Assembly (NCBI RefSeq): GCF_025398035.1
Contig: NZ_CP104558.1
Location: 248,001-312,000 of the forward strand
Reading direction: 5' to 3'
Source: Rossellomorea vietnamensis
GTDB taxonomy: Bacteria > Bacillota > Bacilli > Bacillales > Bacillaceae_B
Length of the DNA: 64,000 nt
A model generated the notes under the pieces. The model was not told where the DNA came from and made no database searches. It saw nothing but the letters and a program-made list of their open reading frames with translations. Shown here piece after piece: positions 1-64,000 of the stretch. How positions within the stretch are numbered: the first letter of the stretch is position 1; each line of letters begins with the position of its first letter. Both the position numbers and the translations under genes were made by a program.

Positions 1-13
1 AGGAGAGATAGGT

Positions 14-160
14 ATGAACTATGGTTATGGCTGTGATCCATGTTATCAAGGTGGATATGCTTATCCGGTTGCCGGTTGTGGCGGTAGTGGTTTTGCGTTA
101 ATCGTTGTGTTATTCATCCTGTTGATTATTATTGGAGCCGTTTGTTACTGCGGACATTAA
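14..160 (+). CDS. YjcZ-family small sporulation-type peptide
   Basis: A 48-residue peptide starts at ATG 14, directly after an AGGAGAG ribosome site at the window edge. The N-terminal half is rich in Gly, Tyr and Cys. The C-terminal half is one hydrophobic segment (about residues 27-44) ending in CYCGH. This Gly/Tyr/Cys head plus single membrane tail is the layout of the YjcZ family of tiny Bacillus proteins, many of them made during sporulation. The bidirectional hairpin at 194-223 follows it. The family assignment rests on composition and layout; the molecular function is not known. Confidence 0.75.
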
Positions 161-193
161 TCCATTTAGGGGATAGTTGAAAATAATGATGAA

Positions 194-223
194 AAAAAGA
201 GCTGTCGCTAGACAGCTCTTTTT
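194..223. terminator. Bidirectional terminator between yjcZ-like gene and chemoreceptor gene
   Basis: A 13-bp perfect stem (AAAAAGAGCTGTC / GACAGCTCTTTTT) with a GCTA loop has A and T tracts on both sides, so it can stop both the small plus-strand gene and the convergent chemoreceptor gene. Confidence 0.9.
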
Positions 224-226
224 GGA

Positions 227-2017
227 TTATATTTTGAAGCTGGAAATTAACTCTTTCAGTTTTTCAGCTTGCTGGGAAAGTTCAGATGCACTTGCCGTGA
301 CTTGTTCCATGGCAGCGGATCCTTCCTCTGATGCAGCTGCAGTGGTTTCGGTGTTAGATGCGGTCGACTCTGCAATTTCATTAACATGGGCAAATGAAGT
401 GGCCACTTCTTGACTAAGATTCAGTGTTTCCTGAATATGGTCGACCATCTCATCCACGACCACCGTTGTTTTCGTCGTTTGACTCAGGATATCTTCAAGG
501 GATGCATTGGTCTCATTGGTGATTTCAACACCTGCAATGACTTCCTTCACCCCGTCGGAGTTTTGCTTGATGATGATATTGACTTCTTCCTGAATGCTGT
601 GGACGATCTCCGTTACACCCTTGGCAGCCTGGCGGGATTGTTCAGCAAGCTTTCTGACTTCATCTGCTACAACTGCAAATCCCCTGCCGTGTTCCCCTGC
701 CCTTGCTGCTTCGATGGCAGCATTCAGAGCGAGAAGGTTGGTTTGTTCGGCAATGTCAGTGATGGTTCCAATAATGGTGGTGATCTGTGTTGAACGTTGT
801 CCCAGAGCTTCAACGGTTTCACTCGTATTGGACATGGTTTCTTCAATGCTCATCATTTTAGTTGAAGAGGCATGGACGGTCTTTCCGCCTTTTTCAGCAA
901 CGACTCTCATATCACGAGCGGTTTGTCTGACAAGCTCTGCCTGGTTGAATAAGAATCTGGCGGCTTCCTCCAGGCTGTTCATTTTCTCTAAAGAAGAGGA
1001 CATGCGATGGGTCGTCTGGTCGCTTCCTGCGGCAATTTCACTCGATGTTTCCGCAATGGACGTGATTGTGCGCGATGTTTCCTCTGCAGATGCGAGAAGC
1101 TCCTGGCTGCTGGCAGATACATTTTCTGCCATCTCTGAAACCTGTTTTACAAGCATGGCGATGCCGGCGATAAGTTGATTCGTATCCGACGCCAGATCAG
1201 CCAGCTCATCTTTAGATTTCACATGGATCCGTTTCGTTAAGTCTCCACCTGCATTGGCAATCTCCAAAATGGATGTACTGATTTTCTTTGTATTGGTTTT
1301 AATTGTATGAGATAAAATGATTCCAAAGAATACCGCCAATAGAACGGCGAATGCCGATAAGCCGATGGTGACGATTTGAGACAGTTGGACTTGACGGGTC
1401 AGAGAGTCGATCCGTGCATCCAGATCTTTTTGCTGGTCGACGACGATCATATCTACATATGAGCGGATCCCGTCCAGATATTTTTTACCAACTCCGGTTT
1501 CGACAAGGTTCGCAGCCTTTTCGAGTCCCTTATCTTTTCTGGTCTCGATCACCCGATCGACAAATTGCATCCAGAAACCGTACTGTGCTTCGATTTTCCC
1601 CATCTTCTCAAGCTGTTCCGGGTCATCTTTCAAAAGTGAATTTAAATCTTTGATTTGGCCTTCGACATCTCTTTTTCCATTTTGATAGGGTGCAAGAAAA
1701 CCTGTTGCTCCCGTAATCACGAAGCCTTGCTCCCCGATTTCGATATCGTTTAATACTTTTGAAAGATCCTTTAATTTGGTATCGACTTTCATATCATATG
1801 TGATCAACGTGTCGATTTCTTTCTGGAGCTTCATCATATTGATATAAGAAGTAGACGCGAGGACCAACAGGACAATGGTCAAAAGGCCGAATGACAGGAC
1901 GACTTTTCCTCTTATAGTACGAAAGTATGAGAATATACCAAAGCTTCTTTTTGGTCTTTCTTTTTTCATTTTCTTTCTTTTTGGCGATTTCAGCCATTTT
2001 TCTCTTGTTTTTTTCAC
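227..2017 (-). CDS. Methyl-accepting chemotaxis protein with CHASE3-type sensor
   Basis: The 596-residue transmembrane chemoreceptor senses an extracytoplasmic or membrane signal and controls CheA. It has a basic N-terminus, membrane segment one (about 40-60), a CHASE3-like four-helix sensor (about 65-205, with [14 protein letters not shown]), membrane segment two (about 215-240), a HAMP region (240-295) and a long cytoplasmic signalling domain. The conserved hairpin tip is present ([20 protein letters not shown]). The protein ends soon after the helical bundle (SSFKI) with no CheR-docking pentapeptide. The start is a GTG at 2017, chosen because CAGGAGGGGG sits just upstream. A candidate SigD promoter lies upstream. 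The ligand cannot be read from sequence. Confidence 0.93.
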
Positions 2018-2083
2018 CGTTTCCCCCTCCTGAAGATAAAGAAAAAAGTAGCATCAAAGGATGAACTTACCATTATTTTATAC

Positions 2084-2112
2084 ATATCGACCTAATATAT
2101 CTAGTCAATTTG
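2084..2112 (-). promoter_or_regulatory. Candidate SigD (flagellar/chemotaxis) promoter of the chemoreceptor
   Basis: Read on the minus strand, CAAA is followed after 16 bases by GGTCGATAT. This resembles the SigD pattern TAAA-N14-16-GCCGATAT, which controls chemoreceptor genes in B. subtilis. The match is imperfect at both elements. The 230 bp beyond it, up to the yodT start, is AT-rich and shows no convincing further signal; a CATATGAAT stretch at 2259-2267 is only weakly SigE-like. Confidence 0.45.
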
Positions 2113-2347
2113 CAGAAATTTTGTCGAATTTTTGAGAATTTTAGTATATTTCAATCATAGAAAATAGGAAACTTTCTTTCGATCATTGCCTGATTTCCGG
2201 GAAAATCCAAAGATAAGATGATTTTTAAATAAAAAATGAAAGATTCGGCTTTTCACACATATGAATAAGGTATGGGAAATCTTTATGAGCATCCAGATGA
2301 GCGAATCGAAAGAGAGTACGAATCTGATTCTTTCAGGAGGGGGAACA

Positions 2348-3655
2348 ATGCCTCATTCGCATTTAATAAAACCGTTGATTGGGGAGCAATATCCAACGAT
2401 CGATTATGGGAAGGGTGTTTTCTTGTATGACACCGATGGACATGAATACGTAGATGCCTGTTCTGGAGCGGTGACGGCAAATTTGGGACATGGTATGGAA
2501 GAAATCCTTCAATCAATCGTGAATCAAGGAAACAAAGTGGCTTTTGTGTACAGGTCTCAGTTCAGCAATCAGCCGGCAGAGGAGTTAGCCTCCTTTTTGA
2601 ATGATAAAACTGGTTATCCCTGGACCTTCTTTGTCAATAGTGGATCAGAGGCAGTGGAAACAGCCATCAAGATCGCCATTCAACATTGGCAGGAGAAAGG
2701 GAAGCCCCTGAAGAGAAAGATATTATCACGGTGGCTCAGTTATCACGGCATCACCTTTGGGGCCTTATCTGCTTCAGGCCATCCATCAAGAAGGGAACGG
2801 TTTGATTCGTTTTTAGGGGACTGGCCAACCATCGAACCCCCTTATTGTGCACACTGTCCATTTGGGAAGACTTACCCTTCTTGCGGTTTGGCATGTGCGT
2901 CCCAACTGGATACCATGATTACGAGGATAGGGGCTGAGAACATAGCTGCTTTTATGGCAGAACCGATCATCGGAGCGGCTGGGGGGGCCATCACTCCTCC
3001 AAAGGGATATTATGAGCGGATTAAAGAAATCTGTGAAGCCCATGACATATTATTCATTTCCGACGAAGTCATGACCGGATGCGGGAGGACGGGAACCTTT
3101 TTAGCTCTGGAACAATGGGGGGTCAAAGCAGATATCGTCGCTGTAGGTAAAGGCCTCAGTGCCGGATATGCTCCTATTGCTGCCACCCTCATTTCAGAAA
3201 AGGTCATGGAACCGATCGTACAGGGAAGTAAAGTGATCATGAGCGGCCATACCTTTAGTGGGAACCCCATGTCTGCCACTGCGGCATTGGCTGTACTTAA
3301 GCTGATCGAATCAGAAAAGATCATTGAAGGTGTCGATCAGAAAGGGACCTATTTAAAGAATCTCCTGGAAAAATGCAGGACTGAATTTCCTTTTATTCAG
3401 GACATCAGGGGACGGGGCCTTATGTGGGGAATTGAATTTGATGAGCGGGGTGCGGGGTTTACGTCTTTCATCGTGCAGAATGGAGTAGATAACGGGATAC
3501 TGTTATACCCTGCTTCAGCCGGAATTGATGGCAGGAAGGGCTCTGCCATCATGGTGGCACCGCCATTGAACAGTACGAAAAGAGAGCTTGAGGAGATGGT
3601 TAAAAGGTTGAGAAGGACTTTTCAAATGGCAGCAGATAATTGGAAGGTGACGTAG
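2348..3655 (+). CDS. yodT: YodT-type class III aminotransferase (PLP)
   Basis: The 435-residue PLP-dependent class III aminotransferase is the first gene of a lysine-linked operon matching the B. subtilis order yodT-S-R-Q-P-kamA. Visible motifs are NSGSEAVE (98-105), SDEV with the PLP-ring aspartate (D239) and VGKGLSAGY with the Schiff-base lysine (K268). A Cys-rich insert (C167, C170, C179, C183) lies between them and might bind metal. The start at 2348 is chosen over the upstream ATG at 2261 because a perfect CAGGAGGGGGAACA ribosome site precedes it and the upstream residues are not aminotransferase-like. The stop codon abuts yodS with no gap. The natural amino donor is unknown; a beta-amino acid made from lysine is a reasonable inference. 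Confidence 0.88.
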   Translation: MPHSHLIKPLIGEQYPTIDYGKGVFLYDTDGHEYVDACSGAVTANLGHGMEEILQSIVNQGNKVAFVYRSQFSNQPAEELASFLNDKTGYPWTFFVNSGSEAVETAIKIAIQHWQEKGKPLKRKILSRWLSYHGITFGALSASGHPSRRERFDSFLGDWPTIEPPYCAHCPFGKTYPSCGLACASQLDTMITRIGAENIAAFMAEPIIGAAGGAITPPKGYYERIKEICEAHDILFISDEVMTGCGRTGTFLALEQWGVKADIVAVGKGLSAGYAPIAATLISEKVMEPIVQGSKVIMSGHTFSGNPMSATAALAVLKLIESEKIIEGVDQKGTYLKNLLEKCRTEFPFIQDIRGRGLMWGIEFDERGAGFTSFIVQNGVDNGILLYPASAGIDGRKGSAIMVAPPLNSTKRELEEMVKRLRRTFQMAADNWKVT

Positions 3656-4354
3656 ATGTCAGCACATCACAATAAGTTGGGCCACTACGAAGGGATCCGC
3701 CACTTTTTTCATGATGAAATGACGATGATGTTTGGAGGGTTTGGAGGGGTTGGCTCCCCGCCTGGCATGATAAAGCATCTTCTGGAGTGGGGTGTGAAGG
3801 ATCTTACCATTATCGGAAACGACACAGGGTTCCCTCACATCGGCATCGGTCAATTGGTCGCAAAGAATCGAGTGAGGAAAGTGATTGCTTCACACATAGG
3901 ATCTAATCCGATTGCAGGAAGATTGATGAGTGAAGGGAAGCTTGAAGTTGAATTCTCCCCACAAGGTATCTTAGCTGAAAGAATAAGGGCAGGCGGAGTG
4001 GGATTAAAAGGGATCATCAGCGACATAGGGGTGGATGACCCCTATTTGAATAAGGGAAAGACATTCGTTGAAGTAGATGGTGAACGTTTTGTATTCGAGA
4101 CGGCACTGGTTGCTGAAGTGGGGATTGTTTATGCGAAGAAAGCCGATACATTCGGGAACCTTGTCTATGACAAGAGCGCAAGGAATACGAATCCACTTAT
4201 TGCAATGGCCTCGGATGTGACGATTGTCGAGACGGAAGAAGTGGTTGCTTACGGAGAGCTGGATCCCGAGGAAATCGTCACGTCAGGAGTGTTTGTGGAT
4301 CATATCGTCTTGTCTAAAGGAGTCGATTGGAAATGGGCCTGGGAAACGAATTGA
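3656..4354 (+). CDS. yodS: CoA-transferase subunit A (YodS/ScoA-like)
   Basis: This 232-residue alpha subunit of a family I 3-oxoacid-type CoA-transferase moves CoA between carboxylic acids together with subunit B encoded next. The glycine-rich N-terminal motif GGFGGVGSPPGMI (about 28-40), typical of subunit A, is present. It starts immediately after the yodT stop and its last bases overlap yodR, so the three genes are translationally coupled. Such enzymes activate acetoacetate or similar acids; the true substrate here is not determined by sequence. Its position suggests activation of an acid derived from lysine. Confidence 0.88.
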   Translation: MSAHHNKLGHYEGIRHFFHDEMTMMFGGFGGVGSPPGMIKHLLEWGVKDLTIIGNDTGFPHIGIGQLVAKNRVRKVIASHIGSNPIAGRLMSEGKLEVEFSPQGILAERIRAGGVGLKGIISDIGVDDPYLNKGKTFVEVDGERFVFETALVAEVGIVYAKKADTFGNLVYDKSARNTNPLIAMASDVTIVETEEVVAYGELDPEEIVTSGVFVDHIVLSKGVDWKWAWETN

Positions 4355-4995
4355 AGGATAAAATGGCAAAACGTGCAGCGCTTGAGGTGAAAGAAAATAT
4401 GATGGTGAATCTCGGGATCGGGATTCCCTCCCTCGTCCCAAATCACCTTCCTCAAGGATTTCCGGTCATATTTCAGTCTGAAAATGGAATCATCGGCATC
4501 GGTCCTGCACCCTTGGAAGGTCATGAAGATGAAAATCTGTGCAATGCCGGGGGATTCCCGGTTTCGTTGATGGAGGGGGGATGTTATACAGACAGCTCCA
4601 TCGCTTTCGCCATGATCCGCCGGGGCAAGATCGACCTGACGATACTTGGCTCCCTGCAGGTCAGTGAAAAGGGGGATCTTGCCAATTGGATCATACCGGG
4701 CAAAAAGGTACCGGGGATGGGAGGGGCAACGGAACTCGCCTCCAAAGCAAAGAAAGTCATTGTACTCATGACCCACTTAGATAAAAATGGCGGCAGCAAG
4801 ATTGTAAGGGAATGCACCCTTCCATTAACGGCCAGGCGCTGTGTTTCGATGATCATCACTGACCGTGCCGTATTCTCACTGGAAGAGGAACATTTAATCC
4901 TGCGTGAGATATTCAATCCTTATACATTGAAGGATATAGAGGAGTCGACAGAAGCCCGTTACATTATAAGCCCTGATATCAAGTTTATAGGATAG
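4333..4995 (+). CDS. yodR: CoA-transferase subunit B (YodR/ScoB-like)
   Basis: The partner beta subunit carries the SENGIIG motif whose glutamate forms the covalent CoA thioester in family I CoA-transferases, and the typical N-terminal LGIGIPSLV stretch. The length of 220 residues is normal. The open frame begins at a TTG (4327), but that lies only three bases from the AAAGGAG ribosome site (4317-4323); the ATG at 4333 has normal spacing and is preferred. It overlaps the end of yodS by 22 bases, consistent with equimolar synthesis of the two subunits. Confidence 0.88.
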   Translation: MGLGNELKDKMAKRAALEVKENMMVNLGIGIPSLVPNHLPQGFPVIFQSENGIIGIGPAPLEGHEDENLCNAGGFPVSLMEGGCYTDSSIAFAMIRRGKIDLTILGSLQVSEKGDLANWIIPGKKVPGMGGATELASKAKKVIVLMTHLDKNGGSKIVRECTLPLTARRCVSMIITDRAVFSLEEEHLILREIFNPYTLKDIEESTEARYIISPDIKFIG

Positions 4996-5009
4996 GGGGA
5001 GGAAGACAA

Positions 5010-6275
5010 ATGGATACTCATCGCCTCATAAAAGAAAAAATAGAAGAAAAAAAGAAAAGGACGATAAAGCTTCTGCAAAGACTGGTCCAGGAAGATAGTG
5101 TCAGGGGAAACGAATCAAAGGCGCAGGCGATCATCATAGAGAAATGCAGAAAGCTTGGTTTGGAGCTGGACATTTGGGAAATAAAAGAAACGGATATAAA
5201 ACATCATCCCTTTTACAAGTGCGACCGGACTAATTTTAAAGGGAATCCCAATGTGGTAGGGGTTTTAAAAGGCACAGGCGGCGGAAAGAGCCTTCTTTTA
5301 AATGGACATATCGATGTTGTACCGGAAGGGGATCGAAGAGATTGGATTTACGATCCCTATAGCGGACTCATCGAGGACGGGAAGCTTTACGGGCGGGGAG
5401 CAACGGATATGAAAGGCGGTTCGGTCGCTTTGCTGCTCGCCATCGAAGTGATACAGGAGTTGAATATTCCTTTAAAGGGAGATGTGATCTTTCAAAGTGT
5501 CATAGAAGAGGAAAGCGGGGGAACGGGTACCTTAGCCACATTGACTAGAGGCTATAAGGCGGATGCTGTCATCATTCCTGAGCCGACCAATATGAAGATC
5601 TTCCCTAAACAGCAAGGATCCATGTGGTTTCGCCTAAAGGTAAAAGGAAAATCTGCACACGGGGGAACGAGGTATGAAGGGGTAAATGCAATAGAGAAAG
5701 CATATAAGGTCATTGGAGTTCTTCAGCAATTGGAGAATGCACGAAACGAGAAGGTGGATGATCCATTGTATCGGAATATTCCCATCCCGTTACCCGTTAA
5801 TATCGGAAGAATCGAAAGTGGGAAATGGCCATCTTCCGTTCCGGATACGGCTATCATTGAAGGCAGGATAGGAGTCGGACCCTGGGAGACACTCCATGAA
5901 GTCGAACAGGAATTCACAACCGTAATTTCCAAGCTGAGATCAATCGATCCATGGTTTGATGAACACCCTGTCGAGGTGGAATGGTTTGGCGGGCGCTGGC
6001 AGCCGGGCAACCTTCCAAGTGACCATGAATTAGTACACACCCTGTCGCTGCATGCTGAACAGGTAATGTCGTCTGAGCCGATCATTGAAGCCTCACCCTG
6101 GGGAACGGATGGGGGGATTTTGTCTCAAGGAGGCAATATGCCTGTGGTGATTTTTGGACCGGGAACAACTGAAGTGGCCCATGATGCAAATGAATACATC
6201 GAATTAGAGAGGGTTTACCAATCGGCTGAAATTTTTTCTCGATTTATGATCGATTGGTGTAATAAACCCTCATGA
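5010..6275 (+). CDS. yodQ: M20-family peptidase/deacylase (YodQ, ArgE/DapE type)
   Basis: This 421-residue zinc amidohydrolase resembles acetylornithine deacetylase and succinyl-diaminopimelate desuccinylase. The metal-binding pattern is visible: NGHIDVVPEGD (first His and Asp), GRGATDMKGG (bridging Asp), EEESGG (catalytic/metal Glu pair), then the dimerisation-domain HGGTRYEG stretch. A GGGGAGG site precedes the start. Inside this operon it could deacylate an N-acyl lysine derivative, possibly reversing AblB acetylation; that is inference. A terminator-like hairpin at 6407-6446 lies before ablB, so part of transcription may end here. Confidence 0.88.
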   Translation: MDTHRLIKEKIEEKKKRTIKLLQRLVQEDSVRGNESKAQAIIIEKCRKLGLELDIWEIKETDIKHHPFYKCDRTNFKGNPNVVGVLKGTGGGKSLLLNGHIDVVPEGDRRDWIYDPYSGLIEDGKLYGRGATDMKGGSVALLLAIEVIQELNIPLKGDVIFQSVIEEESGGTGTLATLTRGYKADAVIIPEPTNMKIFPKQQGSMWFRLKVKGKSAHGGTRYEGVNAIEKAYKVIGVLQQLENARNEKVDDPLYRNIPIPLPVNIGRIESGKWPSSVPDTAIIEGRIGVGPWETLHEVEQEFTTVISKLRSIDPWFDEHPVEVEWFGGRWQPGNLPSDHELVHTLSLHAEQVMSSEPIIEASPWGTDGGILSQGGNMPVVIFGPGTTEVAHDANEYIELERVYQSAEIFSRFMIDWCNKPS

Positions 6276-6406
6276 TTTCCATCCCAATGGGGTAGAAGGT
6301 AATAAGATGCTATACTCATTCGCCTGAGAGAGGATTGGTCATGACCCGGACACACCAGGACAAAAGAACGAAGTCAAACACCCACCCCTTTCTTCACCCT
6401 TAGACA

Positions 6407-6446
6407 GGAACAACTCACTTGATTCAAGTATGAGGTTGTTCCCTTT
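6407..6446 (+). terminator. Hairpin with U-tract between yodQ and ablB
   Basis: GGAACAAC-TCA pairs with TGA-G-GTTGTTCC (one bulged G) and is followed by CTTTTTAT. The 240-bp gap it sits in separates an upstream yodTSRQ unit from ablB-kamA. A perfect 10-bp palindrome GGTCATGACC (6337-6346) lies in the same gap and could be a protein site. Confidence 0.7.
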
Positions 6447-6512
6447 TTATGGTGGTTTGTTTCATAACTTATCTCATGCCTTCATATGTTTGTTAAAAAG
6501 GGGCTTAAAAGA

Positions 6513-7346
6513 ATGCAAACATATGAATATATACAACAACCAAAAGTGGAAGCGACCATTTATAAAGATGATTATAATCGTAGACTCCGGGTGGATGAAT
6601 TCAGGGGGAATGCAGGAAGGCTATTGGAGCTCATGGTGAATATAGCTGAGACCCATCAGTTCGAAAAGTTCATTGTGAAGGCAAAGTCAAATCAGGTTGC
6701 CCACCTGATGGAAAAGGGATTTATTGTAGAGGGGGGAGTAAACGGTTACTTTAGGGGAGACAGTGCTTTCTTTATGAGTAAATTTCTGACGGATGATCGA
6801 AGGAATAGTTCTTTTTGGAGAAAAGAGGATGACATTCTTCAAGCGGTTCAACAGCTGAATAGTAAAACCATGGAAGGGTCAGGATTGATATCTGTAGCCA
6901 CCGGGGGGCACGCAGAGAAATTAGCAGATCTCTATCAAGAAGTGTTCACGCTATATCCTGTACCATTACAAGATCCCGATTATATAAAAGAATCCATGAA
7001 AAATGGGACAATCTTTGTATATATCGAGGAGGATGGAAGGATCATCAGCGCCGCTTCTGCTGAAATATCTGCAAACAACAAGAATGCTGAACTAACGGAT
7101 TGTGCTACGAGATCTTCTCATCGTAAAGGCGGGTATATGAAGCATCTGCTGACGAAGCTTGAGGATGAATTAGTGAAACAGAACATTTTTTGCGCTTATA
7201 CGATTGCCAGGGCACTTTCATTTGGGATGAATGCTGCATTCCACCAGCTTGGGTACAGATATGGTGGGAGACTTGCGAATAACTGCATCATCTTTGACAA
7301 AATGGAAGATATGAACATTTGGGAGAAGGATTTAAGTGAAAGGTAG
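6513..7346 (+). CDS. ablB: Beta-lysine N-acetyltransferase AblB (YodP)
   Basis: This 277-residue acetyltransferase adds acetyl to the epsilon-amino group of L-beta-lysine made by KamA, giving the compatible solute N-epsilon-acetyl-beta-lysine in organisms where it has been studied. The protein has an N-terminal AblB-type region (1-130) and a C-terminal GNAT fold (about 135-275, with the CoA-loop-like SHRKGGYMKHLLTKLE stretch). ATG 6513 is preferred over the longer frame from 6486 because AAAGGGG lies nine bases upstream. It is next to kamA, which fixes the assignment. Confidence 0.9.
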   Translation: MQTYEYIQQPKVEATIYKDDYNRRLRVDEFRGNAGRLLELMVNIAETHQFEKFIVKAKSNQVAHLMEKGFIVEGGVNGYFRGDSAFFMSKFLTDDRRNSSFWRKEDDILQAVQQLNSKTMEGSGLISVATGGHAEKLADLYQEVFTLYPVPLQDPDYIKESMKNGTIFVYIEEDGRIISAASAEISANNKNAELTDCATRSSHRKGGYMKHLLTKLEDELVKQNIFCAYTIARALSFGMNAAFHQLGYRYGGRLANNCIIFDKMEDMNIWEKDLSER

Positions 7347-7399
7347 AAGAAATCTCCGGGTCTTGTGGAACGAAACTTTCTGGAAAGTTGGTGGAATAG

Positions 7400-8827
7400 A
7401 TGAAAATGAATCTCTATAAACCAAAAAGGGATTGGAAGGATATTGAGCTTTGGAAAGATGTCACGGATGAACAATGGAATGACTGGTTATGGCAGCTGAC
7501 AAACACAATCAGAACCCTTGATGACTTAAAGAAAGTGGTGAACCTGACGCCGGAGGAAGAAGAAGGGGTCAAAATTTCAACCAAGACCATTCCGTTGAAT
7601 ATCACTCCTTACTATGCATGGCTGATGAATGAGGATGACCCCCGCTGCCCGATCCGGATGCAATCCGTTCCGATTGGCCAGGAGATCCATAAAACAAAGT
7701 ATGACCTGGAAGATCCTTTGCATGAAGATGAGGATTCACCGGTACCGGGGTTAACGCACAGATACCCGGACAGGGTGTTATTCCTCGTCACCAATCAATG
7801 TTCCATGTACTGCAGATACTGTACGAGAAGGAGGTTTTCCGGGCAGATCGGAATGGGTGTCCCGAAGAAGCAGCTTGACGCGGCCATTGAATATATTAGG
7901 GAAACGCCGAGCGTAAGGGACGTCCTGCTCTCAGGCGGGGATGGTCTCTTGATCAATGATCAAATATTAGAGTATATTTTAAAGAACCTGAGGGACATCC
8001 CCCATGTCGAGATCATCCGGATCGGAACGAGGGCTCCTGTCGTGTTTCCACAACGGATCACTGAAAACCTGTGTAATATATTAAAGAAATACCATCCGGT
8101 TTGGTTAAATACTCACTTCAATACATCCATTGAAATTACGGAAGAGTCCAAAAAGGCATGTGAGATGCTTGTGAATGCAGGGGTTCCTGTAGGGAATCAA
8201 GCTGTGATCCTGGCTGGCATCAATGACAGCGTTCCAATCATGAAGAAACTTATGCACGATCTGGTTAAAATTCGCGTGCGCCCGTATTATATTTATCAAT
8301 GTGACCTATCGGAGGGAATCGGTCATTTCAGGGCACCTGTCAGCAAAGGGCTTGAAATCATTGAAGGATTGAGGGGACACACATCGGGTTACGCCGTACC
8401 GACCTTCGTGTTGGATGCTCCCGGAGGCGGAGGGAAAATATCCCTGCAACCGAATTACCTGATATCCCAAAGTGCTTCGAAAGTGGTCGTAAGGAATTTC
8501 GAAGGCGTCATTTCCACCTATCCGGAACCGGAGGAATACGTAGCAGGAAGGGCGGATGAATACTTTAAAGAAGTTTATCATGATGAAGAAATCAATGAAC
8601 CTACCATAGGGATCGCTGGATTGATGAATCAGACACATTCCTCTCTTACGCCTGCAGGTCTCAAGCGTTTGGAACGTCGCAAGGAATATCAGGAGAACCC
8701 GGATCATAACTCTCTCAAGGACTTCAGGGGAAAAAGGGATCAGCTGAAGGAAAAGAAGCATAAAGCGATGCTTTCAAAAATGAATCAGGACAAAAATGAT
8801 GATAAGGAAGAAACCATCAATGGCTGA
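7400..8827 (+). CDS. kamA: Lysine 2,3-aminomutase (radical SAM, PLP)
   Basis: This 475-residue radical-SAM enzyme converts L-lysine to L-beta-lysine using a [4Fe-4S] cluster, S-adenosylmethionine and PLP. The cluster motif is C134-S-M-Y-C138-R-Y-C141. The following TRRRFSG and LLSGGDGL stretches are typical, and the PNYLISQSASK region (about 348-358) carries the expected PLP lysine. The N-terminus is as long as in B. subtilis KamA (YodO), and the charged C-terminal tail is as in Bacillus homologues. It overlaps yokU by eight bases. In B. subtilis the equivalent operon is expressed in the mother cell; no clear sigma-E promoter is visible here. Confidence 0.96.
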   Translation: MKMNLYKPKRDWKDIELWKDVTDEQWNDWLWQLTNTIRTLDDLKKVVNLTPEEEEGVKISTKTIPLNITPYYAWLMNEDDPRCPIRMQSVPIGQEIHKTKYDLEDPLHEDEDSPVPGLTHRYPDRVLFLVTNQCSMYCRYCTRRRFSGQIGMGVPKKQLDAAIEYIRETPSVRDVLLSGGDGLLINDQILEYILKNLRDIPHVEIIRIGTRAPVVFPQRITENLCNILKKYHPVWLNTHFNTSIEITEESKKACEMLVNAGVPVGNQAVILAGINDSVPIMKKLMHDLVKIRVRPYYIYQCDLSEGIGHFRAPVSKGLEIIEGLRGHTSGYAVPTFVLDAPGGGGKISLQPNYLISQSASKVVVRNFEGVISTYPEPEEYVAGRADEYFKEVYHDEEINEPTIGIAGLMNQTHSSLTPAGLKRLERRKEYQENPDHNSLKDFRGKRDQLKEKKHKAMLSKMNQDKNDDKEETING

Positions 8828-9110
8828 AAATACGGTGAAACTGTGCGAATGGTGTGAAGAGAACACGGCTCATGCTCATCAATCAAGTGTGTATTGGGAG
8901 TTGCCCGATGGCTCACGGGCGGTCCAGATTGCGAATGTCCCGGGCCTTTCCTGCAGTCATTGCGGAATGGAATATCAAGAGGAATCTATCATCAATGAAA
9001 TCGAGGACCAGCTGATGCTGATCGATACGAGGTTAATTGATAAGGTGATTTCTTATAAAGAGTTAATGGCCCTTCCCCGCTTACTTAAGAAGAATTATTT
9101 TCGATTTTAG
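8820..9110 (+). CDS. yokU: YokU-family zinc-ribbon protein
   Basis: This 96-residue protein has a zinc ribbon formed by CEWC near the N-terminus and CSHC about 40 residues later, the pattern of the YokU family (related to the zinc domain of MqsA-type antitoxins). The start at ATG 8820 is set by AAGGAAG eight bases upstream and overlaps the end of kamA (ATGGCTGA). No toxin partner lies beside it, so an antitoxin role is not supported. Coupling to kamA suggests a role linked to lysine aminomutase. Confidence 0.8.
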   Translation: MAENTVKLCEWCEENTAHAHQSSVYWELPDGSRAVQIANVPGLSCSHCGMEYQEESIINEIEDQLMLIDTRLIDKVISYKELMALPRLLKKNYFRF

Positions 9111-9213
9111 CAGGTGGAGGCATCGATATGCTCTCATTTGAAGCAAACACTTTACGAATTCATCTTCTTCCGCTATCCTTTTAGAAAAGAAAGAACGAGG
9201 GCAGGTGGAAGAG

Positions 9214-9438
9214 ATGAGAAAATCCTTTTATCATTATTTGATGAAATACAGGCAACCTACTGCCAAGGATGATATCACCCGATTTGCGAATTCAGCTTAT
9301 GATGATCACAGCTTTCCGAAACAGTCCGGGCAATACAATGAAATCAGCTCCTATCTCGAAATGAATGGACACTACCTTGAAAGCATGTCCATCTTCGACA
9401 TGGCCTGGGACCAGTACCAATTAGAAGAAAAAGATTAA
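9214..9438 (+). CDS. yozE: YozE family protein (UPF0346)
   Basis: A 74-residue soluble protein matching the YozE family in length and in the pattern KSFYHYLMKYR...FANSAYDDHSFPK...YLEM. The start at ATG 9214 follows AGGTGG and gives the family length; an in-frame GTG at 9205 is too close to that site. YozE proteins fold as small helical bundles of unknown function. It sits next to yokU and kamA as in B. subtilis. Confidence 0.88.
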   Translation: MRKSFYHYLMKYRQPTAKDDITRFANSAYDDHSFPKQSGQYNEISSYLEMNGHYLESMSIFDMAWDQYQLEEKD

Positions 9439-9452
9439 TGATAATCCAAGCC

Positions 9453-9493
9453 AAAGGACTGACATTTGTTTCCCGCAAACGTCGGTCCTTTTT
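9453..9493 (+). terminator. Terminator after yozE
   Basis: AAAGGACTGAC pairs with GTCGGTCCTTT (one G-T pair) and runs into a T tract. It closes the kamA-yokU-yozE unit. Confidence 0.85.
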
Positions 9494-9568
9494 TAAAAAG
9501 CAAAGCTCTTTTCGCAGACTGACTTTAATAACTGGATCTTCAAATGCTCTGTCAATTAGTACATGGTG

Positions 9569-9687
9569 GATGGTGAGGGGAACTGCTTCGCTTTCCGTGG
9601 ACGTTCGGCCAAGCCTCCTCAGCTTTCGCTTCCGGGGTCTTGGCACGCCCGTTTTCCACAGGAGTCTACGCAGTTCCCCTCACCATC
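9569..9687 (-). repeat. Structured intergenic repeat, copy 1
   Basis: This is one of four related 120-140 bp elements in the window. The ends form a perfect 18-bp stem (9569-9586 with 9670-9687; GATGGTGAGGGGAACTGC and its complement). An inner six-bp stem pairs 9608-9613 (GCCAAG) with 9639-9644 (CTTGGC). The conserved core words GACTCC, AAGACCCC, GAGGAGG and GGAAAGCGA read on the minus strand. The outer stem sequence is unlike that of the other copies yet fully paired. No protein-coding gene overlaps it. Confidence 0.85.
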
Positions 9688-9820
9688 TAAATAAGACTTG
9701 TTAGACAGAGCTATCAAAATGACAGGTGTGAAATATGATGATCTCAGCTTTAGTAGCTAAAATTGGCTGTTGAAAAAAACGTGCAGGTTTTTAGAGTATT
9801 TAGAAATGCATACACAGAAA

Positions 9821-9947
9821 GTTGATTGGAGCGGAAGGTGCTCGACTCCGACGGGAATAGCGGGAAAGTTGAGACCCCGCAGGGCTTTAGCCCGAGGAGG
9901 CTCAACTCACGCCCCGCGGAAAGCGAGCACCTGCAGCGGAAATCAAC
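9821..9947 (+). repeat. Structured intergenic repeat, copy 2
   Basis: GTTGATT (9821-9827) pairs with AATCAAC (9941-9947). Inside it AGGTGCTCG pairs with CGAGCACCT (9836-9844 / 9924-9932), then GTTGAG (9868-9873) with CTCAAC (9901-9906), with a GGGCT-TT-AGCCC tip (9882-9893). The motif GGAGCGGAA occurs at the left shoulder and a GCAGCGGAA variant at the right one. The element faces copy 1 across about 130 bp. The rest of 9498-10127 shows no gene. Confidence 0.88.
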
Positions 9948-10127
9948 CAGCACTTCCCCTTTAATAGAAAAAATTATTAAAGTTCACCATAAGCTGATTG
10001 ATTCGTTTTTTGGTCATTTCATGTAAACATTTCTTACCCTAAAGAAAAGATAGTCAGGGATTTCGTGTATACCGATATGATTGTTATTGCATATCATATA
10101 AAAAAGGCGATTAAGGGTGAGGGGAGA

Positions 10128-10787
10128 ATGAAGAAACGAAAAGAGCCTAGATTCAGAGTTGGGGAAACGGTAGTCGTCACAATTTATGGTACCGTCGGGA
10201 AAATCACAGACATTAAAAAGATTGACGGAGAGTTTTTATATGAGGTCAATGAAAGTGAAGGGTTATTCAAGGAAAAAGCATTAGAACTGCTTGATTCTTA
10301 TGATGGATATATTTTTGAACAGGAACAGATCGATATTGAATACAAATTTCTGTTTGGTGACCTTGTCCTTGTAAAGGGATACGAAGAGGATCTCTTTAAA
10401 GTGGTGGGTTTCAGAACAGAGATATGGCGATATAAAGATGATGCATGGGAAGACGTGATCTATGAATTAATGAGGATCACGGATGGGGAGTGGCTGGAGG
10501 CGGACGAAGATGAAATTACCCTGGTTGCCGATGAAGAGCAGGCGGAAGCTTTCATAAAAAAATATGGATTTGTCTTCCCGCAAAAAAAAGAAGGTAAATC
10601 CAAATCGCTCCATTCACCTGCATTTCCAAAGCCAACCTGGATTGATCAGCTCCTTGATCATTACAATGACTACAAAACACTGTATCTATTATTCAATGAT
10701 AGTAAATACAAGAATAAAATGGATTATGTGTTAGAACAGTTGAAGAATCATACAAATACACAGTCCATCGTCAAAGAGAAGGAATAA
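10128..10787 (+). CDS. yodN: YodN-like hypothetical protein
   Basis: A 219-residue acidic soluble protein of unknown function. Its first half contains two short beta-rich repeats with GETVVV..YGTVGKITDI (about 10-30) and GDLVLVKGYEEDLFKVVGF (about 80-100), suggesting small SH3-like or tudor-like barrels; the C-terminus is helical. It corresponds by position and size to B. subtilis yodN, next to yozE and yozD. The start ATG 10128 follows GAGGGGAG. Its last 17 bases overlap a short gene on the other strand. Confidence 0.75.
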   Translation: MKKRKEPRFRVGETVVVTIYGTVGKITDIKKIDGEFLYEVNESEGLFKEKALELLDSYDGYIFEQEQIDIEYKFLFGDLVLVKGYEEDLFKVVGFRTEIWRYKDDAWEDVIYELMRITDGEWLEADEDEITLVADEEQAEAFIKKYGFVFPQKKEGKSKSLHSPAFPKPTWIDQLLDHYNDYKTLYLLFNDSKYKNKMDYVLEQLKNHTNTQSIVKEKE

Positions 10788-10941
10788 GCCACATAATATA
10801 TAGAAAAACCGGGACGCTTATGACCAGGAATGATAATAGTATGACACGAAGGATCCATTGCATGCCTGAAACAATGATCCCTTCTCCATTCTCCAGGTCT
10901 CTTACCATCGATTTCGTTTTTTGGGTAAATGTATGTAACAT
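10771..10941 (-). CDS. Small single-pass membrane protein (56 aa)
   Basis: A short minus-strand reading frame begins with ATG 10941, preceded by GAGGAGC at good spacing, and ends at 10771, overlapping the end of yodN tail to tail. The product is 56 residues, with a hydrophilic N-terminal half and one hydrophobic segment (about 29-50) ending in an IMWLIPSL tail. I do not recognise a family. The ribosome site and membrane segment make it a credible gene, but it may be strain- or genus-specific. Confidence 0.5.
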   Translation of the reverse strand: MLHTFTQKTKSMVRDLENGEGIIVSGMQWILRVILLSFLVISVPVFLYIMWLIPSL

Positions 10942-11065
10942 ATTATCGCTCCTCTACCTTTGATGATAAAGTCTATGCTTGTCTTTAAAGTGTTATGAAA
11001 ACTTTTTTTTTCTGGCATAACCGGGATAGTATTATCATAAATTGAGAATCAAAGGGGGCGATCAC

Positions 11066-11242
11066 ATGCGGGAGATAGAAGTCTTTATCGACACCGAGGA
11101 AATTGCTGAGTTCTTTATGAAAGAACTGATCCAAAGAGGATATGCACCATCAGAAGATGAGCTGGAAGAAATAGCGGACATCACATTCGAGTATCTGATT
11201 GCCAAATGTATCATTGATGAAGAATGGGAAGATGAGGTTTAG
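11066..11242 (+). CDS. yozD: YozD family protein
   Basis: A 58-residue acidic protein with the pattern EVFIDTEEIAEFF...RGYAPSEDELEEIADITFEYL, which I recognise as YozD of Bacillus. The start ATG 11066 follows AAAGGGGGCG and reproduces the family length. Gene order yozE-yodN-yozD matches B. subtilis. The function is unknown; the sequence predicts two helices. Confidence 0.85.
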   Translation: MREIEVFIDTEEIAEFFMKELIQRGYAPSEDELEEIADITFEYLIAKCIIDEEWEDEV

Positions 11243-11301
11243 ATTCTATTCACCCATCGATCTGGATTTCAATTAGTATGCCAACGACCATTCATATAAC
11301 A

Positions 11302-11374
11302 GGGATTGACTCTGGTGTGTCTCCCAGACCTTCATTTATGGAGGAAGGGGGGCACATTATTTTGAGTCAATCCC
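11302..11374. terminator. Convergent terminator between yozD and yppC-like gene
   Basis: GGGATTGACTC (11302-11312) is complementary to GAGTCAATCCC (11364-11374), which is followed by TTTTTAG. The loop is long (about 50 bases) and can form smaller hairpins. The right arm is also the last codons of the minus-strand gene. Confidence 0.55.
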
Positions 11375-12458
11375 TTTTTAGTTTCAAAAGAATAGTCGTT
11401 CTTGCTTTCCATTTACGGGTCATAGAGAAATGGTGAGGGTCAGTCATCGTCAAAAGGGGAGACATCACCTCAATCGGCTGCTCTCTAAACCAATCCGGCG
11501 ACGAAGGATCGTCATAATGAATATTTTCCCAGACAGCTCTTAGCTCGGGGCTGAATAAATGCTTTCTTTTCTTCACACTTGAGTAAATATGCGGCCAATA
11601 ATCTTCCCTGGATCCCGTATGAGGATGGTGAAGTGAGAAAGATAGTGCAGTGGGGTAAACATTCGGATGGAATAATACTCTATATAATTTCTTGCCTAAT
11701 TGAATTCTGCGATCCACTTTCTCAAAGTGGGAAACGGAAAGGCCTGCCAGGGAGGATGGGGACTGCTTGCCATAAGGGAAGAGGATGGAAGTGAATTCAA
11801 GCCGGTCCTGCAGGAAAAACTTCCACTTTTCAATTCCCATATTTAGATTTGGACTGGATAATATCTTGTTTTGAATCAGGTGCTGCTCATTCATAATGAG
11901 TGCGGTGGTCAACACAGGGTGATTCCCCGTCTTGAGATAATCTGCCCATAGCTTCCGCATGAATATTGAAACGTTGAACTTTTTCAGGAGGTGAAAGGAG
12001 TGGCGGCCGGTTAATTTCCAGTTTTCATAAAGTAATAGTTGAGGATACGCGTCTTCGAAGATCGCTGCATTACATCGTTCCAGGAACTCGAATAGAGATT
12101 GTTGTTCGGTGTGACTCATTACATGTGAGAGCAGATCGTTCTGGATATCTGTCATATGATAACCGGCATTTCTCGATACCATGTGGGCAAGAAAGGACCA
12201 GTGCAGTTCAGGGTGTTTTTTGAATATATCAAGATAGGAAGAAGTTCTTGTCAGGTTATTGACATTAGCTTTTTTCACTTTGATGAAAATTTGCTTGAAC
12301 AACGCTTGTTCTTCAGGAAAATAGACATCAGGGACCGGTTCCTGCTTCATTTCACGGTAAAGCCTGTAAACCGCCTGAACATCAAGAAGGGGGGACATAT
12401 TCGTATGTTTACCCGGTTTGAATAGGTTTGAGATGACTTGAAACGGTGAATAACCCAA
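11367..12458 (-). CDS. yppC: DUF2515 family protein (YppC-like)
   Basis: A 363-residue soluble protein rich in aromatic and basic residues, with no signal peptide or membrane segment. The overall pattern (KVKKANVNNLTRTSSYLDIFKKHPELHWSFLAHMVSRNAGYHMTDI) is that of the DUF2515 family represented by B. subtilis YppC, of unknown function. In B. subtilis yppC is not in the yod region, so this placement is a local rearrangement. The right arm of the convergent hairpin overlaps its stop. Confidence 0.8.
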   Translation of the reverse strand: MGYSPFQVISNLFKPGKHTNMSPLLDVQAVYRLYREMKQEPVPDVYFPEEQALFKQIFIKVKKANVNNLTRTSSYLDIFKKHPELHWSFLAHMVSRNAGYHMTDIQNDLLSHVMSHTEQQSLFEFLERCNAAIFEDAYPQLLLYENWKLTGRHSFHLLKKFNVSIFMRKLWADYLKTGNHPVLTTALIMNEQHLIQNKILSSPNLNMGIEKWKFFLQDRLEFTSILFPYGKQSPSSLAGLSVSHFEKVDRRIQLGKKLYRVLFHPNVYPTALSFSLHHPHTGSREDYWPHIYSSVKKRKHLFSPELRAVWENIHYDDPSSPDWFREQPIEVMSPLLTMTDPHHFSMTRKWKARTTILLKLKRD

Positions 12459-12824
12459 GTAATCACACCTCTCTCAAAAAAAAATGAAAAATATTCTCTC
12501 GTGTGAAACTAAACTTGAGGTGAATCGTATATAGATACATATAAAGAAACACTTCTTGATTTACGCCCTTACAAGAAGTTATTTTCTAATCACGTCCAAT
12601 ATGTCGGGAATGGATGGAATCCACCTGAAACTTTATCTCCCCCGCATCTTGAGGAATTGTTATAGCAAGAAGGAAAAAAGTGTTTGGTGGAAGAATTCCT
12701 TAAAAGTAGATTTATAATCTTGAAATGAAGGGACGAAGACTATCATGTAGGCTCTGAGTCTAGCGGGGATTTATTAAAGTGGATTGAAATAGTACACAAA
12801 CAATATACGAGGAGGAATTTTCAT
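12459..12824 (+). other. Gene-poor stretch upstream of spo0M with a possible coding remnant
   Basis: No complete gene is visible. One plus-strand frame is open for about 45 codons (near 12523-12666, ending TAG) and reads like real protein, with YKETLLDLRPYKK then VGNGWNPPETLSPPHLEELL, but it has no start codon and an upstream stop. It may be the tail of a decayed gene. The 3' part should hold the spo0M promoter; I could not identify a clear SigH or SigW element. Confidence 0.35.
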
Positions 12825-13595
12825 ATGTCATTTTTTAATAAAGTATTTGCTTCAATCGGTATTGGAGCAGCCACAGTGGATACGAAATTGGAGAAATCGA
12901 GCTACGTTGCAGGGGAGACGGTAAACGGGGTGGTGGAAATTACGGGAGGAAGTACGGAGCAGAGTATCGATGCCATCTATCTAACCCTTTTCACTACATA
13001 TATCCGTGAATCGGATGACAAGAAATATACAGATTACGCCCCGATTCAGAAGGTGCAAATATCCAATCCATTCTCCGTTTTGGAAAATGAAAAAAAAGAA
13101 TTTCCCTTTACCTTCACCCTTCCCTTCGAAACCCCGATCACATATGGGAACACGAGGGTATGGGTAGCCACAGGGGTCGATATCAAAAATGCAGTGGATC
13201 CAAAAGACAAAGACTATATTGAAATCGTGCCGAATCAGTTGACGAATGCCGTCCTGACTTCTGTACAGGAACTCGGCTTCAGAATTCGAACAGTGGAATG
13301 TGAAGAGGCGCCGAAACGTTTCAGAGGGAGATATCCTTTTATTCAGGAGTTTGAGTTTGTACCGGTAAATGGACCATATCAGCGTAAATTGGATGAACTT
13401 GAAGTGATGTTCCTGAATCAAACGGAAGACCGGGTGGAACTGCTTCTGGAAGTGGACAGACGGGCGAGGGGACTGGGTGGGTTCCTGGCTGAGGCTCTCG
13501 AAATGGATGAATCCATGGTCAGACTGACCATAAGCTCTTCCGATGTTCCCCGTTTAGGAGTGAAACTTCAACAAGCCATCGACAAATTTGCGTGA
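12825..13595 (+). CDS. spo0M: Sporulation control protein Spo0M
   Basis: A 256-residue arrestin-like protein with the Spo0M N-terminus MSFFNKVFASIGIGAATVDT and a two-lobed beta-sandwich fold. In B. subtilis Spo0M modulates early sporulation and cell division. The length equals the family norm and AGGAGGAATTTTCAT precedes the ATG. It stands alone, between the yppC-like gene and yodL, with its own upstream region. Confidence 0.93.
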   Translation: MSFFNKVFASIGIGAATVDTKLEKSSYVAGETVNGVVEITGGSTEQSIDAIYLTLFTTYIRESDDKKYTDYAPIQKVQISNPFSVLENEKKEFPFTFTLPFETPITYGNTRVWVATGVDIKNAVDPKDKDYIEIVPNQLTNAVLTSVQELGFRIRTVECEEAPKRFRGRYPFIQEFEFVPVNGPYQRKLDELEVMFLNQTEDRVELLLEVDRRARGLGGFLAEALEMDESMVRLTISSSDVPRLGVKLQQAIDKFA

Positions 13596-13692
13596 AAAAT
13601 TCCATTCGACAAAGATTCCCATGATTCTGTGAAGGATTCGACACGCTGTTTGTGTAATTGTATGAGTACAACATAATGACGGAGGGGTGCTC

Positions 13693-14013
13693 ATGCCTTT
13701 ACTTGAAAAAATCATACGTCCAAAGCTCTTGAGATCGACCTATGACGTGACTATTTTCCAAACCCCTAATTATGGGGAGGATAAAGGTTACGAAAAGGTT
13801 TATCGTATCTCGGTTGAAGCAAATAATCATGAAGAAGCCCTGTATCAGACATTCAGAACGTTTAATGTACCAGACTTGGTTCCAAAGGATTATCAAGGCA
13901 GATATATTGCTACACGAGACATCGTTTTCATTGATGAAGGACGGAGGGGCCATCATTATTATCGGCTGCAGCCAAATGGCTGGAAGCGGGTGAACCGGAT
14001 CGTCATTCATTAG
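13693..14013 (+). CDS. yodL: YodL, MreB-acting sporulation protein
   Basis: A 106-residue protein with the YodL pattern YDVTIFQTPNYGEDKGY ... FIDEGRRGHHYYRLQPNGWKRVNRI. B. subtilis YodL is produced during sporulation and alters cell width through MreB. ATG 13693 is chosen: GGAGGGG (13681-13687) gives good spacing, while the in-frame GTG at 13687 overlaps that site. A strong terminator follows. Confidence 0.88.
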   Translation: MPLLEKIIRPKLLRSTYDVTIFQTPNYGEDKGYEKVYRISVEANNHEEALYQTFRTFNVPDLVPKDYQGRYIATRDIVFIDEGRRGHHYYRLQPNGWKRVNRIVIH

Positions 14014-14030
14014 ATAAAGTACCATTTGAA

Positions 14031-14075
14031 AAAGGAAAGAATCTGCCTCATAGGGTGGATTCTTTCCTTTTTTAT
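14031..14075. terminator. Terminator after yodL
   Basis: AAAGGAAAGAATC (14031-14043) pairs with GATTCTTTCCTTT (14058-14070) followed by T residues. The A/T tracts on both sides also let it serve the small minus-strand gene ending at 14082. Confidence 0.92.
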
Positions 14076-14081
14076 GAGTCC

Positions 14082-14225
14082 TCACATATTATGTCCAGGA
14101 CCATTTTTTCTATTTAGACCTGTGTTCTCTTTCCCGTGTGCATTATGCTCGGCATCCAATGCTTCTTTCGGGATATGATTATTTTTCTTAGGGGCATTGA
14201 TTCTATTTCGGTGCTTTTTTCCCAT
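14082..14225 (-). CDS. Small basic hydrophilic protein (47 aa), possible spore peptide
   Basis: A minus-strand frame from ATG 14225 (GGGGGAC upstream) to 14082 encodes 47 residues, very rich in Lys, Asn, His and Gly, starting MGKKHRNRINAPKKNN and ending NGPGHNM. Size, charge and lack of hydrophobic residues resemble minor small acid-soluble spore proteins such as the SspL/N/P group, but I cannot match it to one. It lies 17 bases downstream of the next entry and convergent to yodL, a sporulation gene. Confidence 0.55.
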   Translation of the reverse strand: MGKKHRNRINAPKKNNHIPKEALDAEHNAHGKENTGLNRKNGPGHNM

Positions 14226-14242
14226 CGATGTGTCCCCCTTTT

Positions 14243-14365
14243 TTATGATTTAAGTTTTTCTGTTCTTGAAGAAGTTGGTTGTGTCCCCGACCGGGTAGAA
14301 GGGTTGGTTTCATTTGCATGTTGTACGGCTTGCTTCAGTTTTTTGCTCATTTGTTCTTTTGCCAT
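14243..14365 (-). CDS. Small hydrophilic protein (40 aa), unknown
   Basis: ATG 14365 preceded by AAGGAG opens a 40-residue frame ending at 14243. The product is Lys/Gln/Ser/Thr-rich with an amphipathic first helix (MAKEQMSKKLKQAVQHANE) and a disordered tail. It is followed after 17 bases by the 47-residue gene with its own GGGGGAC ribosome site, so the two form a tiny operon. I do not recognise the family. Confidence 0.55.
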   Translation of the reverse strand: MAKEQMSKKLKQAVQHANETNPSTRSGTQPTSSRTEKLKS

Positions 14366-14497
14366 GGTTTTATCACTCCTTCTGCCTTTATTTTGACCCC
14401 TCATTCATCGTTCTATCCTTCCATTTCCTAGCGTTGCATATGTCCGGAAAAAGAATTACAATGGTCTTTCAACAGTCTTGATAGGAGGAATAGTTTA

Positions 14498-15202
14498 GTG
14501 AGTATACATATCAATGCAAAAGAAAACGAAATTGCAGAAACAGTTCTTTTACCTGGGGATCCACTTAGAGCGAAGTATATTGCAGAAACGTTCTTAGAAG
14601 ATGTAACATGCTACAACGAAGTCCGAAATATGTTTGGATACACGGGAACGTACAAAGGAAAAAGAATTTCGGTGCAGGGAACTGGCATGGGTGTTCCGTC
14701 GATTTCAATTTATATCAATGAATTGATGCAAAGTTATAACGTTCAGAACCTGATTCGTGTCGGTACATGTGGAGCCATTCAAAAGGACGTCAAAGTACGT
14801 GACGTCATCCTGGCCATGACATCGTCCACTGATTCTCAAATGAATAAACTAACGTTCAACGGGATCGATTATTCTCCTACGGCGAACTTCGATCTTTTAA
14901 AACGGGCATACGATGCAGGGGTAGAAAAAGGACTTAATCTGAAAGTCGGAAACGTATTCACAGCCGATATGTTCTACAATGACAATGCGGAGCATGAAAA
15001 GTGGGCTCAATATGGTATCCTGGCCATTGAGATGGAAACGTCCGCCCTTTACACATTGGCAGCCAAATATGGTCGAAATGCCCTTTCGGTTCTGACTGTA
15101 AGCGACCATATCCTGACAGGGGAAGAAACTTCTTCAGAAGAGCGTCAGACGACTTTCAATGAAATGATTGAAGTGGCTTTAGAAGCGGCCATTCAAGATT
15201 AA
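14498..15202 (+). CDS. deoD: Purine-nucleoside phosphorylase DeoD
   Basis: This 234-residue hexameric-type phosphorylase cleaves purine (deoxy)nucleosides with phosphate to base and (deoxy)ribose 1-phosphate. Motifs are [13 protein letters not shown] (phosphate site), VGTCGAIQ, and MEMETSALY near the ribose site. A GTG start at 14498 is set by AGGAGGAATAGTTTA. Length and sequence are typical of B. subtilis DeoD, and the neighbours yodL and yodJ are the same. Confidence 0.96.
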
Positions 15203-15219
15203 TTCATAAAGGCAATAGA

Positions 15220-15264
15220 AAAAAACTGCTTACAATCCCTAGTCGGGTTTATAGGCAGTTTTTC
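15220..15264 (+). terminator. Terminator after deoD
   Basis: AAAAACTGC and GCAGTTTTT flank a 20-base loop region, ending in a T tract, 18 bases after the deoD stop. Confidence 0.8.
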
Positions 15265-15350
15265 ATTATGTGAAGTTTCTCCTGCTTACATATTGTCCCG
15301 GGCATGGTAAGATGGAGAATGGAACCATTATAGAGAAACTAGGTGAAAGT

Positions 15351-16196
15351 ATGAAAAAGATCATCTTCATAACTGCTGCCTCCCTGGTTTTATTATCAGG
15401 TTGTTCGCAAGTGGAAGAGTGGTCAGACGAATTATTTGGCCAAAAGCAGCAAGAGACAAAGGAAAAGGAACCAAAGGTTCAAACGCCTGACAACGGGCAG
15501 GATGAACAAGCATTGCCGGAACAGCAGCCTGCCGAAGAAGCGGTTCCTAAAGAGCTGCAATTAGAGTCCCAATACTTCAATGACGTAAAAGTTGTGGACG
15601 GAAAGCAGGTTATTCAAAATCCCTCCAATTTATTAGCATTGGTAAATAAGGAATATGCTTTAGATGAATACAAACCTGCCGATCTGGTCCGACCAAACGT
15701 TCCATTCGTATTCGGGGATCAGGACCTTGAAAAAGCGCACCTCCGTAAAGAAGCGGCAGACCAGTTGGAAAAGATGTTCGCAGATGCCAAAGCGGGAGGG
15801 GTATTCCTGACAGCAATTTCAGGTTACCGTTCATACGAGTACCAAAAAATGCTCCTGGACAGGGAAATAGCCCAATTCGGTGAAGAAAAGGCGGTCATGG
15901 CCGTTGCGCCTCCGGGACAAAGTGAGCACCAATCAGGATTGGCTATGGATATTTCCAGTCAAAGTAACCAATTCCAAGTGAATATAGAATTCGCTGATAC
16001 GAAAGAAGGAAAATGGCTGGCAGAGAACGCATATAAGTACGGGTTCATTCTTCGCTATCCCGAAGATAAGGTGTCCATTACACAGTATCAATATGAACCT
16101 TGGCACTTTAGATATGTCGGAATGGAAGCCGCTAAAGTAATTCATGAAAACGATTGGACACTTGAGGAATACTTTAAAAACGTAAAGAAAATCTAA
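15351..16196 (+). CDS. yodJ: D-Ala-D-Ala carboxypeptidase lipoprotein (YodJ, VanY family)
   Basis: This 281-residue lipoprotein is a zinc peptidase of the M15B/VanY family trimming the terminal D-Ala of peptidoglycan stem peptides outside the membrane. It has a lipobox LLSGC at residues 17-21, a Glu/Gln/Pro-rich linker to about residue 75, then the catalytic domain with SGYRSYEYQ, SEHQSGLAMDI (His and Asp zinc ligands) and EPWHFRYVG (catalytic Glu and third ligand His). The start is ATG 15351 with AGGTGA upstream; the longer frame from 15270 would bury the signal peptide. Confidence 0.93.
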   Translation: MKKIIFITAASLVLLSGCSQVEEWSDELFGQKQQETKEKEPKVQTPDNGQDEQALPEQQPAEEAVPKELQLESQYFNDVKVVDGKQVIQNPSNLLALVNKEYALDEYKPADLVRPNVPFVFGDQDLEKAHLRKEAADQLEKMFADAKAGGVFLTAISGYRSYEYQKMLLDREIAQFGEEKAVMAVAPPGQSEHQSGLAMDISSQSNQFQVNIEFADTKEGKWLAENAYKYGFILRYPEDKVSITQYQYEPWHFRYVGMEAAKVIHENDWTLEEYFKNVKKI

Positions 16197-16201
16197 TGTT
16201 G

Positions 16202-16238
16202 AAAAAGGGTCAGGGCCTATGGTTCCTGACCCTTTTTT
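16202..16238 (+). terminator. Terminator after yodJ
   Basis: AAAAGGGTCAGG pairs with CCTGACCCTTTT around a ten-base loop and runs into T residues. Confidence 0.92.
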
Positions 16239-16374
16239 AGATGGGGATTTAAGGATATCAAGGTCTATCTGCTTTTAAAGTCGACGAATTCCGTTCCGCT
16301 TTGTTCTCTTTTATTACATTTCCACATACAACAGTAATAAGGGATGTCCAATTTGGAATGGGTGGGTGGATGGT

Positions 16375-16962
16375 ATGATGAGAGTGTTCAGTATAATCAT
16401 CATTGGCAGTATTTTCGTCGGTATAGGCATCAATCTATTTTTCGTCCCCCATCATTTTCTCGATGGGGGCATGATCGGGATCGGTTTGATTGCCCACTAT
16501 TGGCTCGGTGTGAAACCAGGTCTTACCATCATCCTTCTGAGTATCCCCCTTTATCTGCTTGCATTCTTTAAAGATCGAATCCTTTTTTATAACAGTATAC
16601 ACGGGCTATGGTTGTCCTCTTTAATGATCGATTATTTTTATCATTGGCATACCCTCTTACATCTTCCGCCACTATTAAGTGCTTTTTTGGGCGGTGCTTT
16701 TGTCGGGATCGGAATCGGCCTCATGTTGAGGGGGAATTCTGCTACGGGTGGATCTGACTTATTGGCACAATTAATTGGAAAGAGTTTTGGATGGAATGTC
16801 GGTAAGTTGATCTTCGCCTTTGATAGCATCGTCCTTATAGCAGGATTCCCCATTATTGGGATGGGAGCATTTTTATATTCTTTGTTAGCTGTAAGCACGG
16901 TGGGGTTTTTTACGACGATTTTGACGCATTATAATGGGGAAGATGGATTTTCCTTTCGCTAA
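16375..16962 (+). CDS. YitT family integral membrane protein
   Basis: A 195-residue protein with about five membrane segments and the YitT-family motif NSATGGSDLLAQLI near residue 125, plus the early FFVPHHFLDGGMIGIGL stretch. It lacks the C-terminal soluble DUF2179 domain of many YitT proteins, so it is a short form. ATG 16375 is chosen over GTG 16366 because GGGTGGGTGG lies just upstream. The substrate or role of YitT proteins is not established. Confidence 0.82.
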   Translation: MMRVFSIIIIGSIFVGIGINLFFVPHHFLDGGMIGIGLIAHYWLGVKPGLTIILLSIPLYLLAFFKDRILFYNSIHGLWLSSLMIDYFYHWHTLLHLPPLLSAFLGGAFVGIGIGLMLRGNSATGGSDLLAQLIGKSFGWNVGKLIFAFDSIVLIAGFPIIGMGAFLYSLLAVSTVGFFTTILTHYNGEDGFSFR

Positions 16963-17067
16963 CATGGAAAAGCTGATAGAATGAAGAAGTTATGAGCTTA
17001 AGATTGCTCAGGGGAATGTTTCATGATATTCTAAACGAAAATTCACACAAGATACATAGCAACGAAA

Positions 17068-18540
17068 GTGGTGGAAGCTTTGGAACAAGATAAGACAGAA
17101 CAGGCACAACAGGAAACCCAGTCAAGTTATATAAAAATGAAAAAATTCAAATTCGTCATGCTCTTATTTTTCCTTGTATTCCTAACGGCAGGAATTACAA
17201 CATTTGCATTGGCGTTTGGAGATGAAAAAGCAGTCAACGTAGGGGTTACAGAACGATCGGAATTTCAGAAGCTGTATGAAGCCTATGATAAGTTAAATCA
17301 GAACTATTACAAGGACCTGGATCAGGACAAACTTGTGAACGGTGCGATCAATGGGATGATCGATAGCGTCGGGGATCCCTATTCCGATTATATGAATGAG
17401 GAAGAGGCGAAGAAGTTCCAGGAAAGCATTTCTTCTTCGTTTGAAGGGATAGGAGCAGAAATACAGGAGAAAGATGGCTACATCTCCATCGTCTCTCCAA
17501 TTAAAGGTTCCCCTGCAGAAAAAGCCGGCCTGCAGCCTAACGACATCATCACAAAGGTAGATGACAAAAGCATTCAGGGGATGTCTGTAACAGATGCCGT
17601 TCTTCTCATTCGTGGAGAAAAAGGCACAAAGGTAACGCTGACCATTCAACGGCCAGGTCAGGATAAACCGATGGAGGTCACCATCACCAGAGATGAGATA
17701 CCGATCGAAACGGTTTATGCTGAAATGAAAGATAATGGTGTAGCAGAAATCCAAATCACAAGCTTTTCAGAAAATACGTATAAAGAATTGACAGAAGCGT
17801 TAAATGAAATGAACCATAAAGGCATGAAGAAACTCGTTCTGGATCTTAGACAAAATCCGGGTGGATTACTTGATCAAGCTGTCAAGATCTCGAATCTGTT
17901 TGTACCTGAAGGTGAAGTCTTATTCCAGGTGAAAGACAGTAATGGAAAAGTGGAAAAGTATGTTTCAGAATCAGGTCAGAAAGTAGAAGTCCCTACAGCC
18001 GTCCTGGTCGATGAAGGAAGTGCAAGTGCTGCAGAAATTCTATCAGCAGCCGTAAGCGAATCCAATGATATACCTTTGGTTGGGACGAAGACATTCGGTA
18101 AGGGGACCGTCCAGACGGCCGAAACCTTCAAAGATGGCTCAAATATGAAGTTCACGACGGCTAAATGGCTGACGCCTAAAGGAAACTGGATTCATGAAAA
18201 AGGAATCAAGCCAGATGTCGAAGTGAAGATGCCTGATTATGCCCAGCTTCCTTATATCAACCCGGACAAGGAACTAAAGGAAGAAGATTTATCAGATTCC
18301 GTGAAAACAGCAGAGCAAATGCTCGAAGCTCTGGATTTAGACCCAGGGAAAGTAGACGGCTATTATGATGCAGATACAACGGCAGCCGTTAAGGAATTCC
18401 AAGGGGAAAACGACCTCGAAGTGACAGGTACACTGAACGGGGAAACCATCTTGAAGCTTATGACCGACCTAAGAGAAAAGCTGAAAGAAAACGATCCCCA
18501 ACTGAAAAAGGCGATTGAAGTGTTAAATAAAGATCAATAA
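17068..18540 (+). CDS. ctpA: Carboxy-terminal processing protease CtpA (S41)
   Basis: This 490-residue membrane-anchored serine protease has a membrane segment at 28-50, a PDZ domain (about 125-205), and an S41 catalytic domain with Ser318 (DEGSAS) and Lys345 (TFGKGT). A C-terminal peptidoglycan-binding domain (about 405-480) tethers it to the wall. In B. subtilis related CtpA/CtpB act in the envelope, CtpB in sporulation signalling. The GTG at 17068 is used, but a TTG at 17080, five bases after GTGGTGG, is a competing start that would shorten it by four residues. Confidence 0.93.
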   Translation: MVEALEQDKTEQAQQETQSSYIKMKKFKFVMLLFFLVFLTAGITTFALAFGDEKAVNVGVTERSEFQKLYEAYDKLNQNYYKDLDQDKLVNGAINGMIDSVGDPYSDYMNEEEAKKFQESISSSFEGIGAEIQEKDGYISIVSPIKGSPAEKAGLQPNDIITKVDDKSIQGMSVTDAVLLIRGEKGTKVTLTIQRPGQDKPMEVTITRDEIPIETVYAEMKDNGVAEIQITSFSENTYKELTEALNEMNHKGMKKLVLDLRQNPGGLLDQAVKISNLFVPEGEVLFQVKDSNGKVEKYVSESGQKVEVPTAVLVDEGSASAAEILSAAVSESNDIPLVGTKTFGKGTVQTAETFKDGSNMKFTTAKWLTPKGNWIHEKGIKPDVEVKMPDYAQLPYINPDKELKEEDLSDSVKTAEQMLEALDLDPGKVDGYYDADTTAAVKEFQGENDLEVTGTLNGETILKLMTDLREKLKENDPQLKKAIEVLNKDQ

Positions 18541-18544
18541 ATCC

Positions 18545-18581
18545 TAGATCCCAGGTGATTTGACCTGGGATCTTTTTTTTG
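18545..18581 (+). terminator. Terminator after ctpA
   Basis: AGATCCCAGGT pairs with ACCTGGGATCT around a short loop, followed by a run of T. Confidence 0.93.
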
Positions 18582-18676
18582 TCCGGAAGCAGGGTCCGAT
18601 TGCCGAATTGGTTTCTTAATCCTTGTATAGAATGTTCATTCCATACCAACAATGAAAGTATATATGAGGTGATTCA

Positions 18677-19615
18677 ATGAAAAAGATAGCGTTAGTCCTT
18701 TCCATCCTGTTTTCTCTCTTTGTAGCAGTGAGCTGTTCACCGATTTGGAAGAATGAAGGATTGCCTGCTGTAGAAGAGGAGACTACCCCGAAAAAAGTAT
18801 TAAATACTTCCGATGAATCGGTATTTCCTTTTACCCTTGATGAAAATAAGCAAACGGTCAACTTCCTTCTAATAGGTTCGGATCAGCGTAAAAATGAACC
18901 TGCACGGGCTGACGTATTAATGGTGGCTCAATACAGGCCAGAGTCATCGACCCTAAAGATCATTTCAATCATGAGGGATACATTCGTCGAGATTCCCGGA
19001 TATGAAAAGAGCAAGATTAATCATGCATATTCCTGGGGAGGGGAAGAATTGCTGGCTGATACGATACAAAAAAACTTCCATCTGGACATTCACCATACCG
19101 TTAAGATTGATTTCAACAAGTTCATCAGTATGATGGACCTTGTGTTTCCTGAAGGGGTACCGGTTACGGTGACAGAGCCAATGATCGCTCACTGGAATTG
19201 GTCGAGAGAACCGGGGGAAAACGTACTGAAAGGAGAAGAAATCCTGCAGTATGTAAGGTTCAGGGGGGATAGTCAGAACGACTTTGGGAGAGTGGAAAGA
19301 CAGCAGGAAATCATGTCATTGGCAGAAAAGAGCCTGATGGAAAAAATGGAGACGGGTGAAGGAATGAGGACGCTTGTATCACTCATCAGAGAGGGATTGA
19401 AAAACGTGGAAACCTCCACTCCTATAAGTGAAGTAATGAAATACGGGATGTCTGTCATGCTGCATCCAATCGACAAAGTGGATACGCTCAGGATACCGGT
19501 TGAAGGAAGCTTCACTGATCTTAAGGCTGCCCATGCAGGACTGGTCCTTGATATGGATGAACAAAAGAATCGGGAAGCCATCATGGATTTTCTTGGTTCA
19601 AGTCACCATGAATGA
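18677..19615 (+). CDS. LCP (LytR-CpsA-Psr) family protein, possible lipoprotein form
   Basis: A 312-residue LCP-domain protein, of the family that transfers lipid-linked glycopolymers to peptidoglycan. Motifs are LLIGSDQR (about 64-71), ARADVLMV (about 75-82), SIMRDTFVEIPGY (about 95-107) and VRFRGDSQNDFGRVERQQ (about 194-211), the Arg/Asp residues that bind the pyrophosphate. The N-terminus is a signal peptide ending VAVSC, so it may be lipidated, whereas most LCP proteins have an uncleaved anchor. Its last 13 bases overlap the convergent AlbA_2 gene. Confidence 0.87.
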   Translation: MKKIALVLSILFSLFVAVSCSPIWKNEGLPAVEEETTPKKVLNTSDESVFPFTLDENKQTVNFLLIGSDQRKNEPARADVLMVAQYRPESSTLKIISIMRDTFVEIPGYEKSKINHAYSWGGEELLADTIQKNFHLDIHHTVKIDFNKFISMMDLVFPEGVPVTVTEPMIAHWNWSREPGENVLKGEEILQYVRFRGDSQNDFGRVERQQEIMSLAEKSLMEKMETGEGMRTLVSLIREGLKNVETSTPISEVMKYGMSVMLHPIDKVDTLRIPVEGSFTDLKAAHAGLVLDMDEQKNREAIMDFLGSSHHE

Positions 19616-20328
19616 AATTCAGAAGAATCAAGGTCCAGGAACGATTCAATCTTTTTCATTTTCCTTATGATCAATTCGTGCAGATAGTCTTTATATTTCT
19701 GATCTTCTGCCAGATCATGTTCCGTATGAAGGATTTTTAAGTGCTCAAGGTGCTCCTTCAATGTTTTTTCATCGCTGTCTGACCCTCCTGACTGCACTTT
19801 CCGGAGGATGACATCCACTAATTTGTCGTGAGTGGCTTCAATCGTCTTGGTTCCTTGTCTGGCATAAATTGCTCCATATCGCAATTCCCCCCTTGTGACA
19901 ATGGAAGTGTAAGGAACGTACCTTGGATCATAATCGATGATGAGGACTTGGAATCGTTTCAGGCTCATCAATGGATGGGTGCTTTCAGGGAAAATGAAAT
20001 CTTCGGTGCGATAACGCACATATTTAGGCAGCAGATGTTGAAGTTTATTATCAACATCTGCTTTATCGAGAAATTCTTCATCGGTCAATCCTTTTAAATC
20101 GACTGATCCGTCATCAAATTGCATCACACCGACGATGATGCATCCACCTCCTGTATTGGAAATGGCAAGGATATGTTTTGCCATCTTGGTGAATTCGATC
20201 CAATCGGACTTGAAATCCACATAATCTGTTTCGCCTGTATTATGAAGTAACAGATCCTTCAATGTTTCATGAGAAGGATTCTTCAGGAAATCTCTAAGTT
20301 TAAGCGGAACAATCTTCTCATAATACAT
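19603..20328 (-). CDS. AlbA_2/Schlafen-like domain protein
   Basis: A 241-residue protein whose first 170 residues form an AlbA_2 (divergent AAA-4) nucleic-acid-binding domain, with ETDYVDFKSDW (about 34-44), AISNTGGGCIIVGV (about 58-71) and the late GELRYGAIYARQGTKT (about 148-163). The C-terminus is helical and charged. ATG 20328 has AAAGGTGG upstream; the GTG at 20340 is part of that site. It is convergent with and overlaps the LCP gene by 13 bases. The biological role is unknown. Confidence 0.8.
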   Translation of the reverse strand: MYYEKIVPLKLRDFLKNPSHETLKDLLLHNTGETDYVDFKSDWIEFTKMAKHILAISNTGGGCIIVGVMQFDDGSVDLKGLTDEEFLDKADVDNKLQHLLPKYVRYRTEDFIFPESTHPLMSLKRFQVLIIDYDPRYVPYTSIVTRGELRYGAIYARQGTKTIEATHDKLVDVILRKVQSGGSDSDEKTLKEHLEHLKILHTEHDLAEDQKYKDYLHELIIRKMKKIESFLDLDSSEFHSW

Positions 20329-20470
20329 GAATATTCCCACCTTTTACTGATTCTTCAGGTATCAATACGACGGTATACAGCCATATTTCATTCTATGCTA
20401 AAAAAAAGTGGATAACGCTCCTTAAACGAATAATTCTTCCCTGCCCATTGTCATCCATCGGTGATGTCCG

Positions 20471-20499
20471 TTGTGTTCCTATTCACTTTCTAATAAAAT
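20471..20499 (+). promoter_or_regulatory. SigA-type promoter of the CobW gene
   Basis: TTGTGT and TAAAAT are separated by 17 bases, 32 bases upstream of the start codon. No Zur-like palindrome is visible in the region. Confidence 0.6.
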
Positions 20500-20530
20500 G
20501 TGTATAGGGATCAAAGGAAAGGAAGATTAC

Positions 20531-21451
20531 ATGAAAAAAGATGTCTATATATTATCCGGATTTCTTGGCAGTGGAAAAACGACTTTACTTAAACAATTGC
20601 TGAAATCCTTAAAGGATCATGATAAAAAACCCGCAGTGTTGATGAATGAATTAGGAAGTGTATCCATCGATAGTGATGCGGTTGATGATGACACAGCACT
20701 GCGTGAACTTCTTGATGGCTGTATTTGCTGTACCATTTCAGAGAAATTGGAGTCCCAGCTCCAGGAACTTCTACTGAACGAAGACTTCGATGTACTGGTC
20801 ATTGAAACAACGGGTGCTGCACATCCAGTTGAGGTGGTCGATTCCATTCTGTCCCCTCTGTTTGCCGATCAATTTGAATTCAGGGGTATCCTCACGGTGG
20901 TGGATGGACTTCAATGGCGGAACAGGGGGGACTTCAGTCCGGCTGTCTTACATTTGATGAGAGAGCAAATCCGTCATGCCCAGTTCATCATTGCGAATAA
21001 AATGGATTTGCTGACTGAAATGGAGCAGGGGACATTCTCTTACGAACTACAACAAATGAATCAGAATGCCAAGGTGTATTTAACGAATTACTCTCAAGTA
21101 TCCATGAAAGATATTCTTTCTTTAAAAGCACAACAAGAAACACTTACGCATGATCGAGCTTCCATTGGGGAACATCTGACTCTCCAGGCGGTTGTTTATA
21201 CGTTCAGCGGGAAAGTGAATGGAGAAGCTTTTGAGGAATGGGTGAAAAGCCAGCCAGGTTCCATATACAGGATGAAGGGATACGTCCCTTTGCAAGGAAG
21301 GAACTATCCAACGTTATTTCAATACTCATACGGGATGCCCCTATTTATGCCCGGAGATATGAAATACCCTACCAACTTCGTCATAATCGGAGAAAATTTA
21401 CATAAAGAAGAAATAGTACACTCTTTACAGAAGATTGACCTGACGGATTAA
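20531..21451 (+). CDS. CobW/COG0523 family GTPase (metal chaperone type)
   Basis: This 306-residue G3E GTPase has the Walker A motif GFLGSGKTT (10-18), the signature metal site CICC (C64, C66, C67), ETTG and the guanine-specificity motif NKMD. The C-terminal CobW_C domain spans about 205-305. COG0523 proteins deliver metal, often zinc, to client enzymes. It is smaller than B. subtilis YciC/ZagA and closer to YjiA in size. It starts at ATG 20531 with AAAGGAAGA; longer frames upstream overlap the promoter. Confidence 0.9.
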   Translation: MKKDVYILSGFLGSGKTTLLKQLLKSLKDHDKKPAVLMNELGSVSIDSDAVDDDTALRELLDGCICCTISEKLESQLQELLLNEDFDVLVIETTGAAHPVEVVDSILSPLFADQFEFRGILTVVDGLQWRNRGDFSPAVLHLMREQIRHAQFIIANKMDLLTEMEQGTFSYELQQMNQNAKVYLTNYSQVSMKDILSLKAQQETLTHDRASIGEHLTLQAVVYTFSGKVNGEAFEEWVKSQPGSIYRMKGYVPLQGRNYPTLFQYSYGMPLFMPGDMKYPTNFVIIGENLHKEEIVHSLQKIDLTD

Positions 21452-21534
21452 TCCGGAGGGGGTGGGGGAGTCCTTAATCCGTTTTTCTATAAAAGGGGAT
21501 TCAATATAATAATGGTCATAACAAATTTAAACCA

Positions 21535-21590
21535 TTGACAAGATCAAAAAAAATGTATATTATTTAATAGTTAACTTAGTGAAGTATTTA
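21535..21590 (+). promoter_or_regulatory. Strong promoter and putative operator of the MarR gene
   Basis: TTGACA (21535-21540) and TATTAT (21558-21563) are 17 bases apart. Just downstream, the imperfect inverted repeat ACTT-AGTG-AAGT lies at the expected transcript start and could be the binding site of the encoded MarR protein. The promoter is clear; the operator is a guess. Confidence 0.7.
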
Positions 21591-21616
21591 TTGAGTGTAA
21601 GAAAGGTCGATTTTTA

Positions 21617-22045
21617 GTGGGAAAAGAATTGTTCGAGCTAGAAGGACTGTTCAGGTCCGTGTTTAGAATGATGAAATCAGATATTCGAACCATTTTTGGA
21701 GAATTCATTTCAAATGGGGAATTCCGGGTGCTCCAACTCATCAGGGAAAATGGTGCGCTGAAATCCTCGGAAATTTCAAAGCGAATGGAAGTCTCCGCAA
21801 GTCACATTACGTCCATTACAGATACACTAGTTGAAAAAGGCTATATTACCAGACAGCGATCCAATGAAGATCGTAGAGTCGTAGAGTTGGCCGTTACTCC
21901 TGAAGGAGTGGAAGTGCTGGCACAATGTGAAGAGAAGAAGTCGCACTATTTTCAGCAGTTATTCCAAACCTTTGAAAAAGAGGAGATCGAGCACCTGATC
22001 GAACTGTTCGAGAAATTGATGAGTTCATCCGTTCGTAAGTCATAA
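21617..22045 (+). CDS. MarR family transcriptional regulator
   Basis: A 142-residue winged-helix repressor with the MarR fold: dimerisation helices at both ends, recognition helix around SASHITSITDTLVEKGYI (about 62-79) and the wing RQRSNEDRRVVELAVT. The GTG start at 21617 follows AAGGTC. It precedes, in the same direction, a 14-TM MFS exporter with its own promoter, a common arrangement in which the regulator represses the pump. The inducer cannot be inferred. Confidence 0.92.
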   Translation: MGKELFELEGLFRSVFRMMKSDIRTIFGEFISNGEFRVLQLIRENGALKSSEISKRMEVSASHITSITDTLVEKGYITRQRSNEDRRVVELAVTPEGVEVLAQCEEKKSHYFQQLFQTFEKEEIEHLIELFEKLMSSSVRKS

Positions 22046-22130
22046 CGTGTTTCAAGATACTATCCTGTAAATGTCACTGTTCTGCTTCAGAATCAGAGGT
22101 GTTCAGCCATATAATTGACAGGAATGAAAA

Positions 22131-22160
22131 AAGGGTTGACCTGTAGATTGGTCATCCCTT
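22131..22160 (+). terminator. Weak terminator hairpin after marR
   Basis: AAGGGTTGACC and GGTCATCCCTT pair except for one mismatch; only a weak T-rich tail follows. It may only attenuate read-through into the MFS gene. Confidence 0.5.
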
Positions 22161-22173
22161 CTATTATGCTCAT

Positions 22174-22203
22174 TTACTTAAGTTGGTTAATTATTCATAC
22201 TAT
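22174..22203 (+). promoter_or_regulatory. Candidate promoter of the MFS pump with ACTTAAGT palindrome
   Basis: TTACTT and TACTAT are 18 bases apart. The -35 element overlaps the palindrome ACTTAAGT, which resembles the ACTT/AAGT arms near the marR transcript start, so both may be bound by the same repressor. The spacing of the arms differs, so this is tentative. Confidence 0.45.
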
Positions 22204-22226
22204 AAATATTGAGGGAGACAGAGAAT

Positions 22227-23846
22227 ATGGAGCACTTAGAACATCGTAAAAAAGTACTGATCATGATTGCAATCATGTCAGCCATGTTATTCGCCGCATT
22301 GAATCAGACCATTGTGGGAACCGCATTGCCAAAGATCATTTCTGAAATCGGAGGTATGGACTATTATAGCTGGGTATTCACCATCTTCATGTTGACCAGC
22401 TCCGTAACCGCCATTTTGGTCGGTAAATTATCCGATATGTATGGAAGGAAGCCTTTTATCTTACTTGGAATAGGAGTCTTTATGATTGGTTCGTTCTTAA
22501 ACGGACTATCCGCTTCCATCATACAGTTAATCATTTTCCGGGGGATTCAAGGATTCGGTGCCGGTATGATCATGTCCACCGCCTTTACTGCTGTCGGGGA
22601 CTTATTCTCTCCACGAGAAAGAGGGAAGTGGCAGGGGCTGATGAGCAGTGTGTTTGGTTTAGCCAGTGTATTCGGTCCGACACTCGGAGGCTGGATCGTA
22701 GATAATGCCGATTGGCACTGGGTATTCTGGGTATTCCTTCCGGTAGGATTCATCGCATTTGGGATGATTTATAAAATGTTCCCTTCCCAAGAACCGAATA
22801 GAGGTTTGAAAGTGGATTACCTGGGATCCATCATGCTGACTTTAACGATCATTCCGTTATTACTGGCCTTTACGTGGGGTGGAAACGATTATGAATGGGT
22901 TTCCCTTCAAATCATTGGACTACTGACTACCTCGGTTGTAGCACTGATCCTATTCATCATAACGGAAAAACGAGCTAGTAACCCTGTACTTCCACTACAA
23001 TTGTTTAAAAATAAGATCTTCACCCTTTCCAATATCATTGGATTCATTCTCGGAGCCGGGATGTTCGGGGCCATTATGTATATGCCGTTCTTCATTCAGG
23101 GCGTAATGGGTACCTCCGCGACGAAATCCGGACTCGTGATGATGCCCATGACATTGAGTATGGTATTTGCCAGTACGATCGGGGGACAAATCATTACGAA
23201 GACAGGGAAATATAAGTTTCTCGCACTGATTGGTCTGTTCATCATGAGTGCGGGTATGATCCTATTATCCTTCATGGATACGGATACGACCAACGCCAGA
23301 GCCCTGCTGAATATCATTATAGTAGGAACAGGACTTGGACTGAGTTTCCCCGTCTTTACGCTGACGGTTCAAAACGCAGTGCAGCATAAGTTCCTTGGTG
23401 TCGCCACGGCCGCAACGCAATTGTTCAGACAAATCGGAGGGACGATAGGGGTAGCCATCATGGGAACCGTGATGAATTCTTCCATGACGTCAAAAATGAC
23501 AGAGAAAATGTCTTCAGTAAAAGACTCTCCATTACTGTCAGATCCTGAAACGGCTGGCGTTATGAAACAGCTTCAAGATCCACAGAACATCATGAACGGC
23601 GGAAAATTAAAAGAGCTTCAATCAACATTGCCACAAGAATTCCAAGGGATCTATGCATCCATTCTGGAAGGTGTAAGAGAATCATTGAGTTATGCGTTAA
23701 CGAATGTTTTCTTTATTGGAGCCATGATTCTTCTCGTAGGATTTGTTTTAACCTTCTTTATGAAAGAGATCCCTTTAAGGATGTCAAATAAAGATGTTAC
23801 AGAGGAAGAAAAGGAAACAGAGCTTAAAGAAGCTTCCAATCACTAA
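22227..23846 (+). CDS. MFS drug exporter, DHA2 family (14 TM)
   Basis: A 539-residue drug:proton antiporter of the 14-helix DHA2/EmrB group. The N-terminal ALNQTIVGTALPKI motif, the loop GKLSDMYGRKP between helices 2 and 3, and the antiporter motif around GLASVFGPTLGGWI are present. A hydrophilic segment (about 415-475) lies before the last helix. ATG 22227 follows GAGGGAGACAG. It is paired with the upstream MarR gene, so induced efflux of a toxic compound is likely. Confidence 0.93.
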   Translation: MEHLEHRKKVLIMIAIMSAMLFAALNQTIVGTALPKIISEIGGMDYYSWVFTIFMLTSSVTAILVGKLSDMYGRKPFILLGIGVFMIGSFLNGLSASIIQLIIFRGIQGFGAGMIMSTAFTAVGDLFSPRERGKWQGLMSSVFGLASVFGPTLGGWIVDNADWHWVFWVFLPVGFIAFGMIYKMFPSQEPNRGLKVDYLGSIMLTLTIIPLLLAFTWGGNDYEWVSLQIIGLLTTSVVALILFIITEKRASNPVLPLQLFKNKIFTLSNIIGFILGAGMFGAIMYMPFFIQGVMGTSATKSGLVMMPMTLSMVFASTIGGQIITKTGKYKFLALIGLFIMSAGMILLSFMDTDTTNARALLNIIIVGTGLGLSFPVFTLTVQNAVQHKFLGVATAATQLFRQIGGTIGVAIMGTVMNSSMTSKMTEKMSSVKDSPLLSDPETAGVMKQLQDPQNIMNGGKLKELQSTLPQEFQGIYASILEGVRESLSYALTNVFFIGAMILLVGFVLTFFMKEIPLRMSNKDVTEEEKETELKEASNH

Positions 23847-23860
23847 TAACCATTAAATAA

Positions 23861-23909
23861 AAGAGGGTGACCGTGTCTGCTGATTGTGGCAGGCATGGTT
23901 ACCCTCTTT
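23861..23909. terminator. Bidirectional terminator after MFS gene
   Basis: AAGAGGGTGACC pairs with GGTTACCCTCTT, with a second short stem inside. A and T tracts flank it, serving the MFS gene and the convergent zinc-ribbon gene. Confidence 0.82.
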
Positions 23910-23913
23910 CTGA

Positions 23914-24162
23914 TTAGGACATAGTACTTTCTCCAAATTTCTTAAAGGTCATTTCATCCTCCACCAGGCCACAAGCCGCACATTGAACTTTTAACTGGGG
24001 TCCGTTGTAAGCGAGGTGAAATGGCTCGAGTTGATTTTGCTCATAATTCTGAACGACTTCTCCTGAAGCAGGATCAAGTTTCACACTCTGAGGTACTTGT
24101 TGTATAATATTAAATCGTGTTCGATTCGTTTTACAGCTGGGACAGCGATAGGGTGTAGTCAT
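23914..24162 (-). CDS. Small zinc-ribbon protein, unknown function
   Basis: This 82-residue soluble protein carries two CxxC pairs, CPSC (9th residue region) and CAAC (about 62-65), forming a zinc ribbon around a central segment ([21 protein letters not shown]). The start at 24162 is chosen because AGGTGA precedes it; an in-frame GTG at 24171 overlaps that site. I do not recognise a named family. It may bind nucleic acid or simply be structural. Confidence 0.7.
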
Positions 24163-24232
24163 TGATATCACCTTTCTTCGTTTTTTTTAGTATGGTTAAA
24201 GAATAAAGATTTTATGTAAAGGATGATTGAAT

Positions 24233-24517
24233 ATGTCAGTAGTATTCAACGATTTGCTGATATCATACAGACAAATATGGAAAAACCGCATGCTAACAAA
24301 CGATGCCGTTTCACCGGAACAAATATTAAAAGAAGCCATTAGACGTGAACTGGAAGATGCAAATAGTCACCCAAGGGTTCGTAAGTCCATTGAAATTAAA
24401 TATTATTTGGCCACTAAAAGAATTACTGAATCCGACTTGTCAAACGATGATAAAATTCGTTTAATCCAGCTACATATCGAAATGGGCGCACAATTAATGA
24501 AAGACAGGAATCTCTAA
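24233..24517 (+). CDS. Hypothetical helical protein (94 aa)
   Basis: A 94-residue mostly helical, charged protein with no signal or membrane segment. The start ATG 24233 follows AAAGGATG; the earlier TTG at 24227 is too close. I do not recognise a family. It is followed after about 100 bases by the rhodanese-like gene in the same direction. Confidence 0.65.
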   Translation: MSVVFNDLLISYRQIWKNRMLTNDAVSPEQILKEAIRRELEDANSHPRVRKSIEIKYYLATKRITESDLSNDDKIRLIQLHIEMGAQLMKDRNL

Positions 24518-24619
24518 TCAGGAATGATCATCATGAAAGTAAATATGAGCAGTTCGCTTTTCAACTATACCTACTCAGGTATATAATGAGGGGAGTTTAA
24601 TGAAAAGGGTGATATCAGT

Positions 24620-24979
24620 ATGCCTCTACTAACAATAGTATTAGTCAGTATACTCTCATATATGATCTATTATCGATATTTTCCCGTACGAACAAAACAA
24701 TGGAATTCCCTTGAAGTGACGACAGAACATGTAGTAGTGGATGTCAGGGATTATCAGGACTCGTCAAAAGGAGATTGCGAAGAGGTCATAGCCTTGCCTT
24801 GCGGATACATTCGAAGATATGCAAGTGATATTCCAGAAGGGCCTGTCATTGTGATGGGAAGCAATTTCGTCGAGTGTAATGTGGGCGTGAGACAATTAAA
24901 ACGCCTAGGGTTCGATGTGAAGGGATACCTGCTCATCGGTTCTGACAAAAAATGCAATGAATACCTTTCTTTGGGGTGA
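24620..24979 (+). CDS. Membrane-anchored rhodanese-fold protein, probably inactive
   Basis: The 119-residue protein has an N-terminal membrane helix (about 3-19) and a rhodanese-like domain starting at VVVDVRDYQD (about 38-47). Active rhodaneses carry a persulfide Cys in a CRxG loop; here the equivalent region reads SNFVECNVGVRQLKRLGF, so a Cys is near but the loop is not canonical, and sulfur transfer is uncertain. The start ATG 24620 has AAGGGTG upstream. Confidence 0.65.
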   Translation: MPLLTIVLVSILSYMIYYRYFPVRTKQWNSLEVTTEHVVVDVRDYQDSSKGDCEEVIALPCGYIRRYASDIPEGPVIVMGSNFVECNVGVRQLKRLGFDVKGYLLIGSDKKCNEYLSLG

Positions 24980-25299
24980 AATCCTTCCCGTTTTGAAATG
25001 TTCCTGTAATATCCGTTACATTGGGTGGGCTCTTAAAAACCTGTCAAGAATAAGATACCGGTAATAATTAGTTCCAGCATCCAATTCATTCAGCTGTTGG
25101 AAATGTAAGTAAATCATTTAAAAAATGCTTTTCTTCCTATTAGAATCAGTGGTTACTATCTTACTATAAGGAAATTGTCTTTCAAAATAGAACAATTGAT
25201 TACTAGTTACCAAGTTCTCCCGTAAATGTAACAAAAACAGGGTGGTATGATGAATGTGCAGCAAAGAAAAACACATTCACTAAGGAGGAATTCATTTTT
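24980..25299 (+). promoter_or_regulatory. Gene-free leader with extended -10 promoter of the CAP-protein gene
   Basis: No gene is visible in these 320 bases. An extended -10 element TGGTATGAT lies at 25243-25251, but the -35 region is poor. Around the predicted transcript start an inverted repeat TGAATGTG (25251-25258) / CACATTCA (25272-25279) precedes the AAGGAGG ribosome site, and could be an operator or a 5' hairpin. Confidence 0.5.
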
Positions 25300-26100
25300 A
25301 TGAATAAGAAAATGATGGTTTCAGCAGCAACAGCATTAACATTATTAGCAACTCCATTCGCAGCAGGTAAAGCTGACGCTGCAGCACCGTGCCCGGCACA
25401 AGATAAGGTCGCTCAAAAAGTGAACGCCTTTAAATATAATGGTAATCAAGAAGATCTAAACAAATATGTTCAAGATGTTCTATCAAAATACCAAATCAAC
25501 GGTCAAAATATAAATGTACAAGAATTATTGAATGGACAGGCTCCAAAAGCAGAGGCGGCGGCACCTGCTCCAGCTAAGGAAGCACCAAAAGCGGAAGCTC
25601 CTGCACCAGAAGAAGCACCAAAAGCAGAAGCTCCTGCACCTAAGTCCGAAGCACCTGCACCAGCTCCAGCTTCAAATGAGCAAAAACAACAATCAGAGCA
25701 AGCAAGTGAAAAATCTGGTCAATTAAGCCAGTTTGAACAAAAAGTAGTGGAATTGACTAACCAGGAACGTGCAAAACAAGGTCTTCCAGCTCTTAAAGTA
25801 GATGCAGAATTAAGCAAGGTAGCACGTGAGAAGTCTAAAGATATGCAAGCGAACAACTACTTCTCTCACACTAGCCCTACGTATGGTTCACCATTCGACA
25901 TGATGAAGCAGTTTGGTATCGAGTACAGCTCTGCAGGTGAAAACATCGCTATGGGTCAACAGACTCCTGAAGAAGTAGTACAGGCATGGATGAATAGTGA
26001 AGGTCACCGTAAAAACATCATGAGTTCAAACTACACTCACATCGGTGTGGGATATGTAGAGAACGGTAACTACTGGACTCAACAGTTCATCGGTAAGTAA
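25300..26100 (+). CDS. Secreted CAP (SCP/PR-1) domain protein, YkwD-like
   Basis: The 266-residue exported protein has a signal peptide with a probable cut after ADA (residue 27), an N-terminal region of about 55 residues, then a Pro/Ala/Glu/Lys-rich linker (about 85-145) built of short repeats such as KAEAPAPEEAP, and a CAP domain (about 148-264). The CAP domain shows LTNQERAKQGLPAL, SHTSPTYG, AGENIAMGQ and GHRKNIM, including the His and Glu residues of the CAP cavity. Similar proteins are found in Bacillus envelopes and spores. AAGGAGG precedes the start. The enzymatic role is unsettled for the family. Confidence 0.9.
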   Translation: MNKKMMVSAATALTLLATPFAAGKADAAAPCPAQDKVAQKVNAFKYNGNQEDLNKYVQDVLSKYQINGQNINVQELLNGQAPKAEAAAPAPAKEAPKAEAPAPEEAPKAEAPAPKSEAPAPAPASNEQKQQSEQASEKSGQLSQFEQKVVELTNQERAKQGLPALKVDAELSKVAREKSKDMQANNYFSHTSPTYGSPFDMMKQFGIEYSSAGENIAMGQQTPEEVVQAWMNSEGHRKNIMSSNYTHIGVGYVENGNYWTQQFIGK

Positions 26101-26113
26101 TCTTTTGATCAAA

Positions 26114-26146
26114 AGCAGTCTCTCTTTGGAGAGGCTGTTTTTTTTA
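26114..26146 (+). terminator. Terminator after CAP-protein gene
   Basis: CAGTCTCTC and GAGAGGCTG pair (one G-T) around a short loop and are followed by a long T run. Confidence 0.9.
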
Positions 26147-26280
26147 TTTTCCCTTCACTATTTGAATGCATACGCGGTTTTCTTTTTACCATGTTGAACA
26201 AATGATGGAAGAGCTTAGATTTGCATTTCCTGATAATCATTCTTACTATTGAAATATAACGAGTACGTGGAGTGAGCTTG

Positions 26281-27057
26281 ATGAAAGAAGATAAAGTTGT
26301 CCTAATAACGGGCGGATCAAAGGGAATCGGAAGAAAGACCGTGGAGGAGTTCTCTAAACAAGGATACACGGTCATCCTGAATTATAGAAGCGATGATTCT
26401 CTTGTAGAGGGGTTGGTTAATGAATTAACTCAAACATACTCCAATTCCATCATCCCGATCAAAGGGGACATTTCCTTGCCGGAAGAATGTGAACGGATGG
26501 CATCAGAAATCTGGAATAAGGTGGAGAGCGTCGACATCCTGATTCACAATGCCGGACCCTATGTTAAAGAAAGAAAGTCTTTTGCCGAATATTCCCCTGA
26601 GGAATGGAATTATATTGTGAATGGGAATTTAAATAGTGTATTTTACTTATCCAGGCTAATGATTCCAAAGATGCGTGAAAAACAATGGGGAAGAATCATC
26701 ACATTTGGATATGACAGGGTCGAATCAGCACCTGGCTGGATTTACCGATCTGCCTTCGCTGCAGCGAAGGCGGGTCTCGCTTCCTTCACAAAAACGATTT
26801 CAATCGAAGAAGCAAAAAACGGTATAACGGCAAATATGGTCTGCCCTGGTGACATTATAGGTGATTGGAAAGAAAGTGAAATCAGCAGGGCCAAAGAACA
26901 ATATGATCCACATACACCGATTGGCCGACCGGGAACAGGGGAGGATTTGGCGAGGATCATTTCTTTCCTATGCCAGGAAGAATCCGATTTCATTACCGGT
27001 TCCATCATTCCCGTTACAGGTGGTAAGGATGTACTTGGGAAGGTATTTCATCAATAA
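26281..27057 (+). CDS. Short-chain dehydrogenase-like protein with altered active site
   Basis: This 258-residue FabG-like SDR fold binds NAD(P) through TGGSKGIG (about 11-18) and has the structural NAGP motif. In the active-site helix the usual YxxxK is FAAAK (from SAFAAAKAG), so the catalytic Tyr is Phe, and the preceding strand (IITFGYDRVESAPGW) lacks the usual Ser-Ser. The codon is TTC, so this is not a one-letter misreading of TAC caused by frame. It may be a non-catalytic or differently acting member. ATG 26281 follows GGAG; the in-frame GTG at 26272 overlaps that site. Confidence 0.85.
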   Translation: MKEDKVVLITGGSKGIGRKTVEEFSKQGYTVILNYRSDDSLVEGLVNELTQTYSNSIIPIKGDISLPEECERMASEIWNKVESVDILIHNAGPYVKERKSFAEYSPEEWNYIVNGNLNSVFYLSRLMIPKMREKQWGRIITFGYDRVESAPGWIYRSAFAAAKAGLASFTKTISIEEAKNGITANMVCPGDIIGDWKESEISRAKEQYDPHTPIGRPGTGEDLARIISFLCQEESDFITGSIIPVTGGKDVLGKVFHQ

Positions 27058-27058
27058 A

Positions 27059-27088
27059 GAGCAACGGCAGTAATGCAGTCCGTTGCTC
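27059..27088. terminator. Convergent hairpin between SDR and MATE genes
   Basis: GAGCAACGG pairs with CCGTTGCTC around a 12-base loop; the T tract is weak on both sides, so termination may be inefficient. Confidence 0.55.
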
Positions 27089-27102
27089 ATTCGGTCCCTA
27101 TT

Positions 27103-28461
27103 CTAATGACTATATTGTTTTCTGTATTTCTTTTGTATAAATAGGAGCCGACCTGACAATGTGATCGCCCCTGCCGTTAAGCCTGATGTAAGCCCCAGCC
27201 AGTACCCGTATGGACCGAAAGTTGTGTAGTTAGCAAGAATATAACCCAATGGAAGGCCGATCACCCAATAAGACACAAGAGCCATGATGAAGGTGATATT
27301 GACATCCTTATATCCTCTAAGGGCACCTTGGACAGGGGCTTGTATCGCGTCTGAAAGCTGGAAGAATACGGCATACAATAAGAAGTGAGCCGTTAATTTT
27401 AATACATACGCATCATCCGAGTAAAGATAGGCGATTTCAGAACGGAATACGAGTAATATGATTCCATATATGACAGCTAACAGCAATGCAAAGCTGACGC
27501 CCATCCAGCTGTAAATCTTCGCATCACGGAGCCTCTTGGCACCGACCTCAAAGCCTACGACGATGGTCAATGCCATGGATATGCTCAGTGGGATCATATA
27601 GAGGAAGGATGCGAAATTGATCGCTGCCTGGTGACCCGCAATGACCACTGTATCGTAATTGCTCATCAACAAAGTAACAGCTGAAAAAATGCTTACTTCG
27701 AAGAAAATCGATAAACCAATCGGTACACCGATCACAAAGATTTCTTTCCACTTGGCAAGGTCAGGCTTATGGATGGTCCGAAAGATAGTATATTGACTAA
27801 AAGGCCCTTTCGTATGGACGACCCAGAAGGCGATGAGCGTAATAAGCCAATAGGTGAGGGCAGAGGCAACACCTGCACCCACCCCTCCAAGTGCAGGGAG
27901 TCCCAACTTACCAAAAATAAGAAGATAATTGAATACGACATTAATCGGCAGGGACATGAGAGTGATGAACATGGTCACCCTCGTCATCCCCAGGGCGTCG
28001 ATGAACGATCGTAATACATTATAGATGAATAAGGGGATCATTCCGAACGAGAGGGCAATGAGATATTCCTTTGCCACAATACGGACTTCCGGTTCTATAT
28101 TCATCCCGTTTAATATCGGGTTGAGGACGAGTCCCCCAGTCACCATGACGATAAGGGATAAAGCGACGGCTGCATATACACCTTGAAGCACGGTATGGGG
28201 AACTTCTTTCTTATTGCCTCGTCCGTTCAATTGGGCGACGATGGGCGTCACGGCCAAAAGGATCCCGCTTAATCCTGTGAAGACGGGTACCCAAAGGGAA
28301 GAGCCGATGGCGACACCTGCCAGATCAATGGGAGAATATTTCCCTGACATGATCGTGTCGAAGAAATTCATGGCAAACATCCCGAGCTGCGTGACAAGGA
28401 TGGGGATGAGTATGATGGATAGTTGTGTGATCTTATCTTTCAATGTATGAGTTTCTCTCAT
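27103..28461 (-). CDS. MATE family multidrug efflux transporter
   Basis: A 452-residue, 12-helix transporter of the NorM/DinF-like MATE group, exporting cationic compounds in exchange for Na+ or H+. Two homologous six-helix halves are visible, the first starting at residue 20 with FFDTIMSGKYSPIDLAGVAIGSS-type sequence. The ATG at 28461 has AAGGAGT upstream. It is divergent from the carotenoid operon and probably unrelated to it. Confidence 0.93.
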   Translation of the reverse strand: MRETHTLKDKITQLSIILIPILVTQLGMFAMNFFDTIMSGKYSPIDLAGVAIGSSLWVPVFTGLSGILLAVTPIVAQLNGRGNKKEVPHTVLQGVYAAVALSLIVMVTGGLVLNPILNGMNIEPEVRIVAKEYLIALSFGMIPLFIYNVLRSFIDALGMTRVTMFITLMSLPINVVFNYLLIFGKLGLPALGGVGAGVASALTYWLITLIAFWVVHTKGPFSQYTIFRTIHKPDLAKWKEIFVIGVPIGLSIFFEVSIFSAVTLLMSNYDTVVIAGHQAAINFASFLYMIPLSISMALTIVVGFEVGAKRLRDAKIYSWMGVSFALLLAVIYGIILLVFRSEIAYLYSDDAYVLKLTAHFLLYAVFFQLSDAIQAPVQGALRGYKDVNITFIMALVSYWVIGLPLGYILANYTTFGPYGYWLGLTSGLTAGAITLSGRLLFIQKKYRKQYSH

Positions 28462-28609
28462 TAAACGTACTCCTTCTGCATGCCTTCAGATACAGCATGG
28501 TGATTTCACTATCATACTGTACCATATTTTCATGGGGATAGAGAGTGAAATATGCTTACCAAACGAGGACTCATGATGAATGAGGAAAATGACCATATGG
28601 GAGGAAAGA

Positions 28610-29377
28610 ATGACTAAACATTGGCAGGACTGGATTTGGTTAGTGTTTATTATATGGTATGGGGTGGGAATCATACTGGTTTCGCTCGACTTGCTGCCTC
28701 CGTCCCTTCATTGGGCAAATGCCATCTTTTTATATTTAGCAGGGTTATTGGCCATTCTTTATGCAATGAAGAGACTCGGGACCCGACCCGGACTGATCTT
28801 ATCTTTATGCATCATGCTGCTGACGATCATCGCCGAGAGTTTAGGTGTCCATTATGGTCTGATATTCGGGTCCTATCATTATGAAAAGGATTTTGGGTTT
28901 CAATTATTCGGAGTACCAGTGACAATCGGCTTCGCTTGGGTGATGGTGGTATTCACCAGCATGTCACATTTTGAGTTCCTCTTGAAGAGGGCGAAGACAG
29001 TCGGGGGAGCGTTAGTCTATAGTACAGTGACCTCTCTATTAGCGGTGACAATGGATTTGATCATCGACCCCGTTGCCTTTAAAGGCAGGGAATACTGGAT
29101 ATGGGATCAAGGGGGAGCATATTATGATATCCCCGCACAAAACTTCCTGGGATGGTTTTTTGTTTCATTTTTCATCCAATGCTTCCTGTATATATGGATG
29201 GAGCGTGAAGGCTTCTCTACCAAATGGAGCGTCCGGATGAGGAAGCTATACTTCCTTGTGATCTTAATGTTTATAGTGACGGCTATGGTGGAAGGGCTAT
29301 GGCTTGCGGTTCTTGTCACTTCGTCATTTTACACGGCATCTCTTATTCTAAGAACACGATTGGAGAAAGTAGCATGA
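28610..29377 (+). CDS. cruF: Carotenoid biosynthesis membrane protein, CruF-like (DUF422)
   Basis: This 255-residue protein has about seven membrane helices and the DUF422/CruF pattern (AESLGVHYGLIFGSYHYEKDFG; TMDLIIDPVAFKGREYWIWDQGGAYYDIPAQNFLGWFF). CruF proteins hydrate the psi end of linear carotenes (1',2'-hydratase). In pigmented Bacillus the homologue belongs to the pathway to glycosylated apo-lycopenoate-type C30 carotenoids. The start ATG 28610 has GGGAGG five bases upstream; the open frame from 28580 has none. ATGA overlap with the next gene shows an operon. Confidence 0.85.
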   Translation: MTKHWQDWIWLVFIIWYGVGIILVSLDLLPPSLHWANAIFLYLAGLLAILYAMKRLGTRPGLILSLCIMLLTIIAESLGVHYGLIFGSYHYEKDFGFQLFGVPVTIGFAWVMVVFTSMSHFEFLLKRAKTVGGALVYSTVTSLLAVTMDLIIDPVAFKGREYWIWDQGGAYYDIPAQNFLGWFFVSFFIQCFLYIWMEREGFSTKWSVRMRKLYFLVILMFIVTAMVEGLWLAVLVTSSFYTASLILRTRLEKVA

Positions 29378-30090
29378 TTGAACCGAAAAAAAGTAAGAGA
29401 TTTCAACAACTGCTGTCGGGCTATCTTACTTACCAGCTCAAAAAGCATTTTTATCGTGTGTGGATCGAAGACCAACGAGACTCGTTTCAACAGGGTTCTG
29501 GTCACCTGGTACTTGCCAATCATTCAAGCTGGTGGGATGGATTGATGGTCTTTTACTTAAATCATCATGTGATAAAAGAAGACAGCTTCGCCATGATGAG
29601 CCAGAAAGGAATGGAGGATTTCCCCTTCTTTCGGAAAATCGGTGCATTCTCTGTCAATCCCCATTCTCCGAAAGACCTCATCACTTCTTTGAAATTCGCT
29701 GAGAAGTGTTTACAAGAGAAGAAAACGGTTTGGATCTTTCCTCAAGGAATGGAAGAGCATCTTGAAAAGAGACCCTTATCCTTTATGAGTGGACCGGGTT
29801 ATTTGTACGAACGAAATGCGGAAATCCTTGTCACAATGGTCACATTTTATTATACTTTCCGTCATGATCAAAGACCCGAGTTGTTCATCCGGATTGGCCG
29901 GGAAAACTTGGATAGAAGTCAGCTCTCAACACGGGAAGAGGTGACAGGGCACTTAAGAATGGGTATGGAAACGAGGCTTGATGGCTTGAAGAAGGATATC
30001 ATTCATGAAAACATATCCTCATTTGAATTGTTGCTTAAAGGATTTCCGACAAATAGTGAATGGTTGAGCTTTTGGAAGAGAAGAAAGTAG
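29374..30090 (+). CDS. Lysophospholipid-type acyltransferase (carotenoid cluster)
   Basis: This 238-residue PlsC-like acyltransferase has the catalytic NHSSWWD box (HX4D, about 49-55) and FPQGMEEH in place of the FPEGTR motif. It overlaps cruF by ATGA, with GGAGAAAG upstream. Sandwiched between a carotenoid hydratase and a glycosyltransferase, it most likely acylates the sugar of a glycosyl-carotenoid rather than lysophosphatidate. That substrate is inferred from context. Confidence 0.82.
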   Translation: MIEPKKSKRFQQLLSGYLTYQLKKHFYRVWIEDQRDSFQQGSGHLVLANHSSWWDGLMVFYLNHHVIKEDSFAMMSQKGMEDFPFFRKIGAFSVNPHSPKDLITSLKFAEKCLQEKKTVWIFPQGMEEHLEKRPLSFMSGPGYLYERNAEILVTMVTFYYTFRHDQRPELFIRIGRENLDRSQLSTREEVTGHLRMGMETRLDGLKKDIIHENISSFELLLKGFPTNSEWLSFWKRRK

Positions 30091-30103
30091 GGGTGGAAAG
30101 AAA

Positions 30104-31201
30104 ATGATGTATTATTATATACTGATCACCTTCCTATTTCTATTGGCTACGTTGATCAATCTGCTTTTTTTACCAAAGCTATCCCGTAAGTCGACGGTAA
30201 ATGACTTGGTTTCCGTACTGGTTCCAATGAGGAACGAGGAAAGAAATGTAAAAGGGCTAATCGAAAGCATCAAGAGAATTACCCACTCCCCCGTGGAATT
30301 TATCATATTGGATGATGGGTCGACGGATCGAACAAGAGAGCTCCTGACACGCTTAACAAAAGACGATCCCCGCTTCAGGATCATCGATGGAAAGCACCTT
30401 CCACAAGGGTGGGTGGGAAAGGTCCATGCCTGCAACGAGCTTAGCCGGCATGCCTCAGGTTCGTATTATCTTTATCTGGACGCCGATGTTAGGGTTTCTC
30501 CATCCATCATTGATAAAGTATTATTCCAAATGGAACGATATGATTCGGGGCTTGTAACGGGATTTCCCCACTTTCCCTTACCGACCTTCCTTAGTAAAAT
30601 GCTGGTACCGTTCCAGCACTTTCTCGTCTATTTTCACCTTCCCCTCGCTGTGGCAAATCATACGACCAGAAGTGCATTCACGGCAGCTCATGGAGCATTT
30701 ATGTTTTTCAAAAAGGAAGCGTACGATGATTGCGGTGGACATGAGGCTGTTAAGTCGTCTCTCCTGGAGGATGTCCACCTCTCAAGGAAAGTAAAGGAAA
30801 ACGGGTGGAAGGTGACACTTGTCAATAATAGCTTTGACGTGACCTGTCATATGTATGAAACGAATAAGGAAGTTTGGGAAGGATTTTTGAAGAATATCTA
30901 CGTAGGCACGGGAAGAAGTCCGATATCGGTTATCCTTCTTTCCCTATTTTATTCCATTTTCTACATCCTTCCCCTGCCTTTAGCCCTTTACGGGTTGGTG
31001 TCGGGTGAGTTCGGGTACGTTCTTCCCTTGTTGGGAATATGGGTGCAAACATTCATGATAGACATCATTTCCAATCAATCAAAATGGCATTTTCTATTGG
31101 TTCCTATCGCATCCATCTTCTTTATTTTCATCATGTGGGCGTCTATGCTGAGGGGAATGAAAAATCAGGGATACACGTGGAAAGGAAGGACCTATTCATG
31201 A
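30104..31201 (+). CDS. Family 2 glycosyltransferase (carotenoid cluster)
   Basis: A 365-residue GT-A enzyme with an N-terminal membrane helix, a family 2 catalytic domain (LVPMRNEERNV, LDDGSTDRT at about 66-74, YLDADVRVS at about 125-133, and LLEDVHLSRKVKENGW) and two or three C-terminal helices. The layout is that of CruC/CrtQ-type carotenoid glycosyltransferases. Its stop overlaps the start of the desaturase gene (ATGA). It probably glycosylates the carotenoid hydroxyl or carboxyl end; the donor sugar is not predictable. Confidence 0.85.
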   Translation: MMYYYILITFLFLLATLINLLFLPKLSRKSTVNDLVSVLVPMRNEERNVKGLIESIKRITHSPVEFIILDDGSTDRTRELLTRLTKDDPRFRIIDGKHLPQGWVGKVHACNELSRHASGSYYLYLDADVRVSPSIIDKVLFQMERYDSGLVTGFPHFPLPTFLSKMLVPFQHFLVYFHLPLAVANHTTRSAFTAAHGAFMFFKKEAYDDCGGHEAVKSSLLEDVHLSRKVKENGWKVTLVNNSFDVTCHMYETNKEVWEGFLKNIYVGTGRSPISVILLSLFYSIFYILPLPLALYGLVSGEFGYVLPLLGIWVQTFMIDIISNQSKWHFLLVPIASIFFIFIMWASMLRGMKNQGYTWKGRTYS

Positions 31202-32685
31202 AGAATATCATCATCATTGGCGGGGGATTAGGGGGATTGTCAGCAGCGATATCCCTTCAAAGTAAAGGATATCATGTTACGGTCGTAGATCAGAACCAGC
31301 ACCCAGGCGGGAAAATGATGCGGGTCGAAATCGGCGGCTACTCCTTTGATTTCGGCCCGAATACGATTACGATGCCCCACGTCTTTCAATCAGTGATCAA
31401 TGATGCAGGAGGGGACTCCTCCCGTTATTTTGAGTTTGAAAGACTTGTAAAACATACGAAAAACGTTTTTCCGGATGGAAGGATCCTCTATCAATCAGCC
31501 GACCCCGAAGAAATGATGAACGAACTTAAAGAGATCGATCCCTATGGGGCAGCTCATTATTCAGAGTATTTAAAAGAGGTAGAAAAGCTTTTTACATTGG
31601 CTGAGAAAGGTTTTTTTTACCGGGTATTTGGTTCTTGGAAGGATTATCTGTCACCAAGTCTTTCCTATAGCTTTATGAAGGTCCGTCCCTTTGAGAAAAT
31701 GGACCATTTTCATAGAAGGTTCTTTCGGGATGAAGAAGTGTTGAAGGTGTTCAATCGGTATGCGACGTATATAGGCTCATCACCTTATGAGTGCCCTGCC
31801 ACCTTTTCATTGATCGGTCATCTTGAGATGAAAGATGGAGTGTACTATACGAAAGGTGGAAACCCTAGGATTGCCGAAGGGTTTCGTTCTTTCTTCCAGG
31901 AACTCGGGGGAAGATTACGTCTCGGAGTTAGAATGAAAGAGATCGTGGTGAAGGGGGAAAGGGCAGTCGGAGTCACAACAGAAGATGGAGAATTTCTTCC
32001 TGCTGACGACGTGATCGTGAATGGGGACTTTATCACCGCTACGAAAGAATTGATAGAGGAGGGGGATCGACCGAGTCATCCTGACGTGAAGCTTGATTCC
32101 TATGAACCGTCGATTTCGGCTTTCGTGATTTTAGCGGGTCTCAGGACCTTCCAGGAATCCATTCATCATCATCAGGTTTATTTCACAGAGGACTATCATA
32201 AGGAATTCACCGAAATATTCTCTGAAAAGAAGCTCCCAAGTGACCCAACGATCTATATCAGCCATTCGGCAGCCACAGATCCAAGCGTCACAAAGGGAAG
32301 TAATTTATTTATCCTTGTCAATGCACCCGCCATCGAATTGACAGATGAAGAAGTTCAGTCGTATAAAGAGAAGATTTATCAAATATTAGAAGAAAAGGGA
32401 TTGTCTATAAAGGAATCCCTGGAAGTGGAGAAAATCTACACACCGGACACCATAAAACATAAATTCTCTGCCTATAAAGGCTCTCTTTACGGCCTGGCCT
32501 CCCACCGTATGACCGAAGCATTTCTTCGTCCTTCCAATGTCAGCAAGGATATCCATCACCTTTTCTACACGGGTGGAACGACACATCCCGGTGGAGGATC
32601 CCCGATGGTCACGATAAGTGGAAGAAATGTAGCCAATTATATTTTAAAAAGGGATAGGGGCCATACATCTCGGTCATTCTCTTGA
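31198..32685 (+). CDS. Carotenoid desaturase/oxygenase (CrtI/CrtN family)
   Basis: A 495-residue FAD enzyme with the N-terminal dinucleotide motif IIIGGGLGGLSAAISLQSKG, the PGGKMMR and FGPNTITMP stretches, and the C-terminal YTGGTTHPGGGSPMVTISGR signature of phytoene/diapophytoene desaturases. It could be a dehydrosqualene desaturase (CrtN) or a terminal oxygenase (CrtNb/CrtP type); the sequence does not settle this. The start at 31198, with AAAGGAAGGA upstream, overlaps the glycosyltransferase stop. An IS3 element lies 22 bp past the stop and would cut off anything originally co-transcribed downstream. Confidence 0.88.
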   Translation: MKNIIIIGGGLGGLSAAISLQSKGYHVTVVDQNQHPGGKMMRVEIGGYSFDFGPNTITMPHVFQSVINDAGGDSSRYFEFERLVKHTKNVFPDGRILYQSADPEEMMNELKEIDPYGAAHYSEYLKEVEKLFTLAEKGFFYRVFGSWKDYLSPSLSYSFMKVRPFEKMDHFHRRFFRDEEVLKVFNRYATYIGSSPYECPATFSLIGHLEMKDGVYYTKGGNPRIAEGFRSFFQELGGRLRLGVRMKEIVVKGERAVGVTTEDGEFLPADDVIVNGDFITATKELIEEGDRPSHPDVKLDSYEPSISAFVILAGLRTFQESIHHHQVYFTEDYHKEFTEIFSEKKLPSDPTIYISHSAATDPSVTKGSNLFILVNAPAIELTDEEVQSYKEKIYQILEEKGLSIKESLEVEKIYTPDTIKHKFSAYKGSLYGLASHRMTEAFLRPSNVSKDIHHLFYTGGTTHPGGGSPMVTISGRNVANYILKRDRGHTSRSFS

Positions 32686-32715
32686 ATACAAAGAGTCCTT
32701 TCATAAAGGTATCGA

Positions 32716-32752
32716 CCCCCAAAAGTTAGAGTAGAAAACTAACTTTTGGGGG
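32716..32752 (+). promoter_or_regulatory. IS left-end hairpin that buries the orfA ribosome site
   Basis: CCCCCAAAAGTTAG (32716-32729) pairs perfectly with CTAACTTTTGGGGG (32739-32752). The G run of the right arm is the only ribosome-binding sequence before ATG 32760. RNA read in from outside would fold and hide it, while RNA started inside the IS would lack the left arm. Confidence 0.65.
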
Positions 32753-32759
32753 TGTTTTT

Positions 32760-33323
32760 ATGGCTAAATATAGTGAAGAATTTAAACTAAAACTTGTCAC
32801 CGAGTATCTGGATGGCCATCTTGGATATAAATCATTGGCGAAAAAATATAACCTACCTTCTAAGACACCACTACTAGATTGGGTAAGAGCTTATAAAACA
32901 CAAGGAATAGAAGGTATAAAGCGAAGAGAAATAAACAAAGCGTACTCTGTTCAATTTAAATTAGATACGATACTATTTATGTTAGAGACAGGCGCTTCTT
33001 ATCAGGAAACTGCGGAACAATTTAAGCTGAACAATCCTTCATTAATTCATTCTTGGACGAAAATATTTAATGAACAAGGAGTAGATGGCCTGAAACCTAA
33101 ATTAAAGGGGAGACCTTCTATGTCTAAGAAACCTAATAAATCGGAGAAGAAGGAAGAGAAAAAGGTAACACGCGAAGAGGAATTAGAACGCGAGAATGAA
33201 TTACTGCGATTGGAAAATGCGTACCTAAAAAAGTTGAGAGCTTTTCGGGAGAATCCGAATGCCTTCCGCGAAAAGCACAAGCCAAGCTCGCATTCGAACT
33301 TAAAGAAGAAGGATTCCGATTAA
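32760..33323 (+). CDS. IS3 transposase OrfA
   Basis: A 187-residue protein with two helix-turn-helix motifs (about 10-50 and 65-105) and a C-terminal leucine-zipper-like coiled coil (about 135-160, EELERENELLRLENAYLKKL). It binds the terminal repeats and regulates transposition. The frameshift signal A-AAA-AAG at 33227-33233 lies within the coiled-coil region, at LKK; a -1 slip makes the OrfAB transposase. Confidence 0.92.
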   Translation: MAKYSEEFKLKLVTEYLDGHLGYKSLAKKYNLPSKTPLLDWVRAYKTQGIEGIKRREINKAYSVQFKLDTILFMLETGASYQETAEQFKLNNPSLIHSWTKIFNEQGVDGLKPKLKGRPSMSKKPNKSEKKEEKKVTREEELERENELLRLENAYLKKLRAFRENPNAFREKHKPSSHSNLKKKDSD

Positions 33324-33340
33324 AAGATATTTTTCAAGTA

Positions 33341-34153
33341 GTGGGGATTCCCGAAGCAACCTACCACTATCATGTGAAGGGTTTTGACAAAGAGGATTCA
33401 AATGCAGAATTAAAAGAACTCATTACTTCCCTATTTAAAAAATTTCATGAACGTTATGGGTATAAACGGATTACGAAGGAATTAAAGAAATTAGGTCATC
33501 ATATCAATCATAAAAAAGTATATCGTATTATGCGAGACATCGGATTGAAATGTGTAAAATTCATGCGGAAATCCCGTAAATACAATTCGTATAAGGGGAA
33601 CGTTGGAAAGGTGGCAAAGAACCGATTATCACGCCGGTTTAACACGCATGTCCCTCTACAAAAATTAGTAACTGACATTACAGAATTTAAATGTCTAAAC
33701 GAAGAGAAGTTATATTTAAATCCCATTCTTGACCTCTATAACGGAGAAATCATCGCGTACGGAATCAGGAAACGTCCCACGTTAGATCTAGTCACGGAAC
33801 CTTTACATGAAACGATAGAAATAATAAGAGATCACGCAATCTATCGAACCACCATCCATTCTGATCAAGGCTGGCATTACCAGCACAATCAATGGGTGAA
33901 GACATTAAAGAAGAATAATGTATTCCAAAGCATGTCACGGAAAGCTACATGCGCAGACAACGCTGTAATGGAAAACTTTTTTGGTGTTTTGAAGCAGGAA
34001 ATGTATTATGGAGAAAAATTAGTTACCTTTGAGGATTTGAGAAGCCGGATTGAAGAATATATCCACTGGTACAATCATGAACGTTCAAAAGAAAAATTGG
34101 ATGGACTTAGTCCAGTCGAATACCGAACTCAGTCCATCCAATCAGCTGCATAA
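33341..34153 (+). CDS. IS3 transposase OrfB (DDE integrase domain)
   Basis: A 270-residue segment carrying an HTH_21 region (about 15-65) and an rve-type integrase core with VTDITEF, HSDQGWHYQ and ENFFGVLKQE supplying the D, D and E. The reading frame is -1 relative to OrfA and is open back to the slippery site, so the functional product is the OrfAB fusion; the listed start is only the first possible internal start. It has no stops or frameshifts. Confidence 0.9.
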   Translation: MGIPEATYHYHVKGFDKEDSNAELKELITSLFKKFHERYGYKRITKELKKLGHHINHKKVYRIMRDIGLKCVKFMRKSRKYNSYKGNVGKVAKNRLSRRFNTHVPLQKLVTDITEFKCLNEEKLYLNPILDLYNGEIIAYGIRKRPTLDLVTEPLHETIEIIRDHAIYRTTIHSDQGWHYQHNQWVKTLKKNNVFQSMSRKATCADNAVMENFFGVLKQEMYYGEKLVTFEDLRSRIEEYIHWYNHERSKEKLDGLSPVEYRTQSIQSAA

Positions 34154-34299
34154 CAAAACTCTAACTTTTGGGGTTAGCCACCAAAAGGGTCTCTTTTCTT
34201 TTTGTCAAATTTTCGTGGTTCTATCCCGCTTCTATTTTTGGTAAAGTGTATAATGGTTAGAGAGAAGGAAATTAGAATCTGAGTTAGGAGTTTATACAT

Positions 34300-35370
34300 A
34301 TGAAGAAACGAATATTATTTACGGGCGGAGGATCGGCGGGCCACGTCACGGTTAATACAGCATTGATTCCACACTTTGAAAAAGAAGGTTGGGACATCAC
34401 GTATATAGGTTCGGAAGATGGGATTGAAAAGGAAATCATCACTGAACAATTTCCCCATATCCCATACAAGAGCATTTCCAGCGGCAAGCTGAGAAGATAT
34501 TTTTCCTGGAAAAACTTTTCAGATCCGTTTCGAGTGATGAAAGGCGTGTTTGACGCATTATCCGTCATCAGGAAAACGAAGCCGGACATCATCTTTTCCA
34601 AAGGGGGATTCGTATCCGTCCCGGTCGTGATGGCCGCAAAGATGGCGAAAGTTCCTGTAGCGATCCATGAGTCCGATGTGACCCCGGGACTTGCCAATAA
34701 ATTAGCCGTCCCATTCGCAACTAAAATTTTCACCACCTTCCCGGAAACGGTTCAATCCCTTCCGAGTGAAAAATCTTTATGCGCAGGAGCCATCATCCGC
34801 GAGGAATTATTCACGGGTGATACCCGTGAAGGGAAGAGATTAACCGGTTATTATGAGGATAAACCCGTTTTGATGATCATGGGAGGAAGTCTTGGTGCAA
34901 GAAAAATTAACGAAGCGGTAAGAGGGAATCTGGAGGAGCTGCTGACGGCCTTTCAGATCATTCATATTTGCGGGAAAGGCAATGTAGATGAAAGCCTCGT
35001 ACAAAAAGGGTATCGTCAATACGAATTCATCAAGGGTGAACTGCCTCATTACCTGGCGATGACGGATTTCGTGATCTCCCGTGCCGGTTCGAATTCAATC
35101 TTTGAATTCCTGGCTTTAAAGAAACCGATGTTATTGATCCCCCTCTCCAGGGAAGCGAGCCGGGGAGATCAAATCCTAAATGCCAACAGTTTCGTGAAAC
35201 ACGGTTATGCAATAAAGCTGGAAGAAGAAGAACTGAACGAAAAGAGCTTCTTGGACCGTGTCAATGAGCTTAAGTCCAATCGTGACATCATGATCCGCAA
35301 TATGGAAAAAGGTGAAAAAGCCTACACTATCCAGGATATGTATGAGGTACTTTCCTCCATGTCCCGATAA
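34300..35370 (+). CDS. murG: MurG-type UDP-GlcNAc transferase paralogue
   Basis: A 356-residue GT28 enzyme with [15 protein letters not shown] (7-21), [14 protein letters not shown] (about 99-112), HESDVTPG (about 122-129), GGSLGA and [11 protein letters not shown]. MurG adds GlcNAc to lipid I on the inner face of the membrane. It is alone here rather than in a division/cell-wall cluster, and resembles the second MurG found in several Bacillus genomes. AGGAG precedes ATG 34300. Whether it is the main or an extra MurG cannot be decided from this window. Confidence 0.88.
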
Positions 35371-35430
35371 AGAGTCATTGTACTCCCCCTCATGCATATA
35401 GTATACAAATGGTTGAAGGGGAGAAGTGGA

Positions 35431-35580
35431 ATGGCATATCAATATTCAAAAGGATGGTACCTTCAAGAGCTTAAAAAGATGGGAATCAATCATCATCCGT
35501 TAGAAAAAAGGAAATTGGAGAATTATAAAACATTCGTGGTTAGAAACCTGTATTTTGAAAAAATAGCTAAACAAAAATAA
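35431..35580 (+). CDS. yflJ: YflJ family small protein (DUF2639)
   Basis: A 49-residue basic protein with the pattern GWYLQELKKMGI...HPLEKRKLENYKTFVVRNLY, which I recognise as the YflJ family of Bacillus. The start ATG 35431 follows AAGGGGAG; the longer open frame from 35392 has no ribosome site. The function is unknown. Confidence 0.82.
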   Translation: MAYQYSKGWYLQELKKMGINHHPLEKRKLENYKTFVVRNLYFEKIAKQK

Positions 35581-35584
35581 AATA

Positions 35585-35652
35585 GGAGCTGAGTGTATCG
35601 GTGCTGATCTTAGAATGTAAACTAAAGCATCAATTCATTCAGCTCCGTTTTA
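35585..35652 (+). terminator. Terminator after yflJ
   Basis: GGAGCTGAGTG (35585-35595) pairs with CATTCAGCTCC (35636-35646) and is followed by GTTTTATTT. The 40-base loop is long, so efficiency is uncertain. Confidence 0.6.
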
Positions 35653-35764
35653 TTTAGTGGAATTATGGAGGGGGATTTTGAATTTTTCATGGGATTTTCA
35701 TTTAATTTTCATGTTTGAGGGTTATAGTAAACGTATAATTCTTAATGATAATAGGAGAACGTAA

Positions 35765-36343
35765 ATGGAACCCAAACCCAAAATCAGCCATCCATCATTT
35801 TTATCGAAATTCATCCCGAATCCCAAGGAACGAAAAAATGTCATCTTCTATTTGGCATTAAGCAGTTGCTTAACGGCTGCAGGAATTCTCCTCATTTTTG
35901 CTTACAGGGAAGTCCTTATGGGAATGAATGAGGAATCCTACAAGGATTTTCTCAAACAGTTCGGATCCGCAGCAAGAATTATTTACTTTGTCGTCCTCAG
36001 TATCTTTCCGATATTCCTGTTAATGAAATGGAAAGGGTTGAAAGGGGTAAAGTGGAAGGATATAGAAATAAAACGCATTGTCCAATTTGTAGGAAAGCTG
36101 TTGAGGAAATGGCACGTTCCATTAGCACTATTGGCAACGGCAGGTGTAGTGTTACACGGAATTCTGGCCATCATCAGAGATTTCCACTGGAACTTCACCA
36201 ATATTACAGGGATCCTTTCGAGTATCGCGCTCTTCTTCCTTGTAACCATGGGATTTAAGCGCTTCAAGAGAAAGGACCGGGCGTGGCATTTAAAACTTGC
36301 CATCACCTTTACCGTATTTTTTATGATTCACGCCTCTTTTTAA
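35765..36343 (+). CDS. Putative diheme membrane cytochrome b-like protein
   Basis: A 192-residue protein with about five membrane helices. Two helices each carry a pair of histidines 14 residues apart: H117 and H131 (WHVPLALLATAGVVLH), and H175 and H189 (WHLKLAITFTVFFMIH). This double H-x13-H arrangement is how two b-type hemes are ligated in cytochrome b and in ferric-reductase-like membrane domains. I know no named family for it. AGGAGAACGTAA precedes the ATG. A long symmetric terminator follows. Heme binding is an inference from residue spacing. Confidence 0.75.
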   Translation: MEPKPKISHPSFLSKFIPNPKERKNVIFYLALSSCLTAAGILLIFAYREVLMGMNEESYKDFLKQFGSAARIIYFVVLSIFPIFLLMKWKGLKGVKWKDIEIKRIVQFVGKLLRKWHVPLALLATAGVVLHGILAIIRDFHWNFTNITGILSSIALFFLVTMGFKRFKRKDRAWHLKLAITFTVFFMIHASF

Positions 36344-36354
36344 TCCAGCCTAAC

Positions 36355-36399
36355 AAAAAGGTTATCACAAAGGGTAAATACCTTTGTGATAACCTTTTT
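36355..36399. terminator. Bidirectional terminator
   Basis: AAAAAGGTTATCACAAAGG and its perfect complement enclose a 7-base loop, with A/T tracts on both sides. It serves the cytochrome-like gene and the convergent GNAT gene. Confidence 0.95.
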
Positions 36400-36404
36400 C
36401 TGTT

Positions 36405-36962
36405 CTAAGCTTCAAGCGCCTGCTCTTCTTCGGGCGACTGCTGAAGCTGATATAAATAGAGTGTGTACAAATCTTTCGGGATCTCATACAGATCATACAC
36501 GTCTTCTTGAGCATTTAATTGATCATAGAGAGATTTCCTTGATTCATTTGCCTTTACGACATAAGGCAGCTTTTCTGCGGCTTTTTGTGAACGCGTATTC
36601 ACCTTTCTGATTCTCATAAAGATGGTTTCCATTCCCAGCTCAAAAAATAACTCGGAAAAGAATGCATCCTTCGCAGGCTGGTTATACCCTTTGCCATGAA
36701 ACGGCTTACCGAGCCACGTACCAAGGAATCCTGCATTTTCCTGGATGTCGAATAAATTAATCGTTCCGATAGGGTTGCCCCACTCGTCCAAAATCGTGCG
36801 GGAAATAAGTTCTCCCCGCTCTTCTGCTTCAATGGTTTGTTTGGTCAGGAAAAGAAGCTCCTCATAGGAATACGCCTTTTGACGCACAAAAGGGAAGACA
36901 TCCGGGTGCACCATCAGGTCATAAAGTTCATGACACTCATGTAAATCACGTTTCTTGATCAT
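36405..36962 (-). CDS. GNAT family N-acetyltransferase
   Basis: A 185-residue acetyltransferase of the RimJ/RimL-like group (Acetyltransf_3): IGTINLFDIQENAGFLGTWLGKPFHGKGYNQPAKDAFF contains the beta-bulge and acetyl-CoA loop, and IRKVNTRSQKAAEKL is the C-terminal motif. The substrate is unknown; relatives modify protein N-termini or amino groups of small molecules. AAGGAGGG precedes ATG 36962 but lies inside a hairpin of the unusual leader described next. Confidence 0.88.
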   Translation of the reverse strand: MIKKRDLHECHELYDLMVHPDVFPFVRQKAYSYEELLFLTKQTIEAEERGELISRTILDEWGNPIGTINLFDIQENAGFLGTWLGKPFHGKGYNQPAKDAFFSELFFELGMETIFMRIRKVNTRSQKAAEKLPYVVKANESRKSLYDQLNAQEDVYDLYEIPKDLYTLYLYQLQQSPEEEQALEA

Positions 36963-37081
36963 AGTAGACCCTCCTTGAGGGCAGTCTACTCGCGTACGAT
37001 CCCACCCTCGAAATTTTTAAATGGTAACTAAAAAATTTCGGGGTGGGAATCGAACCCACTAAGACCAGTCAAGAAACTGGT
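36963..37081 (-). promoter_or_regulatory. Structured leader of the GNAT gene with buried ribosome site
   Basis: Read on the minus strand the leader has four elements. First, a hairpin ACCAG-TTTCTTGA-CTGGT (37064-37081). Second, a T-arm-like hairpin GTGGG-TTCGATT-CCCAC (37043-37059). Third, a long imperfect inverted repeat (37031-37052 with 36997-37018) with about 20 pairs. Fourth, directly before the ATG, AGTAGA...CCCTC-AAG-GAGGG-TCTACT (36963-36990), which encloses AAGGAGGG. Elements two and three share bases, and the GAGGG of element three can also pair with the CCCTC of element four, so folds are mutually exclusive. No known riboswitch class is recognised. Confidence 0.5.
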
Positions 37082-37237
37082 GGCGCACCTTTTGCCTTCC
37101 CTTCATTACAGTCGCTAAAATATATGAATAGATCGCTTTGTAATCGGAAATAAATTATCCATCTGTATCATATACGAAATATCTCAAAAAGGAAATAGGT
37201 AAAATGCTGATTTTTGAAGAAAATTTTTAACAAATTT

Positions 37238-38368
37238 CTACACGTTTTGATAAGCGATTTCCCCGTTGACGAAAGTCAACATAGGCTTTGCCATAAAGTG
37301 AAATGGGTGGTGGCTCCAAAGGACCAGATCGGCATCTTTATTTACTTCAATACTGCCGACCCGGTCAGATACACCAAGGTTTCTGGCAGGGGCGATGGTG
37401 ATTCCTTCCAATGCCTTCTGTTCCTCCAATCCTTCACGCACGGCAATCGCCGCACACATGTTCAGATACTGGATGGGTGTGTAAGGGTGATCGGTCGTAA
37501 CCGACACTTCGACACCGGCTTCCGTCAATTTCTGATAGGTGATCCAGCTCTTGTTTTTAAGCTCTACCTTTGAGCGTCTTGTGAACGTCGGACCGACAGA
37601 AACCTTTAAGTTTTTTCCTTTCAGCTCATCCGCTATGAGGTGGCCCTCCGTGCAATGTTCTATCCGGAGGTCAAGGTTGAATTCTTCAGCGAAACGCACT
37701 GCGGATAAAATATCATCCGCCCTGTGAGCGTGGATCCGAACAGGGATTTCCCGCTTTAAAGCGGAAACGAGAGGAGCGACTCTCAGTTCCTCTGGCTGAT
37801 CACAATATTTAGCAGAGAAAAAGGCTTCCCTGAGCATCCCCATGATCCCCATCCTTGTAATGGAATCATTGTTTCCATTGCTATGGATTCGTTTCGGATT
37901 TTCCCCTAAAGCGATCTTCAATCCGGAGGTTTCTTTGATTAGCATGGATCTGATGTTAGAGCCATGTGTTTTGATCACCGCTGTGGTACCCCCGATCACA
38001 TTCGCGCTTCCGGGCATGACATTCACGGTGGTGACGCCGTATGTAAGGGCGTCTTTAAAGCCGGGGTCCAATGGGTATACCCCGTCGAAGGCCCTGATAT
38101 GAGGGGTCATCGGTTCGATCGTTTCATTGGCGTCGTTACCCGCCCAGCCTGTACCTTCATCATAGAGTCCCAGATGAGTGTGGCAATCAATGAATCCGGG
38201 AAAAAGGAATTTCCCCTGACAATCGTACACGGAAGCGTGGTGGAATCCCTCCACGTCATGGGGGAATATTTGTTTGATTTTTCCGTCTTTTATGAGTAAA
38301 GCTCCATTATGAATAGGCTTGGATGTAATGGGATAAATGGTTACATTTCTTAAAAGTATGGAGTTCAT
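37238..38368 (-). CDS. Amidohydrolase family protein
   Basis: A 376-residue metal-dependent hydrolase of the imidazolonepropionase/dihydroorotase superfamily: DCHTHLG (HxH metal site, about 61-67), VRIHAHRADD and RIEHCTEGH (metal His), and VTTDHPYTP with the late Asp. The N- and C-terminal strands form the usual small beta domain ending with DADLVLWSHHPF. The substrate is unknown. The ATG at 38368 has GAAAGGAAA upstream; another ATG at 38383 also has a fair site, so the start is uncertain by five codons. Confidence 0.87.
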   Translation of the reverse strand: MNSILLRNVTIYPITSKPIHNGALLIKDGKIKQIFPHDVEGFHHASVYDCQGKFLFPGFIDCHTHLGLYDEGTGWAGNDANETIEPMTPHIRAFDGVYPLDPGFKDALTYGVTTVNVMPGSANVIGGTTAVIKTHGSNIRSMLIKETSGLKIALGENPKRIHSNGNNDSITRMGIMGMLREAFFSAKYCDQPEELRVAPLVSALKREIPVRIHAHRADDILSAVRFAEEFNLDLRIEHCTEGHLIADELKGKNLKVSVGPTFTRRSKVELKNKSWITYQKLTEAGVEVSVTTDHPYTPIQYLNMCAAIAVREGLEEQKALEGITIAPARNLGVSDRVGSIEVNKDADLVLWSHHPFHFMAKPMLTFVNGEIAYQNV

Positions 38369-38431
38369 CGTTTTTCCTTTCATGAGGCTTGTTTCCTTAT
38401 TATTTTAAACAATTTTGCGTGAAAAAAGAAG

Positions 38432-39031
38432 TTAATCCATCCTTTTATTTCTTCTATATGAATAAATTAGATAAAAAAGGGTTGAAATGACAGCTATTAA
38501 ACTGAGGGGTTTAATATAGCGCGTCCCGATGACTTCAATATGCTCCCAGTGTGTACCGAGTTCCATCCCGATGATCATGAACAACAATGTCCAGGGCAGC
38601 ATGGCTGCAAAAGTGTACAAAGTGAATGTAGAGAAGGGCATGCGGCTAATGCCGGCGGGTATACTGATGGCATGCCGGACGATCGGTATGAAGCGTGCAG
38701 TGAAAATGACGATCGTCCCGTGCTTCTCAAACCACTTCTCTGCAGCAAGAATATGCTTTGAATGAATAAACAGATATTTTCCGTATTTTTCAAAAAACGG
38801 TCGGCCTCCATAGTACCCCAGCCAATAAAGAAATAACTGAGCCACGGTCCCACCGACGACCCCGCTGATGAAGGCCCCGATAAACGTGAGTTTGCCGGCG
38901 GTTACCATGAAGCCTGCATAGCTCAGGACAAGCTCGCTGGGGATGACTTCTATCATGAGTGCAAGTGAGATTCCCGCATATCCCAAATCGGTTAAGAATG
39001 TAAGGATGTGTAAAATCCATTCATGGTTCAT
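38432..39031 (-). CDS. DedA family membrane protein
   Basis: A 199-residue DedA/SNARE-associated membrane protein with the conserved MIEVIPSELVLSYAGF region near the N-terminus and the ARFIPIVRHAISIPAGISRM motif (about 112-131). DedA proteins have been linked to lipid carrier and phospholipid flipping across the membrane. It starts 10 bases after the uppP stop, with AGGAGGAAACAT, so it forms an operon with the undecaprenyl pyrophosphatase gene; this supports a shared role in undecaprenyl phosphate recycling. Confidence 0.9.
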   Translation of the reverse strand: MNHEWILHILTFLTDLGYAGISLALMIEVIPSELVLSYAGFMVTAGKLTFIGAFISGVVGGTVAQLFLYWLGYYGGRPFFEKYGKYLFIHSKHILAAEKWFEKHGTIVIFTARFIPIVRHAISIPAGISRMPFSTFTLYTFAAMLPWTLLFMIIGMELGTHWEHIEVIGTRYIKPLSLIAVISTLFYLIYSYRRNKRMD

Positions 39032-39041
39032 ATGTTTCCTC

Positions 39042-39827
39042 CTACATGAATCCTGAGTATTGAAGAATGAGAATCAAGAGACCTAATGCCCAAACATAAT
39101 AGGAGAATATTTTCAAAGAATGCTTCTTCAAGAAATTCACCATGGTCATTATGGCGAAATAGCCGAAGACTGCAGCGCTGACTGTTCCGATGGCTAAACT
39201 TGAAAAGGGGATCGATTCTACTTGGCCACCGATCATTGCTTTTCCCTGTAGCACGATACCTCCCAGAATGGCGGGGGTAGAAAGGAGAAAGGAGAAATAG
39301 GCTGCAGTCTCTCTGTCCAATTTCCTGAATAATCCTGCTGCTATCGTCAAACCGGACCTTGAAAGGGCGGGGAATATGGCTGCCGCTTGGAAGCTGCCAA
39401 TCACCAAAGCATCTGTATAAGAAAGGTCATCCAGCTTTTTGTAGCCGTTCTTCACTCCGTCAGCGACATACATAATGCACCCTGTCACAAGAAACTCCCA
39501 ACCGATGGTAGACCCTGTCTTTGATATGGCGTCAAAATAGTCTTCGAACATAAATCCGATAATTACTGCAGGGATGGTCCCGATGATGAGAATCCAGGAT
39601 AATTTACTGAATGGGTGCTTCAACATGTATAAAAGTTCCTTCTGATAAACGACCAGGACGGCAATCAAGGTACCGATATGAAGCATCGTATCCAGGAATA
39701 GCCCGGCTTCTTCCAGTCCGAAAGCAAGCCTCCCGAGATAAAGATGCCCGGTGCTTGAGATGGGAAGAAACTCTGTTAACCCTTGTATAACGCCGAGGAT
39801 AAAGGCCTCGATTTTGTTCACATTCAC
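39042..39827 (-). CDS. uppP: Undecaprenyl-diphosphatase UppP (BacA)
   Basis: A 261-residue, multi-helix membrane enzyme that dephosphorylates undecaprenyl diphosphate to recycle the cell-wall lipid carrier. It has the signature ILGVIQGLTEFLPISSTGHL (about 12-31) and FPALSRSGLTIAAGL (about 155-169), the two motifs lining the active site. Several in-frame GTGs open the frame (39830, 39827, 39821); 39827 has the best spacing to AAAGG. The stop TAG overlaps the AGGAGG of dedA. Confidence 0.95.
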   Translation of the reverse strand: MNVNKIEAFILGVIQGLTEFLPISSTGHLYLGRLAFGLEEAGLFLDTMLHIGTLIAVLVVYQKELLYMLKHPFSKLSWILIIGTIPAVIIGFMFEDYFDAISKTGSTIGWEFLVTGCIMYVADGVKNGYKKLDDLSYTDALVIGSFQAAAIFPALSRSGLTIAAGLFRKLDRETAAYFSFLLSTPAILGGIVLQGKAMIGGQVESIPFSSLAIGTVSAAVFGYFAIMTMVNFLKKHSLKIFSYYVWALGLLILILQYSGFM

Positions 39828-40030
39828 CACTGCCTTTCTTCAAGAACTCTAAGGACAAACTCCTCTTCTAAACATATATTCCGATTCGTCCCATTTCATG
39901 AGGGTTGTCATGAAGAAACAAAAAAGAACACATAAAGAAAATCTTAAAATAGGTGAAACTTTGTGGAAGTAAGGACGTAAATATAGAGGAGGGTGATCTG
40001 CTAAAAGTGTTTATACAAGGAGGAATTGGC

Positions 40031-40354
40031 ATGCCGACAAAAGATGAAAGAATGATGGCAGCTCTTATCTATATATCAAGCTTTTTTACCGTATTCATCG
40101 GGCCATTAATCATTTGGCTCATTAAAAAGGACGAATCGGAGTTCGTGGACTTCCATGGGAAAGAATACTTGAACTTTCTCATTTCGTATGCCGTTTACGG
40201 ATTTGTAAGCAGCATTCTCATGGTGGTATTGATCGGATTTGTGTTAGCTCCCATCGTAGGGCTGATGGCGCTGATTTTCACCATCCTGGGTGCGGTAAAG
40301 GCATATGAAGGTGACTATTACAAAATCCCGACAGTCTTTCGATTATTGAAATAA
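40031..40354 (+). CDS. DUF4870 domain membrane protein
   Basis: A 107-residue protein with three membrane helices and the DUF4870/Tic20-like pattern DERMMAALIYISSFF...GPLIIWLIKKDESEFVDFHGKEYLNF. AAGGAGGAATTGGC precedes ATG 40031; the open frame upstream has no good start. The function is unknown. A terminator follows at once. Confidence 0.87.
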   Translation: MPTKDERMMAALIYISSFFTVFIGPLIIWLIKKDESEFVDFHGKEYLNFLISYAVYGFVSSILMVVLIGFVLAPIVGLMALIFTILGAVKAYEGDYYKIPTVFRLLK

Positions 40355-40360
40355 ACAATG

Positions 40361-40394
40361 AAAGAACTCATGAGCCTCATGGGTTCTTTTTCTT
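40361..40394 (+). terminator. Terminator after DUF4870 gene
   Basis: AAAGAAC(T)CATGAG pairs with CTCATG(G)GTTCTTT, with one mismatch and a T tail. Confidence 0.88.
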
Positions 40395-40422
40395 TCCTGG
40401 AAAGAGAGTGTGGAAGAAAATG

Positions 40423-40450
40423 TTGACAAAACGTTCATTAACTTTATAAT
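40423..40450 (+). promoter_or_regulatory. Consensus SigA promoter of the WYL gene
   Basis: TTGACA and TATAAT, both perfect consensus, are separated by 16 bases, 41 bases before the start codon. Confidence 0.8.
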
Positions 40451-40490
40451 TTTATAAAACTATCATCTCTATAAAGGAGAATGCATCCCT

Positions 40491-41486
40491 ATGACGAGGA
40501 TTGATAATAAAGTAAGACTGCTGAAGCTAATGAGTATTTTAAAAGACGAAACGGACGAGGATCATGAGCTGAACCTGGATGACATCATTCTTCGCTTTAA
40601 ACAGGCATATGGACAGGAATTGAAACTTAACAAGAATTCCTTAAAGGATGATCTGGATCATCTCATCCTGCATGGGTTCGATGTGACCATCAATCAGGAA
40701 AAGGATGGTCTTCCTAAATATTACAGCCACCAATATCGTTTGTTTGAGTTATACGAACTCCGGATGCTCATCGATGCAGTGGTATCTGCCAAATTCATTT
40801 CGAAGAAGGAAACGAGGCAGCTGACAGGGAAGATAAAGCAGTTGACAAGCCATCAACAAGGGAAGAAGTTACATAATGAAATCCAAATCGATTCCTCCAT
40901 CAAAAGTGAAACCCCTTTTATTCGCCGCACCATCCATGATATCCATGAGGCGATTGCCGAACGGAGGGTAATCACCTTTCAATATGGGCGGTATGATGTC
41001 AATAAACAATTTAACCTCAGTCATGAGGGCCGGCTGTATAAGGTTAGACCGTATGCTCTTGCCTGGGCGAATGATTTTTATTATCTTATTGCGTACTATT
41101 TTGAAGCGGACGAAATACGTCACTATCGGGTCGATCGATTGCGTAATGTTGAAGTCCTTTCGGAAACCTATCCATATGAAGGCTTCGATGTATCCAAATA
41201 CGTTCAGTCAACATTTCAAATGTTTGCCGGAGACGAAGAGTGGATCAAGATTAAGTTTCATAACAACCTCATCAATGTGATGATGGATAAGTTCGGGAAA
41301 GATGTCCATATCCAAAGGCACGGAGAGGACCATTTTATTCTGTCGACCAAAGCACGGGTAAGCACCGGTCTCGTAAACTGGATCCTCACATTTGGAAGTC
41401 AGGCTGAAGTGCTCTCTCCCCCTTCCCTCGTCAAAACCGTCAAAGCAGAAGTGGATAAACTGTATACTTTATATCAAGATAACTAA
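40491..41486 (+). CDS. WYL-domain transcriptional regulator
   Basis: A 331-residue regulator with an N-terminal winged helix-turn-helix (about 1-75), a linker, and a WYL domain (about 150-235, with VITFQYGRYD, VRPYALAWANDFYYLIAYY and IRHYRVDRLRNVEVL) plus a C-terminal WCX extension. WYL proteins sense nucleic acids or nucleotides and often control DNA repair or defence genes. No such neighbour is evident; the gene stands alone with a consensus promoter, so its targets may be elsewhere. Confidence 0.9.
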   Translation: MTRIDNKVRLLKLMSILKDETDEDHELNLDDIILRFKQAYGQELKLNKNSLKDDLDHLILHGFDVTINQEKDGLPKYYSHQYRLFELYELRMLIDAVVSAKFISKKETRQLTGKIKQLTSHQQGKKLHNEIQIDSSIKSETPFIRRTIHDIHEAIAERRVITFQYGRYDVNKQFNLSHEGRLYKVRPYALAWANDFYYLIAYYFEADEIRHYRVDRLRNVEVLSETYPYEGFDVSKYVQSTFQMFAGDEEWIKIKFHNNLINVMMDKFGKDVHIQRHGEDHFILSTKARVSTGLVNWILTFGSQAEVLSPPSLVKTVKAEVDKLYTLYQDN

Positions 41487-41564
41487 CCAGAGGCAGGGAC
41501 AATCTAAATTCATTTCCTCTAAAGAAGAATCCTCAAAAAATTAGTTAGGATCACTTGTTACACC

Positions 41565-41696
41565 GCTATTGATTTCCGTGCAAGACTTCGCTTTCCTCGG
41601 GCGGAAGGCAAGCCTCCTCGTCGCTGACGCTCCTGCGGGGTCTTACCTATTCCGCTTTTCCCGTAGGAGTCTTCGTCTTCCACTCCAATCAATAGC
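41565..41696 (-). repeat. Structured intergenic repeat, copy 3
   Basis: GCTATTGATT (41565-41574) pairs with AATCAATAGC (41687-41696). Inside, AAGAC (41582-41586) pairs with GTCTT (41675-41679), and GGCAAG (41607-41612) with CTTACC (41642-41647). The last stem has one C-A mismatch on the plus strand, but on the minus strand this becomes a G-T (G-U) pair. That fits a structure formed by the minus-strand transcript, the same orientation as the conserved words GACTCC, AAGACCCC and GAGGAGG. Confidence 0.85.
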
Positions 41697-41931
41697 TAGA
41701 ACCTGCTATATACACTGAATATGCTTTAGCAAAGATAATAAAAGTCACGTTTCACAGAGGCTGTCATTCATACACAGATTTTTTTCCTTTGTTCGGTCCC
41801 TCTTAGAAGTTTGTGTCTTAGAAGATATTATTAGCAGGAATCTATCACTGCCACACTGCAACTACTAGAATATGAGTGTTGATAAAATAGTGTACACTAC
41901 AAGGTTATAGTGGAACACTTACGCTTGGAAA
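41697..41931 (+). other. Gene-free spacer between repeat copies 3 and 4
   Basis: About 235 AT-rich bases with no reading frame of note, no clear promoter and no terminator. Together with the flanking repeats it makes the 500 bp after the WYL gene non-coding. Confidence 0.6.
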
Positions 41932-42010
41932 GTTGATTGGAGCGGAAGTTGCTCGACTCCTGCGGGAAACGCTGGACAGGTGAGACCCCACAGGGCTTTT
42001 GAGTTGCACC

Positions 42011-42041
42011 CCTATTGTTGGACACCCCAACCAACAATAGG
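42011..42041 (+). promoter_or_regulatory. IS left-end hairpin overlapping the orfA ribosome site
   Basis: CCTATTGTTGG (42011-42021) pairs perfectly with CCAACAATAGG (42031-42041). The last bases of the right arm are the start of the AGGAGG ribosome site, so RNA entering from outside would mask it. Confidence 0.65.
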
Positions 42042-42055
42042 AGGTGCCAGCACGT

Positions 42056-42574
42056 ATGGCCAAGTTTACTCAAGAATCTAAATTGAAAGCTGCTAAACGT
42101 TATCTTAATGAACTCGTTAGTTATCGAGATCTTGCCAATCAAGTGGGGGTTGATCAATCTGTTCTGCGCTATTGGGTGATGTTAGTTCGTCACCACGGGG
42201 ACCAAGCCTTTACCTTTCCCTATACAAACTATCCTTCCGCCTTTAAACTGAGGGTAATTCAATTTATTACGGAGAAGAATTGCTCCATTCGAGAGGCATC
42301 AGCCATTTTTCATATCCCAGACCCCTGTATGGTTCGTAGGTGGGTCAAAAAGTGGGAAAGAGCTGGAGAAGATGCCTTCGGATCATTAGAAATGAGGCCT
42401 TCTACAATGACATCTAATCATAAAGATAAGAAGATCAAAGATAACTCTTCTAACCAAACGATGGAAGATATGAAAAAAGAACTGGAATACCTTCGTATGG
42501 AAAATGCGTATTTAAAAAAGCTAAAAGCCTTAGTTCAGGAAGAACCATCACCAACGAAATCAAAGCGAAAGTAG
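42056..42574 (+). CDS. IS3 transposase OrfA
   Basis: A 172-residue DNA-binding protein with two helix-turn-helix segments (about 15-45 and 68-100) and a C-terminal coiled coil (MEDMKKELEYLRMENAYLKKLKAL). ATG 42056 follows AGGAGG. The A-AAA-AAG slippery heptamer at 42514-42520 lies in the coiled coil and would shift ribosomes to the orfB frame. Confidence 0.92.
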   Translation: MAKFTQESKLKAAKRYLNELVSYRDLANQVGVDQSVLRYWVMLVRHHGDQAFTFPYTNYPSAFKLRVIQFITEKNCSIREASAIFHIPDPCMVRRWVKKWERAGEDAFGSLEMRPSTMTSNHKDKKIKDNSSNQTMEDMKKELEYLRMENAYLKKLKALVQEEPSPTKSKRK

Positions 42575-42600
42575 TATTTGAACTAAGGAACGAATTCCCG

Positions 42601-43413
42601 GTGACTAAAATGATAAAAGTAGCTAAGCTGCCTAAAAGTACTTACTATCACATCACAAAAAAATTAGACCAACCAGATCCTGATCGCAAATGGAAAAGAA
42701 GGATCAATTTCATCTACCATAAACACTTAGGACGCCTTGGGTACCGTCGCATTACGGACGTTCTTCAAGCAAAAGGACACGATATAAATAAAAAGAAAGT
42801 CCTTCGAATCATGAGAGAATTGGGCCTTAAATGCATTGTGCGAATGAAAAAATATAAATCCTACAAAGGGAAAGTTGGAAAAGTAGCTCCCAACATCCTA
42901 AATCGTAATTTTAGAGCCGATAAACCTAATCAAAAATGGGTGACAGACGTAACGGAGTTCAAACTGTTCGGTCAAAAGCTCTATCTGTCCCCCATTCTAG
43001 ACCTATTTAACGGAGAGATCATTACCTATACGCTCCAATCAAGGCCGACATTTGACTTGGTCGAGAAGATGTTAGAAAAAGGATTAAAACATGTAAATGA
43101 AGGCGATGAGCTCTTAATCCATTCAGATCAAGGGTGGCATTATCAAATGGCTCAGTACCGAAGGACACTGAAAAAACATAACATCACCCAAAGTATGTCT
43201 CGTAAAGGAAACTGTTACGACAACTCGGTCATGGAGAACTTTTTTGGGATAATGAAGTCTGAGTTCCTTTACTTAAAGGAATTTGATAGTATCGAGCACT
43301 TTAAAGAAGAACTGAAAGAATACATGTATTACTACAATCACCTGAGAATCAAATCAAGGTTAAAACGAAAAAGTCCGGTAGCTTATCGAGTAAGTACTGA
43401 ATTAGCTGCTTAG
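42601..43413 (+). CDS. IS3 transposase OrfB (DDE integrase domain)
   Basis: A 270-residue integrase-type segment with VTDVTEF, HSDQGWHYQM and ENFFGIMKSE giving the D, D, E triad. The frame is -1 to OrfA and stays open back to the slippery site at 42514, so the active form is an OrfAB fusion made by programmed frameshifting. It has no disabling mutations. Confidence 0.92.
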   Translation: MTKMIKVAKLPKSTYYHITKKLDQPDPDRKWKRRINFIYHKHLGRLGYRRITDVLQAKGHDINKKKVLRIMRELGLKCIVRMKKYKSYKGKVGKVAPNILNRNFRADKPNQKWVTDVTEFKLFGQKLYLSPILDLFNGEIITYTLQSRPTFDLVEKMLEKGLKHVNEGDELLIHSDQGWHYQMAQYRRTLKKHNITQSMSRKGNCYDNSVMENFFGIMKSEFLYLKEFDSIEHFKEELKEYMYYYNHLRIKSRLKRKSPVAYRVSTELAA

Positions 43414-43541
43414 AAATTTAAGTGTCCAACATTATGGGGCCAGTGCATTTAGCCCGAGGAGGCTCACCGCCAGCCCCGCGGAAAGCGAGCAACTGGAGCG
43501 GAAATCAACCACTACTCACTTCATCCAAAAGCAACAGTATT

Positions 43542-43569
43542 TACGTAAACAACTATACGTAAACAACTA
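43542..43569 (+). repeat. Exact 14-bp tandem duplication
   Basis: TACGTAAACAACTA occurs twice head to tail just right of repeat copy 4. It contains the palindrome TACGTA. It may be a slippage product. Confidence 0.85.
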
Positions 43570-43577
43570 AATGATAT

Positions 43578-43619
43578 ATCCGAACGATTTAGAATTTCGA
43601 TAATCGTTCGGATTTTTTT
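43578..43619 (+). terminator. Orphan terminator downstream of the split repeat
   Basis: ATCCGAACGATT pairs with AATCGTTCGGAT around a 12-base loop, followed by seven T. There is no resident gene just upstream except the IS, so it may once have ended a transcript from the WYL gene side. Confidence 0.85.
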
Positions 43620-43716
43620 ACGTCTTTTTTACTTACGAAAAAAATTCTCATGGAAAAGTGAACGATTTCTTCTTTCTGCCGTCTTATAGTTGGAAAAGGT
43701 AAGGGAGGAAGAAAAA

Positions 43717-43932
43717 ATGAACGAATTACAACAATCGTTACAAACAATCAATTGGGGACTTATCGCTCCTGTTATCGTTATTCAGCTCATTCTTATGGTG
43801 GTGGCAATCTTTGATGTAATCCGAATAAAATCCACAAACGGCCCGAAATGGCTTTGGATATTAATCATCATTTTCATTAATATTCTCGGACCGGTCATCT
43901 ACTTCATCTTCGGAAGGAGACGGAATGGATGA
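43717..43932 (+). CDS. yxlE: YxlE-like PLDc_N domain membrane protein
   Basis: A 71-residue protein with two membrane helices (about 11-31 and 42-63) and the PLDc_N motif KWLWILIIIFINILGPVIYFIFGRR. In B. subtilis YxlE is encoded in the sigY-yxlCDEFG operon and helps keep SigY inactive. Here it leads an ABC transporter pair (yxlF-yxlG-like), but no sigY, yxlC or yxlD is present. GGGAGGAAG precedes ATG 43717, and the stop overlaps the next start (ATGA). Confidence 0.8.
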   Translation: MNELQQSLQTINWGLIAPVIVIQLILMVVAIFDVIRIKSTNGPKWLWILIIIFINILGPVIYFIFGRRRNG

Positions 43933-44831
43933 ATGTCTTGGAAGTATCGTCTTTAGAAAAGAGGTATAAGGAAAAGCTTGCAGTGAAGGATATTTCCTTT
44001 CAGTTGAAAGGTGGGGCTTGTACTGCTTTGCTCGGGCCGAATGGTGCCGGCAAAACGACAACGCTAAATATGCTGGCAGGATTAATTAAACCTACAGCAG
44101 GGAAGATCATGGCTCCTGATTCCCCTGATGATATCCGTGAAATGATCGGATATCTGCCGCAATATCCCGCCTTTTTTGAGTGGATGACCGGAAAGGAGTT
44201 CCTGATCTTCTCCGGTGAAATTTCAGGAATGAAGAAGGAGAATGCAGAGAGAAGGACAGAAGAACTGATCGCTTTAGTCGGTTTGGAAGAAGGGAAGAAT
44301 CGGAAGGTGGGTCAGTACTCGGGCGGAATGAAACAAAGGCTTGGGATCGCTCAGGCTCTCATTCATAAACCTAAGCTCATCATCCTTGATGAGCCTGTAT
44401 CCGCCCTAGATCCATTTGGAAGAAGGGAAGTTCTTGATTTATTAAAGACGTTAAAGAAGGAAACGACCATTCTGTTCTCGACCCACATCTTAAATGATGC
44501 AGAACAGATATGTGAAGATGTCCTTTTTCTTCATGAGGGCGTACTGATTGAGCAGGGGGCGATCCAGGAAGTGAAGGCAAGGCACCATAAATTAAGATTG
44601 ACCTTGCATTTCAATGAGGATAGCCATAAATATACTCCAATCTTAAAGGGAAAAGAGTGGATTCATAATATGGTGTCAGACGGGAAGCGGCTTTCCTTTG
44701 AGGTGGCTGATCTGGACCGGGACAGAGCCAGGATTTTTTCACTGATCACTGAGTATGAATGGGGTGTGACCAAATTTGAAAGCAGTGAAGTAAGCCTGGA
44801 AGAGGTCTTCATGGAGGTGATAAAAAAATGA
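43929..44831 (+). CDS. yxlF: ABC transporter ATP-binding protein (YxlF-like)
   Basis: A 300-residue ABC ATPase with Walker A GPNGAGKTTT (about 36-45), signature YSGGMKQRLGIAQAL (about 129-143), Walker B LIILDEPVSALDP and the switch His in STHIL. It has the C-terminal extension common to drug/antibiotic-type exporters. It is translationally coupled to the PLDc_N gene and to the permease. The substrate is unknown. Confidence 0.93.
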   Translation: MNVLEVSSLEKRYKEKLAVKDISFQLKGGACTALLGPNGAGKTTTLNMLAGLIKPTAGKIMAPDSPDDIREMIGYLPQYPAFFEWMTGKEFLIFSGEISGMKKENAERRTEELIALVGLEEGKNRKVGQYSGGMKQRLGIAQALIHKPKLIILDEPVSALDPFGRREVLDLLKTLKKETTILFSTHILNDAEQICEDVLFLHEGVLIEQGAIQEVKARHHKLRLTLHFNEDSHKYTPILKGKEWIHNMVSDGKRLSFEVADLDRDRARIFSLITEYEWGVTKFESSEVSLEEVFMEVIKK

Positions 44832-45604
44832 AAATCGGTTGGGTATTATTCAGAAAAGAAATGCTCGAGCTCATCCGTAATTATAAAATGATCTGGATGC
44901 CAATCGTTTTCATTCTTTTTGGTTTGACGGAACCCTTGACGGCCTATTATATGCCCGAAATATTACAATCAGTCGGGGACTTGCCGGACGGGACGGTCAT
45001 ATCCATACCGACCCCTTCATCGGGTGAAGTACTGCTGTCCATCATGAATCAATTCAGCACCGTGGGTGTCCTGGTCATCGTATTGGGGTTCATGGGGACG
45101 GTGGCAGGGGAAAGGAAAAGCGGTAACGCAATATTGGTACTTGTGAAACCTGTTCCATACAGTTCGTATATTTACTCCAAATGGTCGGCTGCATTCGTTT
45201 TGGTTTGGGTGTCATACAGCCTTGGGATGCTATCGGGATTGTATTATATCCACCTGTTATTCGATGGAATCGACTTACACACATTCTTAGAGGGTTTCCT
45301 GGTTTACGGCCTGTGGCTGACCTTTATCATGACATTGGTGATTTTCTTCAGCAGCCTTGTACAAACGCCGGGTCTTGCTGCTTTTTATACAATCGCATCG
45401 ACCATGCTGATCACCTTCTTCTCAGGATATATGACAAAAACATTAAAATGGTCGCCGGGGCAGTTGACCAGCTATGTAAACGAATTGATCCTACAGGACC
45501 GATGGACAGAAAATCTATCAGGAACAATCTACCTGACCCTGGCCATTTGCCTGACGATTCTCATCCTCACTCCCACCCTCTCCAGGAAAAAAGAACTGAG
45601 CTGA
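44828..45604 (+). CDS. yxlG: ABC transporter permease (YxlG-like)
   Basis: A 258-residue ABC-2 type permease with six membrane helices and the N-terminal pattern GWVLFRKEMLELIRNYKMIW. It overlaps the ATPase gene by ATGA and completes a YxlFG-type exporter. GGAGGTGATAAAAAA precedes the start. Confidence 0.9.
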   Translation: MKIGWVLFRKEMLELIRNYKMIWMPIVFILFGLTEPLTAYYMPEILQSVGDLPDGTVISIPTPSSGEVLLSIMNQFSTVGVLVIVLGFMGTVAGERKSGNAILVLVKPVPYSSYIYSKWSAAFVLVWVSYSLGMLSGLYYIHLLFDGIDLHTFLEGFLVYGLWLTFIMTLVIFFSSLVQTPGLAAFYTIASTMLITFFSGYMTKTLKWSPGQLTSYVNELILQDRWTENLSGTIYLTLAICLTILILTPTLSRKKELS

Positions 45605-45678
45605 CATCTCGGAACTGAAAATCTCGTTGACCTTCAAGCAGAATAATACACATTCCTATTATTTTGTGGGAAAATATA

Positions 45679-45855
45679 ATGGCTTATTTGGCTCGGGAAA
45701 AGGTGAAGAATACGATTTCACCAGGGATAGGGTGCACTATATTCCCTGCTGGATCCCGATGGGGGAACTGTCCGGGGAAAAATTGTACCCCTCTGGAAGT
45801 AAAGCAATTTCTATTACAGCAAAAGGCAGGTGGTCAAGAAGATGATTATGAATGA
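45679..45855 (+). CDS. Possible small protein ahead of the patatin gene
   Basis: A 58-residue open frame overlaps the start of the patatin gene by 14 bases. The composition looks protein-like (ISPGIGCTIFPAGSRWGNCPGKN; two Cys), but no ribosome site precedes the ATG and I know no family. It could equally be non-coding leader. Confidence 0.3.
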   Translation: MAYLAREKVKNTISPGIGCTIFPAGSRWGNCPGKNCTPLEVKQFLLQQKAGGQEDDYE

Positions 45856-46717
45856 AACCGGACTCGTCCTCGAAGGAGGCGGCATGAGAGGAATATACAC
45901 GGCGGGGGCACTGGAATTTTTCTTGGAGAAGGGAATTGAATTCCCTTATGTCATCGGCGTATCGGCAGGTGCATGCAATGCCGCGTCTTATTTGTCCAAA
46001 CAAAACGGCCGCAATAAAAAGGTGAATGTGGATTTCATCCGCGATCCCAAATATTTATCATGGCGGAACTACTGGAAAACGGGTGAATTATTCGGGATGG
46101 ACTATGTCTTTGATGAAATACCGAATAAATTGGTCCCCTTCGATTATAAAGCCTTTCACTCCAACCGAACGGAATTTGTAGTCGGGACAACCGACTGTCA
46201 TACAGGAAAGCCGGCCTATTTCTCAAGGAAGGATTATGGAGAGGACCTTCTCACGATCATCCGCGCATCAAGCTCTCTTCCATTTGTGGCTCCGATTGTT
46301 GAATTTGCTTCCCGCCACCTCCTTGACGGGGGCATAAGCGATCCGGTTCCCATTGAAAAAGCAGAGCGGGACGGATTCAAAAAAAATGTGGTCATCCTCA
46401 CACGGAATAGGGGATATTATAAAAAGCCTTCAAGATTTTCGTTCCTTGTGAGAAGAAAATATCCTCAATATCCAGAGTTGCACAAGACGCTGATGAATCG
46501 CTACATGCGCTATAATCAAACGATTCAAGAGATAGAAGAAAAAGAAAAAAATGGAGAGGTATTGATCATCCAGCCCCAGCATCCACTCAAAGTAAGCCGG
46601 ATTGAAAAAAATCCTCAAAAACTGGACGAATTGTACTGGCAGGGCTATCATGACGCAGAATCAAAATGGAAGCAGTTAGTCGATTGGAACCAATCAGGGA
46701 AGCTGGTACACTCATAG
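45842..46717 (+). CDS. Patatin-like phospholipase
   Basis: A 291-residue lipid acyl hydrolase with the catalytic dyad of patatins: oxyanion loop GGGMRG (about 12-17), nucleophile elbow GVSAGA (Ser about 42), and LLDGGISDPVP with the catalytic Asp. It belongs to the bacterial YjjU-like group, probably cytosolic or membrane-associated. The start at 45842 has AGGTGG eight bases upstream; the GTG at 45830 is within that site. The natural substrate is unknown. Confidence 0.9.
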   Translation: MIMNETGLVLEGGGMRGIYTAGALEFFLEKGIEFPYVIGVSAGACNAASYLSKQNGRNKKVNVDFIRDPKYLSWRNYWKTGELFGMDYVFDEIPNKLVPFDYKAFHSNRTEFVVGTTDCHTGKPAYFSRKDYGEDLLTIIRASSSLPFVAPIVEFASRHLLDGGISDPVPIEKAERDGFKKNVVILTRNRGYYKKPSRFSFLVRRKYPQYPELHKTLMNRYMRYNQTIQEIEEKEKNGEVLIIQPQHPLKVSRIEKNPQKLDELYWQGYHDAESKWKQLVDWNQSGKLVHS

Positions 46718-46733
46718 AACGTCAGGGATGAAT

Positions 46734-46770
46734 AGAACCACTCACTTGTAAGAGAGTGTTCTGTTCATTT
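46734..46770 (+). terminator. Weak terminator after patatin gene
   Basis: AGAAC(C)ACTC pairs with GAGTGTTCT across a ten-base loop, followed by a T-rich but interrupted tail. Confidence 0.5.
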
Positions 46771-46851
46771 TCCCCCTTTACCTGACATATGGTCTTTTTA
46801 CGGATTTTTCACATACATATGATAGAGATTCCTTGAAAGGACGAGCATTCT

Positions 46852-47547
46852 ATGAACCTCTATCAAATATACAAAAATGAACAATATACGTTGCTTTTTA
46901 GAAGTGTCATGTATTTTCTCATTGGTGTAGGGATGCTTGTAGTGACACAACAATTATATTATTTCCCCTTGCTGATCTTCATCCCGGCGCTTTCAAATCT
47001 ATATCTCAGCTATAGCCTGAAAAAGGAACTTAAGAAGGCAAACCGTCTGTATTATGAAAATATGCCTGTCTCCGAGCATTCGCTTGTAGGGGTCCATACG
47101 AAGGAGGGCTCCTATTATTTAAAAACGAACGGTTGGTCCCACTATTTTATTCAACGCACATCCATGATCAATAACCCAAAACAATACTTGTTTCACAGAA
47201 AGCATAAACTTCCGCTGTCATTTTCGAAGTGGAGCAGAACCATAAAAATCGATCATCCTGAGAGAAGGATGATGTTTCAACTGAAATATCAAAGTGCCAC
47301 CGCCATCGAATGGCAGAATGAAGGTGGGGACACGATCCTCATCTATAAAGGAAACAAGAGATGGATCTTGAATTATCAAGAAAAAAATTATCTATCCTTA
47401 CAAAAAGGGTACCTCCCCCAAAGTGTTCAACGGCTGTTCGATTCCCACCACAGCTACGTATCATTTTACGAAACGTATAATGATGATCTGGACTGGCTTC
47501 TGATCTTTCTTTGGTATGTAGACAGTGATTATTTTCTCACATCATAG
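46852..47547 (+). CDS. Hypothetical membrane protein (231 aa)
   Basis: Two N-terminal membrane helices (about 17-33 and 37-54) are followed by a soluble basic, Tyr-rich domain of about 170 residues with predicted beta strands, ending DDLDWLLIFLWYVDSDYFLTS. AAAGGACGA precedes the ATG. I do not recognise the family. It stands alone between terminators, upstream of the riboflavin operon. Confidence 0.75.
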   Translation: MNLYQIYKNEQYTLLFRSVMYFLIGVGMLVVTQQLYYFPLLIFIPALSNLYLSYSLKKELKKANRLYYENMPVSEHSLVGVHTKEGSYYLKTNGWSHYFIQRTSMINNPKQYLFHRKHKLPLSFSKWSRTIKIDHPERRMMFQLKYQSATAIEWQNEGGDTILIYKGNKRWILNYQEKNYLSLQKGYLPQSVQRLFDSHHSYVSFYETYNDDLDWLLIFLWYVDSDYFLTS

Positions 47548-47601
47548 TCAAGTCATTCGGGTACACTAACAAAGGAAGAATGTTACACGTATGAAAGAAA
47601 C

Positions 47602-47631
47602 ATGCTTCTAATCATATAGAGGCATTTTTTT
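47602..47631 (+). terminator. Terminator upstream of the rib promoter
   Basis: ATGCTTCTA pairs with TAGAGGCAT (one G-T) and is followed by seven T; it insulates the rib operon from the upstream gene. Confidence 0.85.
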
Positions 47632-47693
47632 ATCCTATGATTTCATTGCCGTGTATTCTAAAAATTAGGACAAAAATCTTATTTTAGTTCTTC

Positions 47694-47722
47694 TTACATG
47701 ATTTTATTTATGAAACTATGAT
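47694..47722 (+). promoter_or_regulatory. Candidate rib operon promoter
   Basis: TTACAT and TATGAT are spaced 17 bases, about 25 bases upstream of the first stem of the FMN aptamer. Confidence 0.6.
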
Positions 47723-47745
47723 AGAATAATGATAATCGAATAGGT

Positions 47746-47885
47746 TTCCTTCGGGGCAGGGTGAAATTCCCTACCGGCGGTGATGAGCAAATGCTCTTAG
47801 TCCGTGACCCGGCTAATACATATTAGACGGTGGATTTGGTGAAACTCCAAAGCCGACAGTGAAAGTCTGGATGGGAGAAGGAACG
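47746..47885 (+). ncRNA. FMN riboswitch (RFN element)
   Basis: The conserved RFN aptamer is complete: TCCTTCGGGGCAGGGTG, AAATTCCCTACCGGCGGTGA, AGTCCGTGACCC, GGTGGATTTGGTGAAACTCC, AAGCCGACAGTGAAAGTC and the closing GATGGGAGAAGGA. It senses flavin mononucleotide and controls the downstream ribD-E-BA-H operon by premature termination at 47991-48027. Confidence 0.98.
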
Positions 47886-47990
47886 GCAGCATTTAGTTGA
47901 TGGACAGGATAGGAGTCTGACCAGTGTTTATGGATTATTTTTCCTTTCTGAAACATCAGATCGAATGCTTTATTTAGTCATGCCAACTTC

Positions 47991-48027
47991 CCCCAAGTAA
48001 AACGTTACTTGGGGTTTCTTTATTTTT
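47991..48027 (+). terminator. FMN-controlled terminator before ribD
   Basis: CCCCAAGTAA pairs perfectly with TTACTTGGGG around AACG, followed by TTTCTTTATTTTT. It lies between aptamer and ribD and is the expected expression platform; bases between 47886 and 47990 should form the competing anti-terminator. Confidence 0.93.
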
Positions 48028-48061
48028 GTATAGTATTGTTGATAGAAGGGAGATACTTCAA

Positions 48062-49156
48062 TTGGATCATACCCATTATATGAAGCTTGCCATTTCAATG
48101 GCAGAGACAACCCTTGGCCAGACATCGCCTAACCCTGTGGTAGGATCTGTAGTGGTCAAAAATGGCGAAATTGTCGGGATGGGTGCTCATCTGAAAGCGG
48201 GAGAAGGACATGCAGAAGTCAATGCCCTCAAAATGGCAGGAGATAAAGCGAAAGGAAGCGACATTTACGTTACCCTTGAGCCTTGTTCCCACTATGGGAA
48301 AACACCTCCATGCTCTCAAGCATTGATTTCAAGCGGCGTAAAGAAGGTCCATATCGCCACCCGGGATCCCAATCCCCTGGTGGCCGGGCGTGGCATTCAA
48401 CAATTAAGGGATGCAGGCATTGAAGTAGTGGTGGGTGAACTTGAAGAAGAAGCCCGGGAGCTGAATAAGCATTTTTTCCACTTCATTCAAAATGGTACCC
48501 CATATGTCACGCTAAAAACAGCGGTTACACTAGATGGAAAAACCGCATCAGCTTCGGGAGACAGTAAGTGGATTACATCCGAAGCCTCAAGAACCGATGT
48601 CCACTATGATCGTCACAGGCATGACGCGATATTAGTAGGAGTCAATACGGTCATTCAAGACAACCCACACCTTACCACCCGTCTGCCCCAAGGTGGAAAA
48701 AACCCCATTCGAATTATATTAGATACTTATTTGCGTACACCGATCCACTCTCATGTCGTAGAGGACCTAGAAAGTAGAACCATCATATTTACAGGCAGTT
48801 CGGTCAAAGAAGAACAGAAGAAGCCCTATATCGATCGGGGATGTGAAATCGTTTCCCTTGCCAATGAGAGAATCGGGATTCGAACCGTTCTGAAAGAACT
48901 TGGTTCCCGTAAGATTGCTTCCCTTTATGTAGAAGGTGGTTCTTCTGTACATTCTGCTTTCTTAGAGGAAAAGGCCTTTCAGGAAATGGTTATGTATATG
49001 GCACCAAAGCTTGTTGGTGGAAATGCTGCCTTCACGAGTTTTGGAGGAAAAGGATTTCCGACCATTGCAGAAGGATTGGAAATGGAGATTGCACACCTGG
49101 ATCGTGTAGGACAGGATATCAAAATTATCGCACGGCCAAAACGGGAACCTTTATGA
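48062..49156 (+). CDS. ribD: Bifunctional riboflavin deaminase/reductase RibD
   Basis: This 364-residue enzyme carries out steps two and three of riboflavin synthesis. The N-terminal zinc deaminase domain shows HAEVNAL and PCSHYGKTPPC; the C-terminal reductase domain starts near residue 145 (PYVTLKTAVTLDGKTAS) with DSKWITSEASR and VEGGSSVHSAF. A TTG start at 48062, nine bases after AAGGGAG, gives the N-terminus MDHTHYMKLA that aligns with B. subtilis RibD; the longer frame from 48026 would overlap the terminator. Confidence 0.96.
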   Translation: MDHTHYMKLAISMAETTLGQTSPNPVVGSVVVKNGEIVGMGAHLKAGEGHAEVNALKMAGDKAKGSDIYVTLEPCSHYGKTPPCSQALISSGVKKVHIATRDPNPLVAGRGIQQLRDAGIEVVVGELEEEARELNKHFFHFIQNGTPYVTLKTAVTLDGKTASASGDSKWITSEASRTDVHYDRHRHDAILVGVNTVIQDNPHLTTRLPQGGKNPIRIILDTYLRTPIHSHVVEDLESRTIIFTGSSVKEEQKKPYIDRGCEIVSLANERIGIRTVLKELGSRKIASLYVEGGSSVHSAFLEEKAFQEMVMYMAPKLVGGNAAFTSFGGKGFPTIAEGLEMEIAHLDRVGQDIKIIARPKREPL

Positions 49157-49169
49157 AAGGGGGAGAAGA

Positions 49170-49826
49170 ATGTTTACTGGAATTATTGAAGAAATTGGAG
49201 CGATCGAACAGATGACAAAGTCTTCCTCTTCCATGGAACTGACGATTGCATCGAGCCGCATTCTCGAAGATATCCATATAGGGGACAGCATCAGTGTGAA
49301 CGGGGTTTGTTTAACCGTCACCTCATTCAGCTCCAACAAGTTTCAGGTTGATGTCATGCCGGAGACGTTTGAAGGGACCACCTTAAGGACCCTTACCCGT
49401 GGTTCGAAAGTGAACCTGGAAAGGGCCATGAGGGCAGATGGACGTTTCGGCGGTCATTTTGTCAACGGCCATGTAGACGGGGTGGGTACCATCATGAGAG
49501 TAGAGAAAGTGGAAAATGCATGGTATATGGACATTACCATCCCGGAACATCACGGCCATTTGTTCATCATAAAGGGGTCGGTCGCAATTGACGGCACCTC
49601 CCTTACTGTGTTTGGTGTAAAAAATAATACCATTACGATTTCCCTCATCCCTCAGACGAGAGGGGATACGGTCCTTGGTGGAAAAAAAGTAGGGGACCTT
49701 GTCAATATTGAATGTGATGTAATGGCGAAATATTTTCATCGTTTCTATGAAGCAAAGGAACAGTCTGAGAGGACTTCAAGCAGCATCAGCTATGATTTTT
49801 TATCTCAAAACGGGTTCGCTGACTAA
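49170..49826 (+). CDS. ribE: Riboflavin synthase alpha subunit RibE
   Basis: The 218-residue enzyme has two homologous lumazine-binding repeats: [10 protein letters not shown] with SVNGVCLTV in the first half, and the second copy around [12 protein letters not shown] and AIDGTSLTV. It dismutates two 6,7-dimethyl-8-ribityllumazine to riboflavin. AAAGGGGGAGAAGA precedes the ATG. It is second in the FMN-controlled operon. Confidence 0.97.
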
Positions 49827-49842
49827 GAGGAGGGGTTGCCCC

Positions 49843-51036
49843 ATGTTTAATAAGATCGAAGAAGCTCTGGAAGATTTACAGGCAGGTAAAGTCGTTATCG
49901 TGGTGGATGACGAAAATCGTGAAAATGAGGGAGATTTTATTGCCCTGGCAGATAAAGCGACTCCTGAAGTCATTAATTTTATGGCTAAAGAAGGGAGAGG
50001 CTTGATTTGTGCCCCCATTACAGAGGAAATAGCAACCAAATTGAAGCTATCGCCGATGACCATGTCAAATACAGACCCCCATGGCACGGCCTTTACCATA
50101 TCAGTTGATCATAAATCCGCAACGACGGGGATCAGTGCATTTGAAAGATCGGCCACCATACAGGAATTATTGAACGTGAATTCAGTTCCGGAGGACTTTA
50201 AACGACCCGGACATGTATTTCCCCTTGTCGCCAAAAATGGCGGGGTTCTAAAGCGGGCAGGGCATACAGAAGCAGCCATCGATCTGGCTGTTCTTGCAGG
50301 TGCACAACCATCCGGCGTCATCTGTGAAATCATGAATGAAGATGGAACGATGGCAAGGGTGCCTGAATTAATGAAGCTCGCTGAAAAATGGGATCTAAAG
50401 ATCATTTCCATAGAAGATTTGATCAGGTATAGAAGAAAAAAGGAAATGCTTGTGACAAGGGAAGTGGAAATTGAGCTTCCAACTGAATTTGGAAACTTCA
50501 AAGCGGTCGCTTACACAGAAAATCTTACAGGAAAAGAGCATATCGCCCTTGTAAAAGGAGAATGGTCAGAGGGTGAGGATGTACTCGTACGTGTACACTC
50601 CGAATGCCTGACAGGGGATGTTTTCGGTTCCAATCGGTGTGATTGTGGTCCTCAGCTCGCTACAGCCCTTACACAGATTGAAGAAGAAGGAAAAGGTGTC
50701 CTGCTTTATATGAGGCAAGAGGGCCGCGGGATCGGATTAATAAACAAACTGAAGGCTTATAAGCTTCAAGAAGAAGGCTATGACACTGTGGAAGCCAATC
50801 AAAAACTGGGCTTTGGTGACGATTTAAGGGAATATGGAATCGGAGCGCAGATTCTGAGAGATCTAGGTATAACCAAGATGCGTCTATTGACCAATAATCC
50901 GCGAAAGATCGCCGGGATCAACGGATACGGTTTAGAAATCGCTGATCGGGTGCCGATCCAGATGCCTGCGAAATTCGAAAATGAAAAGTATTTAAAAACA
51001 AAGCACACTAAGCTCGGACATTTACTAAAATTTTAG
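49843..51036 (+). CDS. ribBA: RibBA: DHBP synthase / GTP cyclohydrolase II
   Basis: A 397-residue fusion. The N-terminal 3,4-dihydroxy-2-butanone-4-phosphate synthase has [11 protein letters not shown] and the [12 protein letters not shown] loop; the C-terminal GTP cyclohydrolase II (from about residue 205) has the zinc site [17 protein letters not shown] and the RQEGRGIGL stretch. Both active sites are intact. ATG 49843 follows GAGGAGGGG. Confidence 0.97.
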
Positions 51037-51048
51037 GGGGAATTTACA

Positions 51049-51519
51049 ATGAAAACCATTTATGAAGGAAATTTAGTAGGATCAGGATTAAGAGTGGCCA
51101 TCGTCGTTTCACGTTTTAATGAATTCATCACATCCAAGCTGCTTGGCGGAGCGGAAGATGCCTTGAAGCGACACGGTGTTGAAGAAGGGAATGTCTCCGT
51201 CACTTGGGTCCCGGGAGCATTTGAAATTCCCATGATCGCCAAGAAACTTGCGCGTTCTGGTAAATATGATGCCGTTGTAACTTTGGGAACGGTCATCCGC
51301 GGAGCAACCGCTCATTTTGAATACGTAAGCGGAGAGGTTGCGAAAGGAGTGGCCAATCTCAGCCTGCAGGAAGACGTACCCGTCATATTCGGGGTCTTGA
51401 CGACGGATACAATCGAACAGGCAATCGAAAGAGCCGGCACAAAAGCCGGGAACAAAGGATGGGAAGCGGCGGTTTCAGCCATCGAAATGGCCAATTTAAT
51501 CCGTGAGATCGATAAATAA
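51049..51519 (+). CDS. ribH: 6,7-dimethyl-8-ribityllumazine synthase RibH
   Basis: A 156-residue lumazine synthase that forms an icosahedral capsid. It has the pattern [39 protein letters not shown] (catalytic His in the last) and [25 protein letters not shown] precedes the start. It is the last gene of the rib operon; the transposon insertion follows within 40 bases. Confidence 0.97.
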
Positions 51520-51527
51520 AATAGTTT

Positions 51528-51556
51528 TGAGAAGTCTCCTACTATGGGAGACTTCT
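51528..51556 (+). terminator. Left copy of the rib terminator hairpin (duplicated)
   Basis: AGAAGTCTCC and GGGAGACTTCT form the stem. The same 29 bases recur exactly at 53078-53106. This left copy has lost its T tract to the inserted element, but a second IS-borne hairpin with seven T lies right behind it. Confidence 0.85.
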
Positions 51557-53077
51557 CAGCTTGTAGACAAAGTCTAAGAATTAGACCAAGTCTACAAGCT
51601 TTTTTTGTATAATAGAAAGGAATAAAGCTTTTGTGGGGGATAAAAATGTTATCAAAACACACTAAAGAAGGAAGAAATCAAATTGAAATGGTTGCGCTAG
51701 ATGAACTTGTTCCTGAGGATCATCTAGTTAGGAAAGTTGAACAAGCGATTGATTTTGAATTTATTTATGACTTAGTAGAAGATAAATATTGTTTAGACAA
51801 TGGGCGGCCTGGTATTGATCCCGTTGTTCTCATTAAAATGGTCTTTACCCAATACCTCTTTGGCATACGCTCCATGCGTCAAACCATCAAAGAAATCGAA
51901 ACCAACGTTGCTTATCGATGGTTTATTGGGTATTCGTTCAAAGAGAAAATCCCTCACTTTTCAACCTTCGGTAAAAACTACGTTAGGCGCTTCCACGATA
52001 CGGATCTCTTTGAACAAATTTTCTACCGCATTTTGAAAGAAGTGATGACCAAAGGATTGGTGGATCCATCCGTTGCATTTATAGATTCTACTCATGTAAA
52101 AGCGAATGCGAATAAGAAGAAATTCGAAAAGAAAATAGCCCGAGTCGAAACTAGAACGTATCAGGATCAGCTGGATAAAGAGATCAACATTGACCGAGAG
52201 GAACACGGAAAAAAGCCCTTCCCCCCACAGAATAAAGAAGAGTCAAAAGAAATAAAGGTCAGCACGACAGACCCTGAAAGTGGGTATTACGTAAAAGATG
52301 AGCGCGAAAAGCTGTTTGCGTATTCTTTTCATACGGCAAGCGACTCCCGGGGTTTTATCTTAGGATCTCTTGTCACGGGAGGAAATGTTCACGATAGTCG
52401 GATGTTGGACAAGCTCGTCACTCAAGTCACGGATAAAGTCGGTAAGCCCAGTTCTGTCGCTGTTGATGCAGGATATAAAACACCCCACATCGCTAAATTC
52501 CTCATGGACCAAGAAATCAGACCCGTTATGCCTTATACACGGCCGAGAACGAAAGACGGATATCTTAGGAAATACGAATACGTTTACGATGAATATTTTG
52601 ACTCCTATCTTTGTCCCGAAGGACAAATTTTACCTTACCGTACTACCACAAGAGACGGGTACAAACAATACGCTTCAAATCCTTTGGAATGTAAAGACTG
52701 TCCTCTGTTAGAACGTTGTACACAAAGTAAGAATCACACCAAGATGATTCATCGACATGTGTGGCAGGATTACATAGATGAAGTAGAACATTTGAGACAT
52801 ACAGAACTTAATAAAACTCTATATGCGAAACGCAAAGAAACGATCGAACGGGTCTTTGCGGACGCAAAAGAAAAGCATGGCATGCGTTGGACGACCTTAA
52901 GAGGTCTTAAAAAAGTTTCAATGCAGGCGATGCTTACATTCGCTGCCATGAATCTTAAGAAGTTGGCAAACTGGACATGGCGAGGGCCATGTCCAGCCTA
53001 GAAACAGGAGAAAAATCTTTTAAAATATCAGAAAACCCCACCTTCGGTTAAAGTGAAGGTGGGGTTTGTCTACAGTC
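51557..53077 (+). mobile_element. IS1182-family insertion sequence at the rib terminator
   Basis: About 1.52 kb with terminal inverted repeats containing TGTAGACAAA, one DDE transposase gene, and exact 29-bp flanking direct copies of the terminator hairpin. Both ends carry terminator-like hairpins: AGCTTGTAGAC / GTCTACAAGCT with T7 on the left (51558-51607), and AAACCCCACCTTC / GAAGGTGGGGTTT on the right (53033-53067). The exact outer base is uncertain by two or three positions. Confidence 0.85.
51646..53001 (+). CDS. IS1182-family transposase
   Basis: The transposase is about 450 residues, with an N-terminal DUF772-type region (about 15-90, VPEDHLVRKVEQAIDFEF, GIDPVVLIKMVFTQYLFG), the first catalytic Asp in FIDSTHVKANANK, the second in AVDAGYKTP, a zinc-like Cys group (CLCPEG region; CKDCPLLERC) and the last Glu in ERVFADAKEKHG. 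It appears complete. The start at 51646 has GGGGGA upstream; the frame from 51631 begins inside that site. Confidence 0.92.
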   Translation: MLSKHTKEGRNQIEMVALDELVPEDHLVRKVEQAIDFEFIYDLVEDKYCLDNGRPGIDPVVLIKMVFTQYLFGIRSMRQTIKEIETNVAYRWFIGYSFKEKIPHFSTFGKNYVRRFHDTDLFEQIFYRILKEVMTKGLVDPSVAFIDSTHVKANANKKKFEKKIARVETRTYQDQLDKEINIDREEHGKKPFPPQNKEESKEIKVSTTDPESGYYVKDEREKLFAYSFHTASDSRGFILGSLVTGGNVHDSRMLDKLVTQVTDKVGKPSSVAVDAGYKTPHIAKFLMDQEIRPVMPYTRPRTKDGYLRKYEYVYDEYFDSYLCPEGQILPYRTTTRDGYKQYASNPLECKDCPLLERCTQSKNHTKMIHRHVWQDYIDEVEHLRHTELNKTLYAKRKETIERVFADAKEKHGMRWTTLRGLKKVSMQAMLTFAAMNLKKLANWTWRGPCPA

Positions 53078-53115
53078 TGAGAAGTCTCCTACTATGGGAG
53101 ACTTCTTTTTTTTGA
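53078..53115 (+). terminator. Right copy of rib terminator with original T tract
   Basis: The same 29-base hairpin as 51528-51556, here followed by TTTTTTTT. This is the likely original rib operon terminator. Confidence 0.88.
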
Positions 53116-53205
53116 GGGACGGACCTTTAAAGGGGCTTTTGGATATGAGTCTTCCTGTAAGTGAGGGGTATGAAATGGGGTTTTTTTCTAATTTGGCTGT
53201 ATCTT

Positions 53206-53469
53206 TCATTTTTCGGCCGGGTTCCAAATTACAGAGTCTGTAGTACCGATTAGGTAAATTGGTATTATTTGTATAATGGCTGAATTTTTCATCAAAACGG
53301 CTGAATTCCTGGTGATTTTGGCTTGATTATTCCAGAAAACGGCCGAATTTCTTCCAAAAGCCGCTGGATTTCCAAACATTCCGGCCGGATTTTCCACAAA
53401 AATGGGAATGCATGCAACCCCAATAGCCGTTGAATTCTTCAACTTATCAATCCGATCCCTAAGAAACAT
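53206..53469 (-). CDS. Possible low-complexity heptad-repeat peptide (87 aa)
   Basis: A minus-strand frame starting at ATG 53469 (weak GAGG upstream) encodes 87 residues. Residues 27-68 are degenerate seven-residue units with the theme N-[PSQ]-A-x4 (NPAGMFG, NPAAFGR, NSAVFWN, NQAKITR, NSAVLMK, NSAIIQI). It may be a real peptide, or simply the open frame imposed by a 21-bp repeat. No promoter is seen. There is no known function. Confidence 0.3.
   Translation of the reverse strand: MFLRDRIDKLKNSTAIGVACIPIFVENPAGMFGNPAAFGRNSAVFWNNQAKITRNSAVLMKNSAIIQIIPIYLIGTTDSVIWNPAEK
53266..53396 (-). repeat. Degenerate 21-bp tandem repeat
   Basis: About six imperfect units of 21 bases, each with a GGCyGaaTTT-like core on the plus strand, occupy the 590-bp space between the IS1182 element and the NCS2 permease gene. 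Spacing by multiples of three keeps the minus-strand frame open. Confidence 0.6.
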
Positions 53470-53504
53470 ACACTAACCTCGTCACACACCCACCAAAATA
53501 CATA

Positions 53505-53533
53505 TTGGCAAACGTCAGACCTTTTGCTAGAAT
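53505..53533 (+). promoter_or_regulatory. SigA-type promoter of the NCS2 permease gene
   Basis: TTGGCA and TAGAAT are 17 bases apart, 70 bases before the start codon. The leader in between contains a small CCCCTTTATGAAGGG hairpin but no purine-riboswitch core. Confidence 0.75.
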
Positions 53534-53602
53534 AGTATTTTGTGGCTCCCCTTTATGAAGGGACGAGCGGGTAGGGAGAGGGCAGTTTTATAGGAAGATT
53601 AT

Positions 53603-54892
53603 ATGAAAGCACGTGGAGGTATTTTTCAGTTAAAGGATCACGGTACCACGATGAAACAGGAGATGATGGCAGGTGCGATCGGCTACTTTACGATTGTCTA
53701 CATCATCGCTGTAAATGCTTTAATTCTTTCTGAAGCTGGAATTCCATTTGAAGGGGCAGTCATGGCAACGATACTTGCTTCCTTCGTTGGGTGTTTGGTG
53801 ATGGCCTTTTGGGCAAATGCGCCGATTCTTCTGGTTCCAGGCATGGGAATTAATGCAATGTTTACATTCACCCTGGTGAAGTCGTCAGGCCTTTCGTGGC
53901 AGGAAGCATTAGCTGTCATAGTGATTTCAGGAATACTCTTTATGATCATTGCATTTACAAAGCTTTCCAAAGTATTATCGGAAGCCATCCCCAAAACATT
54001 GAAAGAAGCCATTACTGTAGGGTTAGGGATGTTTTTAATGTTTATCGGTCTTGAAAAAGGCGGCCTCATTCAAAGAGGGGACAGTGCCATCATCATGATC
54101 GGTGATTTTGGGGAGCTAAAGGTGTTGGCCACGGTGCTGACGTTCCTGGTGACGATTTTTCTTTTCATTCGTAATGTTAAAGGTCAATTTTTATGGAGTA
54201 TCGCATTCGGTACACTGCTGGGATTCATCTTTGGGATTGAGCCTTCCATTCAGTCAAGCTCATTCCATCTGAGTGAATACAGTCAGGTATTCGGTCAAAT
54301 ATCATTTAGTGCCATTATGAAAATCCCGTTTTGGATTGCGGTTTTTTCTGTCACGATGGTGCTGGTATTTGAAAACATCGGTCTCGTTCATGGTCATACA
54401 GATATGATCGATCAACCCCATAAATATTCTAAAGCCTTTCAAGCTAATGCTTTTTCCGCATTCACCTCAGGGTTTTTCGGAACGAGTCCGACAGTTTCGA
54501 CGGTGGAAAGTGCAGCAGCCATGACGGCAGGCGGCCGGACTGGATTGACAAGCTTGACTACTGGCGTATTATTTCTGGGATCTGTGTTGTTCATTCCGTA
54601 TTTAAAGTGGATTCCGGATCATGCCATCGCCCCGATTCTCATCATCATCGGCGGATTGATGATTCAAAATATACGACATATGGATCTTCGTGATCTGACA
54701 GAGGCGTTTCCCGCCATTTTCATCATTGCGATGATTCCGTTTACGTACAGTATCGCAGACGGAATCGCCATCGGGTTTATTCTGTATCCAGTATTGAAAT
54801 TGGCTACAGGGAAGGCGCGGGAAGTTTCCATTCCTCTATATATCATTGCTGCACTGTTTCTGATGAATTTCTTTGTTCATTCGATTCATTAA
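53603..54892 (+). CDS. NCS2 family purine permease (AzgA/PbuG-like)
   Basis: A 429-residue permease with about 14 membrane helices. The N-terminal QEMMAGAIGYFTIVYIIAVNALIL, the VPGMGINAMFTF stretch and the FGTSPTVSTVESAAAMTAGGRTGL loop define the AzgA-type (guanine/hypoxanthine/adenine) branch. AGGAAG precedes ATG 53603. The exact purine is not predictable. A near-perfect terminator follows. Confidence 0.9.
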   Translation: MKARGGIFQLKDHGTTMKQEMMAGAIGYFTIVYIIAVNALILSEAGIPFEGAVMATILASFVGCLVMAFWANAPILLVPGMGINAMFTFTLVKSSGLSWQEALAVIVISGILFMIIAFTKLSKVLSEAIPKTLKEAITVGLGMFLMFIGLEKGGLIQRGDSAIIMIGDFGELKVLATVLTFLVTIFLFIRNVKGQFLWSIAFGTLLGFIFGIEPSIQSSSFHLSEYSQVFGQISFSAIMKIPFWIAVFSVTMVLVFENIGLVHGHTDMIDQPHKYSKAFQANAFSAFTSGFFGTSPTVSTVESAAAMTAGGRTGLTSLTTGVLFLGSVLFIPYLKWIPDHAIAPILIIIGGLMIQNIRHMDLRDLTEAFPAIFIIAMIPFTYSIADGIAIGFILYPVLKLATGKAREVSIPLYIIAALFLMNFFVHSIH

Positions 54893-54900
54893 GGCGAACA

Positions 54901-54942
54901 TAAGCAAAAGAGGCCCTCACAATGTGAGGGCCTCTTTTGCTT
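54901..54942. terminator. Long symmetric terminator after NCS2 gene
   Basis: About 19 uninterrupted pairs (TAAGCAAAAGAGGCCCTCAC and its complement) around a three-base loop. The T content of the 3' arm is modest, but the stem is the longest perfect one after 41 kb. Confidence 0.85.
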
Positions 54943-55156
54943 ACGTTCTGTTTGATTCGTACTACGGGGTATAAGATTAAGTTGGATGATTTTATATTCA
55001 ATGAATTGAATCCTTGTTTCAGGGAATTGATGGAACTGGCGTATTATGTGAAGGTGGATTGAAGTTAACCAAAAAGGAAGTGATGGAGAGTTATCATCAT
55101 TCCTGCAAGTGGACGGAAGAGCTTTTGAATCATGAAGTAACCGAGATGGCATAATA

Positions 55157-55459
55157 CTACCAGACAGGTTTATAATCCCCCGGGGTAAGATATTTTCTCT
55201 GGGGTTTGATATACCGTTTCAATTCCATGAGCAAGAGCCGCTGCAGTTGCTTTGAATAAATCTGACGCCCAACATCTGCAGGGAAAGGGTAGATTCCAAT
55301 TGTATTAAAGCGCACCCGAAAGAGACCTTCATGGACGAGGTCTTTTTTTTCGTTGAAGATCCGGGCGAACACAATCACATCCCTTGACTCATATTCATCC
55401 CCCGCTTCTTCCACTTTATGGACCTGAAAACGAAAACGGTATTCTTCCTTCATCATCAT
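55157..55459 (-). CDS. Hypothetical protein (100 aa)
   Basis: A soluble, basic, beta-rich protein (EEYRFRFQVHKVEEAG..YESRDVIVFARIFNEKKDLVHEGLFRVRFN) with a charged C-terminus. Three successive ATGs (55459, 55456, 55453) follow GGAAGTGG, so the start is uncertain by two codons. I do not recognise the family. It is convergent with the NCS2 permease gene and divergent from dapF. Confidence 0.65.
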   Translation of the reverse strand: MMMKEEYRFRFQVHKVEEAGDEYESRDVIVFARIFNEKKDLVHEGLFRVRFNTIGIYPFPADVGRQIYSKQLQRLLLMELKRYIKPQRKYLTPGDYKPVW

Positions 55460-55617
55460 CACCACTTCCATTGTCTCGAAATGACCAACATAATTCAACT
55501 ATGAACATCCCTTATTTTTTGAAAATGAGGGGTAGAGGATTGCGTAATGAGCTTGTTTGTGGCAAGCTAAGAATATTATGAATAGTTTACTAGTAAATTA
55601 GCGTGGAGGGATTCACG

Positions 55618-56613
55618 ATGGACTTGAATCTAATAAAATGTCATGGCTCCGGAAATGACTTTTTACTTATTGATGAAATGACGAATGGATATGATTTTAC
55701 CGAAGAAGAGAGGCAAAATCTTGCCCTGGCCCTATGTGATCGTAAGTCGGCCTTCGGGGCAGATGGGATCTTGTTTGTATTATCAAGCGAAAATTGTGAT
55801 GCCAGAATGCGGGTTTTCAACGCAGATGGTTCAGAGGCATCTATGTGTGGAAACGGTCTGCGATGTGTCGGTCGCTATGTATGTGAGCTGCTGGATAAAG
55901 AGACCATCGTCGTTCAAACGATGAAGGCGGATCTTCGTGTGTGTTCACAGGAATCCATTTTCGAAAACATCCCAACCTATAATGTTGAAATTTCCCCTGT
56001 CCTTTTTCAGCTGGATCAACTGCCAATGAACATTGATCGTACCACGTTGGTGAATGAAAGCATCCCAGAAATTTCAGATCACTTGACCTTTTCTGCCCTG
56101 GCAGTGCCGAACCCCCATTTGATCAGTGTCGTCGGCACAGAGCATATCCTCTCGAACGAGCAGAAATCCATTGCTGAAACAGTGAATGGACCCAATAACC
56201 TGTTTCCTGATGGAGTCAATGTCAGTTTTGTGCATCCTCTGGAAAAAGGATCCATCTATGTTCGGACGTATGAAAGAGGGGTCGGTTTCACGAATGCATG
56301 TGGGACAGCCATGTCTGCTTCCAGTCTTGTAACATGCCTGCTTCAGCAGAATGAATTCGGCCAGGAGATCGATGTATACAATAACGGTGGGAAAGTCCGT
56401 GTCGTCGTGAACGAATTGGGTGAAGGACGATACAACATGGAGTTGATTGGAAATGCAACGTATCTTTATCAATCTCAATTAGAATTGTCTCTTTCCAATC
56501 CCGAGCAGTATCATGAAGTGTCAAGACAGGAATTCACTGAAGAGGCCATGTATGAGCACTTACAGAACCATGCCAAGTCAATCGTCGAAAGCAAAGTGTT
56601 CATGAGCGCATAG
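55618..56613 (+). CDS. dapF: Diaminopimelate epimerase DapF
   Basis: A 331-residue PLP-independent epimerase converting LL- to meso-diaminopimelate for lysine and peptidoglycan. The two catalytic cysteines are C77 (SMCGNGLRC) and C228 (NACGTAMSA); HGSGNDFLL begins the first lobe. It is about 45 residues longer than B. subtilis DapF because of a C-terminal tail (after about 285, LYQSQLEL onward). GTGGAGGG precedes ATG 55618. It stands alone rather than with other lysine genes. Confidence 0.93.
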   Translation: MDLNLIKCHGSGNDFLLIDEMTNGYDFTEEERQNLALALCDRKSAFGADGILFVLSSENCDARMRVFNADGSEASMCGNGLRCVGRYVCELLDKETIVVQTMKADLRVCSQESIFENIPTYNVEISPVLFQLDQLPMNIDRTTLVNESIPEISDHLTFSALAVPNPHLISVVGTEHILSNEQKSIAETVNGPNNLFPDGVNVSFVHPLEKGSIYVRTYERGVGFTNACGTAMSASSLVTCLLQQNEFGQEIDVYNNGGKVRVVVNELGEGRYNMELIGNATYLYQSQLELSLSNPEQYHEVSRQEFTEEAMYEHLQNHAKSIVESKVFMSA

Positions 56614-56631
56614 ATTAACAATGGATAACCA

Positions 56632-56667
56632 AAGAGGGTGCCCCTATGATTTCGGGGTACCCTTTTT
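56632..56667. terminator. Terminator between dapF and ligD
   Basis: AAGAGGGTGCCCC pairs with GGGGTACCCTTTTT (one G-T) around a short loop; it lies at the end of the convergent ligD gene. Confidence 0.85.
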
Positions 56668-58506
56668 ATTTGTCTTGGCCTGCTTTTTCAAAAAATAAAT
56701 GACTTTGTCAAATGGCTGAGATGCTTTCGCCTGGTCGAAACCAGTAAAGGGGCAGCCTTTCTCCTGAAATCTTCTTAAGACTGCGTCAGTGGTAAACATT
56801 TCAGGATTGAGATCTTCATTCACTTCTTCCCACCATAGTGGTGTGGCGACCAAAGCGTCTTCATTCCCCCTCAATGAATAGGGGGCGATGATGGTTTTAC
56901 CTTCACCGTGTTGAATATAATCCACGTACAGTCGGCCTTTGCGGTTCTTCTTTAACCGCTCGGTCGTGAAGTCCCCCGGATCATTGCTTACAAGGTAGTG
57001 AGCAATGAATTCTGTAAATAAGCCTGTGTCTTCCCACGTATATCCTGGAGGGAGGGGAATATACACTTGAAGCCCCTTATTTCCCGATGTTTTGACAAAG
57101 CTTTTGAGGTTCAGCCCGTCAAATAATCCTTTCATGATGGTGGCCGCTTTAACGGCCAGCGAAAAATGATCGCGGCTTGGTGGATCTAAGTCGAAAACGA
57201 CCTCATTGACGAATTCTTCCCCTGCTTTCTGAAAGGGGACATGAAATTCAAGTGCCAATTGGTTTCCAAGCCATATCAATGTTTCCAGGTTATTGCACAT
57301 GGTGTAGTGAATATGATCCTCTTTGTATGTTTCAACAAAAGCAGGAGAATAATCAGGAGTGTTTTTTTGGTAAAAGGATTCACCGAAAACCCCGTGGGGA
57401 AATCGAATGCAGGTTAAGGGCCTGTTCGTTAAAAACGGCAAAATCACCACAGACATCTTTCGGAGGAAACGGATATAATCCAGTTTCGTGATGGAAACCT
57501 CCCGAAACAATGTCTTTTCCGGGTGAGTGATGTCAACCTCTCTTGGAAGGGAGGCTTCGTCCAACATAAATTGCTCAAGTGTGCACGCTTCCGGTGGAGT
57601 GGTAAAAAGGAATTGTTTAAAATGGGGTTCCCGAAGCTTTCCTTCCTGCCAGTTCAGATACACTATTTCTACGGTGATGGCAGGATCTATGGAATAAAGA
57701 GAATTGTTCTTTCCTGTACTGTTTTGCTTTATTGTCGTTTTCAGGGTTCTTTTTTCCTCAGCAGAAAGACCGAAATGAAATAAGCCGATCGGGATGATTT
57801 GTCCTTTCTCGTATACGCCGATGTGGAAATAATCATTCGTATCATCCAGGGCGGTGATAAAGCACTGGCAATGTTTCCAGTTCTTACATTTGATCCAGTC
57901 AGCACTCCGTTTCCCCGCGTCCCATTTACTCCGGGCCCTCTTTGCGACAACCCCTTCCCCTTCTTCATTTTCAACAAGCTTCCACACTCTCTCAGGGTTT
58001 TTGTAATAAGGAACCATTTGCAGAGTCAAAGGGTGTGAAGGAGCAGGTTCCACTGGTAAATGAAGGAAGGTGAACACTTCTTTCAGTTTTTCTTTTCTCG
58101 TGAGATAGGGTTCCTCGATAAATAATTTCTTTTCAAGCTGAAGTAAATCAAATACCAGGAATGCAACAGGTCTACTGGCAGCGGCTTGCATGATTTTATG
58201 ATCATTCCGCATCCTACCCCTAACCTGAAGTTCCTGGAACTCGGTGCTGAAGGAGGAGCGCAATAATGCAACCTCTCCATCCAATATGAGTGGGAGGGGG
58301 AATGCACGTTCATTCAGTAATTGTTGAATTTGCTTCTTTATCTCAGGGAAGTGACTCAGAAGTTCTTTCCCATTTCGGCTTTGCAAGCTGATTTGATCAG
58401 GGGATTGAACAGATAAAATGCCACGGAAGCCATCATATTTCACTTCATATAGCCAGTCCTCACCTGAAGGAAGTTCATATCGTAAAGTTGGTAGCATCGG
58501 TTTCAT
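56644..58506 (-). CDS. ligD: NHEJ DNA ligase/polymerase LigD
   Basis: A 620-residue two-domain enzyme in the B. subtilis (YkoU) order. The ATP-dependent ligase comes first, with adenylated Lys23 in YEVKYDGFRG and the downstream VAKRARSKWDAGKRSADWIKCK motif; the primase-polymerase domain begins near residue 325 (DITHPEKTLF), with FDLDPP metal aspartates and KTSGNKGLQVY. There is no nuclease domain. It works with Ku to join double-strand breaks, important in germinating spores. ATG 58506 follows AGGTGA; the GTG at 58515 lies in that site. Confidence 0.95.
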   Translation of the reverse strand: MKPMLPTLRYELPSGEDWLYEVKYDGFRGILSVQSPDQISLQSRNGKELLSHFPEIKKQIQQLLNERAFPLPLILDGEVALLRSSFSTEFQELQVRGRMRNDHKIMQAAASRPVAFLVFDLLQLEKKLFIEEPYLTRKEKLKEVFTFLHLPVEPAPSHPLTLQMVPYYKNPERVWKLVENEEGEGVVAKRARSKWDAGKRSADWIKCKNWKHCQCFITALDDTNDYFHIGVYEKGQIIPIGLFHFGLSAEEKRTLKTTIKQNSTGKNNSLYSIDPAITVEIVYLNWQEGKLREPHFKQFLFTTPPEACTLEQFMLDEASLPREVDITHPEKTLFREVSITKLDYIRFLRKMSVVILPFLTNRPLTCIRFPHGVFGESFYQKNTPDYSPAFVETYKEDHIHYTMCNNLETLIWLGNQLALEFHVPFQKAGEEFVNEVVFDLDPPSRDHFSLAVKAATIMKGLFDGLNLKSFVKTSGNKGLQVYIPLPPGYTWEDTGLFTEFIAHYLVSNDPGDFTTERLKKNRKGRLYVDYIQHGEGKTIIAPYSLRGNEDALVATPLWWEEVNEDLNPEMFTTDAVLRRFQEKGCPFTGFDQAKASQPFDKVIYFLKKQAKTNKKGTPKS

Positions 58507-58645
58507 TTGTTTCACCTAGTTTTAAGTAATAGTCTGTCCGCTTTGGACCCGGAATATTTCCAGATGTTTAAAGGGATGAAGAAAGTGGAGGAACTAAATG
58601 ATATGGATAAGGGATTAGTTTATGTAAAGGAGGGTATTGAAAGAT

Positions 58646-59476
58646 ATGCATACAATTTGGAAAGGGTCCATCAGCTTTGGACTGGTGAACATCCCCATTA
58701 AACTTCATTCTGCTACAGAAGACCGGGATATCAAACTCCGTTCACTTCATAAAGAATGTCATACACCCATTAAATACGAAAAAGTATGTCCCGCTTGTGA
58801 AAAGGAACTGGATCAAGCCGATATCGTGAAAGGTTATGAAGTGACGAAAGGTAAGTTTGTCGTCCTTGAAGATGAGGAATTGAAAGAGCTGAAGGAAGCA
58901 AGTGGTGATAAGGCTGTAGAGATTGTCGATTTTATTAAGATGGAGGAAATCGACCCGATTTTCTTTGATCGAAGTTATTTTGTTTCACCGAACGACGGCG
59001 GAAAAAAAGCCTATTCCCTTTTGAGAAAAGCCCTACAGGAGTCAGGGAAAGTAGGAATTGCCAAAATCACGATGCGGTCGAAGGAGCAGCTTTCCATCGT
59101 TCGTGTATACGAGCATACACTCGTCATGGAAACCATTCACTATCCCGATGAGGTAAGAGGAACCGGCGATGTCCCCAATGTGCCTGAAGGAGATGAAATC
59201 AGCGAAAAAGAACTGGAGACGGCTACCATGCTCATCGATCAACTGACGACGGAATTCCAGCCTGAGAACTATAAAGATCAGTATCGTGAACGCTTAAGTC
59301 AATTGATAGAATCGAAACAAACAGGGGAAAAAGTGGTCACATCCAAAGAAAGAGAACCGAAAGAAAATGTAACGGATCTTATGGCAGCCCTACAGGCATC
59401 CATCGATTCGTCCAAGCCCAAAAAGGCAAAGAAACCAACTAAAAAGAAAACGACTTCTAAGAAAAAAGCTCAGTAG
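58646..59476 (+). CDS. ku: Ku protein (bacterial NHEJ)
   Basis: A 276-residue homodimeric DNA-end-binding protein with the bacterial Ku start MHTIWKGSISFGLVNIPIKL, a core beta-barrel, and a Lys-rich tail (residues 255-276) typical of Bacillus Ku and involved in DNA binding and ligase recruitment. It is divergent from ligD, unlike B. subtilis where ykoV and ykoU share one operon. AAAGGAGGG precedes ATG 58646; the open TTG at 58637 is too close. Confidence 0.95.
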   Translation: MHTIWKGSISFGLVNIPIKLHSATEDRDIKLRSLHKECHTPIKYEKVCPACEKELDQADIVKGYEVTKGKFVVLEDEELKELKEASGDKAVEIVDFIKMEEIDPIFFDRSYFVSPNDGGKKAYSLLRKALQESGKVGIAKITMRSKEQLSIVRVYEHTLVMETIHYPDEVRGTGDVPNVPEGDEISEKELETATMLIDQLTTEFQPENYKDQYRERLSQLIESKQTGEKVVTSKEREPKENVTDLMAALQASIDSSKPKKAKKPTKKKTTSKKKAQ

Positions 59477-59506
59477 AAGGCGTGAGTCAGGAGAGAGGGA
59501 GAAGTC

Positions 59507-60202
59507 TTGAAGGAGAAACATATTGAACAAGGCGTCTTTGTCGTTGTATCCCTGTTGTGTTTGATTGTATTCACCTGGGGATTTGTATCGATCGTGGAAG
59601 AATGGAAAGAAAATGAGATCGCTCAATTTGATAATGGGGTATTCGACATCGTCAGAGGGACGATTTCACCTAAATTAACGGAAATCATGACGGTCATCAC
59701 TTTTTTAGGTGGAATAAAAGGTATCACCATCTTTACCGGGTGTGCAGTCGTCATCCTTCTGTTTATGAAGAAATATCCACTTGCTTTGTTTGTAGCGATC
59801 ACCATCCTGACAGGTGCGGGGTTCAATGGGCTTCTAAAATGGATATTTAAACGGGACCGGCCCGATATTGAAGCATTGATCCAACAGGGGGGCTACAGTT
59901 TTCCCAGTGGTCATTCCATGAGCTCATTCATATTTTATGGTTCACTGGCATTCATCCTGTTCCGTGCCCTGGATCGTAAACGGTATAAATGGGCTAGTGT
60001 GATCTTGGTCTCCATGCTTGTCCTACTGATTGGATTGAGCAGGATATACCTTGGTGTTCATTATCCAAGTGACATCATTGGCGGATTCACGGCAGGAGGT
60101 GCCTGGCTTACCCTTTGCATCACGATCTATATGTATTTCTACAAACGCAAGCATTGGAGAGAAGATGAAGACATGCATGTAAAAAACGCTCAGGAGACCT
60201 GA
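59507..60202 (+). CDS. PAP2 family membrane phosphatase
   Basis: A 231-residue integral membrane phosphatase with six helices and the three-part PAP2 signature: KRDRP (K-x6-RP type, about 117-121), FPSGHSMSS (about 134-142), and SRIYLGVHYPSD (about 175-186). It may act on undecaprenyl pyrophosphate, phosphatidylglycerol phosphate or phosphatidate. A TTG start at 59507 has GAGGGAG six bases upstream. It follows ku by 30 bases and may be co-transcribed. Confidence 0.9.
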   Translation: MKEKHIEQGVFVVVSLLCLIVFTWGFVSIVEEWKENEIAQFDNGVFDIVRGTISPKLTEIMTVITFLGGIKGITIFTGCAVVILLFMKKYPLALFVAITILTGAGFNGLLKWIFKRDRPDIEALIQQGGYSFPSGHSMSSFIFYGSLAFILFRALDRKRYKWASVILVSMLVLLIGLSRIYLGVHYPSDIIGGFTAGGAWLTLCITIYMYFYKRKHWREDEDMHVKNAQET

Positions 60203-60212
60203 GCGTTTTTGT
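60182..60212. terminator. Terminator between PAP2 gene and convergent membrane-protein gene
   Basis: AAAACGCTCAGG pairs with CCTGAGCGTTTT around AGA, with A and T tracts on both sides. Confidence 0.93.
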
Positions 60213-60213
60213 A

Positions 60214-61764
60214 TTAAAACAAATTAAAGATATACGGTCCGATGGAAGTGACGTATAGAAGAATATAGATTCCCATGAAATAAAATACTCCTCCGAATGT
60301 ACCCCAGTCCGGATCTCTGCCCACTTTCCAAAGCAGGGCAGTAAGGATGCTGATGATCACTAATAATACATACTCACTTCCCGAAAATGTGAGATAGCCG
60401 GGAGCTGAAAAATAGAAATAATCTCCCATCGCTTTACTGACGAATGTCAGTGGCATAAGGATGAATAGAATGATCGAAGCATATTCCACCCAGTTGATTT
60501 CTTCTTTTTCAAACATATTCGGTTTGAACATATAAAGAAGGATCAAGACAAACAGGGAAGGAAGTACCCAATAAAACGAAACCAAAATAGTGACCAAACT
60601 GCTGAACAGCATGAGAACCGAATTGTTCAAGGCTTCCTTTACGCTTCGTTTCGACCATTCCGTACTTTTGACAATGGCTTTCTCATCCTGTGAGGCGCCG
60701 AACAATTCATAATAATCACCGCCATAATCAAGCCAGGCGATATTTTGATCGGATATCTGAAGCGGTGAATAGGTAAAATGCTTGCTTGTACTGACAGGTG
60801 TAGCCACAAACTGATTGGATTCACTGAAAGGTGCAACGTAAAGACTGATGGTATTTTGTCCCCCTACTTTGTGACTCTCGGATGTGAAGAGGATCGACGG
60901 CTTTCCATCGATGTCTGCAAACTTTACGGACCTCGGACTTTCCAATTTGAAGCCTGATTGGTCATTCGTAAATGCAATCTGGGCAGGCTTTATGATCGAC
61001 GTTCCTATATCGCTCATGGGTGTTTCCAATTTCCATATCTTATAGGATAATGTCCCTTGTGCGCGCATTTCTTCATTGTACAAAAGTGTTAATTGATTGT
61101 TTTCTTTTAAGAAGGACAACCCGTTGATATGATGATTCGTCGCTGTTTTGACCACGGCAAATGGCTGCTTCACCAATTGTAATTCTTCATCTAAGTAGTA
61201 AAGATGGGCATGAGTATCATCCTGCCTTATTTGTACGACGGCACTTCCGTCGTTTTCGACATAGGCTTCAAGGACTTCATCTGGGAATCGGTAAACTTCC
61301 TTGCTGGAAAGATCAGCTGGAGAAAGAGAGTACAGGACTTCTTGTTTCCAGTAATAGATTGTGTTTGATGAAGTGCTGATTCCCGTTACGTTATCTTCGA
61401 TGGTCTTGTCTCCGGTGTCGTCGGATGAAATGAGCTGATCACCCTTCACTTGTAAGACCTTATTTCCGTCCGTCCAAAATGGCTTGCCCCTTGTCACGCT
61501 TATATTCAATGAACCTTCTTTATTTGGATTAAGTGATTCATCGAATGAAAATTGATCTACCTTTCCATTGCTTGCTAAGAATAGTCCCTCTTCGTTATAG
61601 AAGACAAGCGGACGTTCCTCAGATGAATAGCCCAAAGGGATCGATCTGCTCCAATCGGGATCCGGTTGTTGTTTTACGTTCAGAAGCTGGTGAAAGAAAA
61701 GTGCACCAATCAATAATAGAATGAACACAATTGGTATTCCAAATGTTTTTAATTTTGCTCTCAC
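60214..61764 (-). CDS. Large membrane protein with extracytoplasmic propeller-like domain
   Basis: A 516-residue protein: one N-terminal helix (about 8-28), then about 350 residues outside the cell made of short beta repeats (VFYNEEGLFL, TIYYWKQEVLYSLS, HLYYLDEELQLV and others) suggesting a beta-propeller, then four to five C-terminal helices (about 385-510). I do not recognise a named family. The GTG at 61764 is preferred because GAGGGGGA lies six bases upstream; the ATG at 61770 is directly adjacent to that site. Confidence 0.75.
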   Translation of the reverse strand: MRAKLKTFGIPIVFILLLIGALFFHQLLNVKQQPDPDWSRSIPLGYSSEERPLVFYNEEGLFLASNGKVDQFSFDESLNPNKEGSLNISVTRGKPFWTDGNKVLQVKGDQLISSDDTGDKTIEDNVTGISTSSNTIYYWKQEVLYSLSPADLSSKEVYRFPDEVLEAYVENDGSAVVQIRQDDTHAHLYYLDEELQLVKQPFAVVKTATNHHINGLSFLKENNQLTLLYNEEMRAQGTLSYKIWKLETPMSDIGTSIIKPAQIAFTNDQSGFKLESPRSVKFADIDGKPSILFTSESHKVGGQNTISLYVAPFSESNQFVATPVSTSKHFTYSPLQISDQNIAWLDYGGDYYELFGASQDEKAIVKSTEWSKRSVKEALNNSVLMLFSSLVTILVSFYWVLPSLFVLILLYMFKPNMFEKEEINWVEYASIILFILMPLTFVSKAMGDYFYFSAPGYLTFSGSEYVLLVIISILTALLWKVGRDPDWGTFGGVFYFMGIYILLYVTSIGPYIFNLF

Positions 61765-61875
61765 AGTCATTCCCCCTCATTCTCTCTCTTAAAACATGTG
61801 AGTACATTTTAGAATTTTACCACAATTCTTATTTTTGTTCACCAAATTTTTCCTTTAGTGAGATTAACTTTTGTG

Positions 61876-61923
61876 TTGACTTTTAATTTTAGAGAGATTA
61901 CAATGATATTGAAAATCATTCTC
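61876..61923 (+). promoter_or_regulatory. SigA promoter overlapped by a Fur box
   Basis: TTGACT (61876-61881) and TACAAT (61899-61904) are 17 bases apart. Immediately downstream GATATTGAAAATCATTCTC (61905-61923) matches the classic Fur box GATAATGATAATCATTATC at 16 of 19 positions and covers the transcript start, so iron-loaded Fur should block initiation. Confidence 0.85.
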
Positions 61924-62035
61924 ATTAAACAAAAGAGTTCCCCCTCTTTCAGATAGAGAGAATGGTTCATGATTACCCCCTTTTATTAGTTCAAAAAGAC
62001 AGGCCTGAAGCGGATGCTTCAGGCCTGTCTTTTTC
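61911..62035 (+). ncRNA. fsrA: FsrA-like Fur-controlled small RNA
   Basis: An intergenic transcript of about 125 bases runs from the Fur-covered promoter to a very strong terminator (61994-62011 with 62016-62033, GGAT loop, T tail). It has no credible reading frame. Two unpaired C-rich stretches, GTTCCCCCTC (61938-61946) and TTACCCCCTTTT (61973-61984), can pair with GGGGG/AGGAGG ribosome sites, the mode of action of B. subtilis FsrA, which spares iron by repressing iron-rich enzymes. The identity is inferred from architecture, not from a remembered sequence. Confidence 0.75.
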
Positions 62036-62102
62036 TTGCATTTCATATCATCATGTCGTAAATTGTTAAAGGATGTTTATTTACGGGGAGGGATAATAGG
62101 AA

Positions 62103-62378
62103 GTGAATCATAAGGATGATAGACGGTTTCGGATCGCCAACCACGAAGCATTAATTGGTGTTGCACTCGTTCTTATAAATTTTTTGTGGTGGTATGGATT
62201 TGCATTTGGACTCGGCGGGCAGCCTGTATCAGATTACGATTGGATCTTGGGGATGCCGGCATGGTTCTTCTACAGCTGTATCGTGGGATTTCTTCTTATG
62301 GTATTTTTAGTGATTATAGTGGTGAAATACCTTTTGACAGATATTCCGTTTGGCGAAGAGGAGGATGGTCATGAATAG
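62103..62378 (+). CDS. yhdT: YhdT/DUF997 family membrane protein
   Basis: A 91-residue protein with two membrane helices (about 18-37 and 53-75) and the pattern ANHEALIGVALVLINFLWWYGFAFGLG typical of YhdT, the small partner gene usually found before panF. The GTG start at 62103 is preceded by GGGAGGG / TAGGAA. It overlaps panF by eight bases. Confidence 0.85.
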   Translation: MNHKDDRRFRIANHEALIGVALVLINFLWWYGFAFGLGGQPVSDYDWILGMPAWFFYSCIVGFLLMVFLVIIVVKYLLTDIPFGEEEDGHE

Positions 62379-63813
62379 TATGGCAATGATTCCCTTGTTT
62401 GCCTTTTTGATTTTGATTTTCATAGTGGGGATTTATACCGCTAAAACCGTAAGCAAATCAGATTCGTTTGTACAGGAATATTTCCTCGGCAGCCGACAAC
62501 TCGGAGGATTTATCCTCGCCATGACGATGATTGCTACATACGGCAGTGCCAGCAGCTTCATCGGTGGTCCGGGTGCTGCATATACATATGGGCTATCATG
62601 GGTGCTCCTTGCCATGAGCCAGGTTGTGACAGGATATTTTGTTCTTCTTATACTCGGTAAGAAGTTTGCCATTATGTCAAGGAAGTATAAAGCCGTTACA
62701 TTGATCGATTATTTACAGGGGAGATATGGAAGCAATAAGATAACGGTCCTTTCGGCCATCAGTATCATCTTGTTCTTATTCTCTGCCATGATAGCCCAGT
62801 GGGTAGGAGGGGCACGTTTAATCGAATCATTAACGGGATTGAGCTATGAAACCGCTCTATTCCTGTTTGCTATCTCCGTCCTCGTGTATGTTACGATCGG
62901 CGGTTTCCGCGCCGTAGCCATCACAGATGCGATCCAGGGAGTTGTCATGCTTGGAGGGACATTGATCCTGTTGATTGCTACGATCATGGCAGGTGGCGGC
63001 ATGGAAAAGATCATGATGGAATTGCAAGCTGAAAATCCCAATTTACTAAGTCCCCATGGGCCGAACGGTGAGCTGAGCGCAAAGTATATCTCGTCTTTCT
63101 GGATCTTAGTGGGAGTGGGGGTCGTTGGACTTCCCCAAGTAGCCGTAAGGGCCATGAGCTATAAAAATTCCCGTTCTCTGCACAGGGCCCTGATTATCGG
63201 CACAATCGTCGTGGGTTCGATCATGCTTGGCATGCATCTCATCGGAGTTCTGGCAAGAGTGGTCCTCCCGGGAATCGAAGTGGCGGACAAAGTCATGCCG
63301 CTCCTTGCGCTTGAGGTGCTTCCTCCGTGGCTTGCGGGAATTGTTCTGGCAGCTCCCATGGCAGCCATCATGTCGACGGTGGATTCGTTGCTGTTGATCG
63401 TATCATCAGCCATTGTGAAAGATGTTTATATGAACTTCATCAATAAAGATGCAAAAGAGAAACAGATCAAGACAATCAGCTTCTGGGTGACGAGTCTGAC
63501 AGGTATACTGGTTTTTCTCATGGCATTAAGCCCGCCTGAATTGATTATCTGGCTTAATTTATTTTCTTTCGGAGGTCTTGAAGCAGTCTTTATCTGGCCA
63601 ATTGTACTCGGGCTATACTGGAAAAAGGGAAATAGTGCTGGTGCGCTTGCTTCCATGGTTTCAGGATTGGTGGCGTATATTTTATTTCATAGTTTTGCAC
63701 CAAACTATTTAGATATGAATACGGTCATCTTTCCCATTATCATCTCCTTTTTTATGTATGTCCTTGCTTCTCTGGCTACTCAATCGAAACACCGGATGGA
63801 TGGGTTTAAGTAA
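62371..63813 (+). CDS. panF: Sodium/pantothenate symporter PanF
   Basis: A 480-residue sodium:solute symporter (SSS family) with about 13 helices; TMIATYGSASSFIGGPGAAYTYGLSWVLLAMSQ and MSTVDSLLLIVSSAIVKD are the sodium-site regions. Length and the yhdT partner identify it as PanF, importing pantothenate, the coenzyme A precursor. GAGGAGGATGGTC precedes ATG 62371; the longer frame from 62350 is not needed. Confidence 0.93.
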   Translation: MNSMAMIPLFAFLILIFIVGIYTAKTVSKSDSFVQEYFLGSRQLGGFILAMTMIATYGSASSFIGGPGAAYTYGLSWVLLAMSQVVTGYFVLLILGKKFAIMSRKYKAVTLIDYLQGRYGSNKITVLSAISIILFLFSAMIAQWVGGARLIESLTGLSYETALFLFAISVLVYVTIGGFRAVAITDAIQGVVMLGGTLILLIATIMAGGGMEKIMMELQAENPNLLSPHGPNGELSAKYISSFWILVGVGVVGLPQVAVRAMSYKNSRSLHRALIIGTIVVGSIMLGMHLIGVLARVVLPGIEVADKVMPLLALEVLPPWLAGIVLAAPMAAIMSTVDSLLLIVSSAIVKDVYMNFINKDAKEKQIKTISFWVTSLTGILVFLMALSPPELIIWLNLFSFGGLEAVFIWPIVLGLYWKKGNSAGALASMVSGLVAYILFHSFAPNYLDMNTVIFPIIISFFMYVLASLATQSKHRMDGFK

Positions 63814-63835
63814 CCCATCCATTTTTGTCTTTTCT
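63796..63835 (+). terminator. Terminator at the end of panF
   Basis: ATGGATGGGTT pairs with AACCCATCCAT around five bases and is followed by TTTTTGTCTTTT; the stem overlaps the panF stop codon. Confidence 0.9.
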
Positions 63836-63887
63836 AGTGCAAAAGAGTACATTGAATAGTAATAAAAGACGGATTGGGTGAAGGAAT

Positions 63888-64000
63888 ATGGAACATTCTG
63901 TAGTCGTGGTCGGAGGAGGTATCGGAGGGCTTACTGCTGCTGCCCTCCTTGGAAGTGCCGGTTATCATGTACATGTCCTTGAAGCTTCAAGGGAATGGGG
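63888..64000 (+). CDS. FAD-dependent oxidoreductase, probable carotenoid desaturase family (partial)
   Basis: Only the first 37 residues are inside the window: VVVVGGGIGGLTAAALLGSAGYHVHVLEAS, a perfect FAD dinucleotide fold, followed by REWG. The phytoene-desaturase/carotenoid isomerase superfamily often continues as W-G-G-x-A-G-K after this point. AAGGAA precedes ATG 63888. With the cluster at 28.6-32.7 kb it would be the second such enzyme, but the short fragment does not distinguish it from other amine-oxidase-like flavoproteins. Confidence 0.7.
   Translation, partial: MEHSVVVVGGGIGGLTAAALLGSAGYHVHVLEASREW

Follow-up and report, generated by a model that had tools for sequence, protein, structure and literature searches.

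The closest described counterpart of the RNA reported here is the yjdF riboswitch, for which a tRNA-like fold has been shown experimentally and in which the liganded state frees the Shine-Dalgarno (SD) sequence (PMC9142559). Its D-loop and T-loop contact one another, and acetyltransferase genes are sometimes found among its targets (PMC9142559). Here we describe the leader of a GNAT N-acetyltransferase gene within a 64,000-nucleotide stretch of Rossellomorea vietnamensis DNA (the window), for which anatomy, conservation and covariation, as well as strict linkage to a single gene and thermodynamic coupling, were established computationally. We think it quite likely that this leader is a new tRNA-mimicking cis-regulatory switch in which the GNAT gene is switched ON by the folded mimic; direct evidence from expression, probing or ligand binding is lacking. 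A regulatory RNA in about three quarters of the sampled Bacillales genomes, Priestia and Geobacillus included, has apparently gone undescribed: a literature search found no description of the leader, though an earlier one may have escaped it.

Anatomy of the leader

All elements of the leader lie on the minus strand, upstream of a same-strand gene (36405-36962) encoding a GNAT N-acetyltransferase of 185 amino acids (PF13302, E 2.5e-12). The SD sequence GGAGGG (36974-36969) is enclosed by an AGTAGA..TCTACT hairpin (36990-36963; AGTAGACTGCCCTC-AAG-GAGGGTCTACT, or AGUAGACUGCCCUC-AAG-GAGGGUCUACU), just as a preliminary description of this DNA had stated; the outer AGTAGA/TCTACT stem is specific to the genus. 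That description had also reported an inverted repeat at 37047-37001, for which the minimum free energy (MFE) structure has 20 pairs and one bulged A, and a T-arm-like motif, GTGGG-TTCGATT-CCCAC (37059-37043), which proved to belong, as its third arm, to a full cloverleaf resembling that of tRNA. The interval it had proposed, 36963-37081, does contain the parts it named but stops short at the 5′ end, as the cloverleaf runs to 37101 and a promoter-like block lies at 37202-37165.

The cloverleaf (37101-37040), which would serve as the sensor, reads GGG-AA-GGC AAAAGGUGC GCC-ACCAGU uucuug ACUGGU-cuua-GUGGG UUCGAUU CCCAC-CCC. It consists of a 3-bp acceptor stump (GGG/CCC) followed by an AA linker, a D arm (GGC-AAAAGGUGC-GCC, 37096-37082) with the tRNA-type GG in its loop, an anticodon-like arm (ACCAGU..ACUGGU, 37081-37064) with a loop of variable length and sequence, a four-nucleotide variable loop (cuua) and the T arm (GUGGG-UUCGAUU-CCCAC). 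When the segment is folded in isolation the cloverleaf is the MFE structure (-21.8 kcal/mol), with the modelled arms and one extra pair in the anticodon arm, and it is also the MFE structure of the isolated segment in 172 of 177 homologous leaders. A 171-nt stretch was compared with 200 dinucleotide shuffles and had the better fold in 199 cases (z -3.7). The leader contains candidate upstream open reading frames through which attenuation might act; the ATG at 37106 is missing from homologous leaders beyond the genus.

Three switch strands connect the cloverleaf with the ribosome-binding site. S1 (CCCACCCC, 37047-37040) can pair within the cloverleaf or with S2 (GAGGGTGGG / GAGGGUGGG, 37009-37001), which can pair with S1 in the proposed OFF state or with S3 in the ON state. 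S3 (CTGCCCTC / CUGCCCUC, 36984-36977) can pair with either S2 (ON) or the SD (OFF). A distal hairpin (GAAAUUUUUU..AAAAAUUUC, 37039-37010) fits both states. S1, S2, S3 and the SD are kept throughout the order.

Comparison of upstream regions revealed a conserved promoter-like block (TATTTCCTTTTT..GTATGATAC, 37202-37165) containing a -10-like TATGAT (37172-37167). The block reads AAATTAACAAAAA..CTATTTCCTTTTT..GTATGATAC and is strongly conserved, with a poor -35; its TATGATA core emerged from this comparison only, not from a standard sigma-70 consensus scan. Of 186 leaders, 100 have the motif [GA]TAT[GT]ATA[CGA] upstream of the element, mostly at a distance of 40-90 nt; shuffles gave 10.7. Given this conserved upstream block, the leader is probably transcribed from its own promoter, and the block is possibly a site for an activator or a special sigma factor. 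A transcription start downstream of 37000, which would have refuted the preliminary description, is not indicated, the conserved -10-like box lying well upstream of that position. An amidohydrolase gene (37238-38383) lies on the same strand just upstream of the leader, and read-through from it is not excluded. Elsewhere in the window, an FMN riboswitch (RF00050, 115.7 bits) is found on the plus strand at 47743-47886, and an IS3-type transposase-like pair of open reading frames (32760-34153, plus strand) stands beside a MurG-like glycosyltransferase gene (34300-35370).

Distribution, gene linkage and covariation

A DNA search recovered the leader from 37 of 41 relatives, other families of the order included; the weakest match spans no more than 30 bases. 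We built a covariance model (R1) from 18 leaders, and of the 397 genomes in the order 333 gave a match. Twenty-nine of these matches had E values above 1e-5 and tRNA-like scores and were excluded, leaving the element in about 304 of the 397 Bacillales genomes (65-117 bits, E below 1e-11); real tRNAs scored at most 38 bits. Phylum-wide, scores above 38 bits were obtained solely from members of the order and one other genome, and three more genomes of the family of the latter were added later. Being kept in hundreds of species, the leader also escapes the second refutation that had been envisaged, namely a lack of conservation in relatives.

A GNAT orthologue (42-100% identity) was the next gene at all strong loci examined, and at the single apparent exception MLKKRD.. 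could likewise be read at the expected place. A DNA pattern describing the RNA only, without regard to the gene, was run on named GTDB genomes and found at least 119 loci. Among the pattern matches listed, which include Oceanobacillus, Metabacillus, Priestia, Geobacillus, Anoxybacillus, Halobacillus, Neobacillus, Cytobacillus, Fictibacillus, Viridibacillus and others, GNAT lay downstream at 119 of 119 loci; a protein related to the amidohydrolase was found at the same position as in the window at 66 of the 119 listed. The linkage extends to absence: 34 of 36 element-negative genomes were also without the GNAT orthologue, and the remaining two, both of one genus, retained GNAT without the element. 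Outside the order, GNAT orthologues occur both with and without the element, and the gene therefore probably predates the switch.

Two divergent groups were recorded. Four loci of one family outside the order have GNAT orthologues without the cloverleaf, and the orthologues of this family have another conserved leader in common (GTTCGAAC or similar, ..TATGCTTTCG..). Three leaders, which belong to one family, are without S2; here the sequence preceding the SD (CCCAC or ACCCGCTA) shows complementarity to the T arm's 5′ strand, an arrangement that would invert or simplify the switch.

Alignment of orthologous leaders, the check for covariation that the preliminary description had put forward, was positive. 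An alignment of 100 leaders gave 98.6% standard pairs among the cells of 23 pairs, and 13 of the 23 changed on both sides. There were 104 double-change cells compared to 28.6 expected, a value reached by none of 500 shuffles, and the signal collapsed in slid controls. The alignment had been fitted to the model, which biases these counts towards it; an independent MAFFT alignment of 18 leaders pointed in the same direction. Covariation was strongest in the anticodon-like arm (4 of 6 pairs) and the distal hairpin (all six modelled pairs), and two of the five T-arm stem pairs covaried. The acceptor stump and D stem showed almost no variation, and their predicted pairing is supported by conservation, not covariation. 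The D arm as a whole is near-invariant, and none of the 100 sequences departs from the D-loop GG or the T-loop UUCGAUU.

It had further been proposed that the CCCTC arm (S3) can pair instead with an upstream GAGGG (S2), and the pair types found between the two strands in 178 leaders are indeed compensatory. S2 (GAGGGUGG) and S3 (CUGCCCUC) form eight pairs, which in most species include a tandem U-G/G-U; in other species S3 is CCACCCUC, giving U-A and G-C in place of the tandem, and the alternatives seen at positions 2 and 6-8 include A-U and C-G. Over positions 7-12 the pairing score was 4.06, against a partner-shuffle mean of 3.45 and maximum of 3.68 (200 shuffles).

Coupling of the cloverleaf to the ribosome-binding site

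Nearly all leader tails (181 of 188) have their SD zone base-paired. Predicted SD accessibility was 0.19 with S1 free and 0.57 with S1 locked; in a control in which the middle was shuffled and the SD retained, it went from 0.23 to 0.29. Permutation of S1 was useless as a control because the strand is nearly all C. When the cloverleaf was enforced on whole leaders, predicted accessibility rose from 0.20 to 0.56, with an increase in 142 of 177 leaders and a decrease in 5. In the window species the gain was smaller, from 0.25 to 0.38; reinforcement of the SD hairpin by the genus-specific outer stem is the probable reason. The competing pairings said to gate the ribosome site are conserved and covary, and predicted SD accessibility follows cloverleaf folding; the initial interpretation of a switch-like leader is supported, with no experimental test and with the choice between a metabolite, protein or tRNA signal undecided.

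Without a stabiliser the OFF fold is preferred, by a median of ~7 kcal/mol across leaders and by ~13-15 kcal/mol in the window species; tertiary elbow energy is absent from this calculation. Because the OFF fold is energetically favoured, switching requires a ligand or kinetic control. In the model we propose, the 5′ domain would fold co-transcriptionally into the tRNA-like cloverleaf and lock S1, the 3′ strand of the T arm and acceptor. With S1 locked, S2 would pair with S3, the SD would be open and GNAT would be translated. If the cloverleaf were not stabilised, S1 would invade S2, and S3, once freed, would pair with the SD. Since transcription yields the cloverleaf before the other parts and it folds unaided, we infer a kinetic switch in which the mimic is stabilised before S2 appears; a cellular factor that stabilises the cloverleaf, making ON the bound state, is likewise an inference.

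In 33 of 188 leaders the SD hairpin leads directly into a U-tract that immediately precedes the start codon. This terminator-like form is found in Halobacillus, Virgibacillus, Gracilibacillus and relatives (loci including L033, L195, L213, L232 and L261), where the same OFF hairpin appears to have been adapted to a second mode and would additionally terminate transcription.

Candidate signals and comparison with known RNAs

The GNAT protein is highly conserved and matches PF13302 above the cut-off (48.1 against 25.4 bits). Its AlphaFold model (pLDDT 90.8) matches many GNAT folds with Z of about 15-17. The top solved relative in a profile search was MccE (E 3.8e-7), and in fold comparison FdhC, RimL-type proteins, SpeG and many others ranked about equally. 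The nearest solved proteins (MccE, FdhC, RimL, SpeG) share at most about 22% identity and the fold is generic, so that substrate assignment by homology remained unresolved.

The one-gene association suggests that the signal is closely tied to the GNAT enzyme. We tentatively favour, as the most likely stabilising factor, a small molecule that binds the tRNA-like fold and is detoxified by GNAT; polyamines, as tRNA binders and substrates of the fold-related SpeG enzymes, are a candidate by inference. Association with a single gene is unusual for a metabolite riboswitch and counts against this proposal. A protein that binds tRNA folds, possibly GNAT itself, is suggested with only slightly more reserve. 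More speculative still, the mRNA may impersonate a tRNA to report on tRNA state, the thing sensed being a toxin or antibiotic that binds tRNA, an enzyme that modifies tRNA, or a contest for GNAT between the mimic and real tRNA; GNAT would act on the agent sensed or on (aminoacyl-)tRNA. With so strict a tie to one GNAT, identifying what stabilises the RNA should reveal the role of the enzyme, and vice versa.

Could the leader be an autogenous or tRNA-sensing element, in which the mimic, in competition with real tRNA, is bound by GNAT or by a protein that modifies or binds tRNA? The strict one-gene association and the joint absence of GNAT and element would fit, canonical D- and T-loops could be read by tRNA-binding proteins, and the profile-nearest enzyme is MccE, which acts on aminoacyl-nucleotide compounds. 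However, binding that stabilises the cloverleaf gives ON, which would be odd for negative feedback, and the likeness to MccE is weak within a generic fold; we regard this possibility as doubtful. The tRNA-like fold might, without any ligand, simply recruit the ribosome as a constitutive enhancer, much as grafted tRNAs do in vitro, where cis-tRNAs upstream of an SD boost translation 2- to 6-fold (PMC9142559). This seems improbable, as it leaves both the conserved S1/S2/S3 strand exchange and the terminator-like versions unexplained. The switch model itself has to accommodate the three divergent members without S2 and the GNAT orthologues that have no element.

It is very unlikely that the element is merely the remnant of a tRNA gene, or an independent small RNA, that lies upstream by chance: the one support for this is a weak tRNA-family score of 23.1 bits, and such a reading would have to account for a near-invariant core in hundreds of species, with the same gene always next and with pairing into the SD. 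An intact tRNA gene was ruled out on that score (29-bit Rfam threshold), the absence of an ARAGORN call and the 3-bp stump. Slimmer still is the prospect of membership in the azaaromatic (yjdF) riboswitch class, with which the leader shares the idea of a tRNA-like fold and translational control (PMC9142559), but RF01764 gave no match to the leaders, R1 searched against four yjdF loci was empty even at E 10, and three genomes have both elements separately. At gathering score no Rfam family matched the leader in the window or in 20 diverse homologues, in agreement with the preliminary view that it belongs to no known class.

The leader meets the general description of a structured cis-regulatory leader, with a conserved sensor and a mutually exclusive platform before orthologous genes. 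Like guanidine-IV and its variant motif (PMC9788692), it is an orphan leader preceding GNAT genes, but the structure is unrelated and without an Rfam match. Like T-box leaders (RF00230), it would place a following Bacillota gene under control related to tRNA, but a T-box binds tRNA, whereas this leader imitates it. RF00230 gave no match at gathering score, nor among window matches up to E 10, and a T-box reading of AGGGTGGG..GCG was discarded, these letters belonging to S2 and varying with S1/S3. Like the tRNAOther pseudo-tRNA of Bacillus cereus, it is a tRNA-like element inside a larger non-translational RNA; tRNAOther differs in having a Trp anticodon, adjoining a thioesterase gene and belonging to a longer, separate transcript, with no GNAT or SD switch described (PMC3399842). 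Identity of the two was rejected, since the published description gives another locus and anticodon.

Compared to tRNA (RF00005), the leader retains the cloverleaf order, the D-loop GG, the T-loop UUCGAUU and the 2-nt linker (positions 8-9), but it has a 3-bp acceptor stump in place of 7 bp, an anticodon-like loop of variable length in place of 7 nt and no CCA end, and it sits in an mRNA leader. Like yjdF (RF01764), it places a tRNA-like fold upstream of a gene and exposes the SD in the folded state, and it possesses the homologous D- and T-loops characteristic of yjdF, as judged from sequence and predicted fold only. Unlike yjdF, it has an invariant 2-nt AA linker instead of the long purine-rich J1/2 that forms the ligand site, a distinct three-strand relay and only one target gene; the covariance models of the two fail to recognise each other, and both RNAs coexist in the same three genomes. 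The leader would be a second, independent tRNA-like fold serving as a gene switch.
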